Below are positions 1-64,000 of a stretch of DNA of 64,000 bases, one piece after another. The notes below the pieces were generated by a model that had not been told where the DNA came from, searched no databases, and was given only the letters and a program-made list of their open reading frames with translations. The translations under genes were made by a program, and so were the position numbers. The stretch is from Roseivirga misakiensis (GTDB lineage: Bacteria > Bacteroidota > Bacteroidia > Cytophagales > Cyclobacteriaceae). Position 1 is the stretch's first letter; every line of letters begins with the position of its first letter. The stretch is taken from assembly GCF_001747105.1 (NCBI RefSeq), contig NZ_MDGQ01000005.1, forward strand, positions 186,001 to 250,000. The letters are read 5' to 3'.

Positions 1-1783
1 TGTAGTAAGCTGTTTCTTCATTTGTGTAGCCACTTCGACTTCCGGATGATCGATCATACTGACTTCCCATATAACCATTACCAAGCCATTTGGCCAAGCG
101 TATGTAAGCATCATAATGTCCACCGCTATAGACGAGGCTATGTAATTCTCCTGGTGTTCTGTTGCTAGTTAGGGCTTCCCCAATTGCGGTTCGATCACCA
201 AATCGAACTAATGAATCTACAAGGTTATTTAATTCTTCAGGTTTGCCACTTCTCGCCAGAATGGGCAGGTTTTTAAGTGAGCTTCGAACTAACGCTTTTC
301 TTCTTTCTTCGGCTCTTCTTTTATCTTCTCTATCTATTAGGCTCTTCATTGAGCCAGAGCCCGGGTAGTCGCTAAAATAATTTGTGATGGTTTTGGCAAA
401 CCAGTAAGCACCTCGTTCACTTTTTTCTACTTGCAACTCAAAATCGTAACCAATTTTAGCATAATCTGCTACCATAAGCCTATTTTGTGGTGTATCCTTT
501 TGGCTTAAATAAGTGGTTAGCTCAGACATTGCTGAGGACACGTAGCGGACCCGATAATCGCCATTAAACTTATTCCAATATCGTTGGCCTTTTACTTCAA
601 TATCACCAGCGGCCAATTCCATGTCTTCAGCGGCTTCAATTCGGTCTTCATAAAGTTTGTTTATATACTCGTAAGCTACTTTAGAGCCCTCTCTTAGTTT
701 TTTCAGGTCATTCTCTACTCTCGATTTTATTTTGTAATCTAAGCTGTAGCCATATTTTGTAAACCAAGCGCTCAATCTTGATTGCCATGTTTTATTAAGG
801 TTTAGGTAGTTTTCAAAAGGCCTAAGGGCCTGATCGAACGCACGATTAAACTGGTTTTTCAGTTTAGCCTGTTCTTTTCGTTCTTGTTCTCGCTCTCGCT
901 GATCTGCTATTTGATTTAAGACGTTTGCGAATCGGTTTAAGGCTCGGTCTACCAGCTGCTGTTTAGCTTGTCTGTTTCTAATACCTTGCTGTCTTCTTGT
1001 CTCGAAATCTCGATTGAACTGTTGAATTTCTCTGTCTTGCTTTACCTTCCAAGCATTGTATTGGGCTTGCTGTCTGCTCTGTGCTGACCGCTGTTGGTTA
1101 GCGGCTTGCGAGTAACTAATGGTAGTTTGAGAAGAATTATTAGTGGAAGGATTTGAAGGATTAGAGCTGTCAGAACGGTTAGCAATACCAGGAGGCGCTG
1201 AAGCACGATTGTTGTTTTGAGCTTGAGCATTTAAATTGTTACAATAAGCCTGCATATCTTTTTGTAAGGCATTGGCTCTTCTTTGAAAATCTTTGAGGGC
1301 GAATGCAGCTCTTTCACATTCTTCTACAATTCTTAAGTACTTTTTATGTTCTTTTTCAACAAAGCTCTCATATAAAGCTTTATTAGTACTCGGTGGCTTT
1401 GCACCTATAATTGTATTTGTGCCGGCATAAGGACCACTACATGCATTAAAATCTTTCCAATAAGAATCGGGGAAGTGTTTTTTAACTAATTCACTTGTTG
1501 CCACAGGTCTGGAAAAAACACCGCTTTGGTTTGGACCACTAGGTGGGTTGTTATTGAGTAACCTTAAGACTTTGGTGCCACTAGAACCGTCAATTTCCCA
1601 TTGGAGATTTTTATAGAAACGAATTATCGTTTCTATTTTCTGAATATCTGTAATGGCATTAAGGGGCGATGCTTTTTGCTCCTTACCGCTTTTAAAATCG
1701 TTACAAACGGAATTTTGGGCTTGAGCGCTGAAAGTTAATAATAGGTTCGCTACACACACTAAAAAAAGTCTGTAGTTCATCAT
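1..1783 (-). CDS. Secreted Gln/Asn-rich protein with Sel1-like end (3' end cut by window)
   Basis: An uninterrupted minus-strand frame runs from ATG ATG at 1783 to the left edge, 594 visible residues, without its stop. Residues 1-23 form a signal peptide with a likely cut after SAQA. A Cys-containing globular N-terminal part follows (to about 185). Next comes an Asn/Ser-rich linker (about 190-230) and a long Gln/Arg/Glu-rich, probably coiled-coil segment (about 230-312). A helical C-terminal region ends in a Sel1-like pattern (LAKWLGNGYMGSQYD, about 565-580). I do not recognise the family. The reading depends on my own translation of the whole stretch. It faces away from carA across about 200 bp. 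A 10-bp hairpin lies directly before its start. Confidence 0.75.
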   Translation of the reverse strand, partial: MMNYRLFLVCVANLLLTFSAQAQNSVCNDFKSGKEQKASPLNAITDIQKIETIIRFYKNLQWEIDGSSGTKVLRLLNNNPPSGPNQSGVFSRPVATSELVKKHFPDSYWKDFNACSGPYAGTNTIIGAKPPSTNKALYESFVEKEHKKYLRIVEECERAAFALKDFQRRANALQKDMQAYCNNLNAQAQNNNRASAPPGIANRSDSSNPSNPSTNNSSQTTISYSQAANQQRSAQSRQQAQYNAWKVKQDREIQQFNRDFETRRQQGIRNRQAKQQLVDRALNRFANVLNQIADQREREQERKEQAKLKNQFNRAFDQALRPFENYLNLNKTWQSRLSAWFTKYGYSLDYKIKSRVENDLKKLREGSKVAYEYINKLYEDRIEAAEDMELAAGDIEVKGQRYWNKFNGDYRVRYVSSAMSELTTYLSQKDTPQNRLMVADYAKIGYDFELQVEKSERGAYWFAKTITNYFSDYPGSGSMKSLIDREDKRRAEERRKALVRSSLKNLPILARSGKPEELNNLVDSLVRFGDRTAIGEALTSNRTPGELHSLVYSGGHYDAYIRLAKWLGNGYMGSQYDRSSGSRSGYTNEETAYY

Positions 1784-1785
1784 AA

Positions 1786-1809
1786 TATTTTGGTTGTAAA
1801 ACCAAAATA
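1786..1809 (-). promoter_or_regulatory. Perfect hairpin in the 5' leader of the left-edge gene
   Basis: TATTTTGGTT, four spacer bases and AACCAAAATA form a perfect 10-bp inverted repeat. It ends 2 bp before the start codon at 1783. In the mRNA this would be a stem directly against the AUG; on DNA it could be an operator. No protein or RNA family is recognised, so the function is open. Confidence 0.45.
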
Positions 1810-1927
1810 GTGAAAATATGTCAAAATGATAAACTGAAAAATTAAGCCTTTGTGGCTAAACTCTACACGTCTTAATCATGATTTAGTGCATTTATCTAAA
1901 TTGTATTTCCATCATTCAATCATCAGT

Positions 1928-1958
1928 TTTGGTGACTAAGAATTTGCCGTTATTTTTG
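1928..1958 (+). promoter_or_regulatory. Bacteroidota sigma-type promoter for carA-eno
   Basis: TTTG at 1928-1931 and TATTTTTG at 1951-1958 are separated by exactly 19 bp. This matches the -33 TTTG / -7 TAnnTTTG consensus known for the primary sigma factor of Bacteroidota. Transcription would start near 1962, about 29 nt before the carA ATG. Confidence 0.75.
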
Positions 1959-1990
1959 TACGATGCGAAAAGTCGCACGCCAATCAAAAT

Positions 1991-3103
1991 ATGTCGCAGA
2001 ATACGTTAAATCTATCTCAAAAAAAAGCCATCCTGTTACTAGAAGACGGATCACGCTTTGAAGGAATTGCCATCGGAAAAATCGGAACTGTAGGAGCAGA
2101 AATCTGCTTTAATACAGGCATGACAGGTTATCAAGAAATCTACACCGACCCATCTTATTATGGTCAGATCGTTGTGAACACGACATCCCATATCGGAAAC
2201 TATGGTGTAGAGGATTCGGAACAAGAATCAGATGCCCCTAAAATCACAGGTCTTGTCGTCAATACATTTTCCGAAGATTTTAGCCGAAATACCGGCCATG
2301 GCTCACTTCAAGATTATTTAGAAAAGAATGGAATTGTTGGAGTATCTGAATTGGATACCAGACTCCTTGTCCGTCAGATTAGAGATAAAGGAGCCATGAA
2401 TGCCATTATTTCATCAGAGGATCTTTCAGAAGATGAATTGCAAAGAAGACTGGCAGAAGTACCTTCAATGGATGGTTTAGAGTTATCATCATTCGTCAGT
2501 ACCAAAGAACCATATTTCGTAGGTGAAGAAAATTCTCCGTACAAAGTGGCTGTACTAGATTTAGGCGTCAAAACTAGTATACTTACACATTTAGCCAGTA
2601 GAGGGGCGTATTTAAAAGTATTTAATGCAAAGACTTCGTTTGAAGAAATGAAGGAATGGAACCCTGACGGCTACTTCTTGTCGAACGGACCTGGCGATCC
2701 TTCTGCGATGGACTATGCCGTAAAAACCGCAAAAGAGATCATAGCTGAAGACAAACCCCTTTTTGGGATTTGTTTAGGTCACCAAATTATTTCATTGGCC
2801 TGTGGAATCTCTACGTTTAAAATGCACAATGGACATAGAGGTTTGAATCACCCAGTAAAGAACCTAATCTCAGGCAAAAGCGAAGTTACTTCTCAGAATC
2901 ATGGATTCGCGGTTAACCGAGAGGATGTGGAAAATTCTGATTTAGTTGAATTAACGCATGTCAATTTAAATGATCATACATGTGCTGGTATTCAGGTAAA
3001 GGGTAAGAAATCGTTTTCCGTACAATATCACCCAGAATCTTCGCCGGGCCCACACGATTCCCGTTATTTGTTCGATCAATTTATAGACCTTATCAAATCA
3101 TAA
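1991..3103 (+). CDS. carA: Carbamoyl-phosphate synthase small subunit
   Basis: This is the glutaminase subunit that supplies ammonia to the large subunit (CarB) for carbamoyl phosphate, feeding pyrimidine and arginine synthesis in the cytoplasm. At 370 residues it has the usual length. The N-terminal CPSase small-chain domain spans about 1-150. The class I glutamine amidotransferase domain starts near 185, with the nucleophile elbow GICLGHQ (Cys261) and the His347/Glu349 pair in QYHPESS. The start at 1991 sits about 30 nt after a consensus promoter. eno follows after 12 bp, so the two are probably co-transcribed. carB is not in the window, which is common when the two subunits are unlinked. 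Confidence 0.97.
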   Translation: MSQNTLNLSQKKAILLLEDGSRFEGIAIGKIGTVGAEICFNTGMTGYQEIYTDPSYYGQIVVNTTSHIGNYGVEDSEQESDAPKITGLVVNTFSEDFSRNTGHGSLQDYLEKNGIVGVSELDTRLLVRQIRDKGAMNAIISSEDLSEDELQRRLAEVPSMDGLELSSFVSTKEPYFVGEENSPYKVAVLDLGVKTSILTHLASRGAYLKVFNAKTSFEEMKEWNPDGYFLSNGPGDPSAMDYAVKTAKEIIAEDKPLFGICLGHQIISLACGISTFKMHNGHRGLNHPVKNLISGKSEVTSQNHGFAVNREDVENSDLVELTHVNLNDHTCAGIQVKGKKSFSVQYHPESSPGPHDSRYLFDQFIDLIKS

Positions 3104-4402
<1,299 letters not shown>

Positions 4403-4424
4403 CCAAATAGAAACTTAAGATTTT

Positions 4425-4465
4425 AAACCCTTCTCTAAGTCAAACGGCTTGGGGAAGGGTTTTTT
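4425..4465 (+). terminator. Rho-independent terminator after eno
   Basis: AAACCCTTC at 4425-4433 pairs with GAAGGGTTT at 4454-4462, and a run of T follows to 4465. It lies 23 bp after the eno stop codon and ends the carA-eno transcript. Confidence 0.85.
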
Positions 4466-4565
4466 ATGTAATTCAGCTGACACGCAATAAAAAAATCAAA
4501 ATAACTTCAGAATTGTAGCAGCCTTTTGCTGTTAAGGAAGGTATAGGCCATCAAACGACTTAATT

Positions 4566-5150
4566 ATGAAAACTAAAGTACTTTTTTCTCTTATAGCAAT
4601 TGCACTTATCTCCTTCGCGTGCGGAAATGATGGAGGTGGAGATGATCAGCCAGACCCATGCGCTACGCCAGTAGTTATTACGGTTACAAACACTATTAAT
4701 GCTACCGCTGGCCAGTCCGACGGTTCCTTTACAGTTACCGCAACAGGAGGAAGTGGCGGATTTGAATTCAGTATCGATGGTGGTGCGCTTCAATCTTCAG
4801 GTACATTTACTGATTTAGCGGCTGGAACATATACTGTTACAGCTACAGGAACTAGTGGTTGTTCTAACACGCTACAAGTTACAGTAGGAGAGAATTCAGC
4901 GCTACAAGTATCTTTTGCTTCAGATGTGCTCCCAATTCTAGAAATGAGATGTGCTACAGCGGGTTGTCATGTGGCTGGTGGTAATGCGCCATTTGCCATC
5001 AATGGATTTAGCGATGCACAGCCAAGAGCGGCAAGATTTAAAGCAAGAGTAGCGGGCAGAACAATGCCTCCTGCTAGCGCAACAGCTTTAACTAATCAGC
5101 AAATTGATATTATTGTTGCGTGGGTAGATAATGGTGCCCAAGACAACTAG
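4566..5150 (+). CDS. Lipoprotein with SprB-type repeat and cytochrome c-like haem site
   Basis: The 194-residue product begins with a lipoprotein signal ending in the lipobox ISFAC (Cys19), followed by a Gly/Asp-rich spacer. Residues about 36-105 form one Thr/Gly-rich unit (TATGGSGGFEFSIDGG ... AAGTYTVTATG) resembling the SprB repeat found in Bacteroidota cell-surface proteins. The C-terminal part (about 115-194) resembles a mono-haem cytochrome c domain: VLPILEMRC leads into C-x4-C-H (Cys129, Cys134, His135). A likely axial Met lies in TMPP (Met167), and a terminal helix reads IIVAWVDNGA. The haem motif has four residues between the cysteines rather than two. It probably sits on the outer membrane or faces the periplasm. 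Electron transfer or sensing is inference. Confidence 0.7.
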   Translation: MKTKVLFSLIAIALISFACGNDGGGDDQPDPCATPVVITVTNTINATAGQSDGSFTVTATGGSGGFEFSIDGGALQSSGTFTDLAAGTYTVTATGTSGCSNTLQVTVGENSALQVSFASDVLPILEMRCATAGCHVAGGNAPFAINGFSDAQPRAARFKARVAGRTMPPASATALTNQQIDIIVAWVDNGAQDN

Positions 5151-5162
5151 AATTGCCTGTTT

Positions 5163-5195
5163 TTTGGAATCTTGACGAAAAGTTGATTACTTTTA
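5163..5195 (+). promoter_or_regulatory. Possible promoter for the FtsB/DivIC gene
   Basis: TTTG at 5163-5166 and TACTTTTA at 5188-5195 are 21 bp apart and match the Bacteroidota -33/-7 consensus except for the last base. The ATG at 5200 follows within 5 bp, so the mRNA would have almost no leader. Confidence 0.35.
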
Positions 5196-5199
5196 TAGT

Positions 5200-5499
5200 A
5201 TGAATCCTTTCACAAAGATTCCAAAAATTTTCAAAAACTACTATTTCCTCTTCGGGATGTTCTTCCTGGTTTGGATGTTTCTGATAGACTCAAACGATGT
5301 AGTTTCCCAAGTTCGTATGACTCAGAAACTTAATGGTCTGAAAGCTCAGCAAGAATTTTATATCAATAAGAAAGTTCAAGTACTTCAAGATAAAGAAGAG
5401 CTAAGTACCAATAAGAAGCTATTAGAGAAGTTTGCCCGTGAGAAGTATCTCATGAAGAAACCTTCCGAAGATTTATACGTGGTAGTCTCAGAAGACTAA
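5200..5499 (+). CDS. FtsB/DivIC-type septum formation initiator
   Basis: A 99-residue bitopic membrane protein. It has a short basic N-terminus, one transmembrane helix (about 15-33, YYFLFGMFFLVWMFLI) and a coiled coil (about 38-75). It ends in the FAREKYLMKKPSEDLYVV block typical of the DivIC/FtsB family (usually 90-110 residues). The family bridges FtsL and FtsQ in the division machinery. Enolase genes are often followed by this gene in Bacteroidota; here a lipoprotein gene lies between them. A hairpin terminator closes it 20 bp downstream. FtsB and DivIC cannot be told apart from sequence alone. Confidence 0.85.
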   Translation: MNPFTKIPKIFKNYYFLFGMFFLVWMFLIDSNDVVSQVRMTQKLNGLKAQQEFYINKKVQVLQDKEELSTNKKLLEKFAREKYLMKKPSEDLYVVVSED

Positions 5500-5519
5500 A
5501 AAAATAATTCACTCACATT

Positions 5520-5541
5520 AGTCCTCTTTTGAGGACTTTTT
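5520..5541 (+). terminator. Rho-independent terminator after the FtsB/DivIC gene
   Basis: AGTCCTC (5520-5526), a TTTT loop and GAGGACT (5531-5537) form a 7-bp stem followed by T residues. It sits 20 bp after the stop codon and 12 bp before the next start. Confidence 0.75.
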
Positions 5542-5553
5542 CGTTTACATCAT

Positions 5554-6129
5554 ATGAGAAAGATAATTCTAGGCCTTTTGTTAATTGTCGGAAGCTATGG
5601 AGTAGCTTCAGCTCAAGTCTATTTTGAAGAGGATGAGGTAGATTCATTAAGTTTCAAGGATAAACTCTATTTTGGTGGAAACTTCTCATTTAATATCGGG
5701 AACCGTTTCACATTCATCGACATATCTCCGTTAGCAGGTTACTTATTGACTGACGATTTTTCAGTTGGCGCTGGAGTCAATTATCAGTATCTAAGAAGAG
5801 AGTTTATTAATGCTTTTAATGGTGATAGATTCACTTTATCCAATGGTGTTTATGGTGGAAGGTTGTTCGCTCGACACAATATTCTAGATGATTATTTCGC
5901 TCATGTAGAATTAGAAACAGTCAATACTGAAGTTGTCGAGTTCGATAATTTTGGGAGGAGCAGTATTGGTCGAGACTGGGTGCCTGGCTTTTTCATTGGA
6001 GGTGGCTATACGCAACCGGTGTTTGGTAGAGCAGGGATTAATGTGACTGTCCTGTATAATTTATTACATGATGACGCCCGATCGCCATATAACAGTGCTT
6101 TTATAATTAGAGGTGGAATAACCCTTTAA
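5554..6129 (+). CDS. Outer-membrane beta-barrel protein, OmpA/OmpW-like size
   Basis: The 191-residue product has a clear signal peptide (residues 1-20, ending ASAQ). It then shows alternating hydrophobic/polar strands rich in Gly, Tyr and Phe, such as KLYFGGNFSFNIG, VGAGVNYQYL, GRLFARHNIL and NVTVLYNLLH. It ends in a strand reading IIRGGITL. This looks like a small eight-stranded outer-membrane barrel, but I recognise no specific family or ligand. It follows the terminator of the FtsB/DivIC gene by 12 bp, so it probably has its own promoter. It converges with the LDH2-family gene; the two stops are 5 bp apart. Confidence 0.65.
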   Translation: MRKIILGLLLIVGSYGVASAQVYFEEDEVDSLSFKDKLYFGGNFSFNIGNRFTFIDISPLAGYLLTDDFSVGAGVNYQYLRREFINAFNGDRFTLSNGVYGGRLFARHNILDDYFAHVELETVNTEVVEFDNFGRSSIGRDWVPGFFIGGGYTQPVFGRAGINVTVLYNLLHDDARSPYNSAFIIRGGITL

Positions 6130-6147
6130 TATCCCTATTGAAAGGGT
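6121..6147. terminator. Inverted repeat between convergent genes
   Basis: ACCCTTT (6121-6127) and AAAGGGT (6141-6147) span the two convergent stop codons. It could act as a two-way terminator, but it has no T-run. Confidence 0.3.
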
Positions 6148-7211
6148 ATATCGAACTTTTCTCCCAATGCTGAAAGGTCATTTCTTACAGCTTCGAGTAG
6201 CGGTATTCCGTCCTTCATTCGAATGGCTTCCATTTCACGCTCAGGATCGCCAGGGATAAGTACTTTTTGTTCTGGATCTATTGGTGCCGAGTTTTTAAAA
6301 CGTTGAATCCATTGATCCATATTGTCTTTAAATTCATCAGCAGGTCTAAAAGCGTCTACGCGCATAGCACCCATAAAATGGCCTAACCCTTCACCAACAG
6401 GATCACTTACAGGATCCATAAAGCTAACGAATGGTGGTGCCCATGGGCCATAGTTAGCACCTGATAAAACCGCAGAAAAAATATCTACCATGGAACCAAG
6501 AATATAACCCTTATGGCTTCCGTTAGATCGATCGCCACCGAGAGGTCTCAGGGCACCGCCCTCCTTCACACCAAAAGCGTTAGTTGTAACCTCGCCTTCT
6601 TTATTTTGTATCCAACCTTCAGGAGCTTCTTCCCCTTTACGCTGTAAAATTTCAAGTTTTCCGTTAGCCGCAGTTGTAGTGGCAAAGTCACCTACATATG
6701 GAGGTTCCTCATTAGCTGGAATGGCAACGGCAATAGGGTTAGTACCCAAAAGGCGTTCTTTAGAAAAGGTCGGAGAAACCAATGGACTCGCATTAGTCAT
6801 AGAGATTCCAATCATGTCATGATCTAAGGCCTGCATGGCATGATAGCCCGCTATACCATAATGATTAGAATTTTTTACGGCAACCCAACCAGTCCCTGCA
6901 ATGTTGGCTTTTTCAATAGCGATCTGCATGGCAAACGGCGCCACCACTAATCCCAAACCTGCGTCTCCATCCACAACGGCCGTACTAGGAGTTTCATGTA
7001 CAATTTTAATAGCTGGATTAGGGTTAATCCTTCCTTTTTCCCATAGCCTGACATAGCCGCTGAGTCTAGCCACACCGTGAGAATCTACACCCCTTAAATC
7101 AGCAGAAAGTAATGTATCGGCGGCTATTTTGGCATCCTTTGCCGAGCAGCCTATCTTTTTAAATACAGATTGAGAAAATGTGTGAAGCTCGTCGTGAGAA
7201 TATAATGCCAT
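6135..7211 (-). CDS. LDH2/MDH2-family NAD(P)-dependent dehydrogenase
   Basis: A 358-residue member of the malate/L-lactate/ureidoglycolate/sulfolactate dehydrogenase family, which is unrelated to classical Rossmann LDH. Family blocks include LSADLRGVDSHGVARL (the catalytic His region), VDGDAGLGLVVAPFAM, VAVKNSNHYGIAGYHA, MTNASPLVSPTFS and GTNPIAVAIP. The start is placed at ATG 7211. A longer in-frame extension to 7286 adds 25 basic residues and lies inside the upstream ppx gene, so I reject it. Only 2 bp separate it from that gene, suggesting co-transcription. Substrate is not readable: malate is the commonest, and sulfolactate is possible given comB at 46.5 kb. Confidence 0.88.
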   Translation of the reverse strand: MALYSHDELHTFSQSVFKKIGCSAKDAKIAADTLLSADLRGVDSHGVARLSGYVRLWEKGRINPNPAIKIVHETPSTAVVDGDAGLGLVVAPFAMQIAIEKANIAGTGWVAVKNSNHYGIAGYHAMQALDHDMIGISMTNASPLVSPTFSKERLLGTNPIAVAIPANEEPPYVGDFATTTAANGKLEILQRKGEEAPEGWIQNKEGEVTTNAFGVKEGGALRPLGGDRSNGSHKGYILGSMVDIFSAVLSGANYGPWAPPFVSFMDPVSDPVGEGLGHFMGAMRVDAFRPADEFKDNMDQWIQRFKNSAPIDPEQKVLIPGDPEREMEAIRMKDGIPLLEAVRNDLSALGEKFDIPFQ

Positions 7212-7213
7212 AT

Positions 7214-8155
7214 TTAAATCGTCTCTGTTACGTTTTTTGCGGTGTCTTCCGAAAATAGTAGACCTTCTTTCAAAGCATAAGCACAAACTTTGATTTCGTT
7301 TATCTCAAGATGTTCCTGCACAAAAGAAATCAAGCAGCTAGCTACTACAATCATATCAACACGCATCGTCACCATGCCTGGAATCAATAATCTCTCCTGT
7401 CTATCCTTGATCAAGAGTTCCCTATGTATGTCATGATAAGCCTTGATGGGTAGGTCAAAAGCTGTCGCATGCGCGTCTTTTTTAGAGCCGGTTTCACTCA
7501 AGAAAATATCATAGATCGTATCGAAAGTTCCTGAGCAACCAATCAACCCCGTAGGATTAAACTGACTTATTGCAGAGGTTAATGACTCTAATTGAGGGTT
7601 AAGCCAAGCGAATAAGTCTTCAATTCTTTGAGGAGGCATTGGGTCTTCCGTGTGAAACTTATCCAGCAATCGCTGAGCGCCAATTTCAAAACTTTGTTTC
7701 CAAAGAATACTATCCTTATTTCCGATGATGAACTCTACGCTACCCCCGCCTATATCCATCACCAATTGGTTATCGATCCGCATATCTAAAGCAGCTTTAA
7801 CTCCACCGAAAATTAGTTCGGCTTCACGATCACCAGAAATAATATTGATACGTATTCCGGTTTCGTCAAATATTTCATCGAGCAACTTTTGACCATTCTT
7901 CGCATTTCTGATTGCACTAGTTGCCACACCTCTTACATCCTTAACTTCAAACTGATCAATTACAGTTTTAAAGATGGATAATGCATGAATAGCTCTTTTG
8001 GTTGCGTCAGGGGCTATTTTACCTTTGCTAATACCATTTTGGCCAATTTTCACAGCAATTTTCTCTTTGTAGAGCGTATTCATTTTGCCATTGAGAAATT
8101 CTACAATGAACAAATGAAATGTATTCGTACCGAGATCTATTACTGCTTTGCGCAT
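7214..8155 (-). CDS. Exopolyphosphatase / Ppx-GppA family phosphatase
   Basis: A 313-residue, two-lobed actin-like ATPase-fold protein that hydrolyses polyphosphate or the gamma phosphate of pppGpp. The first phosphate-binding loop reads IDLGTNTFHLFIVE at the N-terminus. The second, MDIGGGSVEFIIG, lies near residue 135. VRGVATSAIRNAKNG lies between them. It is short, the length typical of the isolated catalytic domain, without the C-terminal HD domain of E. coli Ppx. I use ATG 8155 rather than the preceding GTG at 8158. The LDH2-family gene follows after 2 bp. Confidence 0.88.
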   Translation of the reverse strand: MRKAVIDLGTNTFHLFIVEFLNGKMNTLYKEKIAVKIGQNGISKGKIAPDATKRAIHALSIFKTVIDQFEVKDVRGVATSAIRNAKNGQKLLDEIFDETGIRINIISGDREAELIFGGVKAALDMRIDNQLVMDIGGGSVEFIIGNKDSILWKQSFEIGAQRLLDKFHTEDPMPPQRIEDLFAWLNPQLESLTSAISQFNPTGLIGCSGTFDTIYDIFLSETGSKKDAHATAFDLPIKAYHDIHRELLIKDRQERLLIPGMVTMRVDMIVVASCLISFVQEHLEINEIKVCAYALKEGLLFSEDTAKNVTETI

Positions 8156-8266
8156 CACTTAGTAGCCGCTTAAAACGTTGGCCGAAGATAAGAGATATTG
8201 CCAAATAATGAATCTTCCGATTGTGGAATTACCTAGGTTCAAAATTCTTTTTTGATGCGATCTATC

Positions 8267-8274
8267 TATCTTTG
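8267..8274 (+). promoter_or_regulatory. TAnnTTTG -7 element before pccB
   Basis: TATCTTTG at 8267-8274 matches the Bacteroidota -7 consensus; no good -33 box is seen. A start near 8279 would fit the ATG at 8294 and would exclude the longer TTG reading at 8252. Confidence 0.4.
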
Positions 8275-8293
8275 GTCAGATAATAAAGTACCT

Positions 8294-9880
8294 ATGGCGG
8301 ATCAGAATAATCAGCAATCTGAAGTGCATCTTCTTTCTAAAGATGAAAAGTTTAAACTTCTAGAATCTAAAAATCAAGAAGCCCTACTAGGAGGGGGTGA
8401 AAAAAGGATTGCAGCACAGCATAAACGAGGCAAATTAACGGCCAGAGAGAGGATCACACTCCTAGTGGACGATGGATCGTTTGAAGAGATTGGTAAATTT
8501 GTGGAACACCGTGCTACTGATTTCGGGCTAGATAAAGAGGTCTACCTAGGAGATGGTGTGGTTACAGGTTATGGAACCGTTAATGGTAGATTGATTTACC
8601 TATACTCACAAGACTTTACCGTATTTGGCGGGTCTCTTTCAGAAACGCATGCGGAGAAAATATGTAAGATCATGGATTTGGCCACCAAGAATGGTGCACC
8701 ATTGATTGGACTGAACGATTCTGGAGGCGCTAGAATTCAGGAAGGAGTAGTTTCGCTAGGTGGTTATGCCGATATTTTTTATCGAAATACGCGAGCATCT
8801 GGAGTTATTCCACAAATATCTGCCATCATGGGTCCTTGCGCAGGTGGGGCTGTATATTCTCCAGCCATTACAGACTTTATCTTTATGGTGGAAAACACAT
8901 CGTATATGTTTGTAACAGGTCCGAGTGTGGTGAAGACAGTTACGCAAGAGGATGTAACAGCAGAAGAGCTTGGTGGAGCCAGCACGCATAGTAGTAAAAG
9001 CGGCGTAACTCACTTTTCATCGGCTAACGAAGTTCAATGTCTCAACGATATTAAAAGGCTTCTAAATTACATTCCGCAGAACTGCGAAGAAGATTCACCA
9101 GTTTATGCCTATGACGAACAAGATGAGATCAGACCAAAACTTACGGATATTATCCCGGAAAACCCTAACCAGCCTTATGATATGCACGAAGTAGTGGAGC
9201 ATTTGGTTGATGAAGATTCGTTCTTTGAGGTGCACAAGAATTACGCTGAAAATATTATTGTCGGGTTTGCAAAATTGGGAGGCAGAAGTATTGGTATTGT
9301 AGGAAATCAGCCTGCTTCATTGGCAGGAGTATTAGATATAGATGCTAGTGTAAAAGGTGCTCGTTTTGTAAGATTCTGCGATAGTTTCAACATTCCTTTG
9401 TTAGTGCTAGAAGATGTCCCAGGTTTCTTGCCTGGAACCGATCAAGAATGGAGAGGTATTATTACCAATGGCGCTAAACTTTTGTATGCTTTTGCCGAGG
9501 CGACAGTCCCAAGAATCACTGTAATTACACGTAAGGCCTATGGCGGAGCTTATGATGTAATGAACTCCAAGCACATTGGGGCGGATATGAATTATGCTTG
9601 GCCGATGGCAGAAATTGCCGTAATGGGAGCTAAAGGTGCTGCTGAAATTATTTTCAAAAGAGAGATAGCCGCTGCTGATGATCCTGAAGCTAAACTACAG
9701 GAGAAAGTGGATGAATATACTGCCAAGTTTGCCAACCCTTATAGAGCTGCAAGACGTGGTTATGTAGATGAAGTAATAAGCCCAGATACGACAAGATTAA
9801 AGTTAATAAGAGCGTTTAAAATGCTGGAAAATAAGGTTGATTCATTACCGAAGAAAAAGCACGGAAACATACCACTTTAA
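8294..9880 (+). CDS. pccB: Propionyl-CoA carboxylase beta subunit (carboxyltransferase)
   Basis: A 528-residue acyl-CoA carboxyltransferase that transfers CO2 from carboxybiotin to propionyl-CoA, giving methylmalonyl-CoA. The N-terminal half carries [44 protein letters not shown] and the oxyanion segment [11 protein letters not shown]. The C-terminal half has [13 protein letters not shown] and [18 protein letters not shown]. These blocks match the PCC beta type closely. Methylmalonyl-CoA decarboxylase alpha chains share the fold and remain possible. The start is placed at ATG 8294, because the TTG at 8252 adds 14 residues unlike the family. No biotin carboxylase or biotin carrier gene is adjacent. 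Confidence 0.92.
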
Positions 9881-9945
9881 ATAATTTCAAGCGTTTTTAC
9901 GTATTCAGAAAAACTCTAAATGTGCGTTGATGCACTGATAAGACT

Positions 9946-11016
9946 ATGAACAAACAGAGTGAAGCTTTCTTAACCAAATATTTAAATAATGCATCTCCAA
10001 CCGGGTTTGAAAGCTCAGGTCAGCAGATTTGGTTGGATTATATAAAACCCTACACAGATTCACATTTCACTGATAAGTACGGAACCGCCGTTGGAGTCAT
10101 CAATCCAGATGCACCCTATAAAGTTGTGATAGAGGCGCATGCCGATGAAATCGCTTGGTTTGTAAACTATATTGGTGACGACGGTTACATTTATGTAATC
10201 AGAAATGGAGGTAGCGATCATCAAATAGCCCCTTCCAAAAAGGTGAATATCCATACAGATAAAGGTGTGGTAAAAGGCGTTTTTGGTTGGCCAGCAATTC
10301 ACGTCAGAGATAGAGCAAATGAGAAATCACCGTCCCTCAAAAATATCTTTATTGATGTAGGTGCCGAGTCTAAAGATGAGGTATTAAAAATGGGTATTCA
10401 TGTTGGGTCTGTCATCACCTTCGAAGACGAAGTCTTTAAGCTCAACGATAAATATTGGTGTGGTCGAGCGCTAGACAATCGGATCGGAGGATATATGATT
10501 GCCGAAGTAGCCCGTAAATTGAAAGAAAATAAGGTCGAGTTACCATTCGGACTATACATCGTAAATGCCGTACAAGAAGAGATCGGTTTACGAGGTGCAG
10601 AAATGATTGCTGCGCGAATTAAACCTGATGTTGCGGTCATTACTGACGTTTGCCACGATACATATTCACCAATGTATGATAAAAAGGTAAGTGGAGATCA
10701 GAAAGCAGGTAAAGGTCCAGTTTTGACTTACGGACCGGCAGTTCATAACAACCTGCTAAATATGATTATTGGTGTGGCCGAGGCTAACAAAATTGATTTT
10801 CAACGAGCTGCGGCCTCTCGATCTACTGGAACTGATACCGATGCATTTGCTTACTCAAATGAAGGCGTGCCTTCCGCTTTGATTTCGCTTCCGCTAAAAT
10901 ATATGCATACTACAGTAGAAACCGCGCATGAGTCGGATATAGCGAATGTAATTGACCTCATGTATGAGTTTTTGATCCAATTGCCCAATAAACACGACTT
11001 TAGTTATCTCAAGTAA
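9946..11016 (+). CDS. M42-family metallo-aminopeptidase
   Basis: A 356-residue cytosolic dizinc aminopeptidase/glutamyl-aminopeptidase relative (also annotated as endoglucanase M or FrvX). Metal and active-site blocks are visible in order: IEAHADEIAW (His, Asp), GRALDNRIGGY (bridging Asp), VQEEIGLRGAE (Glu-Glu), ITDVCHD (Asp) and the C-terminal HTTVETAHESDI (His). The length agrees with family members. There is no signal peptide. These enzymes usually form tetrahedral 12-mers and trim peptides after proteasome-like proteases. The downstream gene overlaps its stop codon by one base, so the pair is translationally coupled. Confidence 0.9.
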   Translation: MNKQSEAFLTKYLNNASPTGFESSGQQIWLDYIKPYTDSHFTDKYGTAVGVINPDAPYKVVIEAHADEIAWFVNYIGDDGYIYVIRNGGSDHQIAPSKKVNIHTDKGVVKGVFGWPAIHVRDRANEKSPSLKNIFIDVGAESKDEVLKMGIHVGSVITFEDEVFKLNDKYWCGRALDNRIGGYMIAEVARKLKENKVELPFGLYIVNAVQEEIGLRGAEMIAARIKPDVAVITDVCHDTYSPMYDKKVSGDQKAGKGPVLTYGPAVHNNLLNMIIGVAEANKIDFQRAAASRSTGTDTDAFAYSNEGVPSALISLPLKYMHTTVETAHESDIANVIDLMYEFLIQLPNKHDFSYLK

Positions 11017-11786
11017 TGCCGAGGGTAAATGATCAGATGGGGAGGGAGGTAAACATACCAGAAAACCCTCAAAAGATCATTTCTTTAGTCCCCTCCCAAA
11101 CCGAGTTGCTCTACGACCTTGGTTTAGGTGATCGGGTTGTTGGAATTACTAAATTCTGCATCCATCCGTCACATTGGCGAAAGGAAAAACAGATTGTTGG
11201 TGGAACAAAGCAATATAGATTTGAATCAATAGCGGCATTTGCTCCAGACTTGATTATCGGTAATAAAGAAGAGAACGATAAAGTAGGGATAGAAAAACTT
11301 GCTAAAGATTTTCCTGTTTGGATGAGTGATATAGCTACACTTGCTGATGCTATAGCGATGATTCAGGAGGTAGGAAATATTGTTGGAGAACAGTCTAAAG
11401 CCAATTTATTGAGTCACGAGATTTTAGATGGCTTCAGTAAATTACCGAGAGGATTAAGTGAGCAAAAAGCTCTTTATCTGATTTGGAAGAAACCTTATAT
11501 GGTGGCTGGAAATGGAACTTTCATCAATGAAATGATGAAGTACGCCGGTTTTGAGAACGTTGTAGAGGAGGAGCGTTACCCCACGCTTGAGCTGGCAGAC
11601 TTTAAAACGCTGAATCCTGACGTTGTTCTGCTTTCCTCAGAACCATATCCTTTCAAGACAAAAGATATTGCTGAGATTCAGGCTGTATTGCCAAATGCTA
11701 GAATTGATCTGGTGGATGGGGAAATGTTCAGTTGGTACGGCAGCCGATTGAAGAAATCACCGGATTATTTTGAAAGTTTAAAATAG
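11016..11786 (+). CDS. BtuF-like helical-backbone metal/cobalamin-binding protein, no signal peptide
   Basis: The 256-residue product has the two-lobed helical-backbone fold of periplasmic binding proteins for cobalamin or iron siderophores. KIISLVPSQTELLYDLGLG and VVGITKFCIHP open lobe 1. NKEENDK and the long linking helix follow, and LNPDVVLLSSEPYPF lies in lobe 2. It starts directly in the mature domain (MPRVNDQMGREV) with neither signal peptide nor lipobox, so as read it stays in the cytoplasm. ATG overlaps the preceding stop as TAATG. No permease or ATPase gene is beside it. Annotated relatives are often called cobalamin-binding protein; the true ligand is not readable. Confidence 0.8.
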   Translation: MPRVNDQMGREVNIPENPQKIISLVPSQTELLYDLGLGDRVVGITKFCIHPSHWRKEKQIVGGTKQYRFESIAAFAPDLIIGNKEENDKVGIEKLAKDFPVWMSDIATLADAIAMIQEVGNIVGEQSKANLLSHEILDGFSKLPRGLSEQKALYLIWKKPYMVAGNGTFINEMMKYAGFENVVEEERYPTLELADFKTLNPDVVLLSSEPYPFKTKDIAEIQAVLPNARIDLVDGEMFSWYGSRLKKSPDYFESLK

Positions 11787-11810
11787 GGGGAGCCTCCAGC
11801 AGACTCCCCC
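11786..11810. terminator. GC-rich hairpin between convergent genes
   Basis: GGGGGAG (11786-11792) and CTCCCCC (11804-11810) form a 7-bp stem with an 11-nt loop, starting at the last base of the upstream stop codon. No T-run follows on the plus strand, so termination is only likely. Confidence 0.5.
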
Positions 11811-11817
11811 GTCCTTG

Positions 11818-12327
11818 TTACCTAAACACGGCAAGTGCATTGCACACTTCCTTGTTGTAACACTCCCAAATTTCTTTTTTCTGAAAAGCGACTTTTTTAC
11901 GCGACTTAGTCTTAATCGGAAACTTGTACCCATCTGTTGCCGATTTCTTTTTAGATCTCGACTTGTCCGCGACATGATAGTAGTAGACCTTTTCATCTGA
12001 CTGACCCATTAGCTTTCTTTCGCCTGGGGGAAGAGTAGTCAAGCCATCAGTTTGCCACCCGCCGTCAATTGATTTGTAGCGAATAGCCACCTTCATTGGG
12101 CTGCTGGTCTTATTCTCGAAAAATATGTTGTAAGATTTGCGACTGGGCGCTTCCTCGAAGGCCGGTAGCTCTGTAGGAAGTTCGACGACTCCCGAAAGCT
12201 TTACTGGAGATCCGAGTTCTATCGGTTCCAGTTGAGCATAGTATGATGGCCTTCCTTCATGCAATGAAGAGAAAAAGGCCGTCATAGCCGTGCCCATAAA
12301 CAGTGCATATACTGCTAATGGTTTCAT
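11818..12327 (-). CDS. Secreted hypothetical protein with basic C-terminal half
   Basis: A 169-residue protein of unrecognised family. The N-terminus has a hydrophobic stretch (about 4-20) consistent with a signal peptide or anchor. Residues about 60-110 look beta-rich (YNIFFENKTSSPMKVAIRY), like a small immunoglobulin-type or DUF-type fold. Residues about 125-155 are Lys/Ser/Arg-rich (KSRSKKKS, TKSRKKVAFQKK). The end carries Cys residues in IWECYNKEVCNALAV that could form a disulphide. It stands alone, converging with the BtuF-like gene, and 159 bp of AT-rich sequence lie upstream without another recognisable feature. Confidence 0.6.
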   Translation of the reverse strand: MKPLAVYALFMGTAMTAFFSSLHEGRPSYYAQLEPIELGSPVKLSGVVELPTELPAFEEAPSRKSYNIFFENKTSSPMKVAIRYKSIDGGWQTDGLTTLPPGERKLMGQSDEKVYYYHVADKSRSKKKSATDGYKFPIKTKSRKKVAFQKKEIWECYNKEVCNALAVFR

Positions 12328-12486
12328 ATGTTTAGGTTACTGATATAAAGATGAAAAACTTATATGAAATATTCAACATATATTCATAAAAAATTATTTC
12401 ACATTAAGAGTGGTGGAGGAGTGAAAGTGCGTTTAAGAGATTTTTAGGCTCTTTTTTAGCTATTTTCTAGGACGAAAATAATTTAG

Positions 12487-13137
12487 CTATTTGCTAATGA
12501 GCAATGGTTCTATCTCTTTAATCCAGAGATCGTAGCCTTTTTTATTCATATGAAGACCATCCTCGATAAAGATATCTTTCTTCAAAGAACCATCTTCTTT
12601 GAGCATTGGACTCCATACATCAACATAAGAAATATTATCTGAGAGTTCAGCTAAACGGGATAGTCCGGTATTGAATTTTTTATAAGATTCTCTTAACTCC
12701 CAGCGGGCTATGCTCGGTTTTGCGGAGATAAGCACAATATTCTCTATCTTCTCTTTTTTGATTAGGTCAATCACCAGAGCCGATAGTTCGGCAAGCACAA
12801 ACAAAGGGTCTTCACCCGAATTGATGTCATTGTCACCCTCGTAGATAAATACTTGCTTAGGTTTAAAGTTCGAAATGAGTTGATCCTTGTAAACAATCAA
12901 GTCACTTGTTTCAGAACCGCCAAAACCGGTATTAATGACATTGTGGTTGGGGAAGTAACTCTTAAAATCTACCCAAAGGCGAATACTCGAACTTCCTGTA
13001 AATAAGATTCTATTTTTTGATGGGTAATTATCTTCTGTACCAGCAAACTGACTTACCTCTTCTGCGAAACGCTTTGGGTCTTGTGCCCACAAATTTATGG
13101 TCACAAAAATTAGAGATAGGGTGAGTGCTAGGCGCAT
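12487..13137 (-). CDS. Secreted SGNH/GDSL-family hydrolase
   Basis: The 216-residue product has a signal peptide (about 1-19, ending LWAQ) and the four SGNH blocks. Block I is ILFTGSSSIRLW (nucleophile Ser in a GSS variant of GDS). Block II is NTGFGGSETSDL (Gly). Block III is YEGDNDINSG (Asn). Block V is EDGLHMNKKGYDLW (Asp and His). This is the PAF-acetylhydrolase/lysophospholipase-like group, so it probably removes an acyl or acetyl group in the periplasm or outside. It lies 45 bp downstream of nudK on the same strand and may share its transcript. Confidence 0.85.
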   Translation of the reverse strand: MRLALTLSLIFVTINLWAQDPKRFAEEVSQFAGTEDNYPSKNRILFTGSSSIRLWVDFKSYFPNHNVINTGFGGSETSDLIVYKDQLISNFKPKQVFIYEGDNDINSGEDPLFVLAELSALVIDLIKKEKIENIVLISAKPSIARWELRESYKKFNTGLSRLAELSDNISYVDVWSPMLKEDGSLKKDIFIEDGLHMNKKGYDLWIKEIEPLLISK

Positions 13138-13182
13138 TGACCTAAGTTAGAAAATTTGGGAGAATTATAAACCCTAAATTAT

Positions 13183-13761
13183 TTATGCGAGCAAAGAATT
13201 TATTTGAGCGTATTGGAGCAACATTATAGTCTTAGCATCCTTAATTTCTCCATTGCTGGTCATGCGCAGTGCTTCTTTGAATGAAAGCTCTAATACTTGA
13301 ATGTCTTCCTCTTCGTCAGTACCGCCACCATCATTAACTTTCATAACGTCTTCATACTCGGCCACAAAGAAGTAAAGAATCTCAGTGACTGATCCGGGTG
13401 ACATATAGCTTTCAAAGACTTTTTGAACATTTTTGATTCTATAACCCGTTTCTTCTTCCGTTTCTTTGCGTATGCAATCTTCAGCATTATCCTCCTCTAA
13501 TAAACCGGCACAAGCTTCAATTAAAAAGCCGTCTTTATTTCCATTCAAATAAGTAGGCATTCTGAATTGCTTCGTAAGTACCACTGTACCTTTTTCTTTG
13601 TTGTAAAGTAGAATAGTGGCTCCATTTCCCCGATCGTATGCTTCACGTTCTTGCCTTTGAACAGAACCATCGTTTTTGGTGTACTCAAAAGTTACTTTGT
13701 TCAGTGTATACCAATTATCGGATAGTACCTCTTTATCTATTATTTTGATCCGGTCGTTCAT
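13183..13761 (-). CDS. nudK: GDP-mannose pyrophosphatase NudK (Nudix)
   Basis: A 192-residue Nudix hydrolase that splits GDP-mannose into GMP and mannose-1-phosphate. The whole pattern follows E. coli NudK as I know it: an N-terminal [15 protein letters not shown] strand, [13 protein letters not shown], the Nudix helix [18 protein letters not shown] with EEETGY, and [18 protein letters not shown]. It keeps the Lys that replaces Arg in the NudK Nudix box. [16 protein letters not shown] segment follows. It sits 3 bp from the ABC exporter gene upstream and 45 bp from the SGNH gene downstream, probably one transcript. Confidence 0.92.
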
Positions 13762-13764
13762 ACT

Positions 13765-15516
13765 TTAAATTCTAGCCTGATAAGTATATAATTGATAGTA
13801 CCGCCCTTCGCTGGCAATCAATTCATCGTGAGTACCACGTTCTGCGATTTCTCCGTCTTCTATCACTAGAATTTGATCTGCCTGTCGAATGGTACTTAAT
13901 CTATGAGCGATCACGAAAGTGGTTCTACCTTTCATTAACCCGGCTAAACTCTTTTGAATAAATGTCTCGCTTTCGGTATCTAGGTTAGAAGTGGCCTCGT
14001 CGAGTATTAAAACTTTTGGGTCGGCCAATACCGCCCTAGCGATGGCAATACGCTGTCTTTGGCCACCAGATAGCTTCACGCCTCGTTCTCCAATCAAAGT
14101 ATCCAAGCCGTCTTCGAACCGATCAGTGAACTCATTTACATAAGCCGCTTTTACAGCAACGTCTAATTCTTCATCTGAAGCATCTGGTCTGGGGAAAAGG
14201 ATATTTTCTTTGATTGTACCCTCAAAAAGGAAGTCATCTTGGAGTACCACACCTAAGTTTCGGCGATAGCTTTTTAGTTTGACCGTAGAAAGGTCAATAT
14301 CATCGACAGTAATCTTCCCTGATTTTGGGGTCAGGAAAGTCGCAGCTAAACCAGCGATCGTCGATTTCCCTGATCCAGAAGTTCCAACCAATGCCGTCAC
14401 ACTGCCCGATGGTGCGTCGAACTTTATGTTTTTTAGCACATCCACGCCTTCATCGTATGAAAAAGTCACATCGTCAAAGACCATATTCGCTTGAATTTCA
14501 TCGAGTTCCACCGTGCGTTTAGGGTCCTCATCTTCGGTAGCAGTCATCATGATTTCCTCAGTACGATCTAAACCTGCAAAGGCTTCTGTAATTTGACTAC
14601 CGATATTGGACATTTGAACGATAGGAGCGATCATGACGGCTAAATAAGCAATAAAGGCCACTAATTCTCCCGGGGTCATGGAACCTTGGATAATGTAATA
14701 TCCTCCAATACCAAGTATGCCAGTACTAGCCACCCCAGCCAAAAGAAATGTAGCGGAGCTCGTAACGATGGCAGTGGCTGTCAAAGTTTTCTTAACGTTT
14801 TGGTACAATTCGTCTACCCCTTTTTCGAAAGTAGCTATCTCTTGTAATTCGGCACCGAATCCTTTGATCACCCTTACACCATTCAATGTTTCTGTTAAAC
14901 GACCTGTAACCTCTGCATTGAGTTGGCCGCGCTTTCGGAAAATTGGTCTTAAATATGCAAAGGCTTTCATGGCGACAAGCCCGAATATTACAACCGGAGC
15001 AATAACGAATGCGGTTAGTTTTGCATTCATATCAATGAGAATGTATAGCACACCTATGGAGGTTAATAAACCTCCGAGAAGCTGAACTAAGCCAGTACCG
15101 ACCAGATTTCTTACACCCTCCACATCGGTCATTATTCTAGACACCAAAGCACCAGATTTTGTGCTATCGAAATAATTAATGGGTAGAGAAAGTATTTTCT
15201 TTTGAACCTTAACTCTAAGTTGAGCGATCAGTTTTTGTGCCTGAACACTGAGTAATCTAGTCAGTGCAAATGAGGTTCCTGCTTGGGTGATAATGGCTGC
15301 AATAGTAACAGTTATCACAAGCCATAGCTTCTGCATGTCTTTGTTCACCACTACATCGTCAATCAAGAATCTAGTCGCACCAGGAAGCACAAGACTCGCC
15401 GCGCTTCTTAATAGAATTAGAATAAGTCCTATGAGGAGTAAGCCTCTTTTAGGCCATATTATGGTCTTGAATACCTGCCCTACGGTAATGTTGTTTAGCT
15501 TTTTCTTTTTGGCCAT
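13765..15516 (-). CDS. ABC exporter, fused membrane and ATPase domains (MsbA/LmrA type)
   Basis: A 583-residue half-transporter. The N-terminal membrane domain (about 1-310) has six predicted helices. The ATPase domain (about 340-583) carries Walker A GTSGSGKST, the Q-loop near VVLQDDFLFEGT, signature [14 protein letters not shown], Walker B VLILDEATSNLD, and the switch His in VIAHRLST. The length and layout fit homodimeric lipid or drug exporters of the MsbA type. The substrate is not readable. It is the first gene of a probable unit with nudK (3-bp gap). Confidence 0.93.
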   Translation of the reverse strand: MAKKKKLNNITVGQVFKTIIWPKRGLLLIGLILILLRSAASLVLPGATRFLIDDVVVNKDMQKLWLVITVTIAAIITQAGTSFALTRLLSVQAQKLIAQLRVKVQKKILSLPINYFDSTKSGALVSRIMTDVEGVRNLVGTGLVQLLGGLLTSIGVLYILIDMNAKLTAFVIAPVVIFGLVAMKAFAYLRPIFRKRGQLNAEVTGRLTETLNGVRVIKGFGAELQEIATFEKGVDELYQNVKKTLTATAIVTSSATFLLAGVASTGILGIGGYYIIQGSMTPGELVAFIAYLAVMIAPIVQMSNIGSQITEAFAGLDRTEEIMMTATEDEDPKRTVELDEIQANMVFDDVTFSYDEGVDVLKNIKFDAPSGSVTALVGTSGSGKSTIAGLAATFLTPKSGKITVDDIDLSTVKLKSYRRNLGVVLQDDFLFEGTIKENILFPRPDASDEELDVAVKAAYVNEFTDRFEDGLDTLIGERGVKLSGGQRQRIAIARAVLADPKVLILDEATSNLDTESETFIQKSLAGLMKGRTTFVIAHRLSTIRQADQILVIEDGEIAERGTHDELIASEGRYYQLYTYQARI

Positions 15517-15610
15517 GAAAATATTGTTGGATGATGGCTAAACGAAGTGTTCACCAAATTGATTCCAAGTTATAGAAAGTAATTTAGCTGACACTTGATT
15601 TAGATCAATT

Positions 15611-16825
15611 TCATGAGCCTGTTGCTAAACCCACATGATTCCAAAAACTAGGGTAGGATTTATCCACAACTGATGGATCCTTAATCAAAATGTCCTGTTG
15701 TGTGCTAAGTGGGGCAAAGGCCATGGCCATTCTATGGTCTTCGTAGGTTTCTATGGTTACTTCTGGCTGGCCAGGTTGAAATTTAGATTTGATTTCCCAA
15801 ACACCTTCCTCTGTCTCTTTTAGCTTGATATTGAACTTTTTGAGTTCCCGTTTTAGCGCCTTGATTCTATCAGTTTCTTTAATCCGTAAGCTTTCAAGGC
15901 CCGTCATTTTACAAGAAATATGTTTGACGCCGCAAACTACTGCCACGGTTTGGGCAAGGTCAGGGCAATCTGAAAAATCGATTTCAACTTCGTTTCGAGC
16001 CGGAATTTTTTGTAACAATACGCCGTCGGCTTCGAAAGTACTCATAACGCCAAGCTGATTCATAATCCTTACGATGGCAATATCTCCTTGAAGCGATTTT
16101 TGGCGCAGGCCTAATAATTTGATTTCCGCGCTTTCAGCTAAGGCTGCAAAACTGAACCAATAACTGGCTCCAGACCAATCTGATTCTACCTGATACGGAT
16201 AAGATTGGTAAGGTTGTGGTTTTACTTCAATGGTATTGTTAGTCCAAGAAGACTGAATACCAAAGAGCTTCATCATATCCAAAGTCATTTGAATGTAAGG
16301 GCGGCTTCCGATTTTCCCAATCAGCTCAAGAATTAGTCCTTCAGGTAAGGCAGGAGCAATCATTAGAATAGCTGAAATGAATTGACTGCTCACATCACCC
16401 TTCATCCGAATCCGTTCTTTTTTTTGATCCTTTATTGGGGTGATTTTCATGGGCGGATACCCATCATTCTTCAAGTATTTAACCTTTGCGCCAATTTGTT
16501 TCAGTGCTTTTCCAAGAATCTTGATCGGACGCTTCTGCATTCTTGGCGTGCCTGTAAGAACCCGAGGATTTTTCCCCAACGCCGAATATGCCGTCAAGAA
16601 GCGCATAGTCGTTCCCGCGTCTAGAACGTCCAGTGTTTCTTCGTTGCTGGTCAAAAGCCTCAGCATAGTCTGGGTATCCCTAGCATTAGACAGGTTTGAA
16701 ATTGCTGACGTATTTCCGCTAAGTGCATTGATGATCAACGCTCGGTTACTTTCGCTTTTTGAAGCTTCAAGTGGGATTGTTACGGCGTTTAATTTAGGAC
16801 AGTGTTTTAAGGCGATTGACTCCAC
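15611..16825 (-). CDS. aroA: 3-phosphoshikimate 1-carboxyvinyltransferase (EPSP synthase)
   Basis: Joins phosphoenolpyruvate to shikimate-3-phosphate, step six of the shikimate pathway. At 404 residues it is slightly shorter than E. coli AroA (427). Visible blocks are SKSESNRALIINAL (N-terminal Lys/Arg loop), LDAGTTMRFLTAY (substrate loop), KGDVSSQFISAILM, SGASYWFSFAALA, RIKETDRIKAL, EDHRMAMAFAPL and VDKSYPSFW. The start is GTG at 16825, one base after the aroB stop, which points to translational coupling. It is the last gene of the attenuated aro unit. The glyphosate-site loop is the GTTMRF form, unlike the NAGTAMRPL of E. coli. Confidence 0.95.
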   Translation of the reverse strand: MESIALKHCPKLNAVTIPLEASKSESNRALIINALSGNTSAISNLSNARDTQTMLRLLTSNEETLDVLDAGTTMRFLTAYSALGKNPRVLTGTPRMQKRPIKILGKALKQIGAKVKYLKNDGYPPMKITPIKDQKKERIRMKGDVSSQFISAILMIAPALPEGLILELIGKIGSRPYIQMTLDMMKLFGIQSSWTNNTIEVKPQPYQSYPYQVESDWSGASYWFSFAALAESAEIKLLGLRQKSLQGDIAIVRIMNQLGVMSTFEADGVLLQKIPARNEVEIDFSDCPDLAQTVAVVCGVKHISCKMTGLESLRIKETDRIKALKRELKKFNIKLKETEEGVWEIKSKFQPGQPEVTIETYEDHRMAMAFAPLSTQQDILIKDPSVVDKSYPSFWNHVGLATGS

Positions 16826-16826
16826 T

Positions 16827-17861
16827 TTAGGCTTTCAGGTTTATATAATAAAATAAAGCATCCATCACATCTTTTTCATCTACCGCCACATCATACGTAG
16901 CACGACCGATTTCATAGAGTAGTGAATGGTTAAGTAGATTATTCACATTCTTTTTGTCTTGATACATCAGGCTAATAATTGATGTAAAGTCTCTTTTCTG
17001 GATATTAAGATCGGGATAAATCTTAAGGATATACGATGAAATGGCGCCTAGCGTATCAACTTCAAGACTTAATAATTTTTTGGAAACATGGGCTTCACAA
17101 ATCATCCCTATAGCGATCGCTTCACCGTGTAACAAGTGATTTTCTCCGTCGAGGTAAAAGCTTTCAATCGCGTGGCCGATCGTATGACCAAAATTCAAAA
17201 TTTTCCTTAGCCCTGCTTCTTTAGGGTCAGCTTTGACCACTTCATTTTTGATCTCTACGGAATGGGCGATAACAGCATTCCAATTCTCCTGATCAAGGCC
17301 TTTATTACTGACCTGCTGGAAATAGTCTTTGTCTACAATGAGTCCATGTTTAATAACCTCAGCAAAACCCGATCTCAACTCTTTTTTCGACAGTGTCTCA
17401 AGAAATATTGGATCGATAAAGACTGCTTTAGGGTCTTGGAAGAAGCCTAAATGGTTTTTTAAACCCTGAAAATCGATACCAAGTTTTCCGCCCACGTTAG
17501 CGTCAACAGCTGCTAAAAGCGTCGTTGGGATATTAATAAAGTCGATTCCTCTTTTGTAAGTAACCGCGCAGAAACCTCCCATATCGCCGATCACGCCGCC
17601 CCCTAAATTCACTAATAAAGATTTTCTGTCAAATGCGTTAGCCGTGAGTTTTTCCCAAATCAGTTGACAGGTATTTAGGTTCTTATTGCTTTCCCCAGAT
17701 GCTATTTCAATGACTAAATGATCGGGTAAAAAGTCTTTTATGATTGGGTAGCAGTGATTGTGTGTGTTTTCATCTACCAAAACAGACACTTTGGTATAAG
17801 TATTTTCCTCAAAGAAGGCGCCTAGGCTTGTTTTAATATCGTCTATTTGAATTTGACTCAT
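16827..17861 (-). CDS. aroB: 3-dehydroquinate synthase
   Basis: Converts DAHP to 3-dehydroquinate with NAD and a divalent metal, step two of the shikimate pathway. At 344 residues it is near the short end of the family. NAD- and substrate-binding blocks include LGGGVIGDMGGF, FINIPTTLLAAVDANVGGK, FAEVIKHGLI (Lys/His) and the metal-binding NFGHTIGHAIE (two His). The ATG overlaps the stop of the DAHP synthase gene by 4 bases (ATGA), and aroA follows after one base. The three genes are therefore a tightly coupled unit downstream of the leader-peptide attenuator. Confidence 0.95.
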   Translation of the reverse strand: MSQIQIDDIKTSLGAFFEENTYTKVSVLVDENTHNHCYPIIKDFLPDHLVIEIASGESNKNLNTCQLIWEKLTANAFDRKSLLVNLGGGVIGDMGGFCAVTYKRGIDFINIPTTLLAAVDANVGGKLGIDFQGLKNHLGFFQDPKAVFIDPIFLETLSKKELRSGFAEVIKHGLIVDKDYFQQVSNKGLDQENWNAVIAHSVEIKNEVVKADPKEAGLRKILNFGHTIGHAIESFYLDGENHLLHGEAIAIGMICEAHVSKKLLSLEVDTLGAISSYILKIYPDLNIQKRDFTSIISLMYQDKKNVNNLLNHSLLYEIGRATYDVAVDEKDVMDALFYYINLKA

Positions 17862-18952
17862 GCTTGACTAGCAGATTTGACTTCCTTGAGTTGAGCTTCT
17901 TGCATTTTGACCGACTCTTCGTGTAACGCAAATAAAAAGCTTTTCATAAATTTTTCGGTCATGTTTTTATTCGTCCCTGACTTTATCCGTGACTCCATTA
18001 CATCTTGCCAGCGATTGGGTTGGTAAACTGCCAAATTATGAGAGCGTTTGTACTCACCAATTTGTTTGATCATTTGAAACCTATCCGAGAGCAGTTCTAT
18101 GATTTGTGCGTCCACCAAGTCTACTTTTTGACGGAACTTATCCAGTTCACTAATTGCCTCTGGGTGTTTGTCTAAAGTTTCCCTGAAATTGAGGTTTTCG
18201 ATAATGATTTTAAAAGTATCTGGTGTAACCTGTTGTTTAGCATCGCTCCAAGCATTATCAGGATCGTGATGTGTTTCAATCATAAGTCCGTCTAGTCCGA
18301 AATTAATTGCACGTTGACTTACAGAAGCAATAATTTCTCTGGTACCAGCTATGTGGCTAGGGTCACAGATTACAGATATGCCTGGGATCATTCTTTTGAG
18401 GTGGATGGGCATACTCCATTCTGGTTTGTTTCTATAGCGCTTCTCATATGGATCAGAAAAGCCTCTATGGATAGCGGCAACCTTGTTAATACCCACTTTA
18501 TTGAGCCGCTCAATCGCGCCAAGCCAAAGTTGAAGATCTGGGTTGATAGGGTTTTTAACCATCACTGGGATGTCTGTACCTCTTAAAGCTTCGCAAATTT
18601 CCTGAACCGAAAATGGGTTGACAGTCGTTCTCGCACCTATCCACAGCACTTCAATATCAGCTTTCAAAGCAGCCTCTACATGACTAGTATTTGCTACCTC
18701 TACAGTGACTGGCACATTCAAGATTTCTCTTGCACTGTTGAGCCATGATAAGGCATCGTTTCCAATACCCTCAAAGGAACCCGGTCTTGTTCTTGGTTTC
18801 CAAACTCCGGCTCGAAACAAGCCTAAATTTGCTCCTCTAAGGCCTTTGGCGATTATTTCAATTTGTTGCTGACTTTCGGCAGAACAAGGTCCGGCAATAA
18901 GTACGTGCTCGTCTAGACCTAAACCCCAATCTTTAATATCAACGATATCCAT
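17858..18952 (-). CDS. Bifunctional DAHP synthase / chorismate mutase, copy 2 (attenuator-controlled)
   Basis: A 364-residue fusion. Residues about 1-265 are a DAHP synthase of the DAHPS I/KDSA superfamily: AGPCSAESQQQ, FRAGVWKPRTRPGSFEG, WIGARTTVNPF, VMVKNPINPD, AIHRGFSDPY and CDPSHIAGTRE. Residues about 275-360 are an AroQ-type chorismate mutase, with the first-helix Arg in KFRQKVDLVD, Arg in SDRFQMIKQIG, Lys in EYKRSHN, Arg in PNRWQDVM and Gln in SVKMQEA. It thus makes DAHP at the pathway entrance and prephenate at the Phe/Tyr branch. The start lies 11 bp after a terminator preceded by a Tyr/Phe leader peptide, so expression is probably attenuated. aroB and aroA follow with overlap. Copy 1 lies just upstream. 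Confidence 0.93.
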   Translation of the reverse strand: MDIVDIKDWGLGLDEHVLIAGPCSAESQQQIEIIAKGLRGANLGLFRAGVWKPRTRPGSFEGIGNDALSWLNSAREILNVPVTVEVANTSHVEAALKADIEVLWIGARTTVNPFSVQEICEALRGTDIPVMVKNPINPDLQLWLGAIERLNKVGINKVAAIHRGFSDPYEKRYRNKPEWSMPIHLKRMIPGISVICDPSHIAGTREIIASVSQRAINFGLDGLMIETHHDPDNAWSDAKQQVTPDTFKIIIENLNFRETLDKHPEAISELDKFRQKVDLVDAQIIELLSDRFQMIKQIGEYKRSHNLAVYQPNRWQDVMESRIKSGTNKNMTEKFMKSFLFALHEESVKMQEAQLKEVKSASQA

Positions 18953-18963
18953 ATCTCTAAAAT

Positions 18964-18993
18964 AAAAAAGCCCGATTCTGATGAACCGGGCTT
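18964..18993 (-). terminator. Attenuator terminator before DAHP synthase copy 2
   Basis: Reading the minus strand, AAGCCCG (18993-18987) pairs with CGGGCTT (18974-18968), and a T-run goes to 18964. This ends only 11 bp before the ATG at 18952. The left arm contains CGGTTC (18988-18983), which is complementary to GAACCG at 19029-19024, beginning at the last base of the leader stop codon. The two pairings are mutually exclusive, so this is read as a terminator/antiterminator switch rather than the end of the preceding gene. Confidence 0.85.
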
Positions 18994-19028
18994 AAAGTTT
19001 TAATTAAGTTTCTTTATAGACAGCGGTT

Positions 19029-19088
19029 CTACTTGATGGGTATCAAAAAGTAAAAAAAGTAATAATACGACGCTGGCCATCTTTTCAT
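19029..19088 (-). CDS. Tyr/Phe-rich leader peptide controlling the aro unit
   Basis: A 20-codon minus-strand frame encodes MKRWPASYYYFFYFLIPIK and a TAG stop. Codons 8-14 are Tyr-Tyr-Tyr-Phe-Phe-Tyr-Phe. It lies between the two DAHP synthase/chorismate mutase genes and ends 35 bp before the terminator stem at 18993. A ribosome stalled for charged tRNA-Tyr or tRNA-Phe would leave GAACCG (19029-19024) free. That segment could then pair with the terminator left arm and allow read-through. A ribosome reaching the stop would cover it and let the terminator form. Known pheA/pheST leaders work this way; here it is inferred from sequence alone. A TATGTTTA box at 19100-19093 could be a local promoter. 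Confidence 0.85.
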   Translation of the reverse strand: MKRWPASYYYFFYFLIPIK

Positions 19089-19220
19089 ACGCTAAACATA
19101 TGTATCTTCTCTAGAAGTCAGAAACATATTTGAGGAAATTTTGGTAAATCGATTGAATTATTTCTCCTTTCGTTCGAATTCTTACTTCTTTCTGGGGCTA
19201 AAGGCCCGTATTTAAAAGCT

Positions 19221-20324
19221 TTATCCTTTCTGATCTAGACGTGCGTCTTCTTCCGATTTATTAAATACTTCGGTTTGTTTCTTAACTGATTGTTGATGCA
19301 AAAGTCTTAAAAGCTCTGTAGCGAATTCTGGGTCAAGATTCATTTGTTTAGCCCATTCGGGTCTGGATTTGAATATTTCCTTCCATCTGCCCACTTGAAA
19401 TATGGCAACATTATTTTCTTTCTTAAACTCACCGATCTTTTCCACAAGATTCATTCTAATAGCGATTGCTTCTAACAATTCTCTATCCGCCTGATCGATT
19501 TGCTGTCGGATAATATCCAATTGGTTGAGGTAACTCTTATCTGTGAATCCGGCATCCCGAAGATTTAAATTGTCTACAATTTCTAGGAATTGATCTGTAG
19601 AAACTTGTTGGGCTGCATCGCTCAAGGCTTTGTCTGGGTTGTAATGAGTCTCAATCATTAACCCGTCATAATAGAGGTCAAGGGCTTTTTGCGAGATTTC
19701 ACCAATTAGTTTTCTCGTTCCGCCGATATGGCTTGGGTCACAAATGAGCGGCAGATTTGGGAATTCGCTTTTTAAATCGAGGGGAATTTGCCAAAAAGGT
19801 GGGTTGCGGTATTTATTCTTTTCATACGTATGAAAGCCCCTGTGAATGGCGCCAAGTTGCTTGATTCCTGCTTTATAAAATCTTTCTAAAGCTCCTTTCC
19901 AAAGCGAAAGTTCAGGGTGTACTGGGTTTTTAACAAAAACTGGAATATCAACCCCTTTCAGAGCCGTAGCGATTTCACTCACGTTGAATGGATTCACAGT
20001 AGTTCTGGCTCCGATCCATAAGGCGTCGACCTCATACTTCAATGCAAGGTCCACATGTTCTGGAGTGGCAACTTCTGTGGTAAACTTAAAGTCTAGCTCC
20101 TGTTTCAAAGATTTTACCCAAACAAGAGCATCTTCTCCAACTCCCTCAAAAGAACCAGGTCTTGTTCTTGGCTTCCAAATCCCACCCCGGATAAAGTCCG
20201 CTTTATGGCGTATCGAAGTGACAGATTGCCGAAACTGATCTTCAGATTCTACGCTACATGGGCCAGCGATTATCATTGGCCTAGTGTGGTCTTTTACCCG
20301 TCCCTTCAAACCATCAATTTCCAT
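19221..20324 (-). CDS. Bifunctional DAHP synthase / chorismate mutase, copy 1
   Basis: A 367-residue paralogue of the downstream gene with the same domain order. The DAHP synthase part (about 1-270) shows AGPCSVESEDQ, FIRGGIWKPRTRPGSFEG, WIGARTTVNPF, VFVKNPVHPE, AIHRGFHTYEKNKYRNPP and CDPSHIGGTRK. The AroQ mutase (about 280-350) keeps Arg in IIRQQIDQAD, Arg in AIRMNLVEKIG, Lys in EFKKENN, Arg in VGRWKEIF and Gln in SVKKQTE. There is no leader peptide in its 82-bp upstream gap, shared with the divergent proline dehydrogenase gene. The two copies may differ in feedback control and are regulated differently. Tandem duplication is the simplest origin. Confidence 0.93.
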   Translation of the reverse strand: MEIDGLKGRVKDHTRPMIIAGPCSVESEDQFRQSVTSIRHKADFIRGGIWKPRTRPGSFEGVGEDALVWVKSLKQELDFKFTTEVATPEHVDLALKYEVDALWIGARTTVNPFNVSEIATALKGVDIPVFVKNPVHPELSLWKGALERFYKAGIKQLGAIHRGFHTYEKNKYRNPPFWQIPLDLKSEFPNLPLICDPSHIGGTRKLIGEISQKALDLYYDGLMIETHYNPDKALSDAAQQVSTDQFLEIVDNLNLRDAGFTDKSYLNQLDIIRQQIDQADRELLEAIAIRMNLVEKIGEFKKENNVAIFQVGRWKEIFKSRPEWAKQMNLDPEFATELLRLLHQQSVKKQTEVFNKSEEDARLDQKG

Positions 20325-20352
20325 CCTTTAAAACGTTTTTTCTTTGCTATAA

Positions 20353-20389
20353 CAAATGTAAAAGACTTGATGTTTGTTAATTATATTTG
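20353..20389. promoter_or_regulatory. Divergent -7 elements between DAHP synthase copy 1 and proline dehydrogenase
   Basis: TACATTTG on the minus strand (20360-20353) faces the DAHP synthase gene. TATATTTG on the plus strand (20382-20389) faces proline dehydrogenase. Both match TAnnTTTG, but neither has a good -33 box. The plus element places transcription after the alternative TTG start at 20374, which supports ATG 20407. Confidence 0.45.
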
Positions 20390-20406
20390 GCCTTCTAATT
20401 CGACCT

Positions 20407-21585
20407 ATGGAGCTGAAAAAATTCGTGGATTTTGATCAGATTGATATCGCATTTAAAGCAAAATCTGATAAAGCGTTAAAAAAACGCCATTTCATATTTT
20501 CTACCATGAAATGGCCTTGGTTAGTGAGTGTGGGCACCTCACTCACAAAGTTTAGCCTTTCTGCTGGCCTACCAGTAAAAGGATTAGTCAAGTCGACCAT
20601 ATTCGATATTTTCTGTGGAGGAGAATCGCTAGAAACTTGTTCCGATGCTTGCAATGAGCTCGAACACTATGGTATAGGAGCAATTTTTGACTATTCTGTC
20701 GAGGGTGAAAAAACCGAAACTGGTTTTGATGCCACCGCTGAAGAAGTACTTCGAACAATCGAAACAGCATCAAAATCGGATGTTATGAAGTTTGCTGCCT
20801 TTAAAATTACAGGCGTTGGTGCTTTCGATTTGTTGGCTAAAATTCATGCGGGGGAAACGCTGTTTACGGAGGAATCATCGGCATATGATCGTATTGTAAA
20901 ACGTGTAGAGCGTATTTGTGCCTTGGCAAGCGAGCTTGATGTGACGGTTCTAATTGATGCTGAAGAAACTTGGATCCAAAAGCCGATCGACGACATTACG
21001 ATCGACATGATGAGGAAGTATAATAAAGAGAAAGCCGTCATTTATTATACGTTCCAGATGTATTGTCACGCGATGTTGGATAACTTACAATCGCTTCATA
21101 AACAGGCCGTTTCTGACGGTTATATCTTAGGTGCTAAGTTGGTTAGAGGCGCTTACATGGAGAAAGAAAGAGAAAGGGCCGAGGAAATGGGTTATTTAGA
21201 TCCAATTCAACCCACTAAGCAATCCACCGACGATGATTTTAACGCGGCATGCCAATACTGTATTGAGCACTTGAACGAAATTGGTCTATTTGCTGGTTCG
21301 CACAACGAGGAGTCGAATTATAGGTTGACGTTGCTTATGGATGAGCATAATTTACAACCTGATGATCAAAGGGTGTATTTCGGTCAGCTATACGGGATGA
21401 GTGATCATATTTCTTTCAACCTTGCGCACGGCAATTATAATGTGATAAAATATGTGCCTTATGGTCCTTTGAAAGCCACTATACCTTATTTGATTAGGCG
21501 AGCGGCTGAAAACACGTCAGTAAAAGGGCAAAGCGGAAGAGAACTTACGCTGGTAACGAAAGAGCTGAAGCGTCGAAAATCTTAA
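20407..21585 (+). CDS. Proline dehydrogenase (monofunctional PRODH)
   Basis: The 392-residue flavoenzyme oxidises proline to pyrroline-5-carboxylate, passing electrons to quinone. It corresponds to the PRODH half of PutA only, with no P5C dehydrogenase domain. Visible blocks of the TIM barrel include VLIDAEETWIQ, the long LGAKLVRGAYMEKERERAE block, FAGSHNEESN, FGQLYGMSDHISF and YLIRRAAENTSV (the substrate-contacting YxxRRxxE). The start is set at ATG 20407; an upstream TTG at 20374 would fall within the promoter. It reads away from the aro cluster and ends at a strong two-way terminator. Confidence 0.9.
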   Translation: MELKKFVDFDQIDIAFKAKSDKALKKRHFIFSTMKWPWLVSVGTSLTKFSLSAGLPVKGLVKSTIFDIFCGGESLETCSDACNELEHYGIGAIFDYSVEGEKTETGFDATAEEVLRTIETASKSDVMKFAAFKITGVGAFDLLAKIHAGETLFTEESSAYDRIVKRVERICALASELDVTVLIDAEETWIQKPIDDITIDMMRKYNKEKAVIYYTFQMYCHAMLDNLQSLHKQAVSDGYILGAKLVRGAYMEKERERAEEMGYLDPIQPTKQSTDDDFNAACQYCIEHLNEIGLFAGSHNEESNYRLTLLMDEHNLQPDDQRVYFGQLYGMSDHISFNLAHGNYNVIKYVPYGPLKATIPYLIRRAAENTSVKGQSGRELTLVTKELKRRKS

Positions 21586-21601
21586 ATCGAGTTGAAAAAC
21601 T

Positions 21602-21634
21602 AAAAAAGGCCCTGATTATATCAGGGCCTTTTTT
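21602..21634. terminator. Strong bidirectional rho-independent terminator
   Basis: AAAAAAGGCCCTGA (21602-21615), a five-base loop and TCAGGGCCTTTTTT (21621-21634) form a perfect 14-bp stem with A and T runs on its flanks. It serves the proline dehydrogenase gene and the convergent M56 peptidase gene. Confidence 0.9.
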
Positions 21635-21651
21635 GCTGACCAATGGGCGAA

Positions 21652-22914
21652 TTATTGTTTTCTCTTTTCTGCTCTTACATTAGCTACTCTCGTTACTTTT
21701 ACAGGCTTTTCATGGTAGGCATTAAGAGATTTTACCTGATTTTCAGTTAAGTTCTGTAAGTTTTTGTGGTTGTATTCAGATCTTACTTGTTCAACAATTG
21801 TGTTGTTCGAGTCTTCTTTCAATTCTTTAACGATTAAAACATCCGACTCGAAATAGACTTTATCTGAATTTTTGTCAGTAATGTCGATTGTGGTTGTGCC
21901 TTCGCTGCCTTGCTCTTTCAATATGCCTTGGATAAGTACAGGTTTGCGGTTCTCATCTAAGAATACATTAAGTGTATCGTAAAAAGCTGCCTTTTGCTCT
22001 GTGATGAGTTCGGCTTCTGAATCAATTGATTGCTTGGGATCATTAATATTTACTGGTTCTGTCTCTGGATCTGGTGTACAAGCAAAACCTATAATTAAAA
22101 TAGCAATGACCGGTAGTGCGAAGAAGGGTTTGAATTTTTTCATAACATTTGAGTTTAATTTTTGAATCATATTTAATCTTTTTTGAATAGGGTGTTCACT
22201 GAAGCTTGAAACAAGTCCAGTATTGAGTTTTGATAATGTCAGCTCTAAAAGAGATTTCTCATAACTTCTCGCATTGGTCAATTTTAGCGCCTGATCGTCT
22301 GCGATGTATTCATGCTGTAGCTTGATTGATTTTAAATAGAAGTAACTGAAAGGGTTGAACCAGAACACACATTGTAAAATCTCGAAAAAGAATATGTCTA
22401 CGGAATGCTTGCCTCTAATATGAGCTAGTTCGTGGGCAATTACATGGGATTTAAGCTGTTCATTGTCCTTTATATCCTGACCGATATAGATGGTGTTTAG
22501 AAAACTGTATGCATTAAAACCATCAGTTTGGGAAATACTTATTCGTTTGTTCTTCAAAGAGAACTTTGCGCCCAGCCTTTTTTTGAGTGTTGCTATTTTG
22601 AGTAATAAGATAATGCTAGCGATGATTACCCCTATGGCGTAAATGTTCGTCAAGGATAAGCCGATTGTAAAAGGCGACGACTTTTCAACTCCTTCAAGAC
22701 CTGGGTTAATCGTTTGGCTGCTTATGCCTTCAATGGCACTAGGTACATTTATAGGCAAATCGAAATCGAATAGCGGTATGCTTATGGCCAGAACTGCCGT
22801 AATGATCAGATAGGCTCTATTAATAGTTAAGAGTTTTTCGCTTCGCAGAAAGAGCCAGTAAAAAGTATAAAAGCAAGCTAGGCAAATCGATGATTCTATT
22901 AGATAACTAGTCAT
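21652..22914 (-). CDS. M56-family membrane metallopeptidase (BlaR1/MecR1-like signal transducer)
   Basis: The 420-residue product has several N-terminal membrane helices (about 5-25, 36-52, 90-107). A cytoplasmic zinc protease follows, with HELAH at 161-165 (His161, Glu162, His165) and a second-metal-ligand region near YIADDQALK. A further membrane segment, FALPVIAILIIGFACT, lies near 270-285. The 130-residue C-terminal part is charged and lacks the penicillin-binding sensor domain of true BlaR1. It overlaps the BlaI-family gene by 8 bp. By analogy it would cleave the repressor in response to a signal; that signal is unknown, and no beta-lactamase gene is nearby. Confidence 0.88.
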   Translation of the reverse strand: MTSYLIESSICLACFYTFYWLFLRSEKLLTINRAYLIITAVLAISIPLFDFDLPINVPSAIEGISSQTINPGLEGVEKSSPFTIGLSLTNIYAIGVIIASIILLLKIATLKKRLGAKFSLKNKRISISQTDGFNAYSFLNTIYIGQDIKDNEQLKSHVIAHELAHIRGKHSVDIFFFEILQCVFWFNPFSYFYLKSIKLQHEYIADDQALKLTNARSYEKSLLELTLSKLNTGLVSSFSEHPIQKRLNMIQKLNSNVMKKFKPFFALPVIAILIIGFACTPDPETEPVNINDPKQSIDSEAELITEQKAAFYDTLNVFLDENRKPVLIQGILKEQGSEGTTTIDITDKNSDKVYFESDVLIVKELKEDSNNTIVEQVRSEYNHKNLQNLTENQVKSLNAYHEKPVKVTRVANVRAEKRKQ

Positions 22915-23266
22915 TGTCCTTGAGTTTTTTCATTAAATCTTCAACCTGTTTGATATTCAGTTTTTTCTCCTCTACCATAAACGAAAAGAGTTTTTCGGCT
23001 GAACCTTCGAAATAATTACTCAGAAAACCATTCATGAAGTTTTGTGTGTAGGCTTTCTTTTTAACCGATGCTGTATAAGCGAAAGTGTTCCCAACTTTTT
23101 CTCGTGTTACGAAGCCCTTATTCTCCAAAATTTTCAAAAATGTCCCTACCGTATTGTAGGCGGGCTTGGGATCGGGCAGTAGGTCTACAATGTCTTTGAT
23201 AAACAGTTTAGGTTGCGACCAAACGACCTGCATTATCTGTTCTTCTGCCTTAGTAAGTTCTTTCAT
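22907..23266 (-). CDS. BlaI/MecI-family winged-helix repressor
   Basis: A 119-residue dimeric repressor. The N-terminal winged helix (about 1-75) reads LTKAEEQIMQVVWSQPKLF, KDIVDLLPDPKPAYNTVGTFL and ILENKGFVTREKVGNTFAY. The rest is a dimerisation region that in relatives is cut by the partner protease. The stop overlaps the M56 gene start, forming the usual two-gene unit. Upstream, beginning 2 bp before its ATG, lies an array of TCCTAA/TTAGGA dyads, the probable binding site for its own product. Confidence 0.92.
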   Translation of the reverse strand: MKELTKAEEQIMQVVWSQPKLFIKDIVDLLPDPKPAYNTVGTFLKILENKGFVTREKVGNTFAYTASVKKKAYTQNFMNGFLSNYFEGSAEKLFSFMVEEKKLNIKQVEDLMKKLKDND

Positions 23267-23267
23267 C

Positions 23268-23323
23268 TCCTAATATTTTAGGAAATCTCCGAATAAATTA
23301 GGAGTAATCCTAAAGATTTAGGA
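23268..23323. promoter_or_regulatory. Operator array of TCCTAA/TTAGGA dyads
   Basis: Two identical dyads, TCCTAA-N4-TTAGGA, lie at 23268-23283 and 23308-23323, with centres exactly 40 bp apart. A further TTAGGA at 23298-23303 makes an inverse-order dyad with the TCCTAA at 23308-23313. The first dyad begins 2 bp from the BlaI-family ATG. Five half-sites in 56 bp on the same face of DNA point to cooperative repressor binding, probably autoregulation. lysS diverges about 90 bp away. Confidence 0.75.
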
Positions 23324-23361
23324 ATAAAATTTAGAGACCCTTGATGGAGAGCGATTAAATG

Positions 23362-23392
23362 TTTAAATAATCTACATGAATCATTAACTTTG
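23362..23392 (+). promoter_or_regulatory. Probable lysS promoter
   Basis: TTTA at 23362-23365 and TAACTTTG at 23385-23392 are 19 bp apart. The -7 box is a full match and the -33 box is off by one base. The start would lie about 20 nt before the lysS ATG. Confidence 0.55.
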
Positions 23393-23414
23393 CGCACTTT
23401 AAAATTGTCGGTAA

Positions 23415-25145
23415 ATGCAAGTGTTAAGCGAACAGGAAATTCTAAGAAGGGAAGAAAGAGAAACTTTACAAAAGCTAGGGATAAACCCTTATCCATCGGA
23501 AACTTTTGAAGTAACTGCTTATTCTCAAGATATAAAGTCTCAATTCGATCAAAATCCGGAGCAATTTAAAGAAGTGACACTTGCGGGCAGGCTTATGAGC
23601 CGTAGAATAATGGGTTCGGCTTCGTTTGCTGAATTACAGGATAAAGACGGACGCATTCAGATCTATCTAAGAAGAGATGATATATGTCCAGATGAAGACA
23701 AGACACTTTATAACACCGTATTCAAGAAAGTTCTCGGTATCGGCGACTTCATAGGCATTAAAGGTTATGCTTTCAAAACAAAAGTGGGAGAGGTTTCGGT
23801 CCATGTAACTTCACTTATGGTTTTATCTAAATCATTGAAACCACTTCCTTTGCCAAAAACTGATGCTGAAGGGAATGTTCACGATGCATTTACTGATCCT
23901 GAACAACGCTACAGACAACGTTATGTAGACTTGGTAGTCAACCCCCACGTAAAAGATGCCTTTGTCAAAAGAACTCATCTTGTGAATTCCATGCGGAATT
24001 TCTTGGCAGAAAAAGGATACTTAGAGGTAGAAACGCCAATTCTTCAACCACTTTATGGTGGGGCTGCAGCCAGGCCGTTCAAAACACATCATAATACGCT
24101 AGATATGACCTTATATCTTCGTATTGCAAATGAATTATATCTAAAAAGACTAATAGTTGGTGGGTTTGATGGTGTTTTCGAATTCTCTAAAGATTTCCGT
24201 AATGAAGGAATGTCTCGATTCCATAATCCTGAGTTTACGCAGGTAGAACTTTACGTTGCTTACAAGGACTATGATTGGATGATGAACCTTGTGGAGGCTA
24301 TGGTAGAGAAGGTAGCGCTTGATTTGCATGGTACCACTGAGGTGCAGGTAGGTGAGCACAAGATCAATTTCCAGCGTCCATGGAAGCGTTTCACTATGTT
24401 TGAAGCTATAGAACACTTTACCAAGATTGATATATCCGAAATGGACGAAAGTCAACTTAGGCAAACAGCAAAAGAGTTGAATGTCGATATTGACGAGACG
24501 ATGGGTAAAGGAAAACTCATTGATGAAATCTTTGGTGAGCACTGCGAACCAAAATTGATTCAACCGACATTTATCACGGATTACCCAGTTGAAATGTCTC
24601 CTTTGGCCAAAAAACACAGGACTAAAGAAGGTTTGGTAGAACGTTTTGAAGCGATTTGTAATGGTAAAGAAATCTGCAATGCCTTTTCTGAGTTAAACGA
24701 TCCGATCGATCAGCGTAAACGTTTTGAGGAGCAATTAGAGCTAGGAAAGCGTGGTGATGATGAAGCGATGGTACTGGACGAAGATTTCCTAAGAGCTTTG
24801 GAGTATGGTATGCCACCAACGGCTGGACTAGGAGTTGGTATCGATAGGTTGTCCATGATCATGACCAACTCGAACTCTATTCAGGATGTTCTTTTCTTCC
24901 CTCAAATGAAGCCCGAGAAAAATACTGCGCCTGTAGCAGCTACGGATAAGGACTTTGAGGATGTTGGCGTTAGAACTGAGTTAATCCCAATACTCAGACA
25001 AATGAACATTATGACGATTCAGCAATTGAAAGAACAGAAGGCTGGTAAACTTCTTAATGATATGGGAGGAATGCGTAAGAAATTAAAGCTTACTGATGTT
25101 CCTGCTGCTACAAAAGAAGAAATAGAAAGCTGGTTAGCTGATTAA
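23415..25145 (+). CDS. lysS: Lysyl-tRNA synthetase, class II, with C-terminal extension
   Basis: Charges tRNA-Lys with lysine. The 576 residues comprise an OB-fold anticodon-binding domain (about 55-165) and a class II catalytic core (about 175-500). Core blocks include motif 2 [20 protein letters not shown] and motif 3 [19 protein letters not shown]-terminal extension of about 65-70 residues follows the usual end LFFPQMKPE. That extension ([34 protein letters not shown]) resembles a helix-hairpin-helix domain and makes it longer than E. coli LysS (505). Such length is usual in Bacteroidota, by recollection. It converges with the LptD-like gene, with 6 bp between the stops. Confidence 0.96.
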
Positions 25146-25151
25146 CAAGGA

Positions 25152-27986
25152 TTAGAAACTTCTATCGAATTGACTTCTGCGCCTACTGATCTTCAGGTCT
25201 TTTAGGGCAGAAGTTTTTATTTGGATATCGATCGTGTAAGAAGTGAATGCACCAAATGGTATCCAGTTGGCACGCATTTCCCAACAGCCTAAGTCTCGAT
25301 AAACCCCCAGAGATGTTTGCGTAAAATCTTTCTGGTCGAAATCGTATCCAGTATTGTAGGTAAGCTGCCATTTTGGAGTCAGTTCGAGTTGACCATATGC
25401 TTTTATTGATTGCCGCACAACCGTACCTGTCGTAGCCCAGCGGTAACTATAGTCATAACTCAATCGCACATTCCACGGAATATTAATATCGACATAGGCG
25501 TTGGGGTCGTAGAAATACTCTGGTACTATACCTCGATTATTTTCACCGCCATCATTTAATGAACCAAACTGTCCAGGGTTATCTCCCCCTGGAAATCCGC
25601 CCAGATCGTTTTCGCCGGCCAAGCCGCCCCCTGCAAAACCTCCTTGATTACTCCGATTACTAGAACTATTGGCTCGCGAGTTCAAGTTAGTACTTAAAGA
25701 AAATCTAGCACTTGTGATTCTTCCAAGTCCCTGATTAGATCTTACCGCTAATCGACTAATTCTTTGTGTTGTCGTTACGCCTTCCGTAGTACTTGTCAAG
25801 TAAGTATAAGGGTCTAAAACAGCACCCATGTTAATCTGTACTTTTTTATCAAATAGGGATGTTCTAGCTGTGATCGCAATAGTAGATAGCTGAAAAGAAT
25901 CGGCCAAGAAATTATAACCGCCACTAAGTGATAGGTTATCGATAATAGATACTTTCTTAGATTTTGCGGTATCATTTTTAACCTTCATTTCAAGCTTGTT
26001 GCTGACTTGAAAGCTTAGCGCAGCAGCCTCACCTAGTGTTGGGCTACCAAATCTAAATCCGTCGTAAATGGATAGTTGTTGAAGGACTGGACTACCGTCC
26101 GCAGCGGTGTCCGTTTGTACGGTTTGATAATAGCCAAATCGATCATCACTAAAGTCTGGGCGATAAGAGAAATTGACCGTAGGAGTAATGATATGTCTAA
26201 TTCCTTCAATTCTTTTCAGCTTTTTCGCAGGATAAGATCCATAAATCTGAGTCGAAACACCGATGCCCACACTATAAGTCATAGCTCTGCTAAACCCACG
26301 AATTGTATCAATTCTTACAGCATTTTCATCCGCCAAATATTCGTAATCCAGTTCTTCTAAATACCAAAGTTCCTGTACGTTAAAAGAAGGTGTGAAATTG
26401 AAATATTCTTTTACTGAAAATGAGGTGGAAAGGTCAATGTTATGTTGAGCCCCATTTGTGGCATTATCTAATAACTGATCCAATGTCTGAAACTGCACTG
26501 GTATGGTGTCAGTGGTCTGTGTTCTATTCGCTATGTCGAAGCCAGCTGTACCAGGGCGTACCAAGTTGGTTATCCGGTTCGAGGCATTAAAACGCCAACC
26601 AAGATTGAAACTTTTAAGAATATCGGCTTTGGAAGACTTTAAAGGATAGATCCTATTCATGTTCAGCCCAAGCTCTGGTAAGGAAACGTCTAGAATCTTA
26701 GTTTCAACGTTTTGGTTATGTCGCGCACTGATCGTGTAGTTAAAAGGTGATCCTGGAATAGACCCACTGAAATTAACGTTTGACCTAAATTCCGATCGAA
26801 TGTTATTACTAATATTTACCGTGGATAAGTTGTTCTGGTTGAACGAACTTGTTCCAGCTCTCACACTCGCAGAAAACCTTGAGTTTCTACCTTTAGAGTC
26901 TGGTCTGTGTGTCCATGAAACCCAAAAATCTTGAGAATCCAGTGGGTTTTCGTCCGTCAACGGGTTAGTGTAGTTTCTGTTAAAAGTTACGTCGAGCGAT
27001 CCACTGTATTTATAGCGGTTTTTATAGACAGTACGCGCTTTTAAACCCCAACTACCTTTTGAATATATATCGCCAGTAAAAGCCGTATGAACCTTATCAT
27101 TCCAGGCCTGATACCAGCCCCCCTCTCGCAAGAATAGACCCCTACGTTGTTCATCGCCGTATTTAGGAAATAGAATTCCAGAAGTTGCCTCTCTTGTGTC
27201 AGGGAAATAACCAAAAGGTAAGCCTAGCGGAGTGGGAATACCCCCAACGTACAGCAGAAATGGCCCTGTGATGACACTTACTCCTGGATTAACTTTGATT
27301 TTTTTAGCCTTAATGAAGGTTTGCGCGTCAGGATCATCTAAACAAGGAATATACTTTCCATTTAAAATGTAAGCAGATTGATCAGGGTTTCTTTTTATGA
27401 CCTCACCCTGAAGCTGTCCATCGGGTTGATCGGTAGCTACACCTTTTATTCTTGCCCTTTGGGTAACAAAGTTGTACCTAATTTCTTCAGTCTCGTAAAC
27501 CCCTTGCGAATCTTTAAAAATGGGTCTGCCCCGCCAAATTCCTGTTGAATCTTGAACTCCACGAGCGATCAATTCGTTATTATTCCGATCGATAACAATG
27601 ATGGCTGCTAATAAGTCGATAGCGCCGTATTTGATGCGGGCATCACCGTATAAGTAAGTGGTGTTTGTCTTTGTTTGAGTTATGATAGAATCCTTGGCGT
27701 AATACTCAATAGTGGTTTCAATACCGTTGACATTTACGCTTAATGAGTCTTGAACTCCGGGGATGGTGTCATTTTTAGGCGGGAATTCTTCGGTCTCTAA
27801 AGATTCGGCACGGTTTTGAATAAGAACGGTAGAATCAGGTTTAGTCGCTACCTGTGCACTTAAGTGTTCAAGTGAGATAAAGGTGAATAGTATTAAAAAA
27901 ATGAACCGTTTTGAAATCAAGGTACTTTTCGGTTTTGCCGAATTTTTTAGAATTTTGCGTAAAGTTATTTTAATCAACCGTTCCAT
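25152..27986 (-). CDS. lptD: LptD-like outer-membrane LPS-assembly protein
   Basis: The 944-residue product has a secretory signal ending LEHLSAQ. An OstA/LptA-like beta-jellyroll follows (about 90-240), with a TTYLYGDARIKYGAIDLLA strand pattern. A large Tyr/Asn-rich outer-membrane barrel runs to the C-terminus. A Gly/Asn-rich loop (NRSNQGGFAGGGLAGEN) lies near 770. It has the layout of Bacteroidota LptD proteins, which insert lipopolysaccharide into the outer leaflet. The ATG at 27986 gives a 25-residue basic preface before the signal core. A TTG at 27920 would give a normal signal peptide and 922 residues. With the ATG, its start lies only 10 bp from the divergent amidase start. Confidence 0.85.
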   Translation of the reverse strand: MERLIKITLRKILKNSAKPKSTLISKRFIFLILFTFISLEHLSAQVATKPDSTVLIQNRAESLETEEFPPKNDTIPGVQDSLSVNVNGIETTIEYYAKDSIITQTKTNTTYLYGDARIKYGAIDLLAAIIVIDRNNNELIARGVQDSTGIWRGRPIFKDSQGVYETEEIRYNFVTQRARIKGVATDQPDGQLQGEVIKRNPDQSAYILNGKYIPCLDDPDAQTFIKAKKIKVNPGVSVITGPFLLYVGGIPTPLGLPFGYFPDTREATSGILFPKYGDEQRRGLFLREGGWYQAWNDKVHTAFTGDIYSKGSWGLKARTVYKNRYKYSGSLDVTFNRNYTNPLTDENPLDSQDFWVSWTHRPDSKGRNSRFSASVRAGTSSFNQNNLSTVNISNNIRSEFRSNVNFSGSIPGSPFNYTISARHNQNVETKILDVSLPELGLNMNRIYPLKSSKADILKSFNLGWRFNASNRITNLVRPGTAGFDIANRTQTTDTIPVQFQTLDQLLDNATNGAQHNIDLSTSFSVKEYFNFTPSFNVQELWYLEELDYEYLADENAVRIDTIRGFSRAMTYSVGIGVSTQIYGSYPAKKLKRIEGIRHIITPTVNFSYRPDFSDDRFGYYQTVQTDTAADGSPVLQQLSIYDGFRFGSPTLGEAAALSFQVSNKLEMKVKNDTAKSKKVSIIDNLSLSGGYNFLADSFQLSTIAITARTSLFDKKVQINMGAVLDPYTYLTSTTEGVTTTQRISRLAVRSNQGLGRITSARFSLSTNLNSRANSSSNRSNQGGFAGGGLAGENDLGGFPGGDNPGQFGSLNDGGENNRGIVPEYFYDPNAYVDINIPWNVRLSYDYSYRWATTGTVVRQSIKAYGQLELTPKWQLTYNTGYDFDQKDFTQTSLGVYRDLGCWEMRANWIPFGAFTSYTIDIQIKTSALKDLKISRRRSQFDRSF

Positions 27987-27996
27987 TTACATCAAA

Positions 27997-28791
27997 TTGA
28001 AAAATTATAGCCTGCTTATCTGCTTGTTGACACTTTTGGGCCAACCTACAATGGCTTGGCAAGGACCTGCTTCAAAAGCAAAAAAATATAAAGTAGTGCT
28101 TGATGCTGGACACGGCGGAAAAGATCCAGGGACTCGAGGTAAATCACTCAAAGAAAAAGACGTAGTACTGCCTGTAACCTTGATGGTGGGGAAGTATTTA
28201 GAGACACTTACTGATAACATTGAGGTGATTTACACACGAAAAAAAGATGTGTACAGTCACCCCAAAGTTCGTGCCATTATGGCCAATGAAGCCGAAGCAG
28301 ATTTATTTGTTTCAATTCATGCAAATGCCATGAACCCAGGCTATGAGTCCGTTTCAGGAACTGAGGTTTTTGTAATGGGAACAAAAAATGAAGGCCGAAA
28401 TTTTGAGGTTGCGAAGCGAGAAAACTCGGTAATATTACTCGAAGAAAACTATGAGGAAATCTATCAGGGTTTCGATCCAAATTCTCCTGAGATAGATATT
28501 ATGTTCTCAATTCAGCAAGAGGCCTATCAAGAAAATAGCATCATTCTGGCCGATAATATCGATCAGCAATTCATAAAAAGAGCTGGAAGAAAGAGTCGTG
28601 GTGTAAAACAATCTAGTCTTTGGGTACTTTGGAGTACCTATATGCCTAGTGTTTTAATTGAATTAGGCTATCTTACGAATCCTAAAGAGGAAAAGGACTT
28701 AGGGAATAAAGAAGTACAAGATTATCTTGCCTCTGCGATTTTCAGAGCAATCCGTGATTATTTTGAGTATATAGAATCAACAGGTAATTAA
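27997..28791 (+). CDS. N-acetylmuramoyl-L-alanine amidase (Amidase_3)
   Basis: A 264-residue secreted zinc amidase that cleaves the peptide stem from peptidoglycan glycan strands. The signal peptide core is LLICLLTLLGQPTMAW. The catalytic domain has VVLDAGHGGKDPGTRG (zinc His), SIHANAM (zinc His) and the end block VLIELGYLTNPKEE (catalytic Glu). The best start is the TTG at 27997, just before KNYSLLI. In-frame starts further upstream (to 27883) would add residues read from inside the divergent LptD gene. The stop is immediately followed by the GTG start of the MlaD gene, so the two are coupled. Confidence 0.9.
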   Translation: MKNYSLLICLLTLLGQPTMAWQGPASKAKKYKVVLDAGHGGKDPGTRGKSLKEKDVVLPVTLMVGKYLETLTDNIEVIYTRKKDVYSHPKVRAIMANEAEADLFVSIHANAMNPGYESVSGTEVFVMGTKNEGRNFEVAKRENSVILLEENYEEIYQGFDPNSPEIDIMFSIQQEAYQENSIILADNIDQQFIKRAGRKSRGVKQSSLWVLWSTYMPSVLIELGYLTNPKEEKDLGNKEVQDYLASAIFRAIRDYFEYIESTGN

Positions 28792-29769
28792 GTGGCAAAA
28801 GGAAAAGAATTTAAGGTTGGGCTATTTATGGCGCTCATGGCAGCGGCCCTTTATATAGGTTTTAATTACCTAAGAGGACTTGATGTATTTTCTCCACTAA
28901 GTACGTATTACGTAAGTTATCAGAACGTAAGTGGCCTGAAAAAGGGCGATCGGGTGATATTGAACGGACTTGATGTGGGTAGTGTGATCGAGCGAAAGTT
29001 TGTTAATGATACCTACGACGCGATTTTAGTCACGCTCGCCATTGACAAAACGATCAATTTAACTGATAGTACCTATGCTAGGCTTTCGCAGGCTGATTTA
29101 CTGGGTAGCACCCAAATTGAGTTATATATTAACCCCGGAGGTAATAAAGTCATATTACCAGGAGACACGCTCAAAGGCGATGTAGATAAGAGTATCACGG
29201 AGCTACTAACAGAGGAAGGAAGAAGTGCCGCTAATAAATTAACCTCTCTCGTCGACGATCTGGAGGATGCTTTAAGTCCCTTTGTCAATCGTAAAGACAC
29301 CATTGCCTTGGCAATAGATAATTTTAAAGCTTTTTCGGAAGAACTTGCGCCTTTAGCTAGGCAAGGAAGGAACTCACTGGAGCAAATCGAACTGAAGATA
29401 GAGTATGTCACAGATTCTTTAGTTGCTGCCATGGGAGGAATTGAACCTTTGATGGCTGAGTATAAAGCGCTTGGCGAAAAGATGAATGCAATTGACATAG
29501 AGGCAAGGCTAAACAAGTTAGATTCAGTTTTAACGGGAACTCAAACATTTCTGGATAGACTCAATTCGAACGAAGGAACCTTTGGCAAGCTCATGTCTGA
29601 CGATTCATTATACAATACGCTCAATCAGACAATGGCCGATTTAGATAGCCTCTTTATTGACCTTAGGTATAACCCGAAGCGATATATGCATTTCTCTATT
29701 TTTGGCCGTAAAAATCGTCCACCAGCTGACGGTAGAGAGATCGCCAAGAAGAAGAAAAAGAATCGCTAG
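28792..29769 (+). CDS. MlaD/MCE-family lipid transport protein
   Basis: A 325-residue protein anchored by one N-terminal helix (about 9-28, VGLFMALMAAALYIGFNYL). A single MCE domain follows (about 35-120, YVSYQNVSGLKKGDRVILNG and LSQADLLGSTQIEL). A long helical, coiled-coil region (about 140-290) would reach across the periplasm. A Lys-rich end closes it. MCE proteins form hexameric rings that move phospholipids between membranes. The start is GTG, directly after the amidase TAA. No MlaE permease or MlaF ATPase gene is adjacent. Placement next to lptD and the amidase groups it with envelope maintenance. Confidence 0.9.
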   Translation: MAKGKEFKVGLFMALMAAALYIGFNYLRGLDVFSPLSTYYVSYQNVSGLKKGDRVILNGLDVGSVIERKFVNDTYDAILVTLAIDKTINLTDSTYARLSQADLLGSTQIELYINPGGNKVILPGDTLKGDVDKSITELLTEEGRSAANKLTSLVDDLEDALSPFVNRKDTIALAIDNFKAFSEELAPLARQGRNSLEQIELKIEYVTDSLVAAMGGIEPLMAEYKALGEKMNAIDIEARLNKLDSVLTGTQTFLDRLNSNEGTFGKLMSDDSLYNTLNQTMADLDSLFIDLRYNPKRYMHFSIFGRKNRPPADGREIAKKKKKNR

Positions 29770-29862
29770 TTATTTTACATTTGAAATGTAGATTCTTGGG
29801 TCTAATTTAGGCACAAGTAAACTATAATTAATGGCCAACACCGTTGGCATAATCAAGCCCTT

Positions 29863-31491
29863 ATGAATATCGAATTCAATAAGAATGACGATGAAATGCG
29901 TCAATTGGTCTTTCAATTGGATACAAAATTGAAGCAGGTCAAACTAGGAGGTGGGGAGAAAAAAATCGAATCTCAGCACAAGAAAGGCAAGCTTACTGCA
30001 CGTGAGCGGGTTGCTTATCTGGTAGATAATGAAAGTGACTTTCTCGAAATAGGCGCATTTGTAGGAGATGGTATGTACCGAGAATATGGCGGTTGCCCCT
30101 CTGGAGGCGTGGTAACGGGTATAGGTGAGGTTAGCGGTCGCAAATGTGTCATAGTAGCTAATGATGCTACCGTGAAAGCTGGAGCATGGTTTCCGATTAC
30201 CGCTAAGAAAAATATGCGGGCCCAAGAAGTGGCCATGGAAAACCGATTACCTATTATATACCTTGTAGATAGTGCGGGGGTATTCTTGCCAATGCAAGAT
30301 GAGATTTTCCCTGATAAAGAGCATTTCGGTAGGCAATTTCGAAACAATGCAAAAATGTCCTCAATGGGGATTATTCAAGTGGCCGCGATAATGGGTAGCT
30401 GTGTGGCTGGAGGTGCCTACTTACCGATAATGAGTGATGAAGCTGCAATAGTTGATAAGACTGGCTCTATATTTTTAGCAGGCTCATATTTAGTGAAAGC
30501 AGCCATTGGAGAAACTGTCGATAATGAAACATTGGGTGGGGCAACTACTCATTGCGAAATCTCAGGCGTAACTGATAATAAGTTTCCTAATGATGAGGCA
30601 TGTCTTGATTACATTAAAAACATCTTCGATAAAATCGGTGCTGCTGAGGTGGCTGGCTTTGATAGGACAACGTCAAAAGAACCAAAACTAGACGCCGAAG
30701 AAATTATGGGCTTAATGCCAGTAGATCGTGCTAAGCCATACGATGTTAAAGAAATCATTCAGCGGCTGGTTGATGATTCTGAATTTGATGAATACAAAGA
30801 GGCTTATGGCCAAACGATCGTTTGTGGATATGCGAGAATTGACGGCTGGGCTGTCGGGATCGTTGCGAACCAGCGGATTGTGGTTAAATCTAAGAAGGGC
30901 GAAATGCAGATGGGCGGTGTGATTTATTCGGATTCAGCCGATAAGTCAGCACGATTCATTATGAATTGCAATCAACGAAAAATTCCACTCGTCTTTGTCC
31001 AAGATGTGAGCGGTTTTATGGTAGGCAGCAGGGCCGAACATGGCGGAATAATCAAGGATGGGGCTAAAATGGTGAATGCCATGGCCAATTCGGTTGTTCC
31101 GAAATTTACCATCGTTACTGGAAACTCTTACGGTGCAGGAAACTATGCTATGTGCGGCAAAGCATATGATCCTAGATTGATTTACGCTTGGCCAACAGCA
31201 AAAATGGCTGTAATGAGCGGTGCCTCTGCAGCAAAAACTTTGCTTCAAATAAAAGTATCGACTCTGAAGGCCCAAGGGAAAGAAATAACCCCTGAAGCAG
31301 AAAAAGAATTGCTGGATGAAATTACTGAAAGATATAATGAACAGCTAAGTCCATACTATGCTGCTTCACGGCTTTGGGTAGATGGTATCATCGATCCACG
31401 TGACACTAGAAAAGTTATTTCTAAGGGAATAGCAGTAGCCAACCAAGCACCTATTACCGAAAAATTTAATGTTGGGGTTATTCAAACCTAA
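29863..31491 (+). CDS. Acyl-CoA carboxylase carboxyltransferase, methylcrotonyl-CoA type
   Basis: A 542-residue biotin-dependent carboxyltransferase, a different subfamily from PccB at 8.3 kb. Family blocks are GGGEKKIESQHKKGKLTARE, GAWFPITAKKNMRAQEVA, YLVDSAGVFLPMQDEIFP, GSCVAGGAYLPIMSDE, FLAGSYLVKAAIGE and GNSYGAGNYAMCGKAYDP. The GAWFPIT and FLPxQ blocks are typical of 3-methylcrotonyl-CoA carboxylase beta chains of leucine breakdown; geranyl-CoA or other acyl-CoA substrates cannot be excluded. A TACATTTG -7 box lies at 29776-29783 without a clear -33 box. The SirB1-like gene follows 2 bp after the stop. No biotin carboxylase gene is adjacent. Confidence 0.88.
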   Translation: MNIEFNKNDDEMRQLVFQLDTKLKQVKLGGGEKKIESQHKKGKLTARERVAYLVDNESDFLEIGAFVGDGMYREYGGCPSGGVVTGIGEVSGRKCVIVANDATVKAGAWFPITAKKNMRAQEVAMENRLPIIYLVDSAGVFLPMQDEIFPDKEHFGRQFRNNAKMSSMGIIQVAAIMGSCVAGGAYLPIMSDEAAIVDKTGSIFLAGSYLVKAAIGETVDNETLGGATTHCEISGVTDNKFPNDEACLDYIKNIFDKIGAAEVAGFDRTTSKEPKLDAEEIMGLMPVDRAKPYDVKEIIQRLVDDSEFDEYKEAYGQTIVCGYARIDGWAVGIVANQRIVVKSKKGEMQMGGVIYSDSADKSARFIMNCNQRKIPLVFVQDVSGFMVGSRAEHGGIIKDGAKMVNAMANSVVPKFTIVTGNSYGAGNYAMCGKAYDPRLIYAWPTAKMAVMSGASAAKTLLQIKVSTLKAQGKEITPEAEKELLDEITERYNEQLSPYYAASRLWVDGIIDPRDTRKVISKGIAVANQAPITEKFNVGVIQT

Positions 31492-31493
31492 AT

Positions 31494-32351
31494 ATGCTGG
31501 AAGAGGGAAACCTAAATAATAAAGAGCTGAAAGCTTTAGTGTCGTTGTTAGATGATGACGATAAAGAGATAGTTCAACATGTAGAAGGGAGGATCAGGTC
31601 TTTGGGCACTCATATTATTCCTTATTTGGAGTTTGAGTGGGAATCTAGCTTTAATCCCGTAGTTCAAAAACGAATTGAAGAACTTGTTCATAGTCTGCAG
31701 TTCGAACTGTTGAAAGAAAAGCTCTATGCCTGGAAAGTGAGTGGCGCTGAAGATCTTTTAGAAGGTGTATGGCTGTTAAACACCTATCAATACCCAGATT
31801 TAGAACTTGAAGATTTAGCCAAATCGCTAGAGCAGATATATTATGAGGCGTGGTTAGAGTTTAAATCAGAAATACACCCAGTTGACCAGATAAAAATTTT
31901 GAACTCGGTACTTTTTAATAAGCTCCATTTCGGAGCAAATACTAAAAACTTCCATTCACCGGGAAATTCAATGCTCAACGTGGTTTTACAGACGAAAAAA
32001 GGAAATCCAATCTCGCTTTGTGTCATTTACATGTTGGTGGCACAGAAGTTAAAGATGCCGATTTATGGTGTCAACCTGCCGAACCTTTTTGTGATGACAT
32101 ATAAGAAGGACGATGTTCAATTTTATATCAATGCCTTCAATAGAGGTTTGGTCTTCTCCCGTAAAGAAATTGACGAGTACATTTCAAATTTAAAGCTTAC
32201 CCCAAACGACCTTTTTTACGAGCCATGTTCTAATATTGACATTATAGCTCGTATGTTGAGAAATCTGATTAACTCTCATGAAAAGTTAGGTCATGCTGAA
32301 AAAGTTGAAGAACTCGGCGACCTACTAAAGATCATTAATAAGGATAATTAA
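31494..32351 (+). CDS. SirB1-like transglutaminase-fold protein
   Basis: A 285-residue protein of the SirB1/Transglut_core2 family. An N-terminal helical part, HEAT-like, covers about 1-75. The core (about 85-240) reads LAKSLEQIYYEAWLEF, NSVLFNKLHFGANTKNFHSP, GNPISLCVIYMLVAQKLKMP and YGVNLPNLFVM. In this family the last block is usually G-x-P-G-H-F; here it reads LPNLF, so the usual His is absent. A Cys lies in SLCVIY. Catalysis is therefore doubtful and a structural role is possible. It follows the methylcrotonyl-type carboxyltransferase gene by 2 bp and is probably co-transcribed. Confidence 0.82.
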   Translation: MLEEGNLNNKELKALVSLLDDDDKEIVQHVEGRIRSLGTHIIPYLEFEWESSFNPVVQKRIEELVHSLQFELLKEKLYAWKVSGAEDLLEGVWLLNTYQYPDLELEDLAKSLEQIYYEAWLEFKSEIHPVDQIKILNSVLFNKLHFGANTKNFHSPGNSMLNVVLQTKKGNPISLCVIYMLVAQKLKMPIYGVNLPNLFVMTYKKDDVQFYINAFNRGLVFSRKEIDEYISNLKLTPNDLFYEPCSNIDIIARMLRNLINSHEKLGHAEKVEELGDLLKIINKDN

Positions 32352-32354
32352 CTC

Positions 32355-32960
32355 CTAATAAGCTACGTTGAGTACATAATTATGATCATTTGAGAACAGC
32401 AGATGATATCTAGATTCTGTGGATGATTCTATGATCGTTCCCCATGATTCTTGAACCTTAAGTTGTTCTGAAAAGATGAGTTGAGTTCTGCCATGTAATT
32501 TATACAGGGCCTCCTTAGCACTCCATATCCTTGTTAGTTTATCAACGTCGTTTTGCGCCCATGAAACTTCCGATGGGTGAAGAAATTTATGTGCAATTCT
32601 CAAGACTTGTTCTCTGGGGAATTCAACGTCAATACCAATGGCTCCATTTAGATTAATAGCTGCCGCACCTATGCCCTTAGCGTGTGAAATAGAGATGCCG
32701 ATGGCACTGTCTCTTAAATGAGGTTTGCCAAACTGATCCTTATAGATATAGAACTGACCGATCTCTTTTACCAAGTGTTTCAATGCAGTTCTGGCACCTA
32801 ACCATTCCAAACGTTTAATCGAGACCTTAATAGAATTAAAATCTGCCCATTCTTCATCATTTAGATTTAAGTGTGATAATAATTCATCTTCCGTTTCGGT
32901 GATTTCCCACACCAGATAATTAATCGAATCACTAACACTTTTTCTGAATGATATTGGCAT
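32355..32960 (-). CDS. 4'-phosphopantetheinyl transferase superfamily protein
   Basis: A 201-residue single-chain, two-half Sfp/AcpT-like transferase that moves the phosphopantetheine arm of CoA to a carrier protein Ser. The family blocks are ISISHAKGIGAAAI, the Mg-binding Asp/Glu in IGIDVEFPRE (about 115-124), and RIWSAKEALYKLHGR (about 147-161, WxxKEAxxK). A divergent TAnnTTTG element lies about 20 bp upstream. No polyketide or peptide synthetase gene is nearby. It may serve the fatty acid acyl carrier protein, since no AcpS is seen here. Confidence 0.88.
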   Translation of the reverse strand: MPISFRKSVSDSINYLVWEITETEDELLSHLNLNDEEWADFNSIKVSIKRLEWLGARTALKHLVKEIGQFYIYKDQFGKPHLRDSAIGISISHAKGIGAAAINLNGAIGIDVEFPREQVLRIAHKFLHPSEVSWAQNDVDKLTRIWSAKEALYKLHGRTQLIFSEQLKVQESWGTIIESSTESRYHLLFSNDHNYVLNVAY

Positions 32961-32980
32961 TAAAAACTTATTCTAAGTAT

Positions 32981-32988
32981 CAAATCTA
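32981..32988 (-). promoter_or_regulatory. TAnnTTTG -7 element for the phosphopantetheinyl transferase gene
   Basis: On the minus strand, TAGATTTG (32988-32981) is a full match. A TTTT at the -33 position, 19 bp upstream, is one base off consensus. Transcription would start about 20 nt before the ATG at 32960. Confidence 0.45.
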
Positions 32989-33058
32989 AGCCTAGATCGA
33001 GTGATTTAAAAATATGATAGAATCCAGCTATACACTCGCTTTAGAACCGTACAGGCCG

Positions 33059-33066
33059 TAGCTTTG
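33059..33066 (+). promoter_or_regulatory. TAnnTTTG -7 element before the WD40 gene
   Basis: TAGCTTTG at 33059-33066 is a full match and lies 31 bp before the ATG at 33098. No clear -33 box is seen. It would drive the WD40-DivIVA-folB unit. Confidence 0.4.
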
Positions 33067-33097
33067 TATCAAATCGAAGGTAGTACCTTTTCAAAAG

Positions 33098-34009
33098 ATG
33101 CCAAAAATAGAAGTTGAGAAAATAGAATCACTAGGCGGACACTCTGATTGTGTTTATACATTAGAGAAAGGTCCAAGGGAGAATATGTTTTTTTCTAGCG
33201 GTGGCGATGGAGTGGTTGTTGCCTGGGACTTGAATGATCTTCAAAATGGTAGAATGATCGTTAAGATTCCTAGCTCTGTTTATGCACTATGCTATTATGC
33301 TGAACGCGATGTACTGATCGTGGGGCAGAACTTTGATGGTATTCATTTAATAGACCTTGAAAAGAAGGTAGAAGTAGGATCTATAAAGCTTGGGACCAGT
33401 GCCATTTTTGATATTAAAGTCCTAAAGGATCGCGTTTTCGTGGCTTTGGCCAATGGTGAAGTGCATATTTTGGATATTACTACATTAGAAACGATTGGCA
33501 TAATCCAAGCTTCTGAAAAAAGCGCTAGAAGCATTGCTATTTCTGAGATTCATGGCCATTTAACAGTAGGTTTCAGCGATAATTATATAAGGATTTACAG
33601 TCTTGAAGACTTCTCTTTGATCAAGGAGATTGAAGCGCATAAAATTTCTGTCTTTGCGGTACGCTACTCACCCGACGAGCGTTATCTCGTCAGTGGTAGT
33701 CGAGATGCGCATTTGAAAATTTGGGATCCGCAACATGATTATCAATTAAGAGAATCGATTGTGGCGCATATGTTCGCAATAAACCATTTGGATTTTAGTC
33801 CTGATGGTAAACATTTTGTAACTTGTAGCATGGACAAGTCCATAAAGGTCTGGGATGCCAGGACTTTCCAACTCCTTAAAGTAATTGACAAAGCGCGACA
33901 TGCAGGTCATGGTACTTCCATTAATAAAGTGCTTTGGTCAAACTACAACAATCTATTATTGTCGGCCAGTGACGACCGAAGTATATCAATCTGGGATATC
34001 AAATTTTAA
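33098..34009 (+). CDS. WD40-repeat protein
   Basis: A 303-residue cytoplasmic beta-propeller without signal peptide. Six or seven WD-type repeats can be picked out, the clearest being GGDGVVVAWDLND, SGSRDAHLKIWDP, TCSMDKSIKVWDA and SASDDRSISIWDIKF, the last ending the protein. Middle repeats (about 75-160) are degenerate. The protein is a likely scaffold for protein-protein contacts; no catalytic feature is seen. The DivIVA-domain gene begins 12 bp after its stop, so the two are probably co-expressed and may work together. I recognise no specific family beyond the propeller fold. Confidence 0.88.
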   Translation: MPKIEVEKIESLGGHSDCVYTLEKGPRENMFFSSGGDGVVVAWDLNDLQNGRMIVKIPSSVYALCYYAERDVLIVGQNFDGIHLIDLEKKVEVGSIKLGTSAIFDIKVLKDRVFVALANGEVHILDITTLETIGIIQASEKSARSIAISEIHGHLTVGFSDNYIRIYSLEDFSLIKEIEAHKISVFAVRYSPDERYLVSGSRDAHLKIWDPQHDYQLRESIVAHMFAINHLDFSPDGKHFVTCSMDKSIKVWDARTFQLLKVIDKARHAGHGTSINKVLWSNYNNLLLSASDDRSISIWDIKF

Positions 34010-34021
34010 TTTTCGGTAAGT

Positions 34022-34903
34022 ATGAATATTACACCGCTTGAGATTAGGCAAAAGGAATTCGAAAAAGGCTTTCGTGGATACGATAAGGACGAAGTTAGTG
34101 CGTTCTTAAATTCTCTTTCTATAGAATGGGAGAGGTTAAATGATCAGTGCAAAGAACTCAAATTAAGACTTGAGTCGGCTGAAAATGAGGTGGTGAAGCT
34201 CCGAGAAGTTGAAAACTCCCTTTTCAAGACTTTGAAAACAGCAGAGGATACCGGTTCAAATATGATTGAGCAGGCCACTAAAACGGCCGAATTGCACATG
34301 AAGGAAACCGAAATGAAAGCCGATGCACTGATGAATGAGGCCAAATCTAGGGCCAGGTCCATCATTGAAGAAGCTGAAAATAAAGCGCGGGTTATCATCG
34401 ATGATATGGAAGATGAGATTCGCCAATTGGAACAAGTTTTCAGAAGCCTAGATGCCAATAAGACAAGCCTGATTTCGGATTTAAAACTTCTAGCAGGTGA
34501 TATATTAGGAAAGATCGAGCGTCACGAAGATTTTCCAGCCGAAATAAAATCTCACATTAAGAAAGGTAAAGACCTCAGCCGCGAGGTAAATGATAACACC
34601 TCTCAACCTGTGGATGTTGAGCGCATTATTGTAGAAAACGAACATAAGGCAGCAGAGGCAAGTATTTCAGAAATGGTGGAGGATGTTCCAGAAGAGACTG
34701 AAGCACCTGTTGCAGAGGCGCAAGTTGAATTACCGATTGAATCAGCACCAAAAGTTGAGGAAGAAATTAAGGAGGAGGTACCAGTTGAAACCGTTTCTGA
34801 AGAAGTTAATAGTCCGACAGCCGAAGTTGAAGAAAAAAGTGTAACTGATGAGCCAAAGAAAGAGCCTAAGGAAAGTGGTTCCTTCTTCGACCAATTCGAT
34901 TAA
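34022..34903 (+). CDS. DivIVA-domain coiled-coil protein with acidic tail
   Basis: The 293-residue product starts with a DivIVA-like lipid-binding domain (about 1-35, ITPLEIRQKEFEKGFRGYD and KDEVSAFLNSL). A long parallel coiled coil follows (about 36-170), Ala/Glu/Lys-rich with MKADALMNEAKSRARSIIEE. A Glu/Pro/Val-rich disordered tail (about 210-280) ends in SGSFFDQFD. DivIVA-type proteins mark curved membranes and recruit partners; in Bacteroidota their role is poorly known. It sits between a WD40 scaffold gene and folB (one base after its stop). Confidence 0.85.
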   Translation: MNITPLEIRQKEFEKGFRGYDKDEVSAFLNSLSIEWERLNDQCKELKLRLESAENEVVKLREVENSLFKTLKTAEDTGSNMIEQATKTAELHMKETEMKADALMNEAKSRARSIIEEAENKARVIIDDMEDEIRQLEQVFRSLDANKTSLISDLKLLAGDILGKIERHEDFPAEIKSHIKKGKDLSREVNDNTSQPVDVERIIVENEHKAAEASISEMVEDVPEETEAPVAEAQVELPIESAPKVEEEIKEEVPVETVSEEVNSPTAEVEEKSVTDEPKKEPKESGSFFDQFD

Positions 34904-34904
34904 A

Positions 34905-35270
34905 ATGAATAAAGATATTGTTTCACTGGAAGGCATGGAGTTCTATGCCTTTCATGGTTTTTACGCTGAGGAAAGAGAGAAAGGAAATGATTTTGTTGTT
35001 GACGTACATGTAACAACTGATTTTTCAGTAGCCTCTGAAAGTGATAACCTAGAGGGAACTGTCAATTACGAAGAAATATACACTATTACGAAAGAGGAGA
35101 TGTCAATCTCCACCAAGCTTTTGGAAAGGCTAGGGCAAAGGATTTTAGATAGACTTTTTGAAGCGTTTAGCACGGCTTCAGCGATCGAAATATCTGTAGC
35201 TAAGAAAAACCCGCCCGTCGGAGGTCAAGTAAATCGTTCTAGAATTACCATGATCCGGACTCGCGAATAA
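34905..35270 (+). CDS. folB: Dihydroneopterin aldolase
   Basis: A 121-residue enzyme of folate synthesis that cleaves 7,8-dihydroneopterin to 6-hydroxymethyl-dihydropterin and glycolaldehyde. Family blocks are the N-terminal LEGMEFYAFHGFYAEERE (catalytic Glu in the EERE segment), EGTVNYEEIY, LERLGQRILDRLF and the catalytic Lys region VAKKNPPVGGQV. The start is ATG 34905, one base after the DivIVA-type stop. The longer in-frame reading from 34848 adds 19 residues from inside that gene and is rejected. The length agrees with family members (about 120). Confidence 0.93.
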   Translation: MNKDIVSLEGMEFYAFHGFYAEEREKGNDFVVDVHVTTDFSVASESDNLEGTVNYEEIYTITKEEMSISTKLLERLGQRILDRLFEAFSTASAIEISVAKKNPPVGGQVNRSRITMIRTRE

Positions 35271-35287
35271 GCTTGTAGTATCGAGAA

Positions 35288-37171
35288 ATGACTCAAGCAC
35301 AAGAAACGCTCAAAGACCTCTCAATTCTTCTAAAACTTGAAAAAGAAGAGGATTACGCCCAGTATGAACGGAAGGTGCTTCATACATCTGTAGATGAACG
35401 ACGGAAGCAAGGAGTGACTTGGTACCCTATTCAAATTACCAATAAATATATCAGCACTGGAGAGCGTTTCACCCTAGAATTGGATAGGACCACGCACCAA
35501 GACCGGCATCATGCTTTTCAAGTTGGGGCAGTAGTCAGTGTCTTTTCTGGTTTGGATGTTGATGCTGACACACTGCCAGCAGTGGTTAGTTATGTCAGGA
35601 AAGACAGAATGAAGGTAGTCCTTAACACTGATGACCTTCCGGATTGGCTCAAGCAGGGTAAACTCGGGGTAAACCTCTTATTTGATGAAGGTACCTATCG
35701 GGAAATGAATAAGGCTTTAAAAGAAGTTATTGGTGCTGAGACAGGCCGTTTGGCTGACCTTCGGGAAATACTATATGGGGCTAAAACCGCCAACTTTAAA
35801 AACGGCTTCGATTTTCAATCCGTCAATCTAAATGAGGGACAGAATAAGGCGTTAACTCAAATATTTAATGCTAAAGACGTAGCAATAATCCATGGGCCTC
35901 CAGGCACAGGTAAAACCACAACATTAGTCAACGCTATAAAAGAGGTTGTTAAAGCAGAAAAGCAAGTGCTTGTCTGTGCTCAAAGTAATGCTGCGGTAGA
36001 TTTAATTGTAGAAAAACTCGATACTCTGGGACTTCAAGTCTTGCGTTTAGGGCACCCAGCTAGGCTTACTCCCGAGGTAATAGAGAATAGTTTGGATGTT
36101 AAAATTTCTAAGCATCCGTTTTTTAAGGAGCTCAAAGAAATACGAAAGCGATCTGAAGAGTACCGTAGGATGGCACAAAAGTACAAGCGCAACTTCGGAT
36201 TTGAAGAGCGAATGCAGAGAAAGCTTGTGATGAAAGAGGCGCGCATGTTCAAAGAAGATGCAGATAGGGTCGAATCTCAAATCATGGAAGACCTTGTTGA
36301 CGAAGCACAAGTAGTGGCTTGTACGTTGACGGGATCTACCCATCATCTACTTCGCGACAGAGTATTTAGGTCCATATTCATTGATGAAGCTTCCCAAGCG
36401 CTAGAACCCGCTTGTTGGATCGCTATTCGCAAAGCCCATCGCTTGATTATGGCAGGAGATCATTTACAACTGCCTCCGACTATTAAATCGTTGAAGGCTG
36501 CGAAATCTGGTTTAGCGGAAACACTCTTTGAAAAAGCCATTAACCATATTGAACAGTCGGTCATGTTATCGACCCAGTATAGAATGCATCCAGATATTGT
36601 GAAGTTCTCTGGTGACCATTTTTATAATGGGGGCTTGATCACTGCCGAAGAAGTTATACTAAGAGAGAGCAATTCAGAATCAGATCATTTTCTATTTATC
36701 GATACGGCTGGCTGCGGCTTTAATGAAAAGGTCAAAAAGGAGACCCTCAGTACATACAACACCGATGAAGCGGCGTTATTGATTAAGCATCTATCGTCCA
36801 ACCTCTCGATTCAAGAAACCGTGGGGATCATTGCTCCTTATAAAGCACAAATAGAAGTGATTAGAGACTCAGTATTAAAGAGTTCAGCCTTTGATGCGGT
36901 ACGCGATCAAGTCTCGGTAAATACTGTGGATGCCTTCCAAGGGCAGGAACGTGATGTCATATACATCAGCCTGACCAGAAGTAACGAAAAGAGCGAGATT
37001 GGCTTTTTAAAGGAATACCGCCGAATGAACGTGGCGATGACAAGGGCAAAGACCCGATTAGTTATAGTTGGTGATTCCGCAACGTTGGGCAAGGACAACT
37101 TTTTTAACGCAGTAATCGATTATGCTCAGCAAATAGAAGGATATAGAAGCGCTTTCGAGTTTTTGTATTGA
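35288..37171 (+). CDS. Superfamily 1B DNA/RNA helicase (UPF1/IGHMBP2-like)
   Basis: A 627-residue helicase. An N-terminal beta-rich domain (about 1-165) precedes two RecA-like domains. Motif I is HGPPGTGKTTTLVNA (from about 202). Motif II is FIDEASQALEP (Asp366, Glu367; DEAS). Motif III is AGDHLQLPPT. Then come STQYRMHPDIVKF (motif IV), VNTVDAFQGQERDVI (motif V) and RRMNVAMTRAKTRLVIVGD (motif VI). This is the layout of the UPF1-like SF1B group, which moves 5' to 3' on RNA or single-stranded DNA. The bacterial role is not settled. It follows folB by 17 bp. Confidence 0.93.
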   Translation: MTQAQETLKDLSILLKLEKEEDYAQYERKVLHTSVDERRKQGVTWYPIQITNKYISTGERFTLELDRTTHQDRHHAFQVGAVVSVFSGLDVDADTLPAVVSYVRKDRMKVVLNTDDLPDWLKQGKLGVNLLFDEGTYREMNKALKEVIGAETGRLADLREILYGAKTANFKNGFDFQSVNLNEGQNKALTQIFNAKDVAIIHGPPGTGKTTTLVNAIKEVVKAEKQVLVCAQSNAAVDLIVEKLDTLGLQVLRLGHPARLTPEVIENSLDVKISKHPFFKELKEIRKRSEEYRRMAQKYKRNFGFEERMQRKLVMKEARMFKEDADRVESQIMEDLVDEAQVVACTLTGSTHHLLRDRVFRSIFIDEASQALEPACWIAIRKAHRLIMAGDHLQLPPTIKSLKAAKSGLAETLFEKAINHIEQSVMLSTQYRMHPDIVKFSGDHFYNGGLITAEEVILRESNSESDHFLFIDTAGCGFNEKVKKETLSTYNTDEAALLIKHLSSNLSIQETVGIIAPYKAQIEVIRDSVLKSSAFDAVRDQVSVNTVDAFQGQERDVIYISLTRSNEKSEIGFLKEYRRMNVAMTRAKTRLVIVGDSATLGKDNFFNAVIDYAQQIEGYRSAFEFLY

Positions 37172-37178
37172 TAATACC

Positions 37179-38069
37179 TTAGCCGATCGCTTTAGCTAAA
37201 ACCTCTGCAGCATTTGGATTCATTCTGAACCATAATTCTGGTTCGATTAACTCGAGTTCTATTACTGCCAGCTCGCCGTTATTATCTCGAATAATATCTA
37301 CCCGAGCATATTTAGGTTGAGGGGAGCAAGCGGCTACCGCTTTTTCTGCAAAAGCCATTTCTTCTCGACTTGGCTCGTAGGCATGCACTGTTCCACCAAA
37401 GTCGTCCTGAACTCTGAAATCACCAGGTTTCGCCACTTTCAAAACGGCGTGAGTGAATTGCCCGCCCATAACCATCAAGGAAATCTCGCCTTTGTCTACC
37501 ACATTATTTTGGAAGGGTTGCAGCATCATGGCCTCAACGGCAATTAGGGATTGAAATATTGATTCATGAGCGTTAAGGTTACTGCTGTTAAGCTTATAAG
37601 TATGCCGAGATGCTCCGGATATACAGGGCTTCAGGATCAAGTTATCCCAGCCAGTTTCTTGTTGTAATTTGAACAGACTCGTCGAATCGCCAATTTCTAT
37701 GTATCGAGTTTCGGGAATATTCACGCCCTTTGCTTTTAGGTCACCGAGATAATGCTTGTCCATGTTCCAAGTGATTAAACTGTAAGGGTTCACCATTTCC
37801 GTTAGGTCACTCACTCGGGCGAGCCAAGTTTTCCATTCCTCAAAGCGATCGAAGTAATCCCAAGTTGTTCTGAAAATAACGGCCTTGGTGGTTGACCAAT
37901 CAAAGTCGCTATCTGACCAACTTTTTCTGCCAACGCGATGGCCTTGTTGCTCTAAAGCTTTTACAACCAAGCCATCTTCCAATAAGATATTTTGAACATA
38001 ATCTTCTTGGCTTGTCGGATTAACATAACGGTCATCCGTTAGAACTATAAAATCATAAATATGGCTCAT
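37179..38069 (-). CDS. ATP-grasp family ligase (RimK/GshB-like), product unknown
   Basis: A 296-residue ATP-grasp protein. The pre-ATP-grasp domain (about 1-110) holds IFRTTWDYFDRF. The ATP-grasp core has NLILKPCISGASRHTY (ATP Lys), EAMMLQPFQNNVVDKGEISLM and the C-terminal metal site YARVDIIRD plus IELELIEPELWF. The family joins a carboxylate to an amine through an acyl phosphate; similar genes are labelled glutathione-synthetase-like. I cannot name its substrate. The ATG at 38069 overlaps the TGA of the IscA-like gene as TGATG, so the two are coupled. A TTG at 38072 gives one extra residue and is not needed. Confidence 0.85.
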   Translation of the reverse strand: MSHIYDFIVLTDDRYVNPTSQEDYVQNILLEDGLVVKALEQQGHRVGRKSWSDSDFDWSTTKAVIFRTTWDYFDRFEEWKTWLARVSDLTEMVNPYSLITWNMDKHYLGDLKAKGVNIPETRYIEIGDSTSLFKLQQETGWDNLILKPCISGASRHTYKLNSSNLNAHESIFQSLIAVEAMMLQPFQNNVVDKGEISLMVMGGQFTHAVLKVAKPGDFRVQDDFGGTVHAYEPSREEMAFAEKAVAACSPQPKYARVDIIRDNNGELAVIELELIEPELWFRMNPNAAEVLAKAIG

Positions 38070-38380
38070 CAAGAAGTGGTGCTATTAGGATTGACGAAAG
38101 TAAACCCTCTTGCATCGTTTTCGTCATAAAAATCTACTTCCAGGCCAACGAGGTACATAGTTTGCCTTTTTTCTACATGAACAGTAATATCTTGAACAGT
38201 ATATGATATGTCTCCTTCCTTGGGCTTGTCAAAGCCCAGCATAAAACCCATTCCTGAACAACCTGCACCACCTTTTACACCAATGCGCAGGCCATAACCC
38301 TCTGGAATACCTTTGTTTTCCATGATGTTTTTTACTTCAGCAATCGCTTTTTCAGTCAGACTTACAGGTTCGATCGTCAT
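38069..38380 (-). CDS. A-type Fe-S carrier-like protein (HesB/IscA family) lacking C-terminal cysteines
   Basis: A 103-residue HesB/IscA-like protein. The first conserved cysteine is present in KGGAGCSGMGFMLGFD (about residue 40). GDISYTVQDITVHVEKRQ, YLVGLEVDFYDE and GFTFVNPN follow the family. The C-terminus stops at NPNSTTS, whereas classical members continue with a Cys-Gly-Cys motif needed to hold an iron or cluster. It therefore has only one of the three usual cysteines. It may be a regulatory or partner-bound variant, or bind a cluster with another protein. The ATP-grasp gene downstream is translationally coupled. Confidence 0.88.
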   Translation of the reverse strand: MTIEPVSLTEKAIAEVKNIMENKGIPEGYGLRIGVKGGAGCSGMGFMLGFDKPKEGDISYTVQDITVHVEKRQTMYLVGLEVDFYDENDARGFTFVNPNSTTS

Positions 38381-38487
38381 ATGAACAAGAATTATTTCAT
38401 GATTTCAGATGTAAACATAATACCTATTGTAGATTCTCACTATTTTCAGACATTAATTGATATAATCAATTCGACAAAGAATAGTTT

Positions 38488-39009
38488 ATGGATACTGTAA
38501 CAGAATTATTGAAGGTTTTGATCCCAGCACTCTTGGTAATGTATGCCATGTATCTAGTGGTAAGGAATTTTTTACAAAAACAGTTCGATAATCGGTTATT
38601 GGATTTAAAAATCAAGAATAACGAGACAGTTCTACCTATTCGATTACAAGCTTATGAAAGGATAGCCCTGTTATTGGAGCGAATTTCTCCAAATAATATG
38701 CTGATTAGGTTAAGCGACCCCTCGTTGAGTGCCTTTGCTTTTCAGCAATTGTTATTGAAAGAAATTCGGGAGGAATTCAACCATAACCTATCGCAACAGG
38801 TTTATATGTCAGAAGACGTTTGGAACAAGGTAAAGGCCACCGTCAATGATATTGTTTCGGCTGTTCAGGATTCGGCCCAAAAGATGGACGACAGTAAAAA
38901 TGCCATAGATTTAGCGGAGGAGATTTTTGCTTATATGATTGGCTTGGATCGCGATCCTGTAGGAGAAGCCTTGGCAATGGTTAGAAATGAAACACAACAC
39001 TTATTCTGA
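38488..39009 (+). CDS. Conserved membrane-anchored protein of unknown function
   Basis: The 173-residue protein has one N-terminal membrane helix (about 8-25, LKVLIPALLVMYAMYLVV). A mainly helical cytoplasmic part follows, with LQAYERIALLLERISPNNM and LLKEIREEFNHNLSQQVYM as likely recognisable blocks. I recall similar proteins from Bacteroidota genomes without function. The next gene (YkvA-like) begins 8 bp after the stop, so they may be co-expressed. There is no enzyme motif, and nothing else can be said from sequence. Confidence 0.75.
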   Translation: MDTVTELLKVLIPALLVMYAMYLVVRNFLQKQFDNRLLDLKIKNNETVLPIRLQAYERIALLLERISPNNMLIRLSDPSLSAFAFQQLLLKEIREEFNHNLSQQVYMSEDVWNKVKATVNDIVSAVQDSAQKMDDSKNAIDLAEEIFAYMIGLDRDPVGEALAMVRNETQHLF

Positions 39010-39017
39010 ATATAGAT

Positions 39018-39434
39018 ATGTCAAAAGAGCCATCAAGCAGAGAGAAAAAGTTCTTCAATAAGTTTAAAAGTAAGGCTGAGCGTATTGTTAGTGACAATGA
39101 TGCGCTTAGAAAGTTGCTGATAAAGTTGAAAACAAAGCTGGATGATTCGAAGGACGATGATTCGCTCAAGACAAAATTAGTCGACTATCTGAAGTTGTTA
39201 TCTCGCATGATCGGTAACACGATAAACGGTAATTATAAAGATTTACCATGGCAAACTATGGTGATGCTGGTGGGTGGATTACTCTATTTCATTGCCCCGC
39301 TCGATGCACTTCCCGATTTTATTCCAGTCGCTGGTCTTTTAGACGACGCTACCATTCTGATCTGGCTAGGTAAGTGCTTTAATGAAGACCTAGAAAATTA
39401 TAAAACTTGGGAAAAATCGAACCTTTCTGCCTAG
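39018..39434 (+). CDS. YkvA/DUF1232-family membrane protein
   Basis: A 138-residue protein. It has a Lys-rich, helical N-terminal half (about 1-70). The DUF1232 signature follows (about 75-115): a membrane helix VMLVGGLLYFIAPLDALPD and FIPVAGLLDDATILIWLGKC. The IxPxDxxPDxIPxxGxxDD pattern is complete. The function of the family is unknown. It sits 8 bp after the preceding membrane-anchored protein gene and about 40 bp before the thioredoxin-like gene. Confidence 0.85.
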   Translation: MSKEPSSREKKFFNKFKSKAERIVSDNDALRKLLIKLKTKLDDSKDDDSLKTKLVDYLKLLSRMIGNTINGNYKDLPWQTMVMLVGGLLYFIAPLDALPDFIPVAGLLDDATILIWLGKCFNEDLENYKTWEKSNLSA

Positions 39435-39473
39435 CTAATTTGTTAGGTTGTTGTTAGAACATTAAAAGGAAAG

Positions 39474-40109
39474 ATGTCACATTTAATTACCAACCAACTT
39501 CTTGACTCAGCATGGACTTATGATGCCTACCGTGAGTTTTTAGATAACCTTTTACTTGAAGGTAAAACTACTGGTAGTAATCAGTCTGAAGGGATGATCA
39601 ACTATGCGCAGCTAAATCAAAAACGTATGCGCAAATGGGATAAAATTGGAAAATTAAGCCCTGAGCTTACCGATTATTTGTCCAAAATTGACAGACCAAT
39701 GACTTGGTTGGTGATTACTGAGGGCTGGTGTGGTGATGCGGCCCAAAACCTACCTTTCTTCAATAAAATGGCTCAAGTCAATCCGAATATTAATTTAAGA
39801 TTCATTTTGAGAGACGAGAACCTTGAGTTGATGGATCAGTTTTTGACTAACGGCGGAAGATCCATACCAAAGTTGATTGCGCTGGATGAATCGTTGAGCG
39901 TTTTAGGTTCATGGGGACCAAGGCCAGAACCGATGCAAAAAGCTTTTTTAGAAAATAAGGTGTCTCAAGAGCGTTCGGGGAAGGAATTTACCGAATTTCT
40001 GCATTTATGGTATGCCAAAGATAGGGGACGTACCCTACAAAATGAATTTTTGGCTATTTTAGATGTATGGATTCAAAAACAGCTATCATTGCCGGCGCAA
40101 GCGGGTTGA
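39474..40109 (+). CDS. Thioredoxin-fold protein with single-cysteine EGWCGDAAQ motif
   Basis: A 211-residue cytoplasmic protein of the thioredoxin superfamily (thioredoxin_9-like). The active-site loop reads ITEGWCGDAAQNLPFF (about 83-98). Only the first Cys of the usual CxxC is present, the second being Ala. A likely cis-Pro region follows in GGRSIPKLIAL. Without the second Cys it cannot form the usual internal disulphide, so a mixed-disulphide or non-redox role is more likely. Its 3' end overlaps the next gene by 43 nt in another frame. It has no signal peptide. Confidence 0.82.
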   Translation: MSHLITNQLLDSAWTYDAYREFLDNLLLEGKTTGSNQSEGMINYAQLNQKRMRKWDKIGKLSPELTDYLSKIDRPMTWLVITEGWCGDAAQNLPFFNKMAQVNPNINLRFILRDENLELMDQFLTNGGRSIPKLIALDESLSVLGSWGPRPEPMQKAFLENKVSQERSGKEFTEFLHLWYAKDRGRTLQNEFLAILDVWIQKQLSLPAQAG

Positions 40110-40717
40110 TTGGCAAGTCACTAACTCAAATGTTACTAAACAGCGATGATTATGGTCAAGTCATTGCGCTAGTGAGAAAGCCTCTCGGGATTCAGCATGA
40201 CCAGCTGCAAGAATTAACAATTAACTTCGATGAATTGTCGACCATGGAGAATTTTCCAAAGGCCGACGATGTGTTTTGTGCTTTAGGCACTACGATGAAA
40301 AAAGCGGGGTCAAAAGAAGCTTTTTACAAAGTAGATTTTACCTACCCTTATGAATTAGCCCAAAGAGCATTAAAAGAGGGGGCGAATCGGTTTTTTCTGG
40401 TTTCAGCCTTGGGGTCAAATATCGATTCGCGGAATTTTTATAGTCGCGTAAAGGGTGAAATTGAACACCAAATATCATTTCTAAGCTATCGCACGATTTA
40501 TATTTTTAAGCCTTCACTTTTAAGAGGCTCAAGAAGCGAAAGTCGTTTTGGAGAAAAGATGGCACAACTTATAACTAGGATTATTCCGTTTGTCGGTCCT
40601 TGGAAGAAATACCGACCGATTCACGGAAGTAAGGTTGCCGACGCTATTATGAAAGTGGCTAAACAGGAAGATAAGGGCTGCTATTTCTATCAATCAGAAA
40701 TTATGCGCAAAATGTAA
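40067..40717 (+). CDS. NAD(P)-binding Rossmann-fold oxidoreductase (HTATIP2-like)
   Basis: The 216-residue short-chain, atypical-SDR-like protein starts with the dinucleotide loop TAIIAGASGLIGKSLTQMLL (GxSGxxG). Further blocks are VFCALGTTMKKAGSKEAFYK, FFLVSALGSNIDSRNFYSR with a YSRVKGE segment resembling the Tyr-x3-Lys site, and FKPSLLRGSRSESRFGE. These match the NAD(P)H-binding family related to human HTATIP2/TIP30. The substrate is unknown. The start at 40067 lies 43 nt inside the thioredoxin-like gene, and the downstream hairpin closes the unit. Confidence 0.85.
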   Translation: MDSKTAIIAGASGLIGKSLTQMLLNSDDYGQVIALVRKPLGIQHDQLQELTINFDELSTMENFPKADDVFCALGTTMKKAGSKEAFYKVDFTYPYELAQRALKEGANRFFLVSALGSNIDSRNFYSRVKGEIEHQISFLSYRTIYIFKPSLLRGSRSESRFGEKMAQLITRIIPFVGPWKKYRPIHGSKVADAIMKVAKQEDKGCYFYQSEIMRKM

Positions 40718-40723
40718 TATAGA

Positions 40724-40765
40724 AATATCAAGGCTGAACCAGTTCGTTGATTCAGCCTTGATATT
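40724..40765. terminator. Perfect 15-bp inverted repeat between convergent genes
   Basis: AATATCAAGGCTGAA (40724-40738) pairs with TTCAGCCTTGATATT (40751-40765), with a 12-nt loop. It sits exactly between the convergent oxidoreductase and S15-peptidase stops. T residues are few, so termination may rely on stem strength or protect transcript ends. Confidence 0.65.
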
Positions 40766-40769
40766 CGTC

Positions 40770-42611
40770 TTAATTAGCGGAAGTCGCTTTATTATAAGCC
40801 TCTTTTCCGCCAACTACTGGTATTTCTATCCAACTTCCTTTTAACTCTACCATCAATTTGGTGCCTGGTTCAGGATGCAATGTAAAGTCTTGATCGCTAG
40901 CAAAAATCATGAGGCCAATTTGCTGCCCTGCAGGGATAATTTGGTCATCTGGCTGAAGGTTGAAAGTCACGTCATAGAACTTTCCGGGGGTAAGTGGAGC
41001 ACTTTTACTAATTGATTTATGATTTTGAGGATCGGCCCAACCGCGGGTAATGATATTATCAGTGATTTTTGCTTTATCGTCACCATTCCAAGGCAAAGAA
41101 ACCATCCACACCGATAAGTTTACCGCAGGTTTATCGCTTGCTACCTTCACTTTGATGGTAGAGGTTCCTGAAAGGTGAATTGCTTCTTTTAAAATCGGAG
41201 AAAGCAATAAGAGTCGGTTATTGGAATTTTTGGCTTGCGCCAGCGTTGTTCCTGACTTATTATAGTCATCGATAATTGTTTCAGTTGACTTCTTTTTGAC
41301 TTTGCTGGTCGTCAAATTCCCATCATTGGGACTTTTTGCTTCAAAGTAAAGCTTTACATTCTTCGCCTCTGGATTAGGGTAGTCTGCATAAGCAGTCGGT
41401 TCAGTTCTTTTGTCGTCTTCTCTTACGATCCATGCTTTTGCATCATTTTCGACCCCGTTTTCTACATTGTGCAAATACCTTGTAAACCATCTGTTCATCA
41501 TTTTCATGGGTGGAGGCCCACCGTGTCCGTTTTGGTGATAGAAGATTTGGGTAGGAATACCCTTTTTCTTTGCTGCTTGAGCGATTCTATTACTATGTTC
41601 TGGCATTACATTCCAGTCATTAAAGCCATGTGACATCAAAAGTGCCGCCTTCATGGGTTTCATGTCGTTTAGGTAGTCTCTGCCAGCCCAAAAGTCATTA
41701 TAATCTCCAGTAATTCGGTCTAAGTTATTCGCCATTTCCGTATCGCGAACCGTCTTGTTATTGTAAGGTCTTTTATCTTCAGCACCACTATGGATGTAAT
41801 CATAAAGTACATCGATATCCTCTCCTAGATAGCCTCCAGGGCTTCTAACCAAGCCATTTGATCGGTAGTAATGATAATAAGACGTATTCGGCGCGATCGG
41901 AATTATGGCTTTTAGACCATCTACTCCAGTGGTGGCTGCTGCCAATGGTAATGTTCCGTTGTAAGAAGTTCCTGTCATACCAATTCGCCCAGTAGACCAG
42001 GTAGCCATTACTTTCTCATCGCCATCGGGAGATGTGTAACCGTTATCTTTTCCTGAAAGCCATTCTATTACAGCTTTAGGCGCGAGTGACTCATTATCAC
42101 CACCCACGGTAGGTGCACCTTGAGAAAGTCCTGTTCCGGGGGAAGAAGAGTGCACAACAATGTATCCTCTGGGCACCCAAGTCCTAATTTGCGAGTTTGA
42201 AATAATTGGTCTTTCACCTCTACGCTGCACCTCTACATGAACTCTTGGAGGGGGAGTAGCACCAATCTCATGCTTTACATTCCAGAAAAGCCCGTCGACA
42301 GTGCCTGCCGTGCCTGCATAATAAGGGCTAGACTCATAAACAACTGGTAATTTTAACCCTTCAGTATCAGTTTGTTTAGGTCGCGTAACATCAACATGCA
42401 TTCGGTCTAATTTTCCGTCGCCATCGGTATCAAATTCCGTTTCTACCCATAAGTCATGACGAATCCAATCCTCCGGATTCTTAAAAGCATCGACGATTTG
42501 AGCTTCCCCATCTTTAAAGATCGGTTTTGCTTGTCCGAAGCTTAAAGCGCTAATTATGAATAGAGAAAAAAGAGTAATAGTTGGCTTTCTTAGCCAAGTC
42601 AGGCTTTGCAT
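40770..42611 (-). CDS. CocE/NonD-family hydrolase (X-Pro dipeptidyl-peptidase, S15)
   Basis: A 613-residue secreted serine hydrolase. The signal peptide covers about 1-27 (ending SFGQ). The alpha/beta-hydrolase core (about 55-380) has the nucleophile elbow GMTGTSYNGTLPLA (Ser near 219), an upstream PRGYIVVHSSSPGTGLS, and later LLMSHGFNDWNV and HQNGHGG (candidate Asp and His sites). A C-terminal jelly-roll domain (about 420-605) reads DKPAVNLSVWMVSLPW and TPGKFYDVTFNLQPDD. The family includes X-Pro dipeptidyl peptidases and cocaine esterase-like acyl hydrolases. Peptide scavenging is the likeliest role. Confidence 0.9.
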   Translation of the reverse strand: MQSLTWLRKPTITLFSLFIISALSFGQAKPIFKDGEAQIVDAFKNPEDWIRHDLWVETEFDTDGDGKLDRMHVDVTRPKQTDTEGLKLPVVYESSPYYAGTAGTVDGLFWNVKHEIGATPPPRVHVEVQRRGERPIISNSQIRTWVPRGYIVVHSSSPGTGLSQGAPTVGGDNESLAPKAVIEWLSGKDNGYTSPDGDEKVMATWSTGRIGMTGTSYNGTLPLAAATTGVDGLKAIIPIAPNTSYYHYYRSNGLVRSPGGYLGEDIDVLYDYIHSGAEDKRPYNNKTVRDTEMANNLDRITGDYNDFWAGRDYLNDMKPMKAALLMSHGFNDWNVMPEHSNRIAQAAKKKGIPTQIFYHQNGHGGPPPMKMMNRWFTRYLHNVENGVENDAKAWIVREDDKRTEPTAYADYPNPEAKNVKLYFEAKSPNDGNLTTSKVKKKSTETIIDDYNKSGTTLAQAKNSNNRLLLLSPILKEAIHLSGTSTIKVKVASDKPAVNLSVWMVSLPWNGDDKAKITDNIITRGWADPQNHKSISKSAPLTPGKFYDVTFNLQPDDQIIPAGQQIGLMIFASDQDFTLHPEPGTKLMVELKGSWIEIPVVGGKEAYNKATSAN

Positions 42612-42673
42612 AAAATGATGATTTGTTTAGATCGAAAATACGAAAGAAATAGCATTCCAATTGCGATAATATT

Positions 42674-43858
42674 TTAAGCGGATGGTTTAGGGTTGAATGA
42701 TTTTTCAAGAATAAACCATACCAATAAAACATAGCCTAAAACGATCAATACCATGCTTTTCTCTGCAAATTCAGGGTACCAGCTTTGCCAAAGATCCCAA
42801 TAGAAGGCAGGGTCTGGTATTGTTTTATAGATGACCATTAGGGGCAAGGAGAGCAATCCGATTAGCAATACTTGGTTTGTTTTTAAATCTTTTAATTCGA
42901 ATAATATCCACGTGGCGATAAAAGGGAAACCTAGGTAGATGATTCTAGTCATGTCGCCCCCAGCCAAAATGCCAAAAGCAAAATACGTGAGGCTGAAAAT
43001 TAGCAATAGATTTCTTGTATTATCATACCGATAAGTGGCGCCGTATTGTCGCAACGTTAGAAATAGTGCTGGCCCAAAGGCCATGGACAAGGCTGCCAGC
43101 CACCTAACCATTTCAAAGGGGTTTAAAATTGCTTCTTTTGCTTGATAGGCTAACATCTGCAATGCATTCCTAGTGCTTTCCGTAGGTGTAAATTGTGCAT
43201 TTACAAGGTAGTTGGCCAATAGTGCCAAGACCAATCCTGCCACAATAAAAGGTATTTTATAAAAGCCCTCATCTGTTTTTTTATTGTGCCAAAGGCCGTA
43301 GACAAGCAGTATGCACATCAAGGCAATGAAGGATTCTTTTTGAATTGTGGCTAGTGGGGCAAGCCATATTAAATGAACGAAATTTCTCTTTACTACAAGC
43401 AAGAGAAAGAGTGCTTGAAAGCAATATAATGGGACGTCTACCGTGATTGGGTCGAAAGCATTTAGCCGGATTATTCCTGTCCAATGAAATAGCAACCAAG
43501 TAAAGCCGGCTAAAAACCATTTCAATTCAAAACCCAGGTGGCGCCAGAGCTCAAAAATCACCCATACGGATAGCAGTGTAAAGAGTAAGTTCACGTACTG
43601 AAAGTCTTTAATAATGCTTCCGGTATTTAAGAGGCTAGCTATTAAGGGCACGAGTATCCGTTGGCTAAATGGATGGGGGGCAATCACATCTTTAGCAGTA
43701 TCACTATTGCCTAGTAAAAGGTAAAGTTGCTCGTAATCGTTACCGTCGAATTGTGGGGCGAATTCATAGCTGAGTGGCTCTTGAACATCTTGATATCCAA
43801 AAAAAGATATCAATGCGACAGTCAAAAAAATGTATAGCCAATGGCGTTTGATTCGCAT
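42674..43858 (-). CDS. Polytopic membrane protein of unknown function
   Basis: The 394-residue protein has about ten hydrophobic helices spread over its whole length. These include WLYIFLTVALISFFG near the start, ALFLLLVV, ILLVYGLWH, IVAGLVLALLANYLVN, NLLLIFSLTYFAFGILAG and VLIVLGYVLLVWFIL near the end. A loop after helix 1 carries DGNDYEQLYLLLGNS and HPFSQRILVPL. Large loops facing outside and acidic residues there recall GT-C glycosyltransferases, but I see no decisive motif. It lies 62 bp upstream of the S15-peptidase gene on the same strand. Confidence 0.7.
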   Translation of the reverse strand: MRIKRHWLYIFLTVALISFFGYQDVQEPLSYEFAPQFDGNDYEQLYLLLGNSDTAKDVIAPHPFSQRILVPLIASLLNTGSIIKDFQYVNLLFTLLSVWVIFELWRHLGFELKWFLAGFTWLLFHWTGIIRLNAFDPITVDVPLYCFQALFLLLVVKRNFVHLIWLAPLATIQKESFIALMCILLVYGLWHNKKTDEGFYKIPFIVAGLVLALLANYLVNAQFTPTESTRNALQMLAYQAKEAILNPFEMVRWLAALSMAFGPALFLTLRQYGATYRYDNTRNLLLIFSLTYFAFGILAGGDMTRIIYLGFPFIATWILFELKDLKTNQVLLIGLLSLPLMVIYKTIPDPAFYWDLWQSWYPEFAEKSMVLIVLGYVLLVWFILEKSFNPKPSA

Positions 43859-43968
43859 GAAGTGAAAATATACAATTCGTATCTATTATTCACGCGAAAG
43901 AAAATATGAATAGCATATTTGACGGGAAACTTGAATCATAAATTTATTATCAAGTTTTTTGCATCGCT

Positions 43969-44421
43969 ATGATTGCTGTCATTCAAAGAGTTACAGAAGC
44001 TTCGGTTACCATTGATCATAAAGTAAAGTCCGCCATAGGGAAGGGGCTTATGATCTTGGTAGGGATCGTGGAAGACGATCGGCCAGAAGATATAGAATGG
44101 CTAAGCCGAAAAGTGATTAATATGCGCTTATTTCCTGATAGTGAAGGCGTTATGAATCGTAGTTTGGCAGATATCGATGGTGAAATATTGGTTGTGAGTC
44201 AATTTACCCTTCATGCAAGCACTAAAAAAGGGAATCGTCCTTCCTATATAAAAGCAGCAAAACCAGATAGTGCAATTCCATTATATGAGGCATTTAAAAG
44301 TCAGATTGAAAAGGATTTAGGCAAGCCAATTGGTAGCGGAGAATTTGGTGCAGATATGAAAGTGGCCCTTGTAAATGACGGCCCGGTGACGATTATTATA
44401 GATACAAAAGATAAGAAGTAA
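43969..44421 (+). CDS. dtd: D-aminoacyl-tRNA deacylase
   Basis: A 150-residue proofreading enzyme that removes D-amino acids (and glycine from tRNA-Ala) from tRNA. The DTD-fold blocks are MIAVIQRVTEASVTID, the cross-subunit SQFTLHA (Ser-Gln-x-Thr) and NDGPVTIIID (Gly-x-Pro motif), with KKGNRPSYIKAA between. The length is standard (145-150). The stop overlaps the next ATG as TAATG, so the MazG-type gene is coupled to it. Both fit a nucleotide/tRNA housekeeping role. Confidence 0.95.
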   Translation: MIAVIQRVTEASVTIDHKVKSAIGKGLMILVGIVEDDRPEDIEWLSRKVINMRLFPDSEGVMNRSLADIDGEILVVSQFTLHASTKKGNRPSYIKAAKPDSAIPLYEAFKSQIEKDLGKPIGSGEFGADMKVALVNDGPVTIIIDTKDKK

Positions 44422-44762
44422 TGAGCGGAGAAATTCAGAGTTTAAAAGCTGTTCAGGAAGAGGTAGATGAGTGGATAAAAAATGTGGGCGTACGCTACTT
44501 TAATGAGTTAACCAATATGGCTCAGTTGACAGAAGAAGTAGGAGAGGTAGCTCGCATAATTGCCCGTAGATATGGGGAGCAATCTGAGAAGGAATCGGAT
44601 AAAGAGAAAGATTTAGGCGAAGAATTGGCCGATGTAATGTTTGTCGTCGTATGTTTGGCAAATCAAACAGGAGTTGACTTACAGGCTGTCTGGGATGCAC
44701 GAATGGCGAAGAAGACCTCTCGGGATAAAGACAGGCATAAGAATAATGAAAAACTACACTAA
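44421..44762 (+). CDS. MazG-family nucleotide pyrophosphohydrolase
   Basis: A 113-residue all-alpha NTP pyrophosphohydrolase. The metal site is visible as LTEEVGEVARII (Glu-Glu-x2-Glu) and, after an intervening segment, GEELADVMFVVVCLAN (Glu-x2-Asp), the MazG arrangement. FNELTNMAQLTEEVGE precedes it. It is a single-domain form, shorter than E. coli MazG. It probably removes non-standard nucleoside triphosphates. It starts with a one-base overlap with dtd. Confidence 0.9.
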   Translation: MSGEIQSLKAVQEEVDEWIKNVGVRYFNELTNMAQLTEEVGEVARIIARRYGEQSEKESDKEKDLGEELADVMFVVVCLANQTGVDLQAVWDARMAKKTSRDKDRHKNNEKLH

Positions 44763-44772
44763 AATAGATAAG

Positions 44773-45633
44773 ATGAGAAGGAGTATGACATGGGTGATTG
44801 TGTTATTGACCGTAACGACGGTAGCATTTTCGCAGAAACCCGCTGGCTATAGTTTCAATGTGGGCGATAAATTCTCTTTGACAAGAGTTACGGATATTAC
44901 AACTCAGCAACAGGTGAGTGGTCAGGCGACTGAGATTTCTGAGGTGACTACGACTGAGGAATTACTCGAGGTGGTGAATATCCAAAACAACATTTTCACT
45001 ATTAGAGTCACGCCTATCCGAAGGAAACTGAGTGTAACTGCTCCAATGATGTCTCAGGAAATGGATTCTGACCGTCCTGGTGATCAGAACCTACCATTTA
45101 AGCTTATGGTTGGTGAATCTTATACTTTTTCTATGGATAAAACAGGTACCATACTTGAGTTTAAAGAACTTAATAAGATGCGTGCTTCAATACGTAAAAA
45201 GTTTACCACATCCAGGTTTGCAGCGGCAGCTGATGATTTATTGAGTGTTTTTAGCGACGATGCTTTAAAAAGAAGCCTAGAAGCGCAGTTTAATATCTAC
45301 GATGTAAGCGGCGGAAATACTTGGACTAAAAGAATGACGACCGTCTCTGCTGAATTGCCTATTGATTTAAATAATACTTACCGATGGGGAAATGACAATA
45401 CTATACTTGTTCAGTCTCCTCTTGCAGTAAATGGCACTTCAGTCATTTCAGGTATGAACATGAGGTTTGAGATGACTGGTGATCAAGAGTCTACAATTAA
45501 TCTGGATCAGCAAGTTGGGTTTCCAAAGAAAACAGAAACGGTACAAACGCTAAAAGGTGAAATGGAGGTACAAAACACTAAAGTGCCTACCACTATGATC
45601 ACTAAAGTGACTTCTACTATCACAAAGAAGTAA
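44773..45633 (+). CDS. Secreted hypothetical protein (DUF6263-like)
   Basis: The 286-residue product has a signal peptide (residues 1-21, ending VAFSQ). It then has a beta-rich body with repeated Thr-rich strands, such as GDKFSLTRVTDITTQQ, FTIRVTPIRRKLSV, FKLMVGESYTFSMDKTGTI and INLDQQVGFPKKTET. It resembles Bacteroidota proteins labelled DUF6263, which I recall without function; that link is uncertain. The start is ATG 44773, 10 bp after the MazG stop and fitting the signal peptide. An in-frame ATG at 44746 adds nine residues and overlaps the MazG gene. Confidence 0.65.
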   Translation: MRRSMTWVIVLLTVTTVAFSQKPAGYSFNVGDKFSLTRVTDITTQQQVSGQATEISEVTTTEELLEVVNIQNNIFTIRVTPIRRKLSVTAPMMSQEMDSDRPGDQNLPFKLMVGESYTFSMDKTGTILEFKELNKMRASIRKKFTTSRFAAAADDLLSVFSDDALKRSLEAQFNIYDVSGGNTWTKRMTTVSAELPIDLNNTYRWGNDNTILVQSPLAVNGTSVISGMNMRFEMTGDQESTINLDQQVGFPKKTETVQTLKGEMEVQNTKVPTTMITKVTSTITKK

Positions 45634-45717
45634 TTTATAGCCTGATTTTGAATCGATTGGGTTAGAATTGCGTTTGTTTTCAGTAAACACAGTGGTAACT
45701 AATAAACGCATATAAGC

Positions 45718-46494
45718 ATGATAGTGCTTGAGGTACTTGGTTGGGTTTTAGCATCATTTATTCTGTTAAATGTGGTGCTTTACTTTGTGGAACCCAGCCT
45801 GATAGCCATCAGCTTTTCTCTCATTTTAAGGCTCTTTTTTAAGAATCCGCCCATAGTTGATGTAGACGAGCATTTCAAGGGGCATCAATTATTAAAAGAC
45901 AATTGGGAAGTGATTCGAGATGAATTACTTGAAGTCTTGAAAGATGAGTCGAGTATCCCAAAATTCCACGAAATCGATAAAATTCAACGGTTTATCGCCG
46001 ATGGGGATAAAGCTGCATGGCGAATATTCATGTTTATGGGATACAATAACTGGCAAGAGGCCAATTGTGCCAGAGCCCCTAAAACGACGGCGCTTTTGAA
46101 GCAGTTGCCCGATATTACCACCGCCATGTTTTCCATTTTAAGCCCCTATAAGCATATTCCACCACACAATGGGTTTTACAAAGGTGTATATCGTTATCAC
46201 TTAGGGTTGGTAATTCCTAAGAATGGCGAATGCTACATTGTAAATGGCGGTGAGCGCTATGATTGGCAAGAGGGAGAAGACATTCTATTTGACGATACCT
46301 ACAAACATGCTGTTTGGAATAAGACTGATGAGACCAGAGTGGTCCTTTTTTGTGATGTTTTCCGAACTGATTTGCCCAAATTCTTCCAACCGATCAATCG
46401 ATGGGTTTACGGTCTTAGGGAAAGAAGCGGTCGATTGAAAAAAGTAATAAAGAATGCCGAGGTACAGGTGGATTTGAAACCTGAAAACGCTTAA
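45718..46494 (+). CDS. Aspartyl/asparaginyl beta-hydroxylase-family protein, membrane-anchored
   Basis: A 258-residue protein. It has an N-terminal hydrophobic helix (about 3-38, VLGWVLASFILLNVVLYF) and then a 2-oxoglutarate/Fe(II) oxygenase-like domain. Family blocks are SILSPYKHIPPHNGFY (iron-binding His near PPHNG), RYHLGLVIPK, and DILFDDTYKHAVWN (second His), with RVVLFCDVFR for 2-oxoglutarate. This domain hydroxylates Asp/Asn in proteins or the acyl chains of lipid A (LpxO type). An LpxO-like role would fit the N-terminal membrane anchor, but is inference. Confidence 0.87.
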   Translation: MIVLEVLGWVLASFILLNVVLYFVEPSLIAISFSLILRLFFKNPPIVDVDEHFKGHQLLKDNWEVIRDELLEVLKDESSIPKFHEIDKIQRFIADGDKAAWRIFMFMGYNNWQEANCARAPKTTALLKQLPDITTAMFSILSPYKHIPPHNGFYKGVYRYHLGLVIPKNGECYIVNGGERYDWQEGEDILFDDTYKHAVWNKTDETRVVLFCDVFRTDLPKFFQPINRWVYGLRERSGRLKKVIKNAEVQVDLKPENA

Positions 46495-47189
46495 ACCACT
46501 AGCTTTCCGTCAATCAATCTCGGTACAATGTCAAATTCATCTGTCTTAGAACAGTAATCAATATCCTTCATGATACCGAACTTCGATAAACGGTTGGCAT
46601 GATTACTTCTGCTGATATAATAGTGTAAATCTGTCTGCATGCTTTCATACAGATAGAAGGCAGAGGTTACTGCATCAGATTCAAATGTGGCTTGCTTTTT
46701 TACCCCATCGCAAATTGCACCTGCAAATAGGCTGTCTTCTAAATTGTACTTTCCTTTCCAGCCTGCGCAAAAGAGTAAAATGTCTCTTTCTTGAGTCAAT
46801 AGATACTTGACAGTGGCCGAAAGGTTTAAAAATGCACCGATGATTACATCTGGAGCCTCCTTTGAAAGTTCAATGGCCCGAGTTCCATTAGTAGTTGTAG
46901 CGGCGATCGCCTTGCCTTTCAATTCTGGTAGCATATAATCGAACGGAGAGTTGCCAATCTGGAACTGGGGCAATTTTTCACCACCACGTTCTCCCGCCAT
47001 TACATAACCTTCTTTACCCAAGGCCTCGCACTCCTCTACAGTGGCCACTGGCGTCACGCTCTTTACGCCAGAACCAAGACCTGCTACCATGCAGGACGTG
47101 GCTCTGAGTATATCTATAATGACCACACATTTATCCGATACATCAAATTGATGAATGAGTTCAGGTGTGTAACAAACGTCTATTTTCAT
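46491..47189 (-). CDS. comB: 2-phosphosulfolactate phosphatase
   Basis: A 232-residue Mg-dependent phosphatase of the ComB family that converts 2-phosphosulfolactate to sulfolactate. Family blocks are VVIIDILRATSCMVAGLG (N-terminal Asp-containing block), VMAGERGGEKLPQF, IAATTTNGTRAIELS and LLFCAGWKGKYNLEDSLFAG. The 232-residue length agrees with the family. In methanogens the product feeds coenzyme M; in bacteria it can yield sulfolactate or, through sulfopyruvate, cysteate. It starts immediately after the gcvT stop (no gap) and so is translationally linked to it. The plus-strand hydroxylase gene overlaps its 3' end by 4 bp. Confidence 0.9.
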   Translation of the reverse strand: MKIDVCYTPELIHQFDVSDKCVVIIDILRATSCMVAGLGSGVKSVTPVATVEECEALGKEGYVMAGERGGEKLPQFQIGNSPFDYMLPELKGKAIAATTTNGTRAIELSKEAPDVIIGAFLNLSATVKYLLTQERDILLFCAGWKGKYNLEDSLFAGAICDGVKKQATFESDAVTSAFYLYESMQTDLHYYISRSNHANRLSKFGIMKDIDYCSKTDEFDIVPRLIDGKLVV

Positions 47190-48281
47190 TTAGTCTTTCT
47201 TGTAGAAAGGTAGTTTGACTACCTCGGCTTTCAGCCTTCTTTTTCTTACCGCAACCAAGATTTCGGTGCCGGATTTACTATGCTCTTTGGTTACATAACC
47301 TAGACCGATTCCATAACCTAGGCAAGGAGACATAGTACCTGATGTTACTTCGCCAATCACATTTTCATTGGTATCTAACAACTCGTAGTGACTTCTAGGA
47401 ATACCTTTGTCGATCATTTTAAAAGCGACGAGTTTTGTTTTAACACCCGCTTCTTTTTCTGCTAGTAAAGCAGCAGAATTAGTGAATTCTTTAGTGAATT
47501 TCGTAACCCAACCAAGTCCTGCAGCCAGTGGTGAAGTTTCGTCTGTAATATCATTTCCATAAAGGCAATAGCCCATTTCTAGCCTTAAAGTATCACGAGC
47601 GCCTAAACCGATCGGTTTAATACCAAGATCTTTTCCAGCTTCAAAGATTTGATTCCAAACGGATTCTGCGTGATCATTGTGCAAGTAGATTTCAAACCCA
47701 CCAGCACCTGTATAACCTGTGGCAGAAATAATGACGTTTGGTACCCCAGCGAATGGTCCAACCACAAAGTTGTAGTACTTGATCTCGGAAAGGTTTACTT
47801 CAGTAAGTGATTGAAGGGCTTCAATTGCTTTTGGTCCTTGTACGGCAAACAATGAATAATCATCAGATACATTCATCATTTTTACTCCTTTGGTATTGAA
47901 TTTTGTTACCCAATTCCAGTCTTTTTCAATGTTGGAAGCATTGACTACGAGCATATACTTTTCAGCATTGAATCTGTAAACCAAAAGATCGTCAACTACA
48001 CCACCAGTTTCGTTGGGGAAATATGAATATTGTGCTTGACCATCTACAAGTTTGGAGGCATCGTTACTCGTGACTCTTTGAATTAAATCCAAAGCATCAG
48101 GTCCTTCGAGAACAAATTCACCCATGTGAGAAACATCAAAAACACCTACGCCATCTCTAACGGTGTTATGCTCTTCAATATCAGATGAATATCTAACAGG
48201 CATATTATAGCCAGCGAAAGGTGTCATTTTGGCTCCAAGGCCCTCGTGAAGGTCGTTTAATGCTACTTTTTTGATTTCCAT
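47190..48281 (-). CDS. gcvT: Aminomethyltransferase (glycine cleavage T protein)
   Basis: The 363-residue folate-dependent enzyme takes the aminomethyl group from GcvH and gives methylene-THF plus ammonia. Blocks include [47 protein letters not shown] (Asp for THF), [13 protein letters not shown] and [18 protein letters not shown]. The start is set at ATG 48281, 16 nt after a TACTTTTG -7 box. The longer reading from 48326 adds 15 residues unlike the family. gcvH and gcvP are not adjacent. comB follows without a gap. Confidence 0.95.
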
Positions 48282-48303
48282 ATTTCCATAAGTTTTCCGC
48301 TGA

Positions 48304-48311
48304 CAAAAGTA
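48304..48311 (-). promoter_or_regulatory. TAnnTTTG -7 element for gcvT-comB
   Basis: On the minus strand, TACTTTTG (48311-48304) is a full match to the -7 consensus. No clear -33 box is seen. Transcription would start near 48297, after the alternative start at 48326. Confidence 0.5.
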
Positions 48312-48465
48312 ACTATAGGACGTCATAAAAAGGTGATACAGGCAAAAAAGTTAAGCCTCATAAAAAGTATAACTATTTAATTAGTTGATTAATTTAAAAA
48401 AGTGTGCAACATTTAGCATTGCTTTTCCATCTAACTTTTAACAACTCAAATCAAAACGGTCAGAC

Positions 48466-50847
48466 ATGTTTAAGAATTTCTTTAAAGTAACAGTAAGGAG
48501 TTTACTGAAGAGTAAGCTTTTTGTCCTCATTAATATCATCGGATTGGGACTGGCACTATCGTGTTGCATAGTGGCTTTTCTCAATTACGATTTTGCCACA
48601 ACTTTTGACAAGCAACATGAAAATTACGATGAGCTATACTCGATAGCCGTCTATCGCGATCAGGCTGGGGCACGAATCCCATTTACAATGGTGCCGATGC
48701 CTTTGGGACCCAATTTGAAGGATGAAATACCTGGTTTAAAAGGAGTATCCAGATTTCATAGGGCTGGAGTGACCATTAAAAGGGATGAAAATGTTTTCAA
48801 TAGAAGAACTGCTTTCGTTGATGACGACTTTCTGGACATGTTTACGTTTCCGATACTTTACGGAAATAAGGAGGCATACAAAGAACTCTCTAGCGTGTTA
48901 ATTTCCGCGCGAACGGCATTGTCTCTATTTGGAAAAGAAAACGCTGTTGGTGAGAGAATAGAGGTTGTTCAACAAGAAGGAGCCAACCTTTTCCTTACAG
49001 TAGGGGGCGTATTCGAAGATGTGGGACTCAAGAGTACTTTACAGTTTCAGCTTATTGCTGACTTCGAGAATTATCACAGGTTTTTTGATGTCGAGAAAGG
49101 CGATTGGGGTCAATTTCTGGATGGAGTTTTTATTCAAACTGAAGACCCAAGCGTGATCAATACTGCTCCAGCATTGATTCAGAAATATGCTGACCTTCAA
49201 AATGACGCAAGAAAGGATTTTCAAGTTCAAAGTTTCTGGGTTCAGAATATGGAGGATTTGCCGTTCAATCAAAGAGATATGAACGGGAGGAGTCTTGGTG
49301 CTGAAGCATTGAATGCAGCGCATATTATGGCGCCTGGTATCATGGCGATATTAATTCTGCTACTGGCCTGTTTTAACTTTACTAATACGGCAATTGCTAT
49401 GTCTAATAAGCGATTGAAAGAGATTGGTATTCGTAAAACCGTAGGGGGTAGTAGAGGGCAGTTAGTATTTCAATTTCTTGGAGAGAATTTACTGCTTTGC
49501 TTGCTATCACTTGGTGTAGGGCTAGTTTGTGCATTGTGGCTTGTGCCTCAGTATAGCAATATGTGGCCGAACATGGATATCCTTATGAGTTTGAAGGAAA
49601 ACCCCAAACTTGTAGTTTTTCTTACAGCAGTATTATTGACGACTGCACTTTTAGCGGGCGGGTACCCAGCACTTTTTGTCAGTAAGTTTAGACCTGTGGC
49701 CATTTTAAGAGGAACGCTTAAGGTTGGTAGCTCAAGTATACTTTCTAAAGTGCTGCTTGGCTTCCAGTTTATGATTTCAATTCTGGCATTAATTTGCGGC
49801 TTCGCATTCTTACAAAATTCTTCCTATCAAAAGAAAATTGATCAGGGCTACGATAAAGAAAGCATGATCATAGTGCCATTGGCTACGCCGCTAGAAGCAG
49901 AGCGGTTTAAAGCTGCGGTTATGGAAAACCCAGCAATTGATCAGCTTTCATTAACCCGTCACCACGTAGGTTGGGGAGCGAGTGGGGCACCAATAAAGAG
50001 TGATGGCCAAGAGTACGAAATCACTATCATGGATGTTGGGCTTAATTACGCAGAGGTTACAGGATTTTCTGTGTTAGAAGGCCGTGGTTTTAATGAACAA
50101 AATAAAGAATTGGATCGCGTTGGAAGTATTCTCGTCAATGAGAAAATGGCCGAACAATACGGCTGGGAGAACGCCGTCGGGCAGCAGGTAACGCTTTATG
50201 ACTCTATCCGCTATAACGTGGTAGGTATGGTGAAGGACTTTTTCATCTTTGGTCTTTGGGAAGAGCTTGATCCGATGATGATACGCTTGCGGGACGATAA
50301 CGAACTATCGTTGGTCGTAGCCCGTGTATCGCCTGATAGAATCCAAGAAGTGAAAACCTATATGGAAGGTAAATGGGCCGAATTGATTACCGATCGTCCA
50401 ACTGATGTATTAATTCACGAACAAAATGTTTTGGGTGGCGCAAGAACTGTAAATGATAATATTGTGGCCATCTTCCTGTTTCTGGCTGTTATTGCTGTGG
50501 TGTTATCGGCTATCGGGCTCTTTACACTGGTATCCATAAATATTCAAAGTAGAACAAAGGAGATTGGAATCCGGAAGGTGTTAGGAGCATCCATCGGTAG
50601 AATTGGAACTATTATTAATAGACCGTTTTTAATTATCGTTGCGATCGCGTCGGTATTGGGTGCCATAGCTGCATTTATGTTGACGGGTAGCTTAATGGAT
50701 ATGATATGGAAATATCACATGGATTTGAACCTTTACAGTTTCTTATTACCAATAGTTTCCCTGCTTTTAATTTCGCTGCTCTCAATCTCTGGGAAGGTTA
50801 TAAAAGCCGCAAAAAGGAATCCTGTAGAGTCTCTCCGATATGAATAA
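48466..50847 (+). CDS. FtsX/MacB-type ABC transporter permease
   Basis: A 793-residue permease with the duplicated layout common in Bacteroidota. An N-terminal helix (about 15-40) is followed by a periplasmic MacB-core domain (about 50-270). A first FtsX domain (about 280-420) contains NKRLKEIGIRKTVGGSRGQL. A further helix near 425-450 precedes a second periplasmic domain. A second FtsX domain (about 660-790) contains QSRTKEIGIRKVLGASIGRI. The end reads AAKRNPVESLRYE. It probably drives export or membrane-protein extraction with a separate MacB-type ATPase, such as that at 60.2 kb. No ATPase or membrane-fusion gene is adjacent. A hairpin terminator follows. Confidence 0.9.
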   Translation: MFKNFFKVTVRSLLKSKLFVLINIIGLGLALSCCIVAFLNYDFATTFDKQHENYDELYSIAVYRDQAGARIPFTMVPMPLGPNLKDEIPGLKGVSRFHRAGVTIKRDENVFNRRTAFVDDDFLDMFTFPILYGNKEAYKELSSVLISARTALSLFGKENAVGERIEVVQQEGANLFLTVGGVFEDVGLKSTLQFQLIADFENYHRFFDVEKGDWGQFLDGVFIQTEDPSVINTAPALIQKYADLQNDARKDFQVQSFWVQNMEDLPFNQRDMNGRSLGAEALNAAHIMAPGIMAILILLLACFNFTNTAIAMSNKRLKEIGIRKTVGGSRGQLVFQFLGENLLLCLLSLGVGLVCALWLVPQYSNMWPNMDILMSLKENPKLVVFLTAVLLTTALLAGGYPALFVSKFRPVAILRGTLKVGSSSILSKVLLGFQFMISILALICGFAFLQNSSYQKKIDQGYDKESMIIVPLATPLEAERFKAAVMENPAIDQLSLTRHHVGWGASGAPIKSDGQEYEITIMDVGLNYAEVTGFSVLEGRGFNEQNKELDRVGSILVNEKMAEQYGWENAVGQQVTLYDSIRYNVVGMVKDFFIFGLWEELDPMMIRLRDDNELSLVVARVSPDRIQEVKTYMEGKWAELITDRPTDVLIHEQNVLGGARTVNDNIVAIFLFLAVIAVVLSAIGLFTLVSINIQSRTKEIGIRKVLGASIGRIGTIINRPFLIIVAIASVLGAIAAFMLTGSLMDMIWKYHMDLNLYSFLLPIVSLLLISLLSISGKVIKAAKRNPVESLRYE

Positions 50848-50860
50848 AGCGTCATAAGAA

Positions 50861-50890
50861 AGAGCCAGTTTCAAACTGGCTCTTTTTTTT
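50861..50890 (+). terminator. Rho-independent terminator after the FtsX-type permease
   Basis: AGAGCCAGTTT (50861-50871), one base, and AAACTGGCTCT (50873-50883) form a near-perfect stem (the inner pairs would open to form the loop). A long T-run to 50890 follows. Confidence 0.85.
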
Positions 50891-50949
50891 GTAACCTAAT
50901 TCGACAAATACAAGTCTGTATTGTGTAACCACTTACGTTAACTAGACCT

Positions 50950-51414
50950 ATGAAAAGAAATAACCTCAAAATTCTCGCAGTTATTGTTCTCGCCGCCTCT
51001 AGTTTGGCCTTTACACTAAAACCAGATCGCGATGCTGCCGCTAAGGAAGAAATTAAAGAATTGATCTTAACGTCTTATGTCAATGGTGCTTTTAATGCAC
51101 TTGATGCTGATGCGATGAGAAAAGGTTTTCACGAAGATTTTGCCATTTACTCACCAAAGGGAGAAGCGATTAGCAAGTATCCTATCAAGGTTTGGGCCGA
51201 TGGTGTAGCAAAAAGAAAAGCCAACGACTACAACCCTGCCGATGTAAAAAACAAATGGGATCATAATTTTGCTTCAATAGACGTGACAGGAAATGCAGCT
51301 CAGGTTAAAATTGAGCTACATAATCTTGGCAAGCATGTCTATACCGATTATTTGAGTCTTTTGAAGTTCGAAAGTGGCTGGAGAATTGTCGCTAAGGTGT
51401 ATCACCAGCATTAA
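50950..51414 (+). CDS. Secreted NTF2-like (lumazine-binding-like) protein
   Basis: The 154-residue product has an N-terminal hydrophobic segment (about 7-22, ILAVIVLAASSLAFTL) acting as signal peptide or anchor. A SnoaL/NTF2-fold domain follows, with EEIKELILTSYVNGAFNALD, MRKGFHEDFAIYSP, IKVWADGVAKRK and the end FESGWRIVAKVYHQH. The pattern matches putative lumazine-binding proteins (Lumazine_bd_2), for which no catalysis is known. It lies alone between a terminator and rnhB (convergent). Enzymatic or binding role unknown. Confidence 0.8.
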   Translation: MKRNNLKILAVIVLAASSLAFTLKPDRDAAAKEEIKELILTSYVNGAFNALDADAMRKGFHEDFAIYSPKGEAISKYPIKVWADGVAKRKANDYNPADVKNKWDHNFASIDVTGNAAQVKIELHNLGKHVYTDYLSLLKFESGWRIVAKVYHQH

Positions 51415-51454
51415 TTAGTCAAAATCCCATCTTCAACCTGTTGAATTAGACTTT

Positions 51455-52051
51455 CTAAAACAGCTCAATTTGCTCTGGTAGTAAACGAAAGGATTTTCTG
51501 TGGAGAGGCGTTATGCCGAGTGTTTTAATGGCCTCTCTGTGCTTTTTTGTAGGATATCCAGCGTTTGTTTCCCAGCCGTACCCTGGGAATTTTTTCGCAG
51601 CCTCACTCATCAGCCGATCGCGGTGTGTTTTTGCTAAAATTGATGCAGCGGCTATCGACATATACTTACCATCACCTTTAATGATGCATTCATGAGCGAT
51701 ATTAGGATAGGCTTTAAAGCGGTTACCGTCGATGAGTAGTAGTTCTGGTCTTACTTTTAATACATCTACTGCTCGATGCATTGCCAGGAATGAGGCATTT
51801 AAAATATTGATTTCATCAATTTCAGTTTCACTCACTTCAACAACTTCATAAGCAATAGCATCGCGCTTTATCTCAATTTCCAGTTTCTCCAAAACTTTCT
51901 TCGTGAGCTTTTTGGAGTCGTTAAGGGTTTCATTCTGGTAGTCGGTTGGAAGTATAACAGCTGCTGCTACTACGGGACCAGCCAATGGGCCTCGTCCGGC
52001 CTCATCGCAACCAGCCTCTATTTTTCCAGATCCAAAACTTGACTTCAACAT
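51455..52051 (-). CDS. rnhB: Ribonuclease HII
   Basis: A 198-residue nuclease that removes single ribonucleotides and RNA from RNA-DNA hybrids. The catalytic blocks are EAGCDEAGRGPLAGPVVAAA (Asp16, Glu17 region), LLIDGNRF (third Asp) and SIAAASILAKTHRD (fourth Asp). The typical LRPEF-like end block is LRLLPEQIELF here. The length is standard. It diverges from the Nudix gene across 60 bp. Confidence 0.95.
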   Translation of the reverse strand: MLKSSFGSGKIEAGCDEAGRGPLAGPVVAAAVILPTDYQNETLNDSKKLTKKVLEKLEIEIKRDAIAYEVVEVSETEIDEINILNASFLAMHRAVDVLKVRPELLLIDGNRFKAYPNIAHECIIKGDGKYMSIAAASILAKTHRDRLMSEAAKKFPGYGWETNAGYPTKKHREAIKTLGITPLHRKSFRLLPEQIELF

Positions 52052-52099
52052 GCTTAGGATAAACTTAGAGAGTTAAGCGTAGAACTTGAAACCTTTCTA

Positions 52100-52107
52100 T
52101 AATTTTG
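52100..52107 (+). promoter_or_regulatory. TAnnTTTG -7 element four bases before a start codon
   Basis: TAATTTTG at 52100-52107 is a full -7 match, but no -33 box is evident. In Bacteroidota the start site lies only a few bases after this box, at about 52111-52112, i.e. at the ATG of the Nudix gene (52112). The mRNA may be leaderless. Confidence 0.4.
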
Positions 52108-52111
52108 CGCC

Positions 52112-52660
52112 ATGTCTGATCAAAAAAATCCTTGGAAAACAATAAGTGGAGAACTCATTTATGAAAATGAATGGATCAAGCTTGATGAGTATCAAGTGAT
52201 AAATCCCAGTGGAGGACGTGGCATTTATGGAAAAGTGTCTTTCAAAGGTAGGGCAGTCGGTATTTTGCCAATCGATGATTCATTGAATACTTGGTTGGTA
52301 GGTCAGTATAGATATACCTTGAGTGAGTACAGTTGGGAAATGCCGATGGGGGCTGTTCCGAAAGATGAGACTTATAAGCAGGGGGCACTGCGCGAATTGA
52401 AAGAGGAGACAGGTTTAGTTGCTTCTGAACTTGAGTTTTTGTGCAAAATACATACGTCGAACTCAGTCACTGACGAGGAAGGACATGTTTATGTGGCAAA
52501 AAACCTTGTTGAAGGTAAGCCTGAATTTGACGATACCGAAGATATTGCCATTAAGAAATTACCATTCCATGAAGCGCTCAATTGGGTGTTAGAAGGTAAA
52601 ATCACTGATAGTTTAACCGTCGCTGGAATTTTAAAGTATGCCCGCATCTTAGGGGTTTAA
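52112..52660 (+). CDS. Nudix hydrolase (ADP-ribose pyrophosphatase-like)
   Basis: A 182-residue Nudix protein. The N-terminal beta-rich part reads NEWIKLDEYQVINPSGGRG. The Nudix box is GAVPKDETYKQGALRELK followed by EETGL, satisfying G-x5-E-x7-REUxEExGU. The order, with AVGILPIDDSLNTWLVGQYR before it, suits ADP-ribose or nucleoside-diphosphate-sugar pyrophosphatases, but the substrate is not fixed by the motif. The MATE gene starts 2 bp after the stop, so the two are probably one unit. Confidence 0.9.
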   Translation: MSDQKNPWKTISGELIYENEWIKLDEYQVINPSGGRGIYGKVSFKGRAVGILPIDDSLNTWLVGQYRYTLSEYSWEMPMGAVPKDETYKQGALRELKEETGLVASELEFLCKIHTSNSVTDEEGHVYVAKNLVEGKPEFDDTEDIAIKKLPFHEALNWVLEGKITDSLTVAGILKYARILGV

Positions 52661-52662
52661 TA

Positions 52663-54015
52663 ATGGAGCAGTTATCCTACAAGTCTCATCTTAATAAAAC
52701 ACTCAGGTTGGCTTACCCTGTAATGCTGAGTCAACTAGGGCATATCTTGGTGGGTATTGTAGATAGTATTATGGTGGGACAAATCGGTCCTTCCGCTTTG
52801 GCAGCATCGGCTTTTGCCAATAATTTCCTTGGGGTTTTCTTAATGTTTGGAATTGGCGTCTCCTATGGAATTACACCATTAGTAGCCCAAGCTGATGGTA
52901 AATCTGATTCTACTAAGATCATCAGATTGCTTCGGCATGGAATCATACTATGTAGCTTGGTGGGGCTTCTTTTGTTTCTCATCCTATACGGAACATCCAG
53001 CCTATTTCCTTTAATGAACCAGCCAGAAGAGGTTGTTGCCTTAGGAACGCCTTATTTCATCATCATCTCGTCTTCACTTATTCCATTGATGATATTTCAG
53101 AACTTTAGGCAGTTTGCTGAGGGACTTTCTATCACCAAGCCCACTATGTACATTACTATAGCCGCTAATTTGATCAATGTGCTATTAAATTACCTTCTGA
53201 TTTACGGCAAATTCGGTTTTCCAGAACTTGGGTTGAATGGGGCAGGTTGGGCTACCTTTATTTCAAGAGTACTTATGGCTATTGCTCTTGGTGTCTTTGT
53301 TTTTAGGTTTAAGCAGTTTCATGCCTACCGACCAGCGTTTAACCTTTCAAAAATTAAAGTTGGGTTATTTAGACCAATTTTAAAGCTGGGCGTACCGAGT
53401 GGGATACAATTTGTTTTTGAAGTAGGTGCCTTTGCGATGGCCTCGATCATGATGGGATGGTTAGGGACCAAACCACTTGCGGCTCATCAGATAGCGATCA
53501 GTTTAGTGGCCCTGAGTTATATGATGGCTACTGGAATTGCAGCAGCTTCAACCGTGAGGATTGGTAATCAGATTGGGGCACGTGATGGTTATAATTTACA
53601 GCGTGTTGGGAATACAAGTTTTCTGATGTCATTAGTCTTTATGGCTTGCTGTGCCTTGGTTTTTGTTGTTTTCAATAAATTCTTTCCAACACTTTATATC
53701 CAAGACAAAGAGGTGATCCAAATCGCAAGTGCCTTGATAATTGTTGCTGGTTTTTTTCAACTTTCTGACGGCGTTCAAGTTGTAGGTTTAGGGGTTCTAA
53801 GAGGAATGTCTGACGTAAAGGCACCAACGGTCATCACATTGATCGCTTACTGGGGAATTGCAATTCCTGCGAGTTACTGCTTGGGTTTTGTTTTTGACCT
53901 TGGGCCAGAAGGTATCTGGTATGGTTTGTTGATTGGCTTGACTGTAGCGGCTTTGTCTTTATTTTTTAGGTTTAGAAAGTTAGCGGCAAAAAAGGCGCTT
54001 GATTTCATGAAATAA
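52663..54015 (+). CDS. MATE-family multidrug/Na+ efflux transporter
   Basis: A 450-residue inner-membrane antiporter with twelve predicted helices in two related halves. The N-lobe has LRLAYPVMLSQLGHILVGIV and DSIMVGQIGPSALAASAFAN, the C-lobe PILKLGVPSGIQFVFEVGAF and GTKPLAAHQIAISLVA. The repeat Gly/Pro patterns are those of MATE transporters (NorM type), which expel cationic drugs using Na+ or H+. It follows the Nudix gene by 2 bp. The specificity is not readable. Confidence 0.92.
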   Translation: MEQLSYKSHLNKTLRLAYPVMLSQLGHILVGIVDSIMVGQIGPSALAASAFANNFLGVFLMFGIGVSYGITPLVAQADGKSDSTKIIRLLRHGIILCSLVGLLLFLILYGTSSLFPLMNQPEEVVALGTPYFIIISSSLIPLMIFQNFRQFAEGLSITKPTMYITIAANLINVLLNYLLIYGKFGFPELGLNGAGWATFISRVLMAIALGVFVFRFKQFHAYRPAFNLSKIKVGLFRPILKLGVPSGIQFVFEVGAFAMASIMMGWLGTKPLAAHQIAISLVALSYMMATGIAAASTVRIGNQIGARDGYNLQRVGNTSFLMSLVFMACCALVFVVFNKFFPTLYIQDKEVIQIASALIIVAGFFQLSDGVQVVGLGVLRGMSDVKAPTVITLIAYWGIAIPASYCLGFVFDLGPEGIWYGLLIGLTVAALSLFFRFRKLAAKKALDFMK

Positions 54016-54058
54016 CTAACCTGTAATGCAACCTCAATCAGGCCATACGGTCTTTAAC

Positions 54059-54766
54059 ATGAATAAATTAAATACGATAATGAGAACTTTAATAGCATCC
54101 TTTTTAATGGTTTTGGCTTTTGGTGTTTTTGGCCAAAATAAAGAAACCAGAAATGTCCGAGACTTCGATGAAGTGGTAATGAGAATGTCAGGGAATGTTT
54201 ACATCAAACTTGGTAATAAAAACGAGGTTGTTTTAGAGGGTGATGATCGTACTTTGGAACGAATAGAAACAGAGGTTAGAGGAGGAAAGCTTTCGATTGG
54301 TGTAGAAAGCCGTCGTGGTTGGAGGTCTCGCTCTAGCGGTAGAGTTAATGTGTATATTACTATTAAAGAGTTGAGGGGCGTTTCTATCAGTGGATCGGGT
54401 GATGTTATTGGGCAATCGGTTTTCAAAACTGATGATTTTTACGCCTCTATTTCTGGTTCTGGTGATATGGAATTAGAAGTTGATGCCAAGAATATAAATG
54501 CCAAAATCTCGGGTTCGGGTAATATTGAATTAAAGGGTTCAGGAGAATATGCAAGACTTACTATGAGCGGTTCTGGTAAATATCTTGCTGAAGAACTTAA
54601 GGTTGATGATTATGAGATCTCTATTTCTGGCTCAGGAAGAAGTTCTGTAAATGCTCAAGAAAACCTTGATATCCGAATTTCTGGAAGCGGTAGTGTTTAC
54701 TATAAAGGTAGGCCAGCTATCAATTCAAGTGTTGCTGGAAGTGGTAAGGTTAGACGAATAAACTAA
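54059..54766 (+). CDS. Secreted DUF2807 head-GIN-domain protein
   Basis: A 235-residue secreted protein. The signal peptide spans MRTLIASFLMVLAFGVFGQ, and ATG 54080 is an equally good start giving 228 residues. Residues about 35-235 are a right-handed beta-helix-like DUF2807 domain with regularly repeated SGSG turns: SISGSGDV, SISGSGDMELE, KISGSGNIELKGSG, MSGSGKY, SISGSGRS, RISGSGSVYY and VAGSGKV. This family (putative auto-transporter adhesin, head GIN domain) is abundant in Bacteroidota; its function is not known. It ends near a hairpin terminator that lies within the 3' end of the opposing gene. Confidence 0.88.
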   Translation: MNKLNTIMRTLIASFLMVLAFGVFGQNKETRNVRDFDEVVMRMSGNVYIKLGNKNEVVLEGDDRTLERIETEVRGGKLSIGVESRRGWRSRSSGRVNVYITIKELRGVSISGSGDVIGQSVFKTDDFYASISGSGDMELEVDAKNINAKISGSGNIELKGSGEYARLTMSGSGKYLAEELKVDDYEISISGSGRSSVNAQENLDIRISGSGSVYYKGRPAINSSVAGSGKVRRIN

Positions 54767-54787
54767 TTCTTATTATATAGATTCGAA

Positions 54788-55471
54788 TCAAGATCCGGCT
54801 TCTGGCCGGATTTTTTGTATAAAAGCGATGAGGCCCAGTGCAATTAGTGCCTGCGCCGAAATGTAGGTAAGCATAATCAAGAAATCTGCGGCTTGGAAGC
54901 TCATGTAGAATTTATCTAGCGCCAGTAGCGTGTCACTAATTACAAATAATGTGGCGCCAGACATAACTAGCCAAAAACTCTCTGAACTTGTCTTCTTCCA
55001 TCGCTTTCTGGCTGTCATAATCATCAGGCAAATCACTACAATATAAAGTAGCGTGGGTATGTACAATGTACCAAGTCCATCCTTGATGATAGAGAATATA
55101 ATTAGACCGTATAACACGAAAACCCCGTCCTGCCACTGTAGTTTCATTTTACGTTCTGTTGCATCATTCGCATTGAAAAAAATGAAGGTATAAACCAAGT
55201 GGGCGACTAAAAAACAGCCAAGCCCTAGCGTGAAATAATTACCCTGATTTCCGAATAAAAGCAGTACATCACCGATGAAAGAGAGGCCAAGTGCCATCAT
55301 TAAAAACTGTTTAAGCAATGACGAAGGGCAGGTTCGGTAGACAAAAAAGAGAAGTGATGGCATTAACAACGACTTCGAAATTTGAGTCAATTCGTCCATG
55401 TTGTTTAACCGACCGGCCAAGTCGATTATTGAAATAACCAGAAAGGGAAAAAGTGATTTATCAACCTTCAT
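54788..55471 (-). CDS. YhhN/TMEM86-family membrane protein (possible lysoplasmalogenase)
   Basis: A 227-residue protein with about eight membrane helices throughout. These include SLFPFLVISIIDLAGRL, LLMPSLLFFVYRTC, FLMMALGLSFIGDVLLLFG, YFTLGLGCFLVAHLVYTFIF, VLYGLIIFSIIKDGL and LWLVMSGATLFVISDTLLA-like segments. YhhN relatives hydrolyse the vinyl-ether bond of lysoplasmalogens; the Asp residues in SFIGDVLL and VISDTLLALD fit the family. Its start overlaps the MFS gene by 11 bp, indicating coupling. Confidence 0.85.
   Translation of the reverse strand: MKVDKSLFPFLVISIIDLAGRLNNMDELTQISKSLLMPSLLFFVYRTCPSSLLKQFLMMALGLSFIGDVLLLFGNQGNYFTLGLGCFLVAHLVYTFIFFNANDATERKMKLQWQDGVFVLYGLIIFSIIKDGLGTLYIPTLLYIVVICLMIMTARKRWKKTSSESFWLVMSGATLFVISDTLLALDKFYMSFQAADFLIMLTYISAQALIALGLIAFIQKIRPEAGS
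54793..54816 (+). terminator. Rho-independent terminator after the GIN-domain gene
   Basis: ATCCGGC (54793-54799) pairs with GCCGGAT (54805-54811), and six Ts follow to 54816. It overlaps the last codons of the convergent YhhN-type gene. Confidence 0.8.
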
Positions 55472-56663
55472 CTGTCAAATATCTATGAAATACTCTTTTG
55501 GACCACCCGAGTCCAAAGTTTAGGAATAAAAAACCAGCTAGCGCCAAGCTGGCACATGTGATAAATGCTAATTGCAGGTTTTCTATTCTATTTGCATATA
55601 TATAACCACTGATAAATGCGCCAAGACCTATACCAATTTCAAGTGCAATATACATGGTGGCAATCCCCTTTCCTCGTGCTTTTTCCAGACTCAAGTCTAT
55701 AGTCCAGGCATAAATAGTAGGTGTATTCATACCAACTGCCACACCGAAAACAATGGAACTGGCGATCAGCATAGTTTGAGTAGTAGTAAAGGCTACCATT
55801 AAATCTGCTATGACTATCGCTACTGCTGCGAACTTTAAAACGATCACTCGGCCAAATTTATCCGAAGCTTTGCCTGCAAGTACTCTTACAATTAATGAGG
55901 ATAATACGAAGATGGCAAAAAAGATTCCCTTGTTTCCTTGGCTGAACCCTACATTAATGGCTAGGTCGGGCATCAAGGTGAGGGCGGCTCCAAAAGAAAA
56001 AGAAGTCAGCAAGAAGAACAAGGATGGATTAAAAACCCTTGGTTCAAATATTTCATTTCGTTTGATTTTAAGCAGGCGAGGGTGGAAGGGTTTTTTGTCC
56101 TTTAATGTTTCTTTCATGCCTACTAAAATCAGCACAGATAAAAGTGCCAATGCCGAAGAGGTATAAAACATGGTCTCAAGGCCAAAGGCTTCAGTGATTT
56201 TAGGACCAAAGCTTGGTCCTGCGGCCATACCTATACTGCCAAAAAGCCCGGAGTATCCCATGGCTTCGCCACGTCTATGTTGTGGAACTATGTCGGCGAT
56301 GTATGCTGAAGTGCCGGTGGGTTTAAATCCTGTCGAAAATCCATGCAAAAACCTCAGTAGAAAAAAGGCCCATATAGTACCTAACAAAGGATATAAAAAG
56401 CCAACTACAAAACATACTCCTGCCCCGAGGATCATGACTGGGATTCGGCCAATTGTATCTGCTAGTTTACCGCTAAACGGGCGTGATAGGCCTGCTGTGA
56501 TTGTGAATAAGGAGATGACGTAGCCTTTTTTATCTCCACCACCCATTGATGTCAGGTAGTCGTAGAGATCGGGTACGATCATATTGAAACTTGCAAAGAA
56601 CAGAAATGAGCTAAAGCAAAGTAGTACAAACTGTAGTGAGAAAATGTTCTTTTGTTCGGACAT
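55461..56663 (-). CDS. MFS transporter
   Basis: A 400-residue inner-membrane carrier with twelve helices. The first half has SRPFSGKLADTIGRIPVMIL (motif A-like, between helices 2 and 3) and RFLHGFSTGFKPTGTSAYIA. GEAMGYSGLFGSIGMAAGPS lies near the fifth helix. The second half has LAGKASDKFGRVIVLK. The pattern suits the drug/H+ antiporter group, but the substrate is unknown. The YhhN-type gene downstream overlaps it by 11 bp, and prfB ends 3 bp upstream of its start. Confidence 0.9.
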   Translation of the reverse strand: MSEQKNIFSLQFVLLCFSSFLFFASFNMIVPDLYDYLTSMGGGDKKGYVISLFTITAGLSRPFSGKLADTIGRIPVMILGAGVCFVVGFLYPLLGTIWAFFLLRFLHGFSTGFKPTGTSAYIADIVPQHRRGEAMGYSGLFGSIGMAAGPSFGPKITEAFGLETMFYTSSALALLSVLILVGMKETLKDKKPFHPRLLKIKRNEIFEPRVFNPSLFFLLTSFSFGAALTLMPDLAINVGFSQGNKGIFFAIFVLSSLIVRVLAGKASDKFGRVIVLKFAAVAIVIADLMVAFTTTQTMLIASSIVFGVAVGMNTPTIYAWTIDLSLEKARGKGIATMYIALEIGIGLGAFISGYIYANRIENLQLAFITCASLALAGFLFLNFGLGWSKRVFHRYLTDEG

Positions 56664-56666
56664 TTT

Positions 56667-57744
56667 CTACTGCTGCATTAAATAGGCTTTTATAAAATCA
56701 TTTAAATCACCATCTAGTACATTTTGTACATCGGTGCGTTCTACAGAAGTTCTATTGTCTTTGATGAGCTTATATGGGTGAAGCACGTAATTTCTAATTT
56801 GAGAGCCGAAATCCACTCTCATTTTTTCACTCTCCACTTGGTCTCTAGCCATATTACGTTTATCCATTTCTATCTGATATAGTCGAGACTTAAGCATATT
56901 CATGGCACGTTCACGATTTTCAAGTTGAGAACGAGTTTCAGTGTTTTCTATACTAATACCGGTCGGTGCATGTTTAATTCTAACACCTGTTTCCACTTTG
57001 TTTACATTCTGACCCCCAGCACCGCCAGAACGGAAGGTGTCCCAAGAGATATCCGCTGGATTTACTTGGATTTCTATGGTGTCATCTATTATAGGATAGG
57101 CAAAAACCGATGAAAACGAGGTGTGTCTTCGGCCGCCTGAATCAAAAGGGGAAATCCTAACTAAACGGTGCACACCAGACTCAGATTTAAGCTGGCCGTA
57201 AGCAAATTCACCTTCAAATTCTAATGTGGCAGATTTAATTCCCGCCACATCACCAGGCTGATAATTCACCTGTTTTACTTTCATGCCATTCTTCTCACCC
57301 CACATGATGTACATTCTCATTAGCATTTGGGCCCAGTCATTACTTTCTGTTCCGCCTGCTCCAGGGTTTATTTCTATCATTGCATTGAGCTGATCTTCCT
57401 CACCGCTCAGCATTTTCTTGAATTCTAGCGCTTCTACTACTTCTGTAGCCTTCCCAAATTCTTTTTCAATCTCGGCTTCGTCGCCTTCGCCCATTTCAAA
57501 GAATTCGTAAAGTGTTTCTAGATCTTCTACAGCGCTATTCGCTTCTTCAAAGCCTTTGGTCCATACTTTTTTAGACCGAATTGCCTTGAGTACTTTTTCG
57601 GCATCTTTTGGGTTATTCCAGAAATCGGGTTGTGCAGTTACTAATTCTTCTTCTTGTACCTCTCTACTTTTAACATCGTAGTCAAAGATACCCCCTCAAA
57701 GCCGCTACTCTGGCCTTTAAATCCTTCAGCTGATCTGCTGTCAT
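56667..57744 (-). CDS. prfB: Peptide chain release factor 2 (programmed +1 frameshift)
   Basis: Recognises UGA and UAA stop codons. The gene is read as 20 codons from ATG 57744 to a CTT at 57685, then a UGA at 57684-57682. A +1 shift skips one T and continues from GAC at 57683 to the stop at 56667, giving about 358 residues in total. The shift site is AGG GGG TAT CTT TGA C, as in E. coli prfB. After the shift the factor carries the stop-recognition segment near SPFDSGGRR and the GGQ loop [16 protein letters not shown]. Low RF2 lets ribosomes pause at its own UGA, so it regulates itself. A reading from 57494 alone lacks domain I. Confidence 0.95.
57681..57696 (-). other. Programmed +1 frameshift site of prfB
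   Basis: The minus strand reads AGGGGG TAT CTT TGA C from 57696 to 57681. It comprises an internal Shine-Dalgarno-like AGGGGG, a slippery CTT-T and an in-frame UGA with C after it. It is the conserved autoregulatory shift site of RF2 genes. Confidence 0.95.
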
Positions 57745-57748
57745 GGTG

Positions 57749-57768
57749 TTTGCAATTTAGATTGCAAA
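57749..57768 (-). promoter_or_regulatory. Perfect inverted repeat before prfB
   Basis: TTTGCAAT, four bases and ATTGCAAA (57749-57768) form a perfect 8-bp dyad, starting 4 bp upstream of the prfB ATG. It could be a 5' leader stem or an operator. A partial -7 match (CACATTTG) overlaps the distal arm. Confidence 0.45.
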
Positions 57769-57859
57769 TGTGGTTAAATGGACTCTATAATTCAAGCGAT
57801 CGCCTGTATGAAGTTGAATGAGAAATTTGCTCAGAAGATTACTTTAATAGGACAAAGGA

Positions 57860-58363
57860 CTAGAAACCAACGATGTAGGCTTCAAACTTTGGATTAGTAA
57901 GATCTACCTTTTTTCGGCGCATCCATTTGAGCATAAAACCAGAAAGCACCAATGCACCGCTTGTGACAGTTACTCCTTCGTCAAGTGATAATCTGTTGCC
58001 ATCTATTACCGAATCGTTGAAAATATCTAAGGCAAAATAGCCTACCCCTGCCACGGGCAGAACTTCTTCGACCCCTCGTAACAACCTAGATCGGTTTGAA
58101 AAGGCATTGGAAACATCGATAGTTTCAATCTGGTTTAATCGCAGAATGTTGTTCTCAAGCACGATAGTACTATCGGCAAATTCCGTGATTCGATCTCTGA
58201 AAAATTGAGTGTTACCTTTTTGTAGATAGACCAAGTAGTTCCCTGGCCTATATTCATATCTTCTTGACCCTCCTTTTTTCCTGACCACCATGTAGGATTG
58301 GGCAGACATGGACTCAAAACAAAATAGCAGTCCAAGGATGAAAAACAGTTTGTGTATCTTCAT
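57860..58363 (-). CDS. Secreted hypothetical protein with C-terminal membrane segment
   Basis: The 167-residue product has a signal peptide (residues 1-21, ending SMSAQ). Basic, beta-rich sequence follows (KKGGSRRYEYRPGNYLVYLQ), with a FADSTIVLENNILRLNQIET strand region. The C-terminal part is hydrophobic (VAGVGYFALDI, VTSGALVLSGFMLKWM) and ends WMRRKKVDLTNPKFEAYIV. The family is not recognised; similar short proteins are common in Bacteroidota. It lies between prfB and ilvE on the same strand, with 39 bp to ilvE. Confidence 0.7.
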   Translation of the reverse strand: MKIHKLFFILGLLFCFESMSAQSYMVVRKKGGSRRYEYRPGNYLVYLQKGNTQFFRDRITEFADSTIVLENNILRLNQIETIDVSNAFSNRSRLLRGVEEVLPVAGVGYFALDIFNDSVIDGNRLSLDEGVTVTSGALVLSGFMLKWMRRKKVDLTNPKFEAYIVGF

Positions 58364-58402
58364 TTGGGCTGCTAAGTAAGTTAAAATTCTCGTTAAGTAA
58401 TG

Positions 58403-59467
58403 TTAAACTTTATAAGTCCAACCGTACTTATCTTCAACGGCTCCAGTACGAATGTCGTTGAGTTCTTTTAATATTTTTATTGAGAATTCTCTTTCTGCTG
58501 GATCACTTAGTTCATAAACCTCATCTTGGAAGCCTATTTTGCCGATCGGAGCAATCGTTGCGGCAGTACCTACGCCAAATACCTCTTTCAGTGAGCCATC
58601 TTTGGCGGCTTCTATTATTTCTTTGACAGAAATTCTTCTTTCCTCCACTTTCATTCCCCAGTCGCGAGCAATTGTAAGCACACTATTTCTAGTAATACCG
58701 TCTAGGATTGTTCCAGAAGTCGGAGCAGTAAGGAGCGTGTCACCAACAATAAACATGACATTCATAGTACCCGATTCCTCGATATACTCATGTGTCTTAC
58801 TGTCTGTCCAGATGAGTTGGTGGAAGCCTTTTTCTTGGGCTAATTTTGCAGGGTAAAGACTTGCGCCATAATTGCCACCAGCTTTAGCGAAACCTGTGCC
58901 GCCTTCGAACGCTCTTGAAAATTCAGTCTCGATCTTTACGTTTACCGGCTGCGTATAATACGCCCCAACTGGGCAAGTAATGATCATAAACCTGAAGTTA
59001 TCAGAAGGCCTGATACCTATATATTCGTCAGTGCCAAAAATGAACGGGCGAATGTATAATGCAGTGCCTGGTTTAGAAGGAACCCAACTACTATCTAATT
59101 TAATAAGCTCAGTTAATGCCTCCATGAACAATTCTTCTGGTAGCTCAGGAATACACATTCTTTCACCAGAAACGTTCAATCGTTTTGCATTGGCCTGCGG
59201 TCTGAATATTATGACTTCTCCTTCTGGATTTCTGTAGGCCTTTAGTCCTTCAAAAACAGTGATCGCATAATGTAGCGTCGTATTGGCAGGGCTGATAGAA
59301 ATATTTTGGTAAGGAGTAATCTTCAAATCTTGCCATTCACCATCGATATAATCGGCGGTAAACATATGATCTGAGTACAGTTTTCCAAAAGGAATATTGT
59401 TCTCATCAAGCTCGCTTATCCTTGAGTTTTCTGTTGCTTCAATACGTATTGTTTGAGTATCTATCAT
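58403..59467 (-). CDS. ilvE: Branched-chain amino acid aminotransferase
   Basis: A 354-residue PLP enzyme of fold type IV that transaminates Leu, Ile and Val with 2-oxoglutarate. Blocks are HYAITVFEGLKAYRN, YIRPFIFGTD, AGGNYGASLYPAKLAQEKG (Lys for PLP in the ASLYPAKLAQ segment) and TPNTSF-like GIGTAATIAPIGKI (phosphate-binding). The start is ATG 59467, placed 21 nt after an ideal promoter start. The 23-residue longer reading from 59536 lies upstream of that promoter and is rejected. It carries the group II type length (about 355). Confidence 0.93.
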   Translation of the reverse strand: MIDTQTIRIEATENSRISELDENNIPFGKLYSDHMFTADYIDGEWQDLKITPYQNISISPANTTLHYAITVFEGLKAYRNPEGEVIIFRPQANAKRLNVSGERMCIPELPEELFMEALTELIKLDSSWVPSKPGTALYIRPFIFGTDEYIGIRPSDNFRFMIITCPVGAYYTQPVNVKIETEFSRAFEGGTGFAKAGGNYGASLYPAKLAQEKGFHQLIWTDSKTHEYIEESGTMNVMFIVGDTLLTAPTSGTILDGITRNSVLTIARDWGMKVEERRISVKEIIEAAKDGSLKEVFGVGTAATIAPIGKIGFQDEVYELSDPAEREFSIKILKELNDIRTGAVEDKYGWTYKV

Positions 59468-59494
59468 AGTGAGCTTATTAAATAAATTGGTTTG

Positions 59495-59526
59495 CAAAGG
59501 TACGGCAATGGCCATCAAAATGCAAA
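59495..59526 (-). promoter_or_regulatory. Bacteroidota sigma-type promoter for ilvE
   Basis: On the minus strand, TTTG (59526-59523), 20 bp, then TACCTTTG (59502-59495) match the -33/-7 consensus at ideal spacing. Transcription would start near 59490, about 22 nt before the ATG. Confidence 0.75.
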
Positions 59527-59661
59527 CGGTTGTCAAAGTGTAAAAGATTAATATTCAACAACTTACAAAACGATTTGACCAAACTTTATTTGATAAAACC
59601 ACTAAGAATAAGGTGAATATTTTGTAAATAATTTAGACAGCACAATTATCAGCTGAATACT

Positions 59662-60216
59662 TTATTTACTCTTTCTTGGTTCCCATAAAACTTCCTCAGC
59701 ATCAAGTTCTTGTGTCATAGCTCGGCCAAGTACAAACAAGAAATCTGAAAGTCTATTCAGATATCTAATCACAAGTGGGTCTACGGGTTCATGATCATTA
59801 AGGTTGATTGTTATTCTTTCGGCGCGCCTACAAACGCACCGAGCGATATGGGCAAATGATACGGATTGATGTCCTCCTGGCAAAACGAAATTAGTAAGTG
59901 CTGGGAGCTTCTGATCGAGCTCATCCATCGTTTCCTCCAGAAGAGTGATGTCCTTTTCGAAGAGGTCCGGTTTTACAACTTTATCCTTTCCAGGTTCGGT
60001 AGCCAACTCAGCACCTAACGTGAATAGTCGGTCTTGAATCTCCTTCAATAAATCGCGTCTTTCCGTATTGACTGGCTGGTCACGAAGCAAACCGATGTAA
60101 CTGTTCAATTCATCAACTGTTCCATAGGCTTCTATTCTGACGTGTGCCTTAGAAACACGAGCACCACCCAAAAGTGAGGTGGTGCCTGAATCTCCTGTTT
60201 TTGTATATATCTTCAA
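59662..60216 (-). CDS. Cob(I)alamin adenosyltransferase, PduO type
   Basis: A 184-residue enzyme that transfers the adenosyl group of ATP to cob(I)alamin, making adenosylcobalamin. The N-terminal IYTKTGDSGTTSLLGG (ATP-binding), then VDELNSYIGLLRD and the C-terminal CRRAERITI block with Arg/Glu, are diagnostic for PduO. The only possible start is TTG at 60216 (an in-frame TAG lies two codons upstream), 3 bp after the ABC ATPase stop. Its product would serve methylmalonyl-CoA mutase downstream of PccB (8.3 kb). Confidence 0.9.
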   Translation of the reverse strand: MKIYTKTGDSGTTSLLGGARVSKAHVRIEAYGTVDELNSYIGLLRDQPVNTERRDLLKEIQDRLFTLGAELATEPGKDKVVKPDLFEKDITLLEETMDELDQKLPALTNFVLPGGHQSVSFAHIARCVCRRAERITINLNDHEPVDPLVIRYLNRLSDFLFVLGRAMTQELDAEEVLWEPRKSK

Positions 60217-60219
60217 ATC

Positions 60220-60960
60220 CTATGCTTCTTCTTCTACTGCTTGATTTTTCATAGGGTTTACGCGCGTTGGGTTGTCGTTTACGACATCAGTTTCAATTAA
60301 CCCATCTCTTAACCTTACGATTCTGTGCGAATATTGAGCAATATCATCTTCGTGCGTTACCATGATGATCGTATTTCCTTTATCATGCAGTTGTGCAAAT
60401 AAATCCATGATATCATAAGACGTTTTACTGTCTAAGTTACCTGTAGGCTCATCTGCTAGAATAATCGAAGGGTCATTTACTAGAGCTCTCGCAATAGCAA
60501 CTCTTTGTCGCTGTCCACCAGATAATTCATTTGGTTTGTGATGAGCTCTATCACCTAGACCTACACCTGCTAGTGCGGCCAAAGCTTTTTCTTCTCTTTC
60601 TGCCTTACTGTATCCAGCATAAATTAACGGTAGTGCTACATTTTCTAATGAACTAGCTCTTGGAAGAAGGTTAAAAGTTTGGAAAACGAATCCGATTTCC
60701 TTGTTTCTAATCTCCGCAAGTTCATTTTCAGTCATATCACTTACGTCGTTACCGTTCAATATGTACTGTCCTCCAGACGGTGTGTCAAGACATCCGATCA
60801 TGTTCATTAGCGTAGACTTTCCAGAACCAGATGGTCCCATGAAAGAAACATATTCGCCTTCATTAATACCGATGCTTACGGATTTCAAAGCCCTGATGGT
60901 TTCGCTACCCATTTGGTAGATCTTTGAAATGTCTGTTGTTTCTATTACAGGTTTACTCAT
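60220..60960 (-). CDS. ABC transporter ATPase (MacB/LolD type)
   Basis: A 246-residue ATPase subunit. Blocks are Walker [13 protein letters not shown] (near 40), Q-loop [19 protein letters not shown], signature [17 protein letters not shown], Walker [13 protein letters not shown] and switch MVTHEDD. The MacB/LolD/FtsE group works with FtsX-type permeases. No permease gene is adjacent; the FtsX-type permease at 48.5 kb is the nearest candidate partner. The adenosyltransferase gene follows 3 bp later. Confidence 0.92.
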
Positions 60961-61125
60961 AATCGTTTGACGTCAGTAACGGATGAAAAGTTTAATACAC
61001 TACCAATTAATTATATAAAAGGTTTAATATTTCAAAAGAATTAAAAACCATCCATGCAGTAAAACCTCTTTACGTGAGCGGATGCCCGACTGGATTATAG
61101 GTGAATGTCAACTACTGAATTGGGA

Positions 61126-63684
61126 TTATTTACGAATAAGGTCTTGTATTCTTTCTTCTTGGATCGATTCAAAGGTCGTTTTCACTTTGTTATAGTTTTC
61201 TGGATCAACCATCTTCTTTAAATCTTCAAGTGCCGATTTCCCAAAGCTACCGTATCCAGACCGAGCACATTGATAGATATACTCGCTTAATAATTCTGTT
61301 GAATTCTTATTTATCGTGATTGCAGAGCGCAGTAATCGGTAAACTTCGGCGGCATCGTATTCAAAGGCTCTTAGTTCAGCTAGGCTCTTTAAGGTAGTCT
61401 TTACATCAAAGGCATTCAGGTCTGCTATAGCAGCCATTTGCTGCACATATGTTGTACTATCTAGTGTATTCTTTTTTTCTTCAAATGCATTGAATAAAGG
61501 GCTTATGTCTGCTTGTTCTTTGTAATCTCGGACTTGCTTTAAGCCATCGATAAAAGGTTTAACCTGAGGCTCGTAATATCCGCTCTTACTAGCCTGGTCA
61601 AGACTTTCCAAGGTTAAAGCTGCTTGTCCTTGGTCAAATGCCCATACTGCTTTTACAAAATATGGAAAACCTGCTGAAACCTGACTTGATGCTATTGCCG
61701 TTTCCAGACTTCTAAAAGCCTGATTTACTTCCTCTTGATTGTAGTGTCCTATGGCTTTGGCCATTAACAAGAAGTTTTTAAAAGAATCGTTTTTCGGGCT
61801 GGCTAGGTAATAATCAATGGCTGTGAGGATAACCCCTTTATCTTTATCGGTCTGATTCAGGGCTGCATTGTATAGGTAGAAAAGTGACGGTCTATTAAGT
61901 ATAGTATCCTTATTTAGCGCCAAATTATAAGGTATTATTCCGCCTTGAGCATTGGCCAAAGCTTGCCGATTGATCATGACGTTTAAGTCATCTGTATGAG
62001 CATAGTTGACTGTTGTATCGAAGTTTATTCGTGCTGCCAAGTCGTAGTTTAAAGCCGCTAAATTTCCTTCGCTGATTACAGAATTCGCTTGCCGATCATC
62101 TACAAAGTATACATAGGCCGAATCATAGTTTTCGTACCTGTAGTGCGCTAATCCCAAGTTGTTTTCTACTTCTTTACTCTCCTCTATTTCAGGAGAATTC
62201 ATAAGCGTGGTCAATTCGCGATATAGTAGGTCGCGATCAGCAAAGTAATTACTGTAGGCAACTCGAGCTTTCGGGTTAGTGGATGCCTTTAATATGTTAT
62301 TTAGTTTAAGCGGTATGTCATTGATTTCATCAGCTCTTTTTGCTTCTCTTGCCAGCGAAAAATTGGCTTTAAAATTATAGAAGTCGTAAAAGACGCTCTG
62401 CTTATAATACTGCTCTGATAATATCGGGTTATCTACTTTATCTCCTAAAGCCGCAAGCATACTGTATTGGCCAGCTTTCACCTGATAATAAGGCCTGTTG
62501 TTTAAGTAAAATATGCCTCCTAGAAACATGACAAAAGCCATAAACCTTGCGACCAAAATAGGGGCTCTCAGTCCTTTAAAAAATACTGGCCAAACGTCAA
62601 GATTTTCTAGCAGAGGCGGGGTGAAATTTACTACAGCGTAGAAAAAGAAAGTCAGTCCAAATGTCATATGACTAATGATAATCACCCATTCTAGAGCGTT
62701 TGTGATCGAGTCATTGACAGTAAGTTTAGCAAAAGCAATGAGTATCAAAACCAGACTACAACCGATCGGGTAGAGCCAGTTTTTAACGAGTCGAGATTCT
62801 TCTCTTTCAGTCAAACCATGAAGTTTTTTGTCTATGCAGAAATAGCCAGAAGTCATAGAAAGTATGAGAAGAATGTATGGGTTAATAGTATAAATACTAA
62901 AGGATGTATAACCTGTGCGTTGTAAGAAAATAAGAGTAGCAATACCTACGTATATGGCCCCGATGATCAAGAAGTGTCTCAGGCTTTGTTTACCATTACT
63001 AGACCCCTGAGTGGTAAGCTTAAAAAGACTGTAAATATTATCGCCTGCAATAAATACGATGAAAATGGTTGCCAGAATTACGGGTCCCATTATACCGAAA
63101 GAAATGGTTACTAAATGAGGATAGCTCAAATCAGTAGCATACAGGATCACCCCAATGATACTGCCATAAAGTAAAAGATTTGCCCCTAACCTAAACCAAA
63201 ATCTAACATGGGGATAAAAAGTGTGGAATAAGTAAGAGACTATGGCATAGCCACCAATAACACCATAAGTTAAATAATCCGTAGCAATGCCTAATTCTTC
63301 CAACCTGAGTTGGATAAGGACAAATACGATGACACCTGAAACAATGAAATAGCTGAACCTATCTAAATAGGTCACGAGTGTAGAAACTGTGATTAAGGCC
63401 AAGAAGAAGATTGCAAAGACTATAGTTTCTGGCCAGCCCAAATAGCGAATATCTTCTGTAAAATATTTTTGCCAGCTTATAATCTGATCCACATAAAGCC
63501 CAGAAGTCTCACCATTTAATTGAAAGTATTCTAGTAAAAGTGGTCGAGTTTTAAAGTTGGTATCTACTTGCCACGGAAGGGCCAAATTATCGCCAACGAT
63601 CAACGCATATACAAAAATAGCCAAGCACACTGCAGTCAATGCTATACTCGCTGTCTTAAGTATGTTGATTGTTCTATTGTCCAA
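61126..63684 (-). CDS. Large membrane protein with TPR-like C-terminal region
   Basis: The 852-residue product has about twelve or more membrane helices in residues 1-400, among them TASIALTAVCLAIFVYALIV, ETIVFAIFFLALITVST, YFIVSGVIVFVLIQL, FLIIGAIYVGIATLIFL and FMAFVMFLGGIFYLNN. Residues about 430-850 are helical and TPR-like: paired Leu/Ala/Tyr positions as in ENNLGLAHYRYENYDSAYVY and KAIGHYNQEEVNQAFRSLET. The start is TTG at 63684. An in-frame TAG lies a few codons upstream and no ATG is near. I do not recognise the family. It may couple a membrane pore or polysaccharide step to periplasmic partners; that is a guess. Confidence 0.75.
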   Translation of the reverse strand: MDNRTINILKTASIALTAVCLAIFVYALIVGDNLALPWQVDTNFKTRPLLLEYFQLNGETSGLYVDQIISWQKYFTEDIRYLGWPETIVFAIFFLALITVSTLVTYLDRFSYFIVSGVIVFVLIQLRLEELGIATDYLTYGVIGGYAIVSYLFHTFYPHVRFWFRLGANLLLYGSIIGVILYATDLSYPHLVTISFGIMGPVILATIFIVFIAGDNIYSLFKLTTQGSSNGKQSLRHFLIIGAIYVGIATLIFLQRTGYTSFSIYTINPYILLILSMTSGYFCIDKKLHGLTEREESRLVKNWLYPIGCSLVLILIAFAKLTVNDSITNALEWVIIISHMTFGLTFFFYAVVNFTPPLLENLDVWPVFFKGLRAPILVARFMAFVMFLGGIFYLNNRPYYQVKAGQYSMLAALGDKVDNPILSEQYYKQSVFYDFYNFKANFSLAREAKRADEINDIPLKLNNILKASTNPKARVAYSNYFADRDLLYRELTTLMNSPEIEESKEVENNLGLAHYRYENYDSAYVYFVDDRQANSVISEGNLAALNYDLAARINFDTTVNYAHTDDLNVMINRQALANAQGGIIPYNLALNKDTILNRPSLFYLYNAALNQTDKDKGVILTAIDYYLASPKNDSFKNFLLMAKAIGHYNQEEVNQAFRSLETAIASSQVSAGFPYFVKAVWAFDQGQAALTLESLDQASKSGYYEPQVKPFIDGLKQVRDYKEQADISPLFNAFEEKKNTLDSTTYVQQMAAIADLNAFDVKTTLKSLAELRAFEYDAAEVYRLLRSAITINKNSTELLSEYIYQCARSGYGSFGKSALEDLKKMVDPENYNKVKTTFESIQEERIQDLIRK

Positions 63685-63710
63685 ACTCTTTTGCTAGATG
63701 TAGATAGGTT

Positions 63711-64000
63711 TCACGAGGAGCGTTTAAGCACTTTTGGCACCTTAAAGAATGAGCCTTCTTTTTCTGGAGCATTTTTTAGCCCTTCCTCAGTACTAAGGGT
63801 AGATTCTACTTTGTCTGCTCTGAGCGAATTAACTTCTTGAGTTATGTGCGTAAGTGGTTCAACACCATCAGTATCCAGTTCACTGAGTTTATCTACCCAA
63901 TCCAGAATATTATTCATATCCGCTAAAAGCTGCTGCTCTTGTTCAGGCTGAATATTCAACCGAGCAAGATGTGCTATTTTGTCGATATCTTTTTTTTCAA
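63711..64000 (-). CDS. gatC: Asp/Glu-tRNA amidotransferase subunit C (5' end cut by window)
   Basis: The visible part encodes about 95 residues of GatC, the small subunit that stabilises GatA in the amidotransferase making Gln-tRNA and Asn-tRNA. Family blocks are KDIDKIAHLARLNIQP at the start of the visible part, LADMNNILDWVDKLSELDT, VEPLTHITQEVNSLRAD and EGSFFKVPKVL at the end. The frame continues past 64000 without its start. A TTG at 63959 is in frame but would remove the conserved first helix, so it is not the true start. The large membrane protein gene follows after 26 bp. Confidence 0.92.
   Translation of the reverse strand, partial: EKKDIDKIAHLARLNIQPEQEQQLLADMNNILDWVDKLSELDTDGVEPLTHITQEVNSLRADKVESTLSTEEGLKNAPEKEGSFFKVPKVLKRSS

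Follow-up and report, generated by a model that had tools for sequence, protein, structure and literature searches.

A short reading frame with seven consecutive Tyr and Phe codons lies directly ahead of genes for aromatic amino acid biosynthesis in Roseivirga misakiensis, which raises the question of whether translation of this frame could decide if the genes behind it are transcribed. The frame belongs to a stretch of 64,000 nucleotides, referred to here as the window, that corresponds to C5:186001-250000 of the 4.45-Mb genome and carries the candidate attenuator and the operon all on the minus strand (Table 1). Our answer, to which we assign a probability of about 0.92, is that the element would act as a ribosome-mediated transcription attenuator, leaderless, ahead of the DAHP synthase/chorismate mutase-aroB-aroA operon. 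The content of the operon fits the pathway of the amino acids that the run encodes. The window gave no match among plasmid records, and no tandem repeats were found within its positions 15000-22000.

Table 1. Leader region, predicted regulatory elements and neighbouring genes, in window coordinates
Feature	Position	Strand	Basis or remark
Leader ORF, MKRWPASYYYFFYFLIPIK + TAG	19029..19088	(-)	ATG at 19088 is the predicted transcription start; sequence reading, relatives
Putative regulatory codon run, Tyr-Tyr-Tyr-Phe-Phe-Tyr-Phe (YYYFFYF)	19047..19067	(-)	codon table, 31 aligned leaders
Segment 1, within the codons preceding the run; 5' side of protector stem 1:2	19071..19080	(-)	MFE fold, swap test
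Segment 2, partner of segment 1 (19016-19025) or of segment 3 (GAACCG 19024-19029)	19016..19029	(-)	swap test, folds, covariation
Segment 3, terminator 5' arm; its CGGTTC pairs with segment 2	18983..18993	(-)	terminator scan, covariation
Segment 4, terminator 3' arm (18978-18968) and start of T-rich tail	18964..18978	(-)	terminator scan, covariation
Predicted -7 promoter box TATGTTTA, Bacteroidota sigma-A type, 4 nt 5' of leader ATG	19093..19100	(-)	aligned leaders
Weak -33 element, TTTCTG in the window	19119..19124	(-)	logo of 77 leaders, promoter table
DAHP synthase (PF00793)/chorismate mutase type II (PF01817) fusion, putative regulated gene	17858..18952	(-)	domain matches
aroB, 3-dehydroquinate synthase	16827..17861	(-)	overlaps end of the DAHP synthase/chorismate mutase gene
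aroA, EPSP synthase	15611..16825	(-)	domain matches; third gene of the operon
Paralogous DAHP synthase/chorismate mutase, upstream of the leader	19221..20324	(-)	domain matches

The leader frame and its codon run

The original prediction had described a 20-codon minus-strand frame containing YYYFFYF, and this description held: the leader consists of 19 codons and a stop, with its ATG at 19088, seven consecutive Tyr/Phe codons at 19067-19047 and a TAG at 19031-19029. The hairpin and T-run that it had placed 35 bp beyond the stop were found at that distance as well. The stem, at 18993-18968, has 11 pairs, a loop of 4 and a T-rich tail; it begins 35 nt after the leader stop and ends 15 nt before the ATG of the gene (18952). 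On the other side, the upstream paralog ends 133 nt ahead of the leader and has no obvious terminator of its own. An aromatic leader ahead of this paralog was considered and rejected, there being no aromatic frame in 20480-20325. Elsewhere in the window, a 15-pair terminator-like hairpin (21634-21602) is flanked by the convergent proline dehydrogenase gene and the minus-strand gene that follows, which perhaps share it.

Relatives were gathered by a protein search of named genomes, and the best 80 of 571 loci were used; in 14 of these 80 the gene product has 77 to 90% identity, and 10 of the 14 are labelled Roseivirga. By script, 79 of the 80 loci have a short aromatic-run ORF ahead of the orthologous gene, and 64 to 98 nt separate its stop from the matched gene start. 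The eightieth (L076) also carries a leader after correction of its gene start, which had been set about 500 nt too early, and the count is thus 80 of the best 80 of 571. Among 19 genomes of the genus, gene and leader occur together in all 18 that have the gene; the nineteenth, which is 84% complete, lacks it. The original prediction had named absence of the frame from close relatives as evidence against itself, and every relative with the gene, 80 of 80 named and 18 of 18 in the genus, has the leader. Two of the 80 named relatives use GTG as the leader start.

The surroundings of the leader are kept to differing degrees. Among the best 80 of 571 loci, aroB comes next in 78, aroA is present in 76, a divergent proline dehydrogenase gene was found in 61, and the upstream paralog was detected in 35, including all 14 of the Roseivirga group. 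In 17 of 18 genomes of the genus, the paralog and the leader gene are separated by a prephenate dehydratase gene. The window genome has no such gene in its 19221-19088 gap; a divergent copy is found elsewhere (L180), where it adjoins a prephenate dehydrogenase-like gene and is without an aromatic leader.

To follow the leader codon by codon, we used an alignment made from sequence alone, which holds 31 of 33 listed sequences (81 available); L019 and L021, being divergent, were omitted, and for L060 an internal ATG beside its promoter box was chosen by hand as the start. Codons 11 to 14 encode F, F, Y and F in 28, 29, 28 and 28 of the 31 leaders, respectively. Within the run, T at position 1 is kept in six of the seven columns and position 3 mostly alternates between T and C. 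The codons ahead of the run vary freely, and conservation of the peptide is poor outside the run. The window peptide has a single Trp, which occurs at that place in 1 of the 31. Because the run is kept as amino acids while its third positions mostly vary between T and C, the pattern points to selection on the encoded amino acids.

We infer that both Tyr and Phe are sensed, and the same reserve applies to which of the two matters most. It is possible, if clearly the weaker proposition, that the attenuator answers to one amino acid alone, most likely Phe, with the Tyr codons as passengers. A precedent is the aroR-aroF attenuator of C. glutamicum, for which the original paper is said to be Neshat 2014. 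As described in PMC11802643, a Phe/Tyr leader peptide precedes the DAHP synthase gene there too and attenuates its operon by ribosome stalling, with a response to Phe only. Unlike the window, however, C. glutamicum is an actinobacterium, and only Phe-Tyr-Phe is named for its leader. Two observations speak for the sensing of both amino acids over a response to Phe alone: Tyr and Phe are each kept by position (F11 F12 Y13 F14), and the family also has Tyr-only runs, ahead of phenylalanine-hydroxylase-like genes, a hint that regulation can make use of Tyr codons.

Predicted start of the leader RNA

A table of promoters could be drawn up for 79 leaders (L076 and L081 gave no row by script). A TAnnTTT-type box stands at exactly -12 of the ATG in 67 of them and at -13 in 6; in the remaining 6 it is elsewhere or absent, and 2 of these are explained by a second ATG. 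A logo of 77 leaders reads T-12 A-11.. T-8 T-7 T-6 G/A-5 relative to the ATG, and in the -33 region of the 77, where TTTG at -35 to -32 is the commonest sequence, the element is in register. In F. johnsoniae the -7 element runs from T-12 to G-5, and the start site follows after 4 or 5 nt (PMC6847099). Given this spacing and a box at -12, the leader ATG should be +1, so that the message would probably start at the ATG itself and be leaderless.

Leaderless mRNAs are rare in the phylum, which would make such a start unusual. They make up 5.5% in F. psychrophilum (PMC9723704), and 87% of predicted transcripts of F. johnsoniae are given a 5' UTR of more than 10 nt (PMC6847099). For B. thetaiotaomicron, about 3.7% of 5' UTRs are under 10 nt.

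Other families of the class provide a comparison. In 24 of their loci (L090-L113), no convincing aromatic leader was found within 1.5 kb upstream of DAHP synthase, the frames in L100 and L107 being doubtful. Further away, in 19 stretches upstream of class DAHP synthase genes, aromatic-rich short frames occur 2.5 to 3.9 kb upstream in 3 of 6 from the family and 11 of 13 from outside it; 11 of the 19 stretches have a terminator by script, and the next gene, judged by eye, is pheA-like in several. Aromatic leaders thus look widespread in the class. A recognisable box was found in 8 of the 11 aromatic-leader stretches from outside the family; in 7 of these it lies 21 to 35 nt ahead of the ATG, and in the other at a distance of 8 nt. 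As these boxes are mostly distant from the ATG, the leaderless arrangement looks lineage-specific. In two loci of other families (L121 and L123), two tandem aromatic frames lie upstream of the DAHP synthase operon and are possibly double attenuators; terminators were called for both frames in L123 and for the first alone in L121.

These comparisons also bear on an unlikely variant of our reading, in which the attenuator is the same but has an ordinary 5' leader, the near box being inactive and transcription starting further upstream, for example together with the DAHP synthase paralog; read-through from the paralog would yield a longer, leadered RNA. The scarcity of leaderless mRNAs in the phylum and the distant position of 7 of the 8 recognisable boxes outside the family would fit this variant, as would the imperfect box of the window, TATGTTTA, which deviates from the F. 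johnsoniae consensus, with G at -9 and A at -5, and is accompanied by a weak -33 element. Against it, the distance from box to ATG is fixed (-12 in 67 of 79 leaders, -13 in 6), whereas the spacings from stop to stem and from stem to gene vary, and the -33 element is in register. Under a stricter box definition, which the box of the window fails, an ATG stands at +4 of 54 of 58 leader boxes; for the 1018 other boxes that these sequences contain, the figure is 2.3%. A start at the ATG or beside it is the more probable arrangement.

The Trp leader trpL of the trp operon of S. meliloti, an alphaproteobacterium, shows that an attenuator can begin in this way. The 5' end of its RNA is the ATG of the leader ORF, and trans-acting roles are reported for S. 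meliloti (PMC7298713). By analogy with peTrpL and rnTrpL of that system, whose leader RNA likewise begins with ATG, the peptide or the terminated small RNA of the window might also act in trans. We regard this as very improbable: outside the run the peptide is poorly conserved in the aligned leaders, which gives no suggestion of a conserved trans target.

Competing helices in the leader RNA

We then considered whether the RNA could switch. Folding of the 125-nt RNA gives -32.4 kcal/mol (z -3.9), and none of 200 shuffles does as well. A terminator scan is by itself not significant (7 found, compared to 6.8 expected), so that conservation decides. The script called a terminator in 77 of 81 sequences; of the others, L022 and L050 fold into one and L042 and L076 show one by eye. 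In L058, L066 and L069 the script called the inner hairpin alone.

According to the original prediction, GAACCG at 19029-19024, beginning at the leader stop, is complementary to CGGTTC at 18988-18983 in the left arm of the terminator. This is exactly what we found, and the pairing covaries. When it is extended to a 2:3 helix of 12 pairs, 91.9% of 372 alignment cells are paired. There are 28 cells with double changes, compared to 6.6 in shuffles, and the covariation score is 0.313, compared to 0.209 (0 of 500 shuffles in each case). Sliding the partner columns by one to three positions lowers the pairing to 16 to 53%. Stricter counts are weaker: 5 pairs have a double change, against 2.7 in shuffles (reached by 9 of 500), and there are 14 further pair types, against 12.1 (41 of 500). 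The terminator helix, 3:4, is paired in 98.5% of 341 cells, with 17 double-change cells (1.4 in shuffles) and 5 pairs with double changes (1.1; 0 of 500); it passes all five measures, each reached by 0 or 1 of 500 shuffles. Of the three features whose conservation the original prediction had proposed to check, the aromatic run and the GAACCG/CGGTTC pairing are conserved, and the distance from stop to stem varies.

The first reading of the sequence had overlooked a protector stem, 1:2, which the MFE fold of the window forms between 19080-19071 and 19025-19016. The position of this stem shifts by one codon between groups, which makes the alignment unsuitable for counting its pairs in a fixed register, and it was examined by exchanging partners between sequences instead; the evidence for 1:2 consists of this swap test and of the folds. 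The test used 16 representatives with less than 80% identity, drawn from the 77 sequences with a called terminator and excluding those with a misplaced hairpin (L058, L066 and L069). On average, segments pair better with their own partners than with swapped ones both in 2:3 (-15.8 compared to -12.8; 0 of 20000 permutations) and in 1:2 (-15.9 compared to -11.8; p 5e-5). The result is not unanimous: for the window RNA, foreign partners beat its own in 7 of 15 cases for 2:3 and in 8 of 15 for 1:2, and its 2:3 duplex, at -9.5 kcal/mol, is the weakest among 15 Roseivirga-group sequences. The two helices compete, with 8 to 22 nt of segment 2 common to both in all 16 representatives.

The window RNA was also folded with a ribosome footprint as a constraint. 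When the footprint is at codon 8, 10, 12 or 14, RNA that does not yet include arm 4 adopts the 2:3 antiterminator. Moving the footprint to the stop codon abolishes this helix, and RNA free of ribosomes forms 1:2. In the full-length RNA the terminator is always the minimum once arm 4 exists, so the choice made by the switch must be kinetic. The leader stop sits at the start of segment 2 in the window and beyond segment 2 in many relatives. Together, covariation, swap test and constraint folds bear out the claim that the read-through and termination folds exclude each other. A small TTGAT/ATCAA stem that had been placed between them does appear in a fold of the truncated RNA, but its alignment columns are variable, and we rejected it as a functional part for lack of conservation.

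These folds suggest the following sequence of events. RNA polymerase would start at the leader ATG or within one or two nt of it, and a ribosome would load on the 5' AUG of the resulting leaderless RNA and translate the 19-codon leader. If charged Tyr- and Phe-tRNA were ample, the ribosome would reach the stop and cover segment 2, the 3:4 terminator would form, and transcription would end before the structural genes; a short terminated RNA would then be expected in vivo. If charged Tyr- or Phe-tRNA ran short, the ribosome would stall in YYYFFYF with segment 1 covered, 2:3 could pair, and polymerase would read through. If the leader were not translated at all, the 1:2 stem would form and leave the terminator free to form.

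The attenuators of E. coli pheA and trp have the same layout of 1:2, 2:3 and 3:4. They share with the window a leader ORF with cognate codons (pheL and trpL) and a switch between termination and read-through, as PMC11802643 describes them; unlike theirs, the window leader starts at or beside the predicted transcription start. The pheA-type reading offered by the original prediction agrees with what could be looked for at the sequence level, namely the Tyr/Phe run, covarying 2:3 and 3:4 helices, a 1:2 stem and genes of the matching pathway. No Rfam family reaches its gathering cut-off anywhere in the window: Phe_leader (RF01859) scores 20.9 bits, below its cut-off of 55, Trp_leader scores 19.6, below 41, and there is no T-box among the weak matches at 18900-19200. 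We accordingly rejected a T-box or other known Rfam element. Assignment of the window element to the known class of ribosome-mediated attenuators, outside Rfam Phe_leader, appears well supported by its sequence features.

A survey from 2010 places leader-peptide systems known before its own Firmicutes case in Proteobacteria and Actinobacteria only (PMC2965389). Leader-peptide attenuation has since been inferred upstream of amino-acid biosynthesis operons in Flavobacterium psychrophilum, which is of the same phylum but of the family Flavobacteriaceae, and for which the passages concerned state no leaderless arrangement (PMC9723704). For Cytophagales we found no description of such attenuators in the open-licence literature. 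The suggestion that the arrangement was undescribed for this order fits that literature, with the precedent in F. psychrophilum elsewhere in the phylum. Classical attenuation, supported here by covariation, very probably controls aromatic biosynthesis in Cytophagales, and the locus could serve as a clean system for switching by a stalled ribosome without Shine-Dalgarno initiation, with the start codon at the end of the RNA.

The idea that the hairpin merely ends transcription of the upstream paralog, the short ORF being a chance frame, draws on the lack of an obvious terminator behind that paralog and on terminator-like sites being no commoner than in shuffles, but we give it almost no credence and rejected it. 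Conservation and covariation across genera take in the run, the promoter spacing and two helices that exclude each other. Loci with no detected paralog carry the leader as well (the paralog is found in 35 of 80), and 17 of 18 genomes of the genus have a prephenate dehydratase gene separating the paralog from the leader gene.

Related leaders in the genome and the family

We next asked whether the family contains further elements of this kind. A covariance model built from the alignment gave matches in 76 of 148 family genomes; among 20 stretches around its weaker matches, 4 look like ordinary terminators (L218, L226, L230 and L231). One of the matches in the window genome is a second candidate attenuator (L212, C5:2154087-2154216, minus strand), with a Tyr/His leader, MIKNKAYHYHYYYPTVRNGSAM, a promoter box and a terminator. 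It precedes a gene for a biopterin-dependent aromatic amino acid (phenylalanine-hydroxylase-like) hydroxylase, followed by glutamine amidotransferase (hisH-like) and His_biosynth (hisA-like) genes.

The family provided 70 hydroxylase loci, 30 of them by search and 40 fetched. A recognisable Tyr/His leader was present by rule in 28, of which 19 have a script-called terminator, and the other 42 gave none by that rule. Among the 28, the sequence of L258 stops before its downstream genes could be seen. His falls within the block in 18 of the 19 leaders with downstream his genes, and the remaining one has two His just ahead of the block. Among the 8 leaders without his genes over at least 1.6 kb, His is in the block of one and in the uninterrupted run of none. 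The association of His codons with his genes has a Fisher p of 7e-5 (scored on the block, with kinship uncorrected). Tyr/His leaders that track his genes provide a natural test of codon-to-operon matching. The leaders with Tyr alone that precede phenylalanine-hydroxylase-like genes speak for a biosynthetic function of the enzyme, which was proposed earlier from fitness data in Echinicola (PMC7311316).

A leader with Trp-Trp-Trp, MKMTNRNNAWWWHVTEIR, and a terminator stand before trpE in the window genome (L307, C5:2172098-2172532). Among the strong matches examined, of 22 returned, Trp-Trp-Trp leaders before trpE (L302-L312) were found in 11 of 12 loci, including 10 of 10 from the genus. In 8 of the 10 genus loci, 5 to 8 nt separate the box from the ATG, a near-leaderless spacing. 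Taking these leaders together, we lean towards the view that the Cyclobacteriaceae run a set of leaderless or near-leaderless attenuators, in which the ribosome would load at the extreme 5' end in a phylum without Shine-Dalgarno sites and the leader codons would evolve with the genes of the operon: Tyr and Phe for the common pathway, Tyr for phenylalanine hydroxylase, Tyr and His with hisH/hisA-like genes, and Trp for trpE.

Other biosynthetic operons gave few candidates. Frames with a His run before hisG were found in 1 of 24 loci; this locus is from outside the genus, and the frames begin with TTG/GTG. Leaders before homoserine dehydrogenase were found in 0 of 17 loci. No ilv-type leader was found in the 2.7 kb fetched from the window genome or in four other genus stretches. 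In four further loci (L326, L328, L330 and L334), leaders rich in Ile, Val and Thr (e.g. MLKYTAIITVVIITTQTG) are accompanied by terminators roughly 1.3 kb upstream of ilvD, and in L328 a second Ile/Val/Thr-rich frame lies just ahead of the first.
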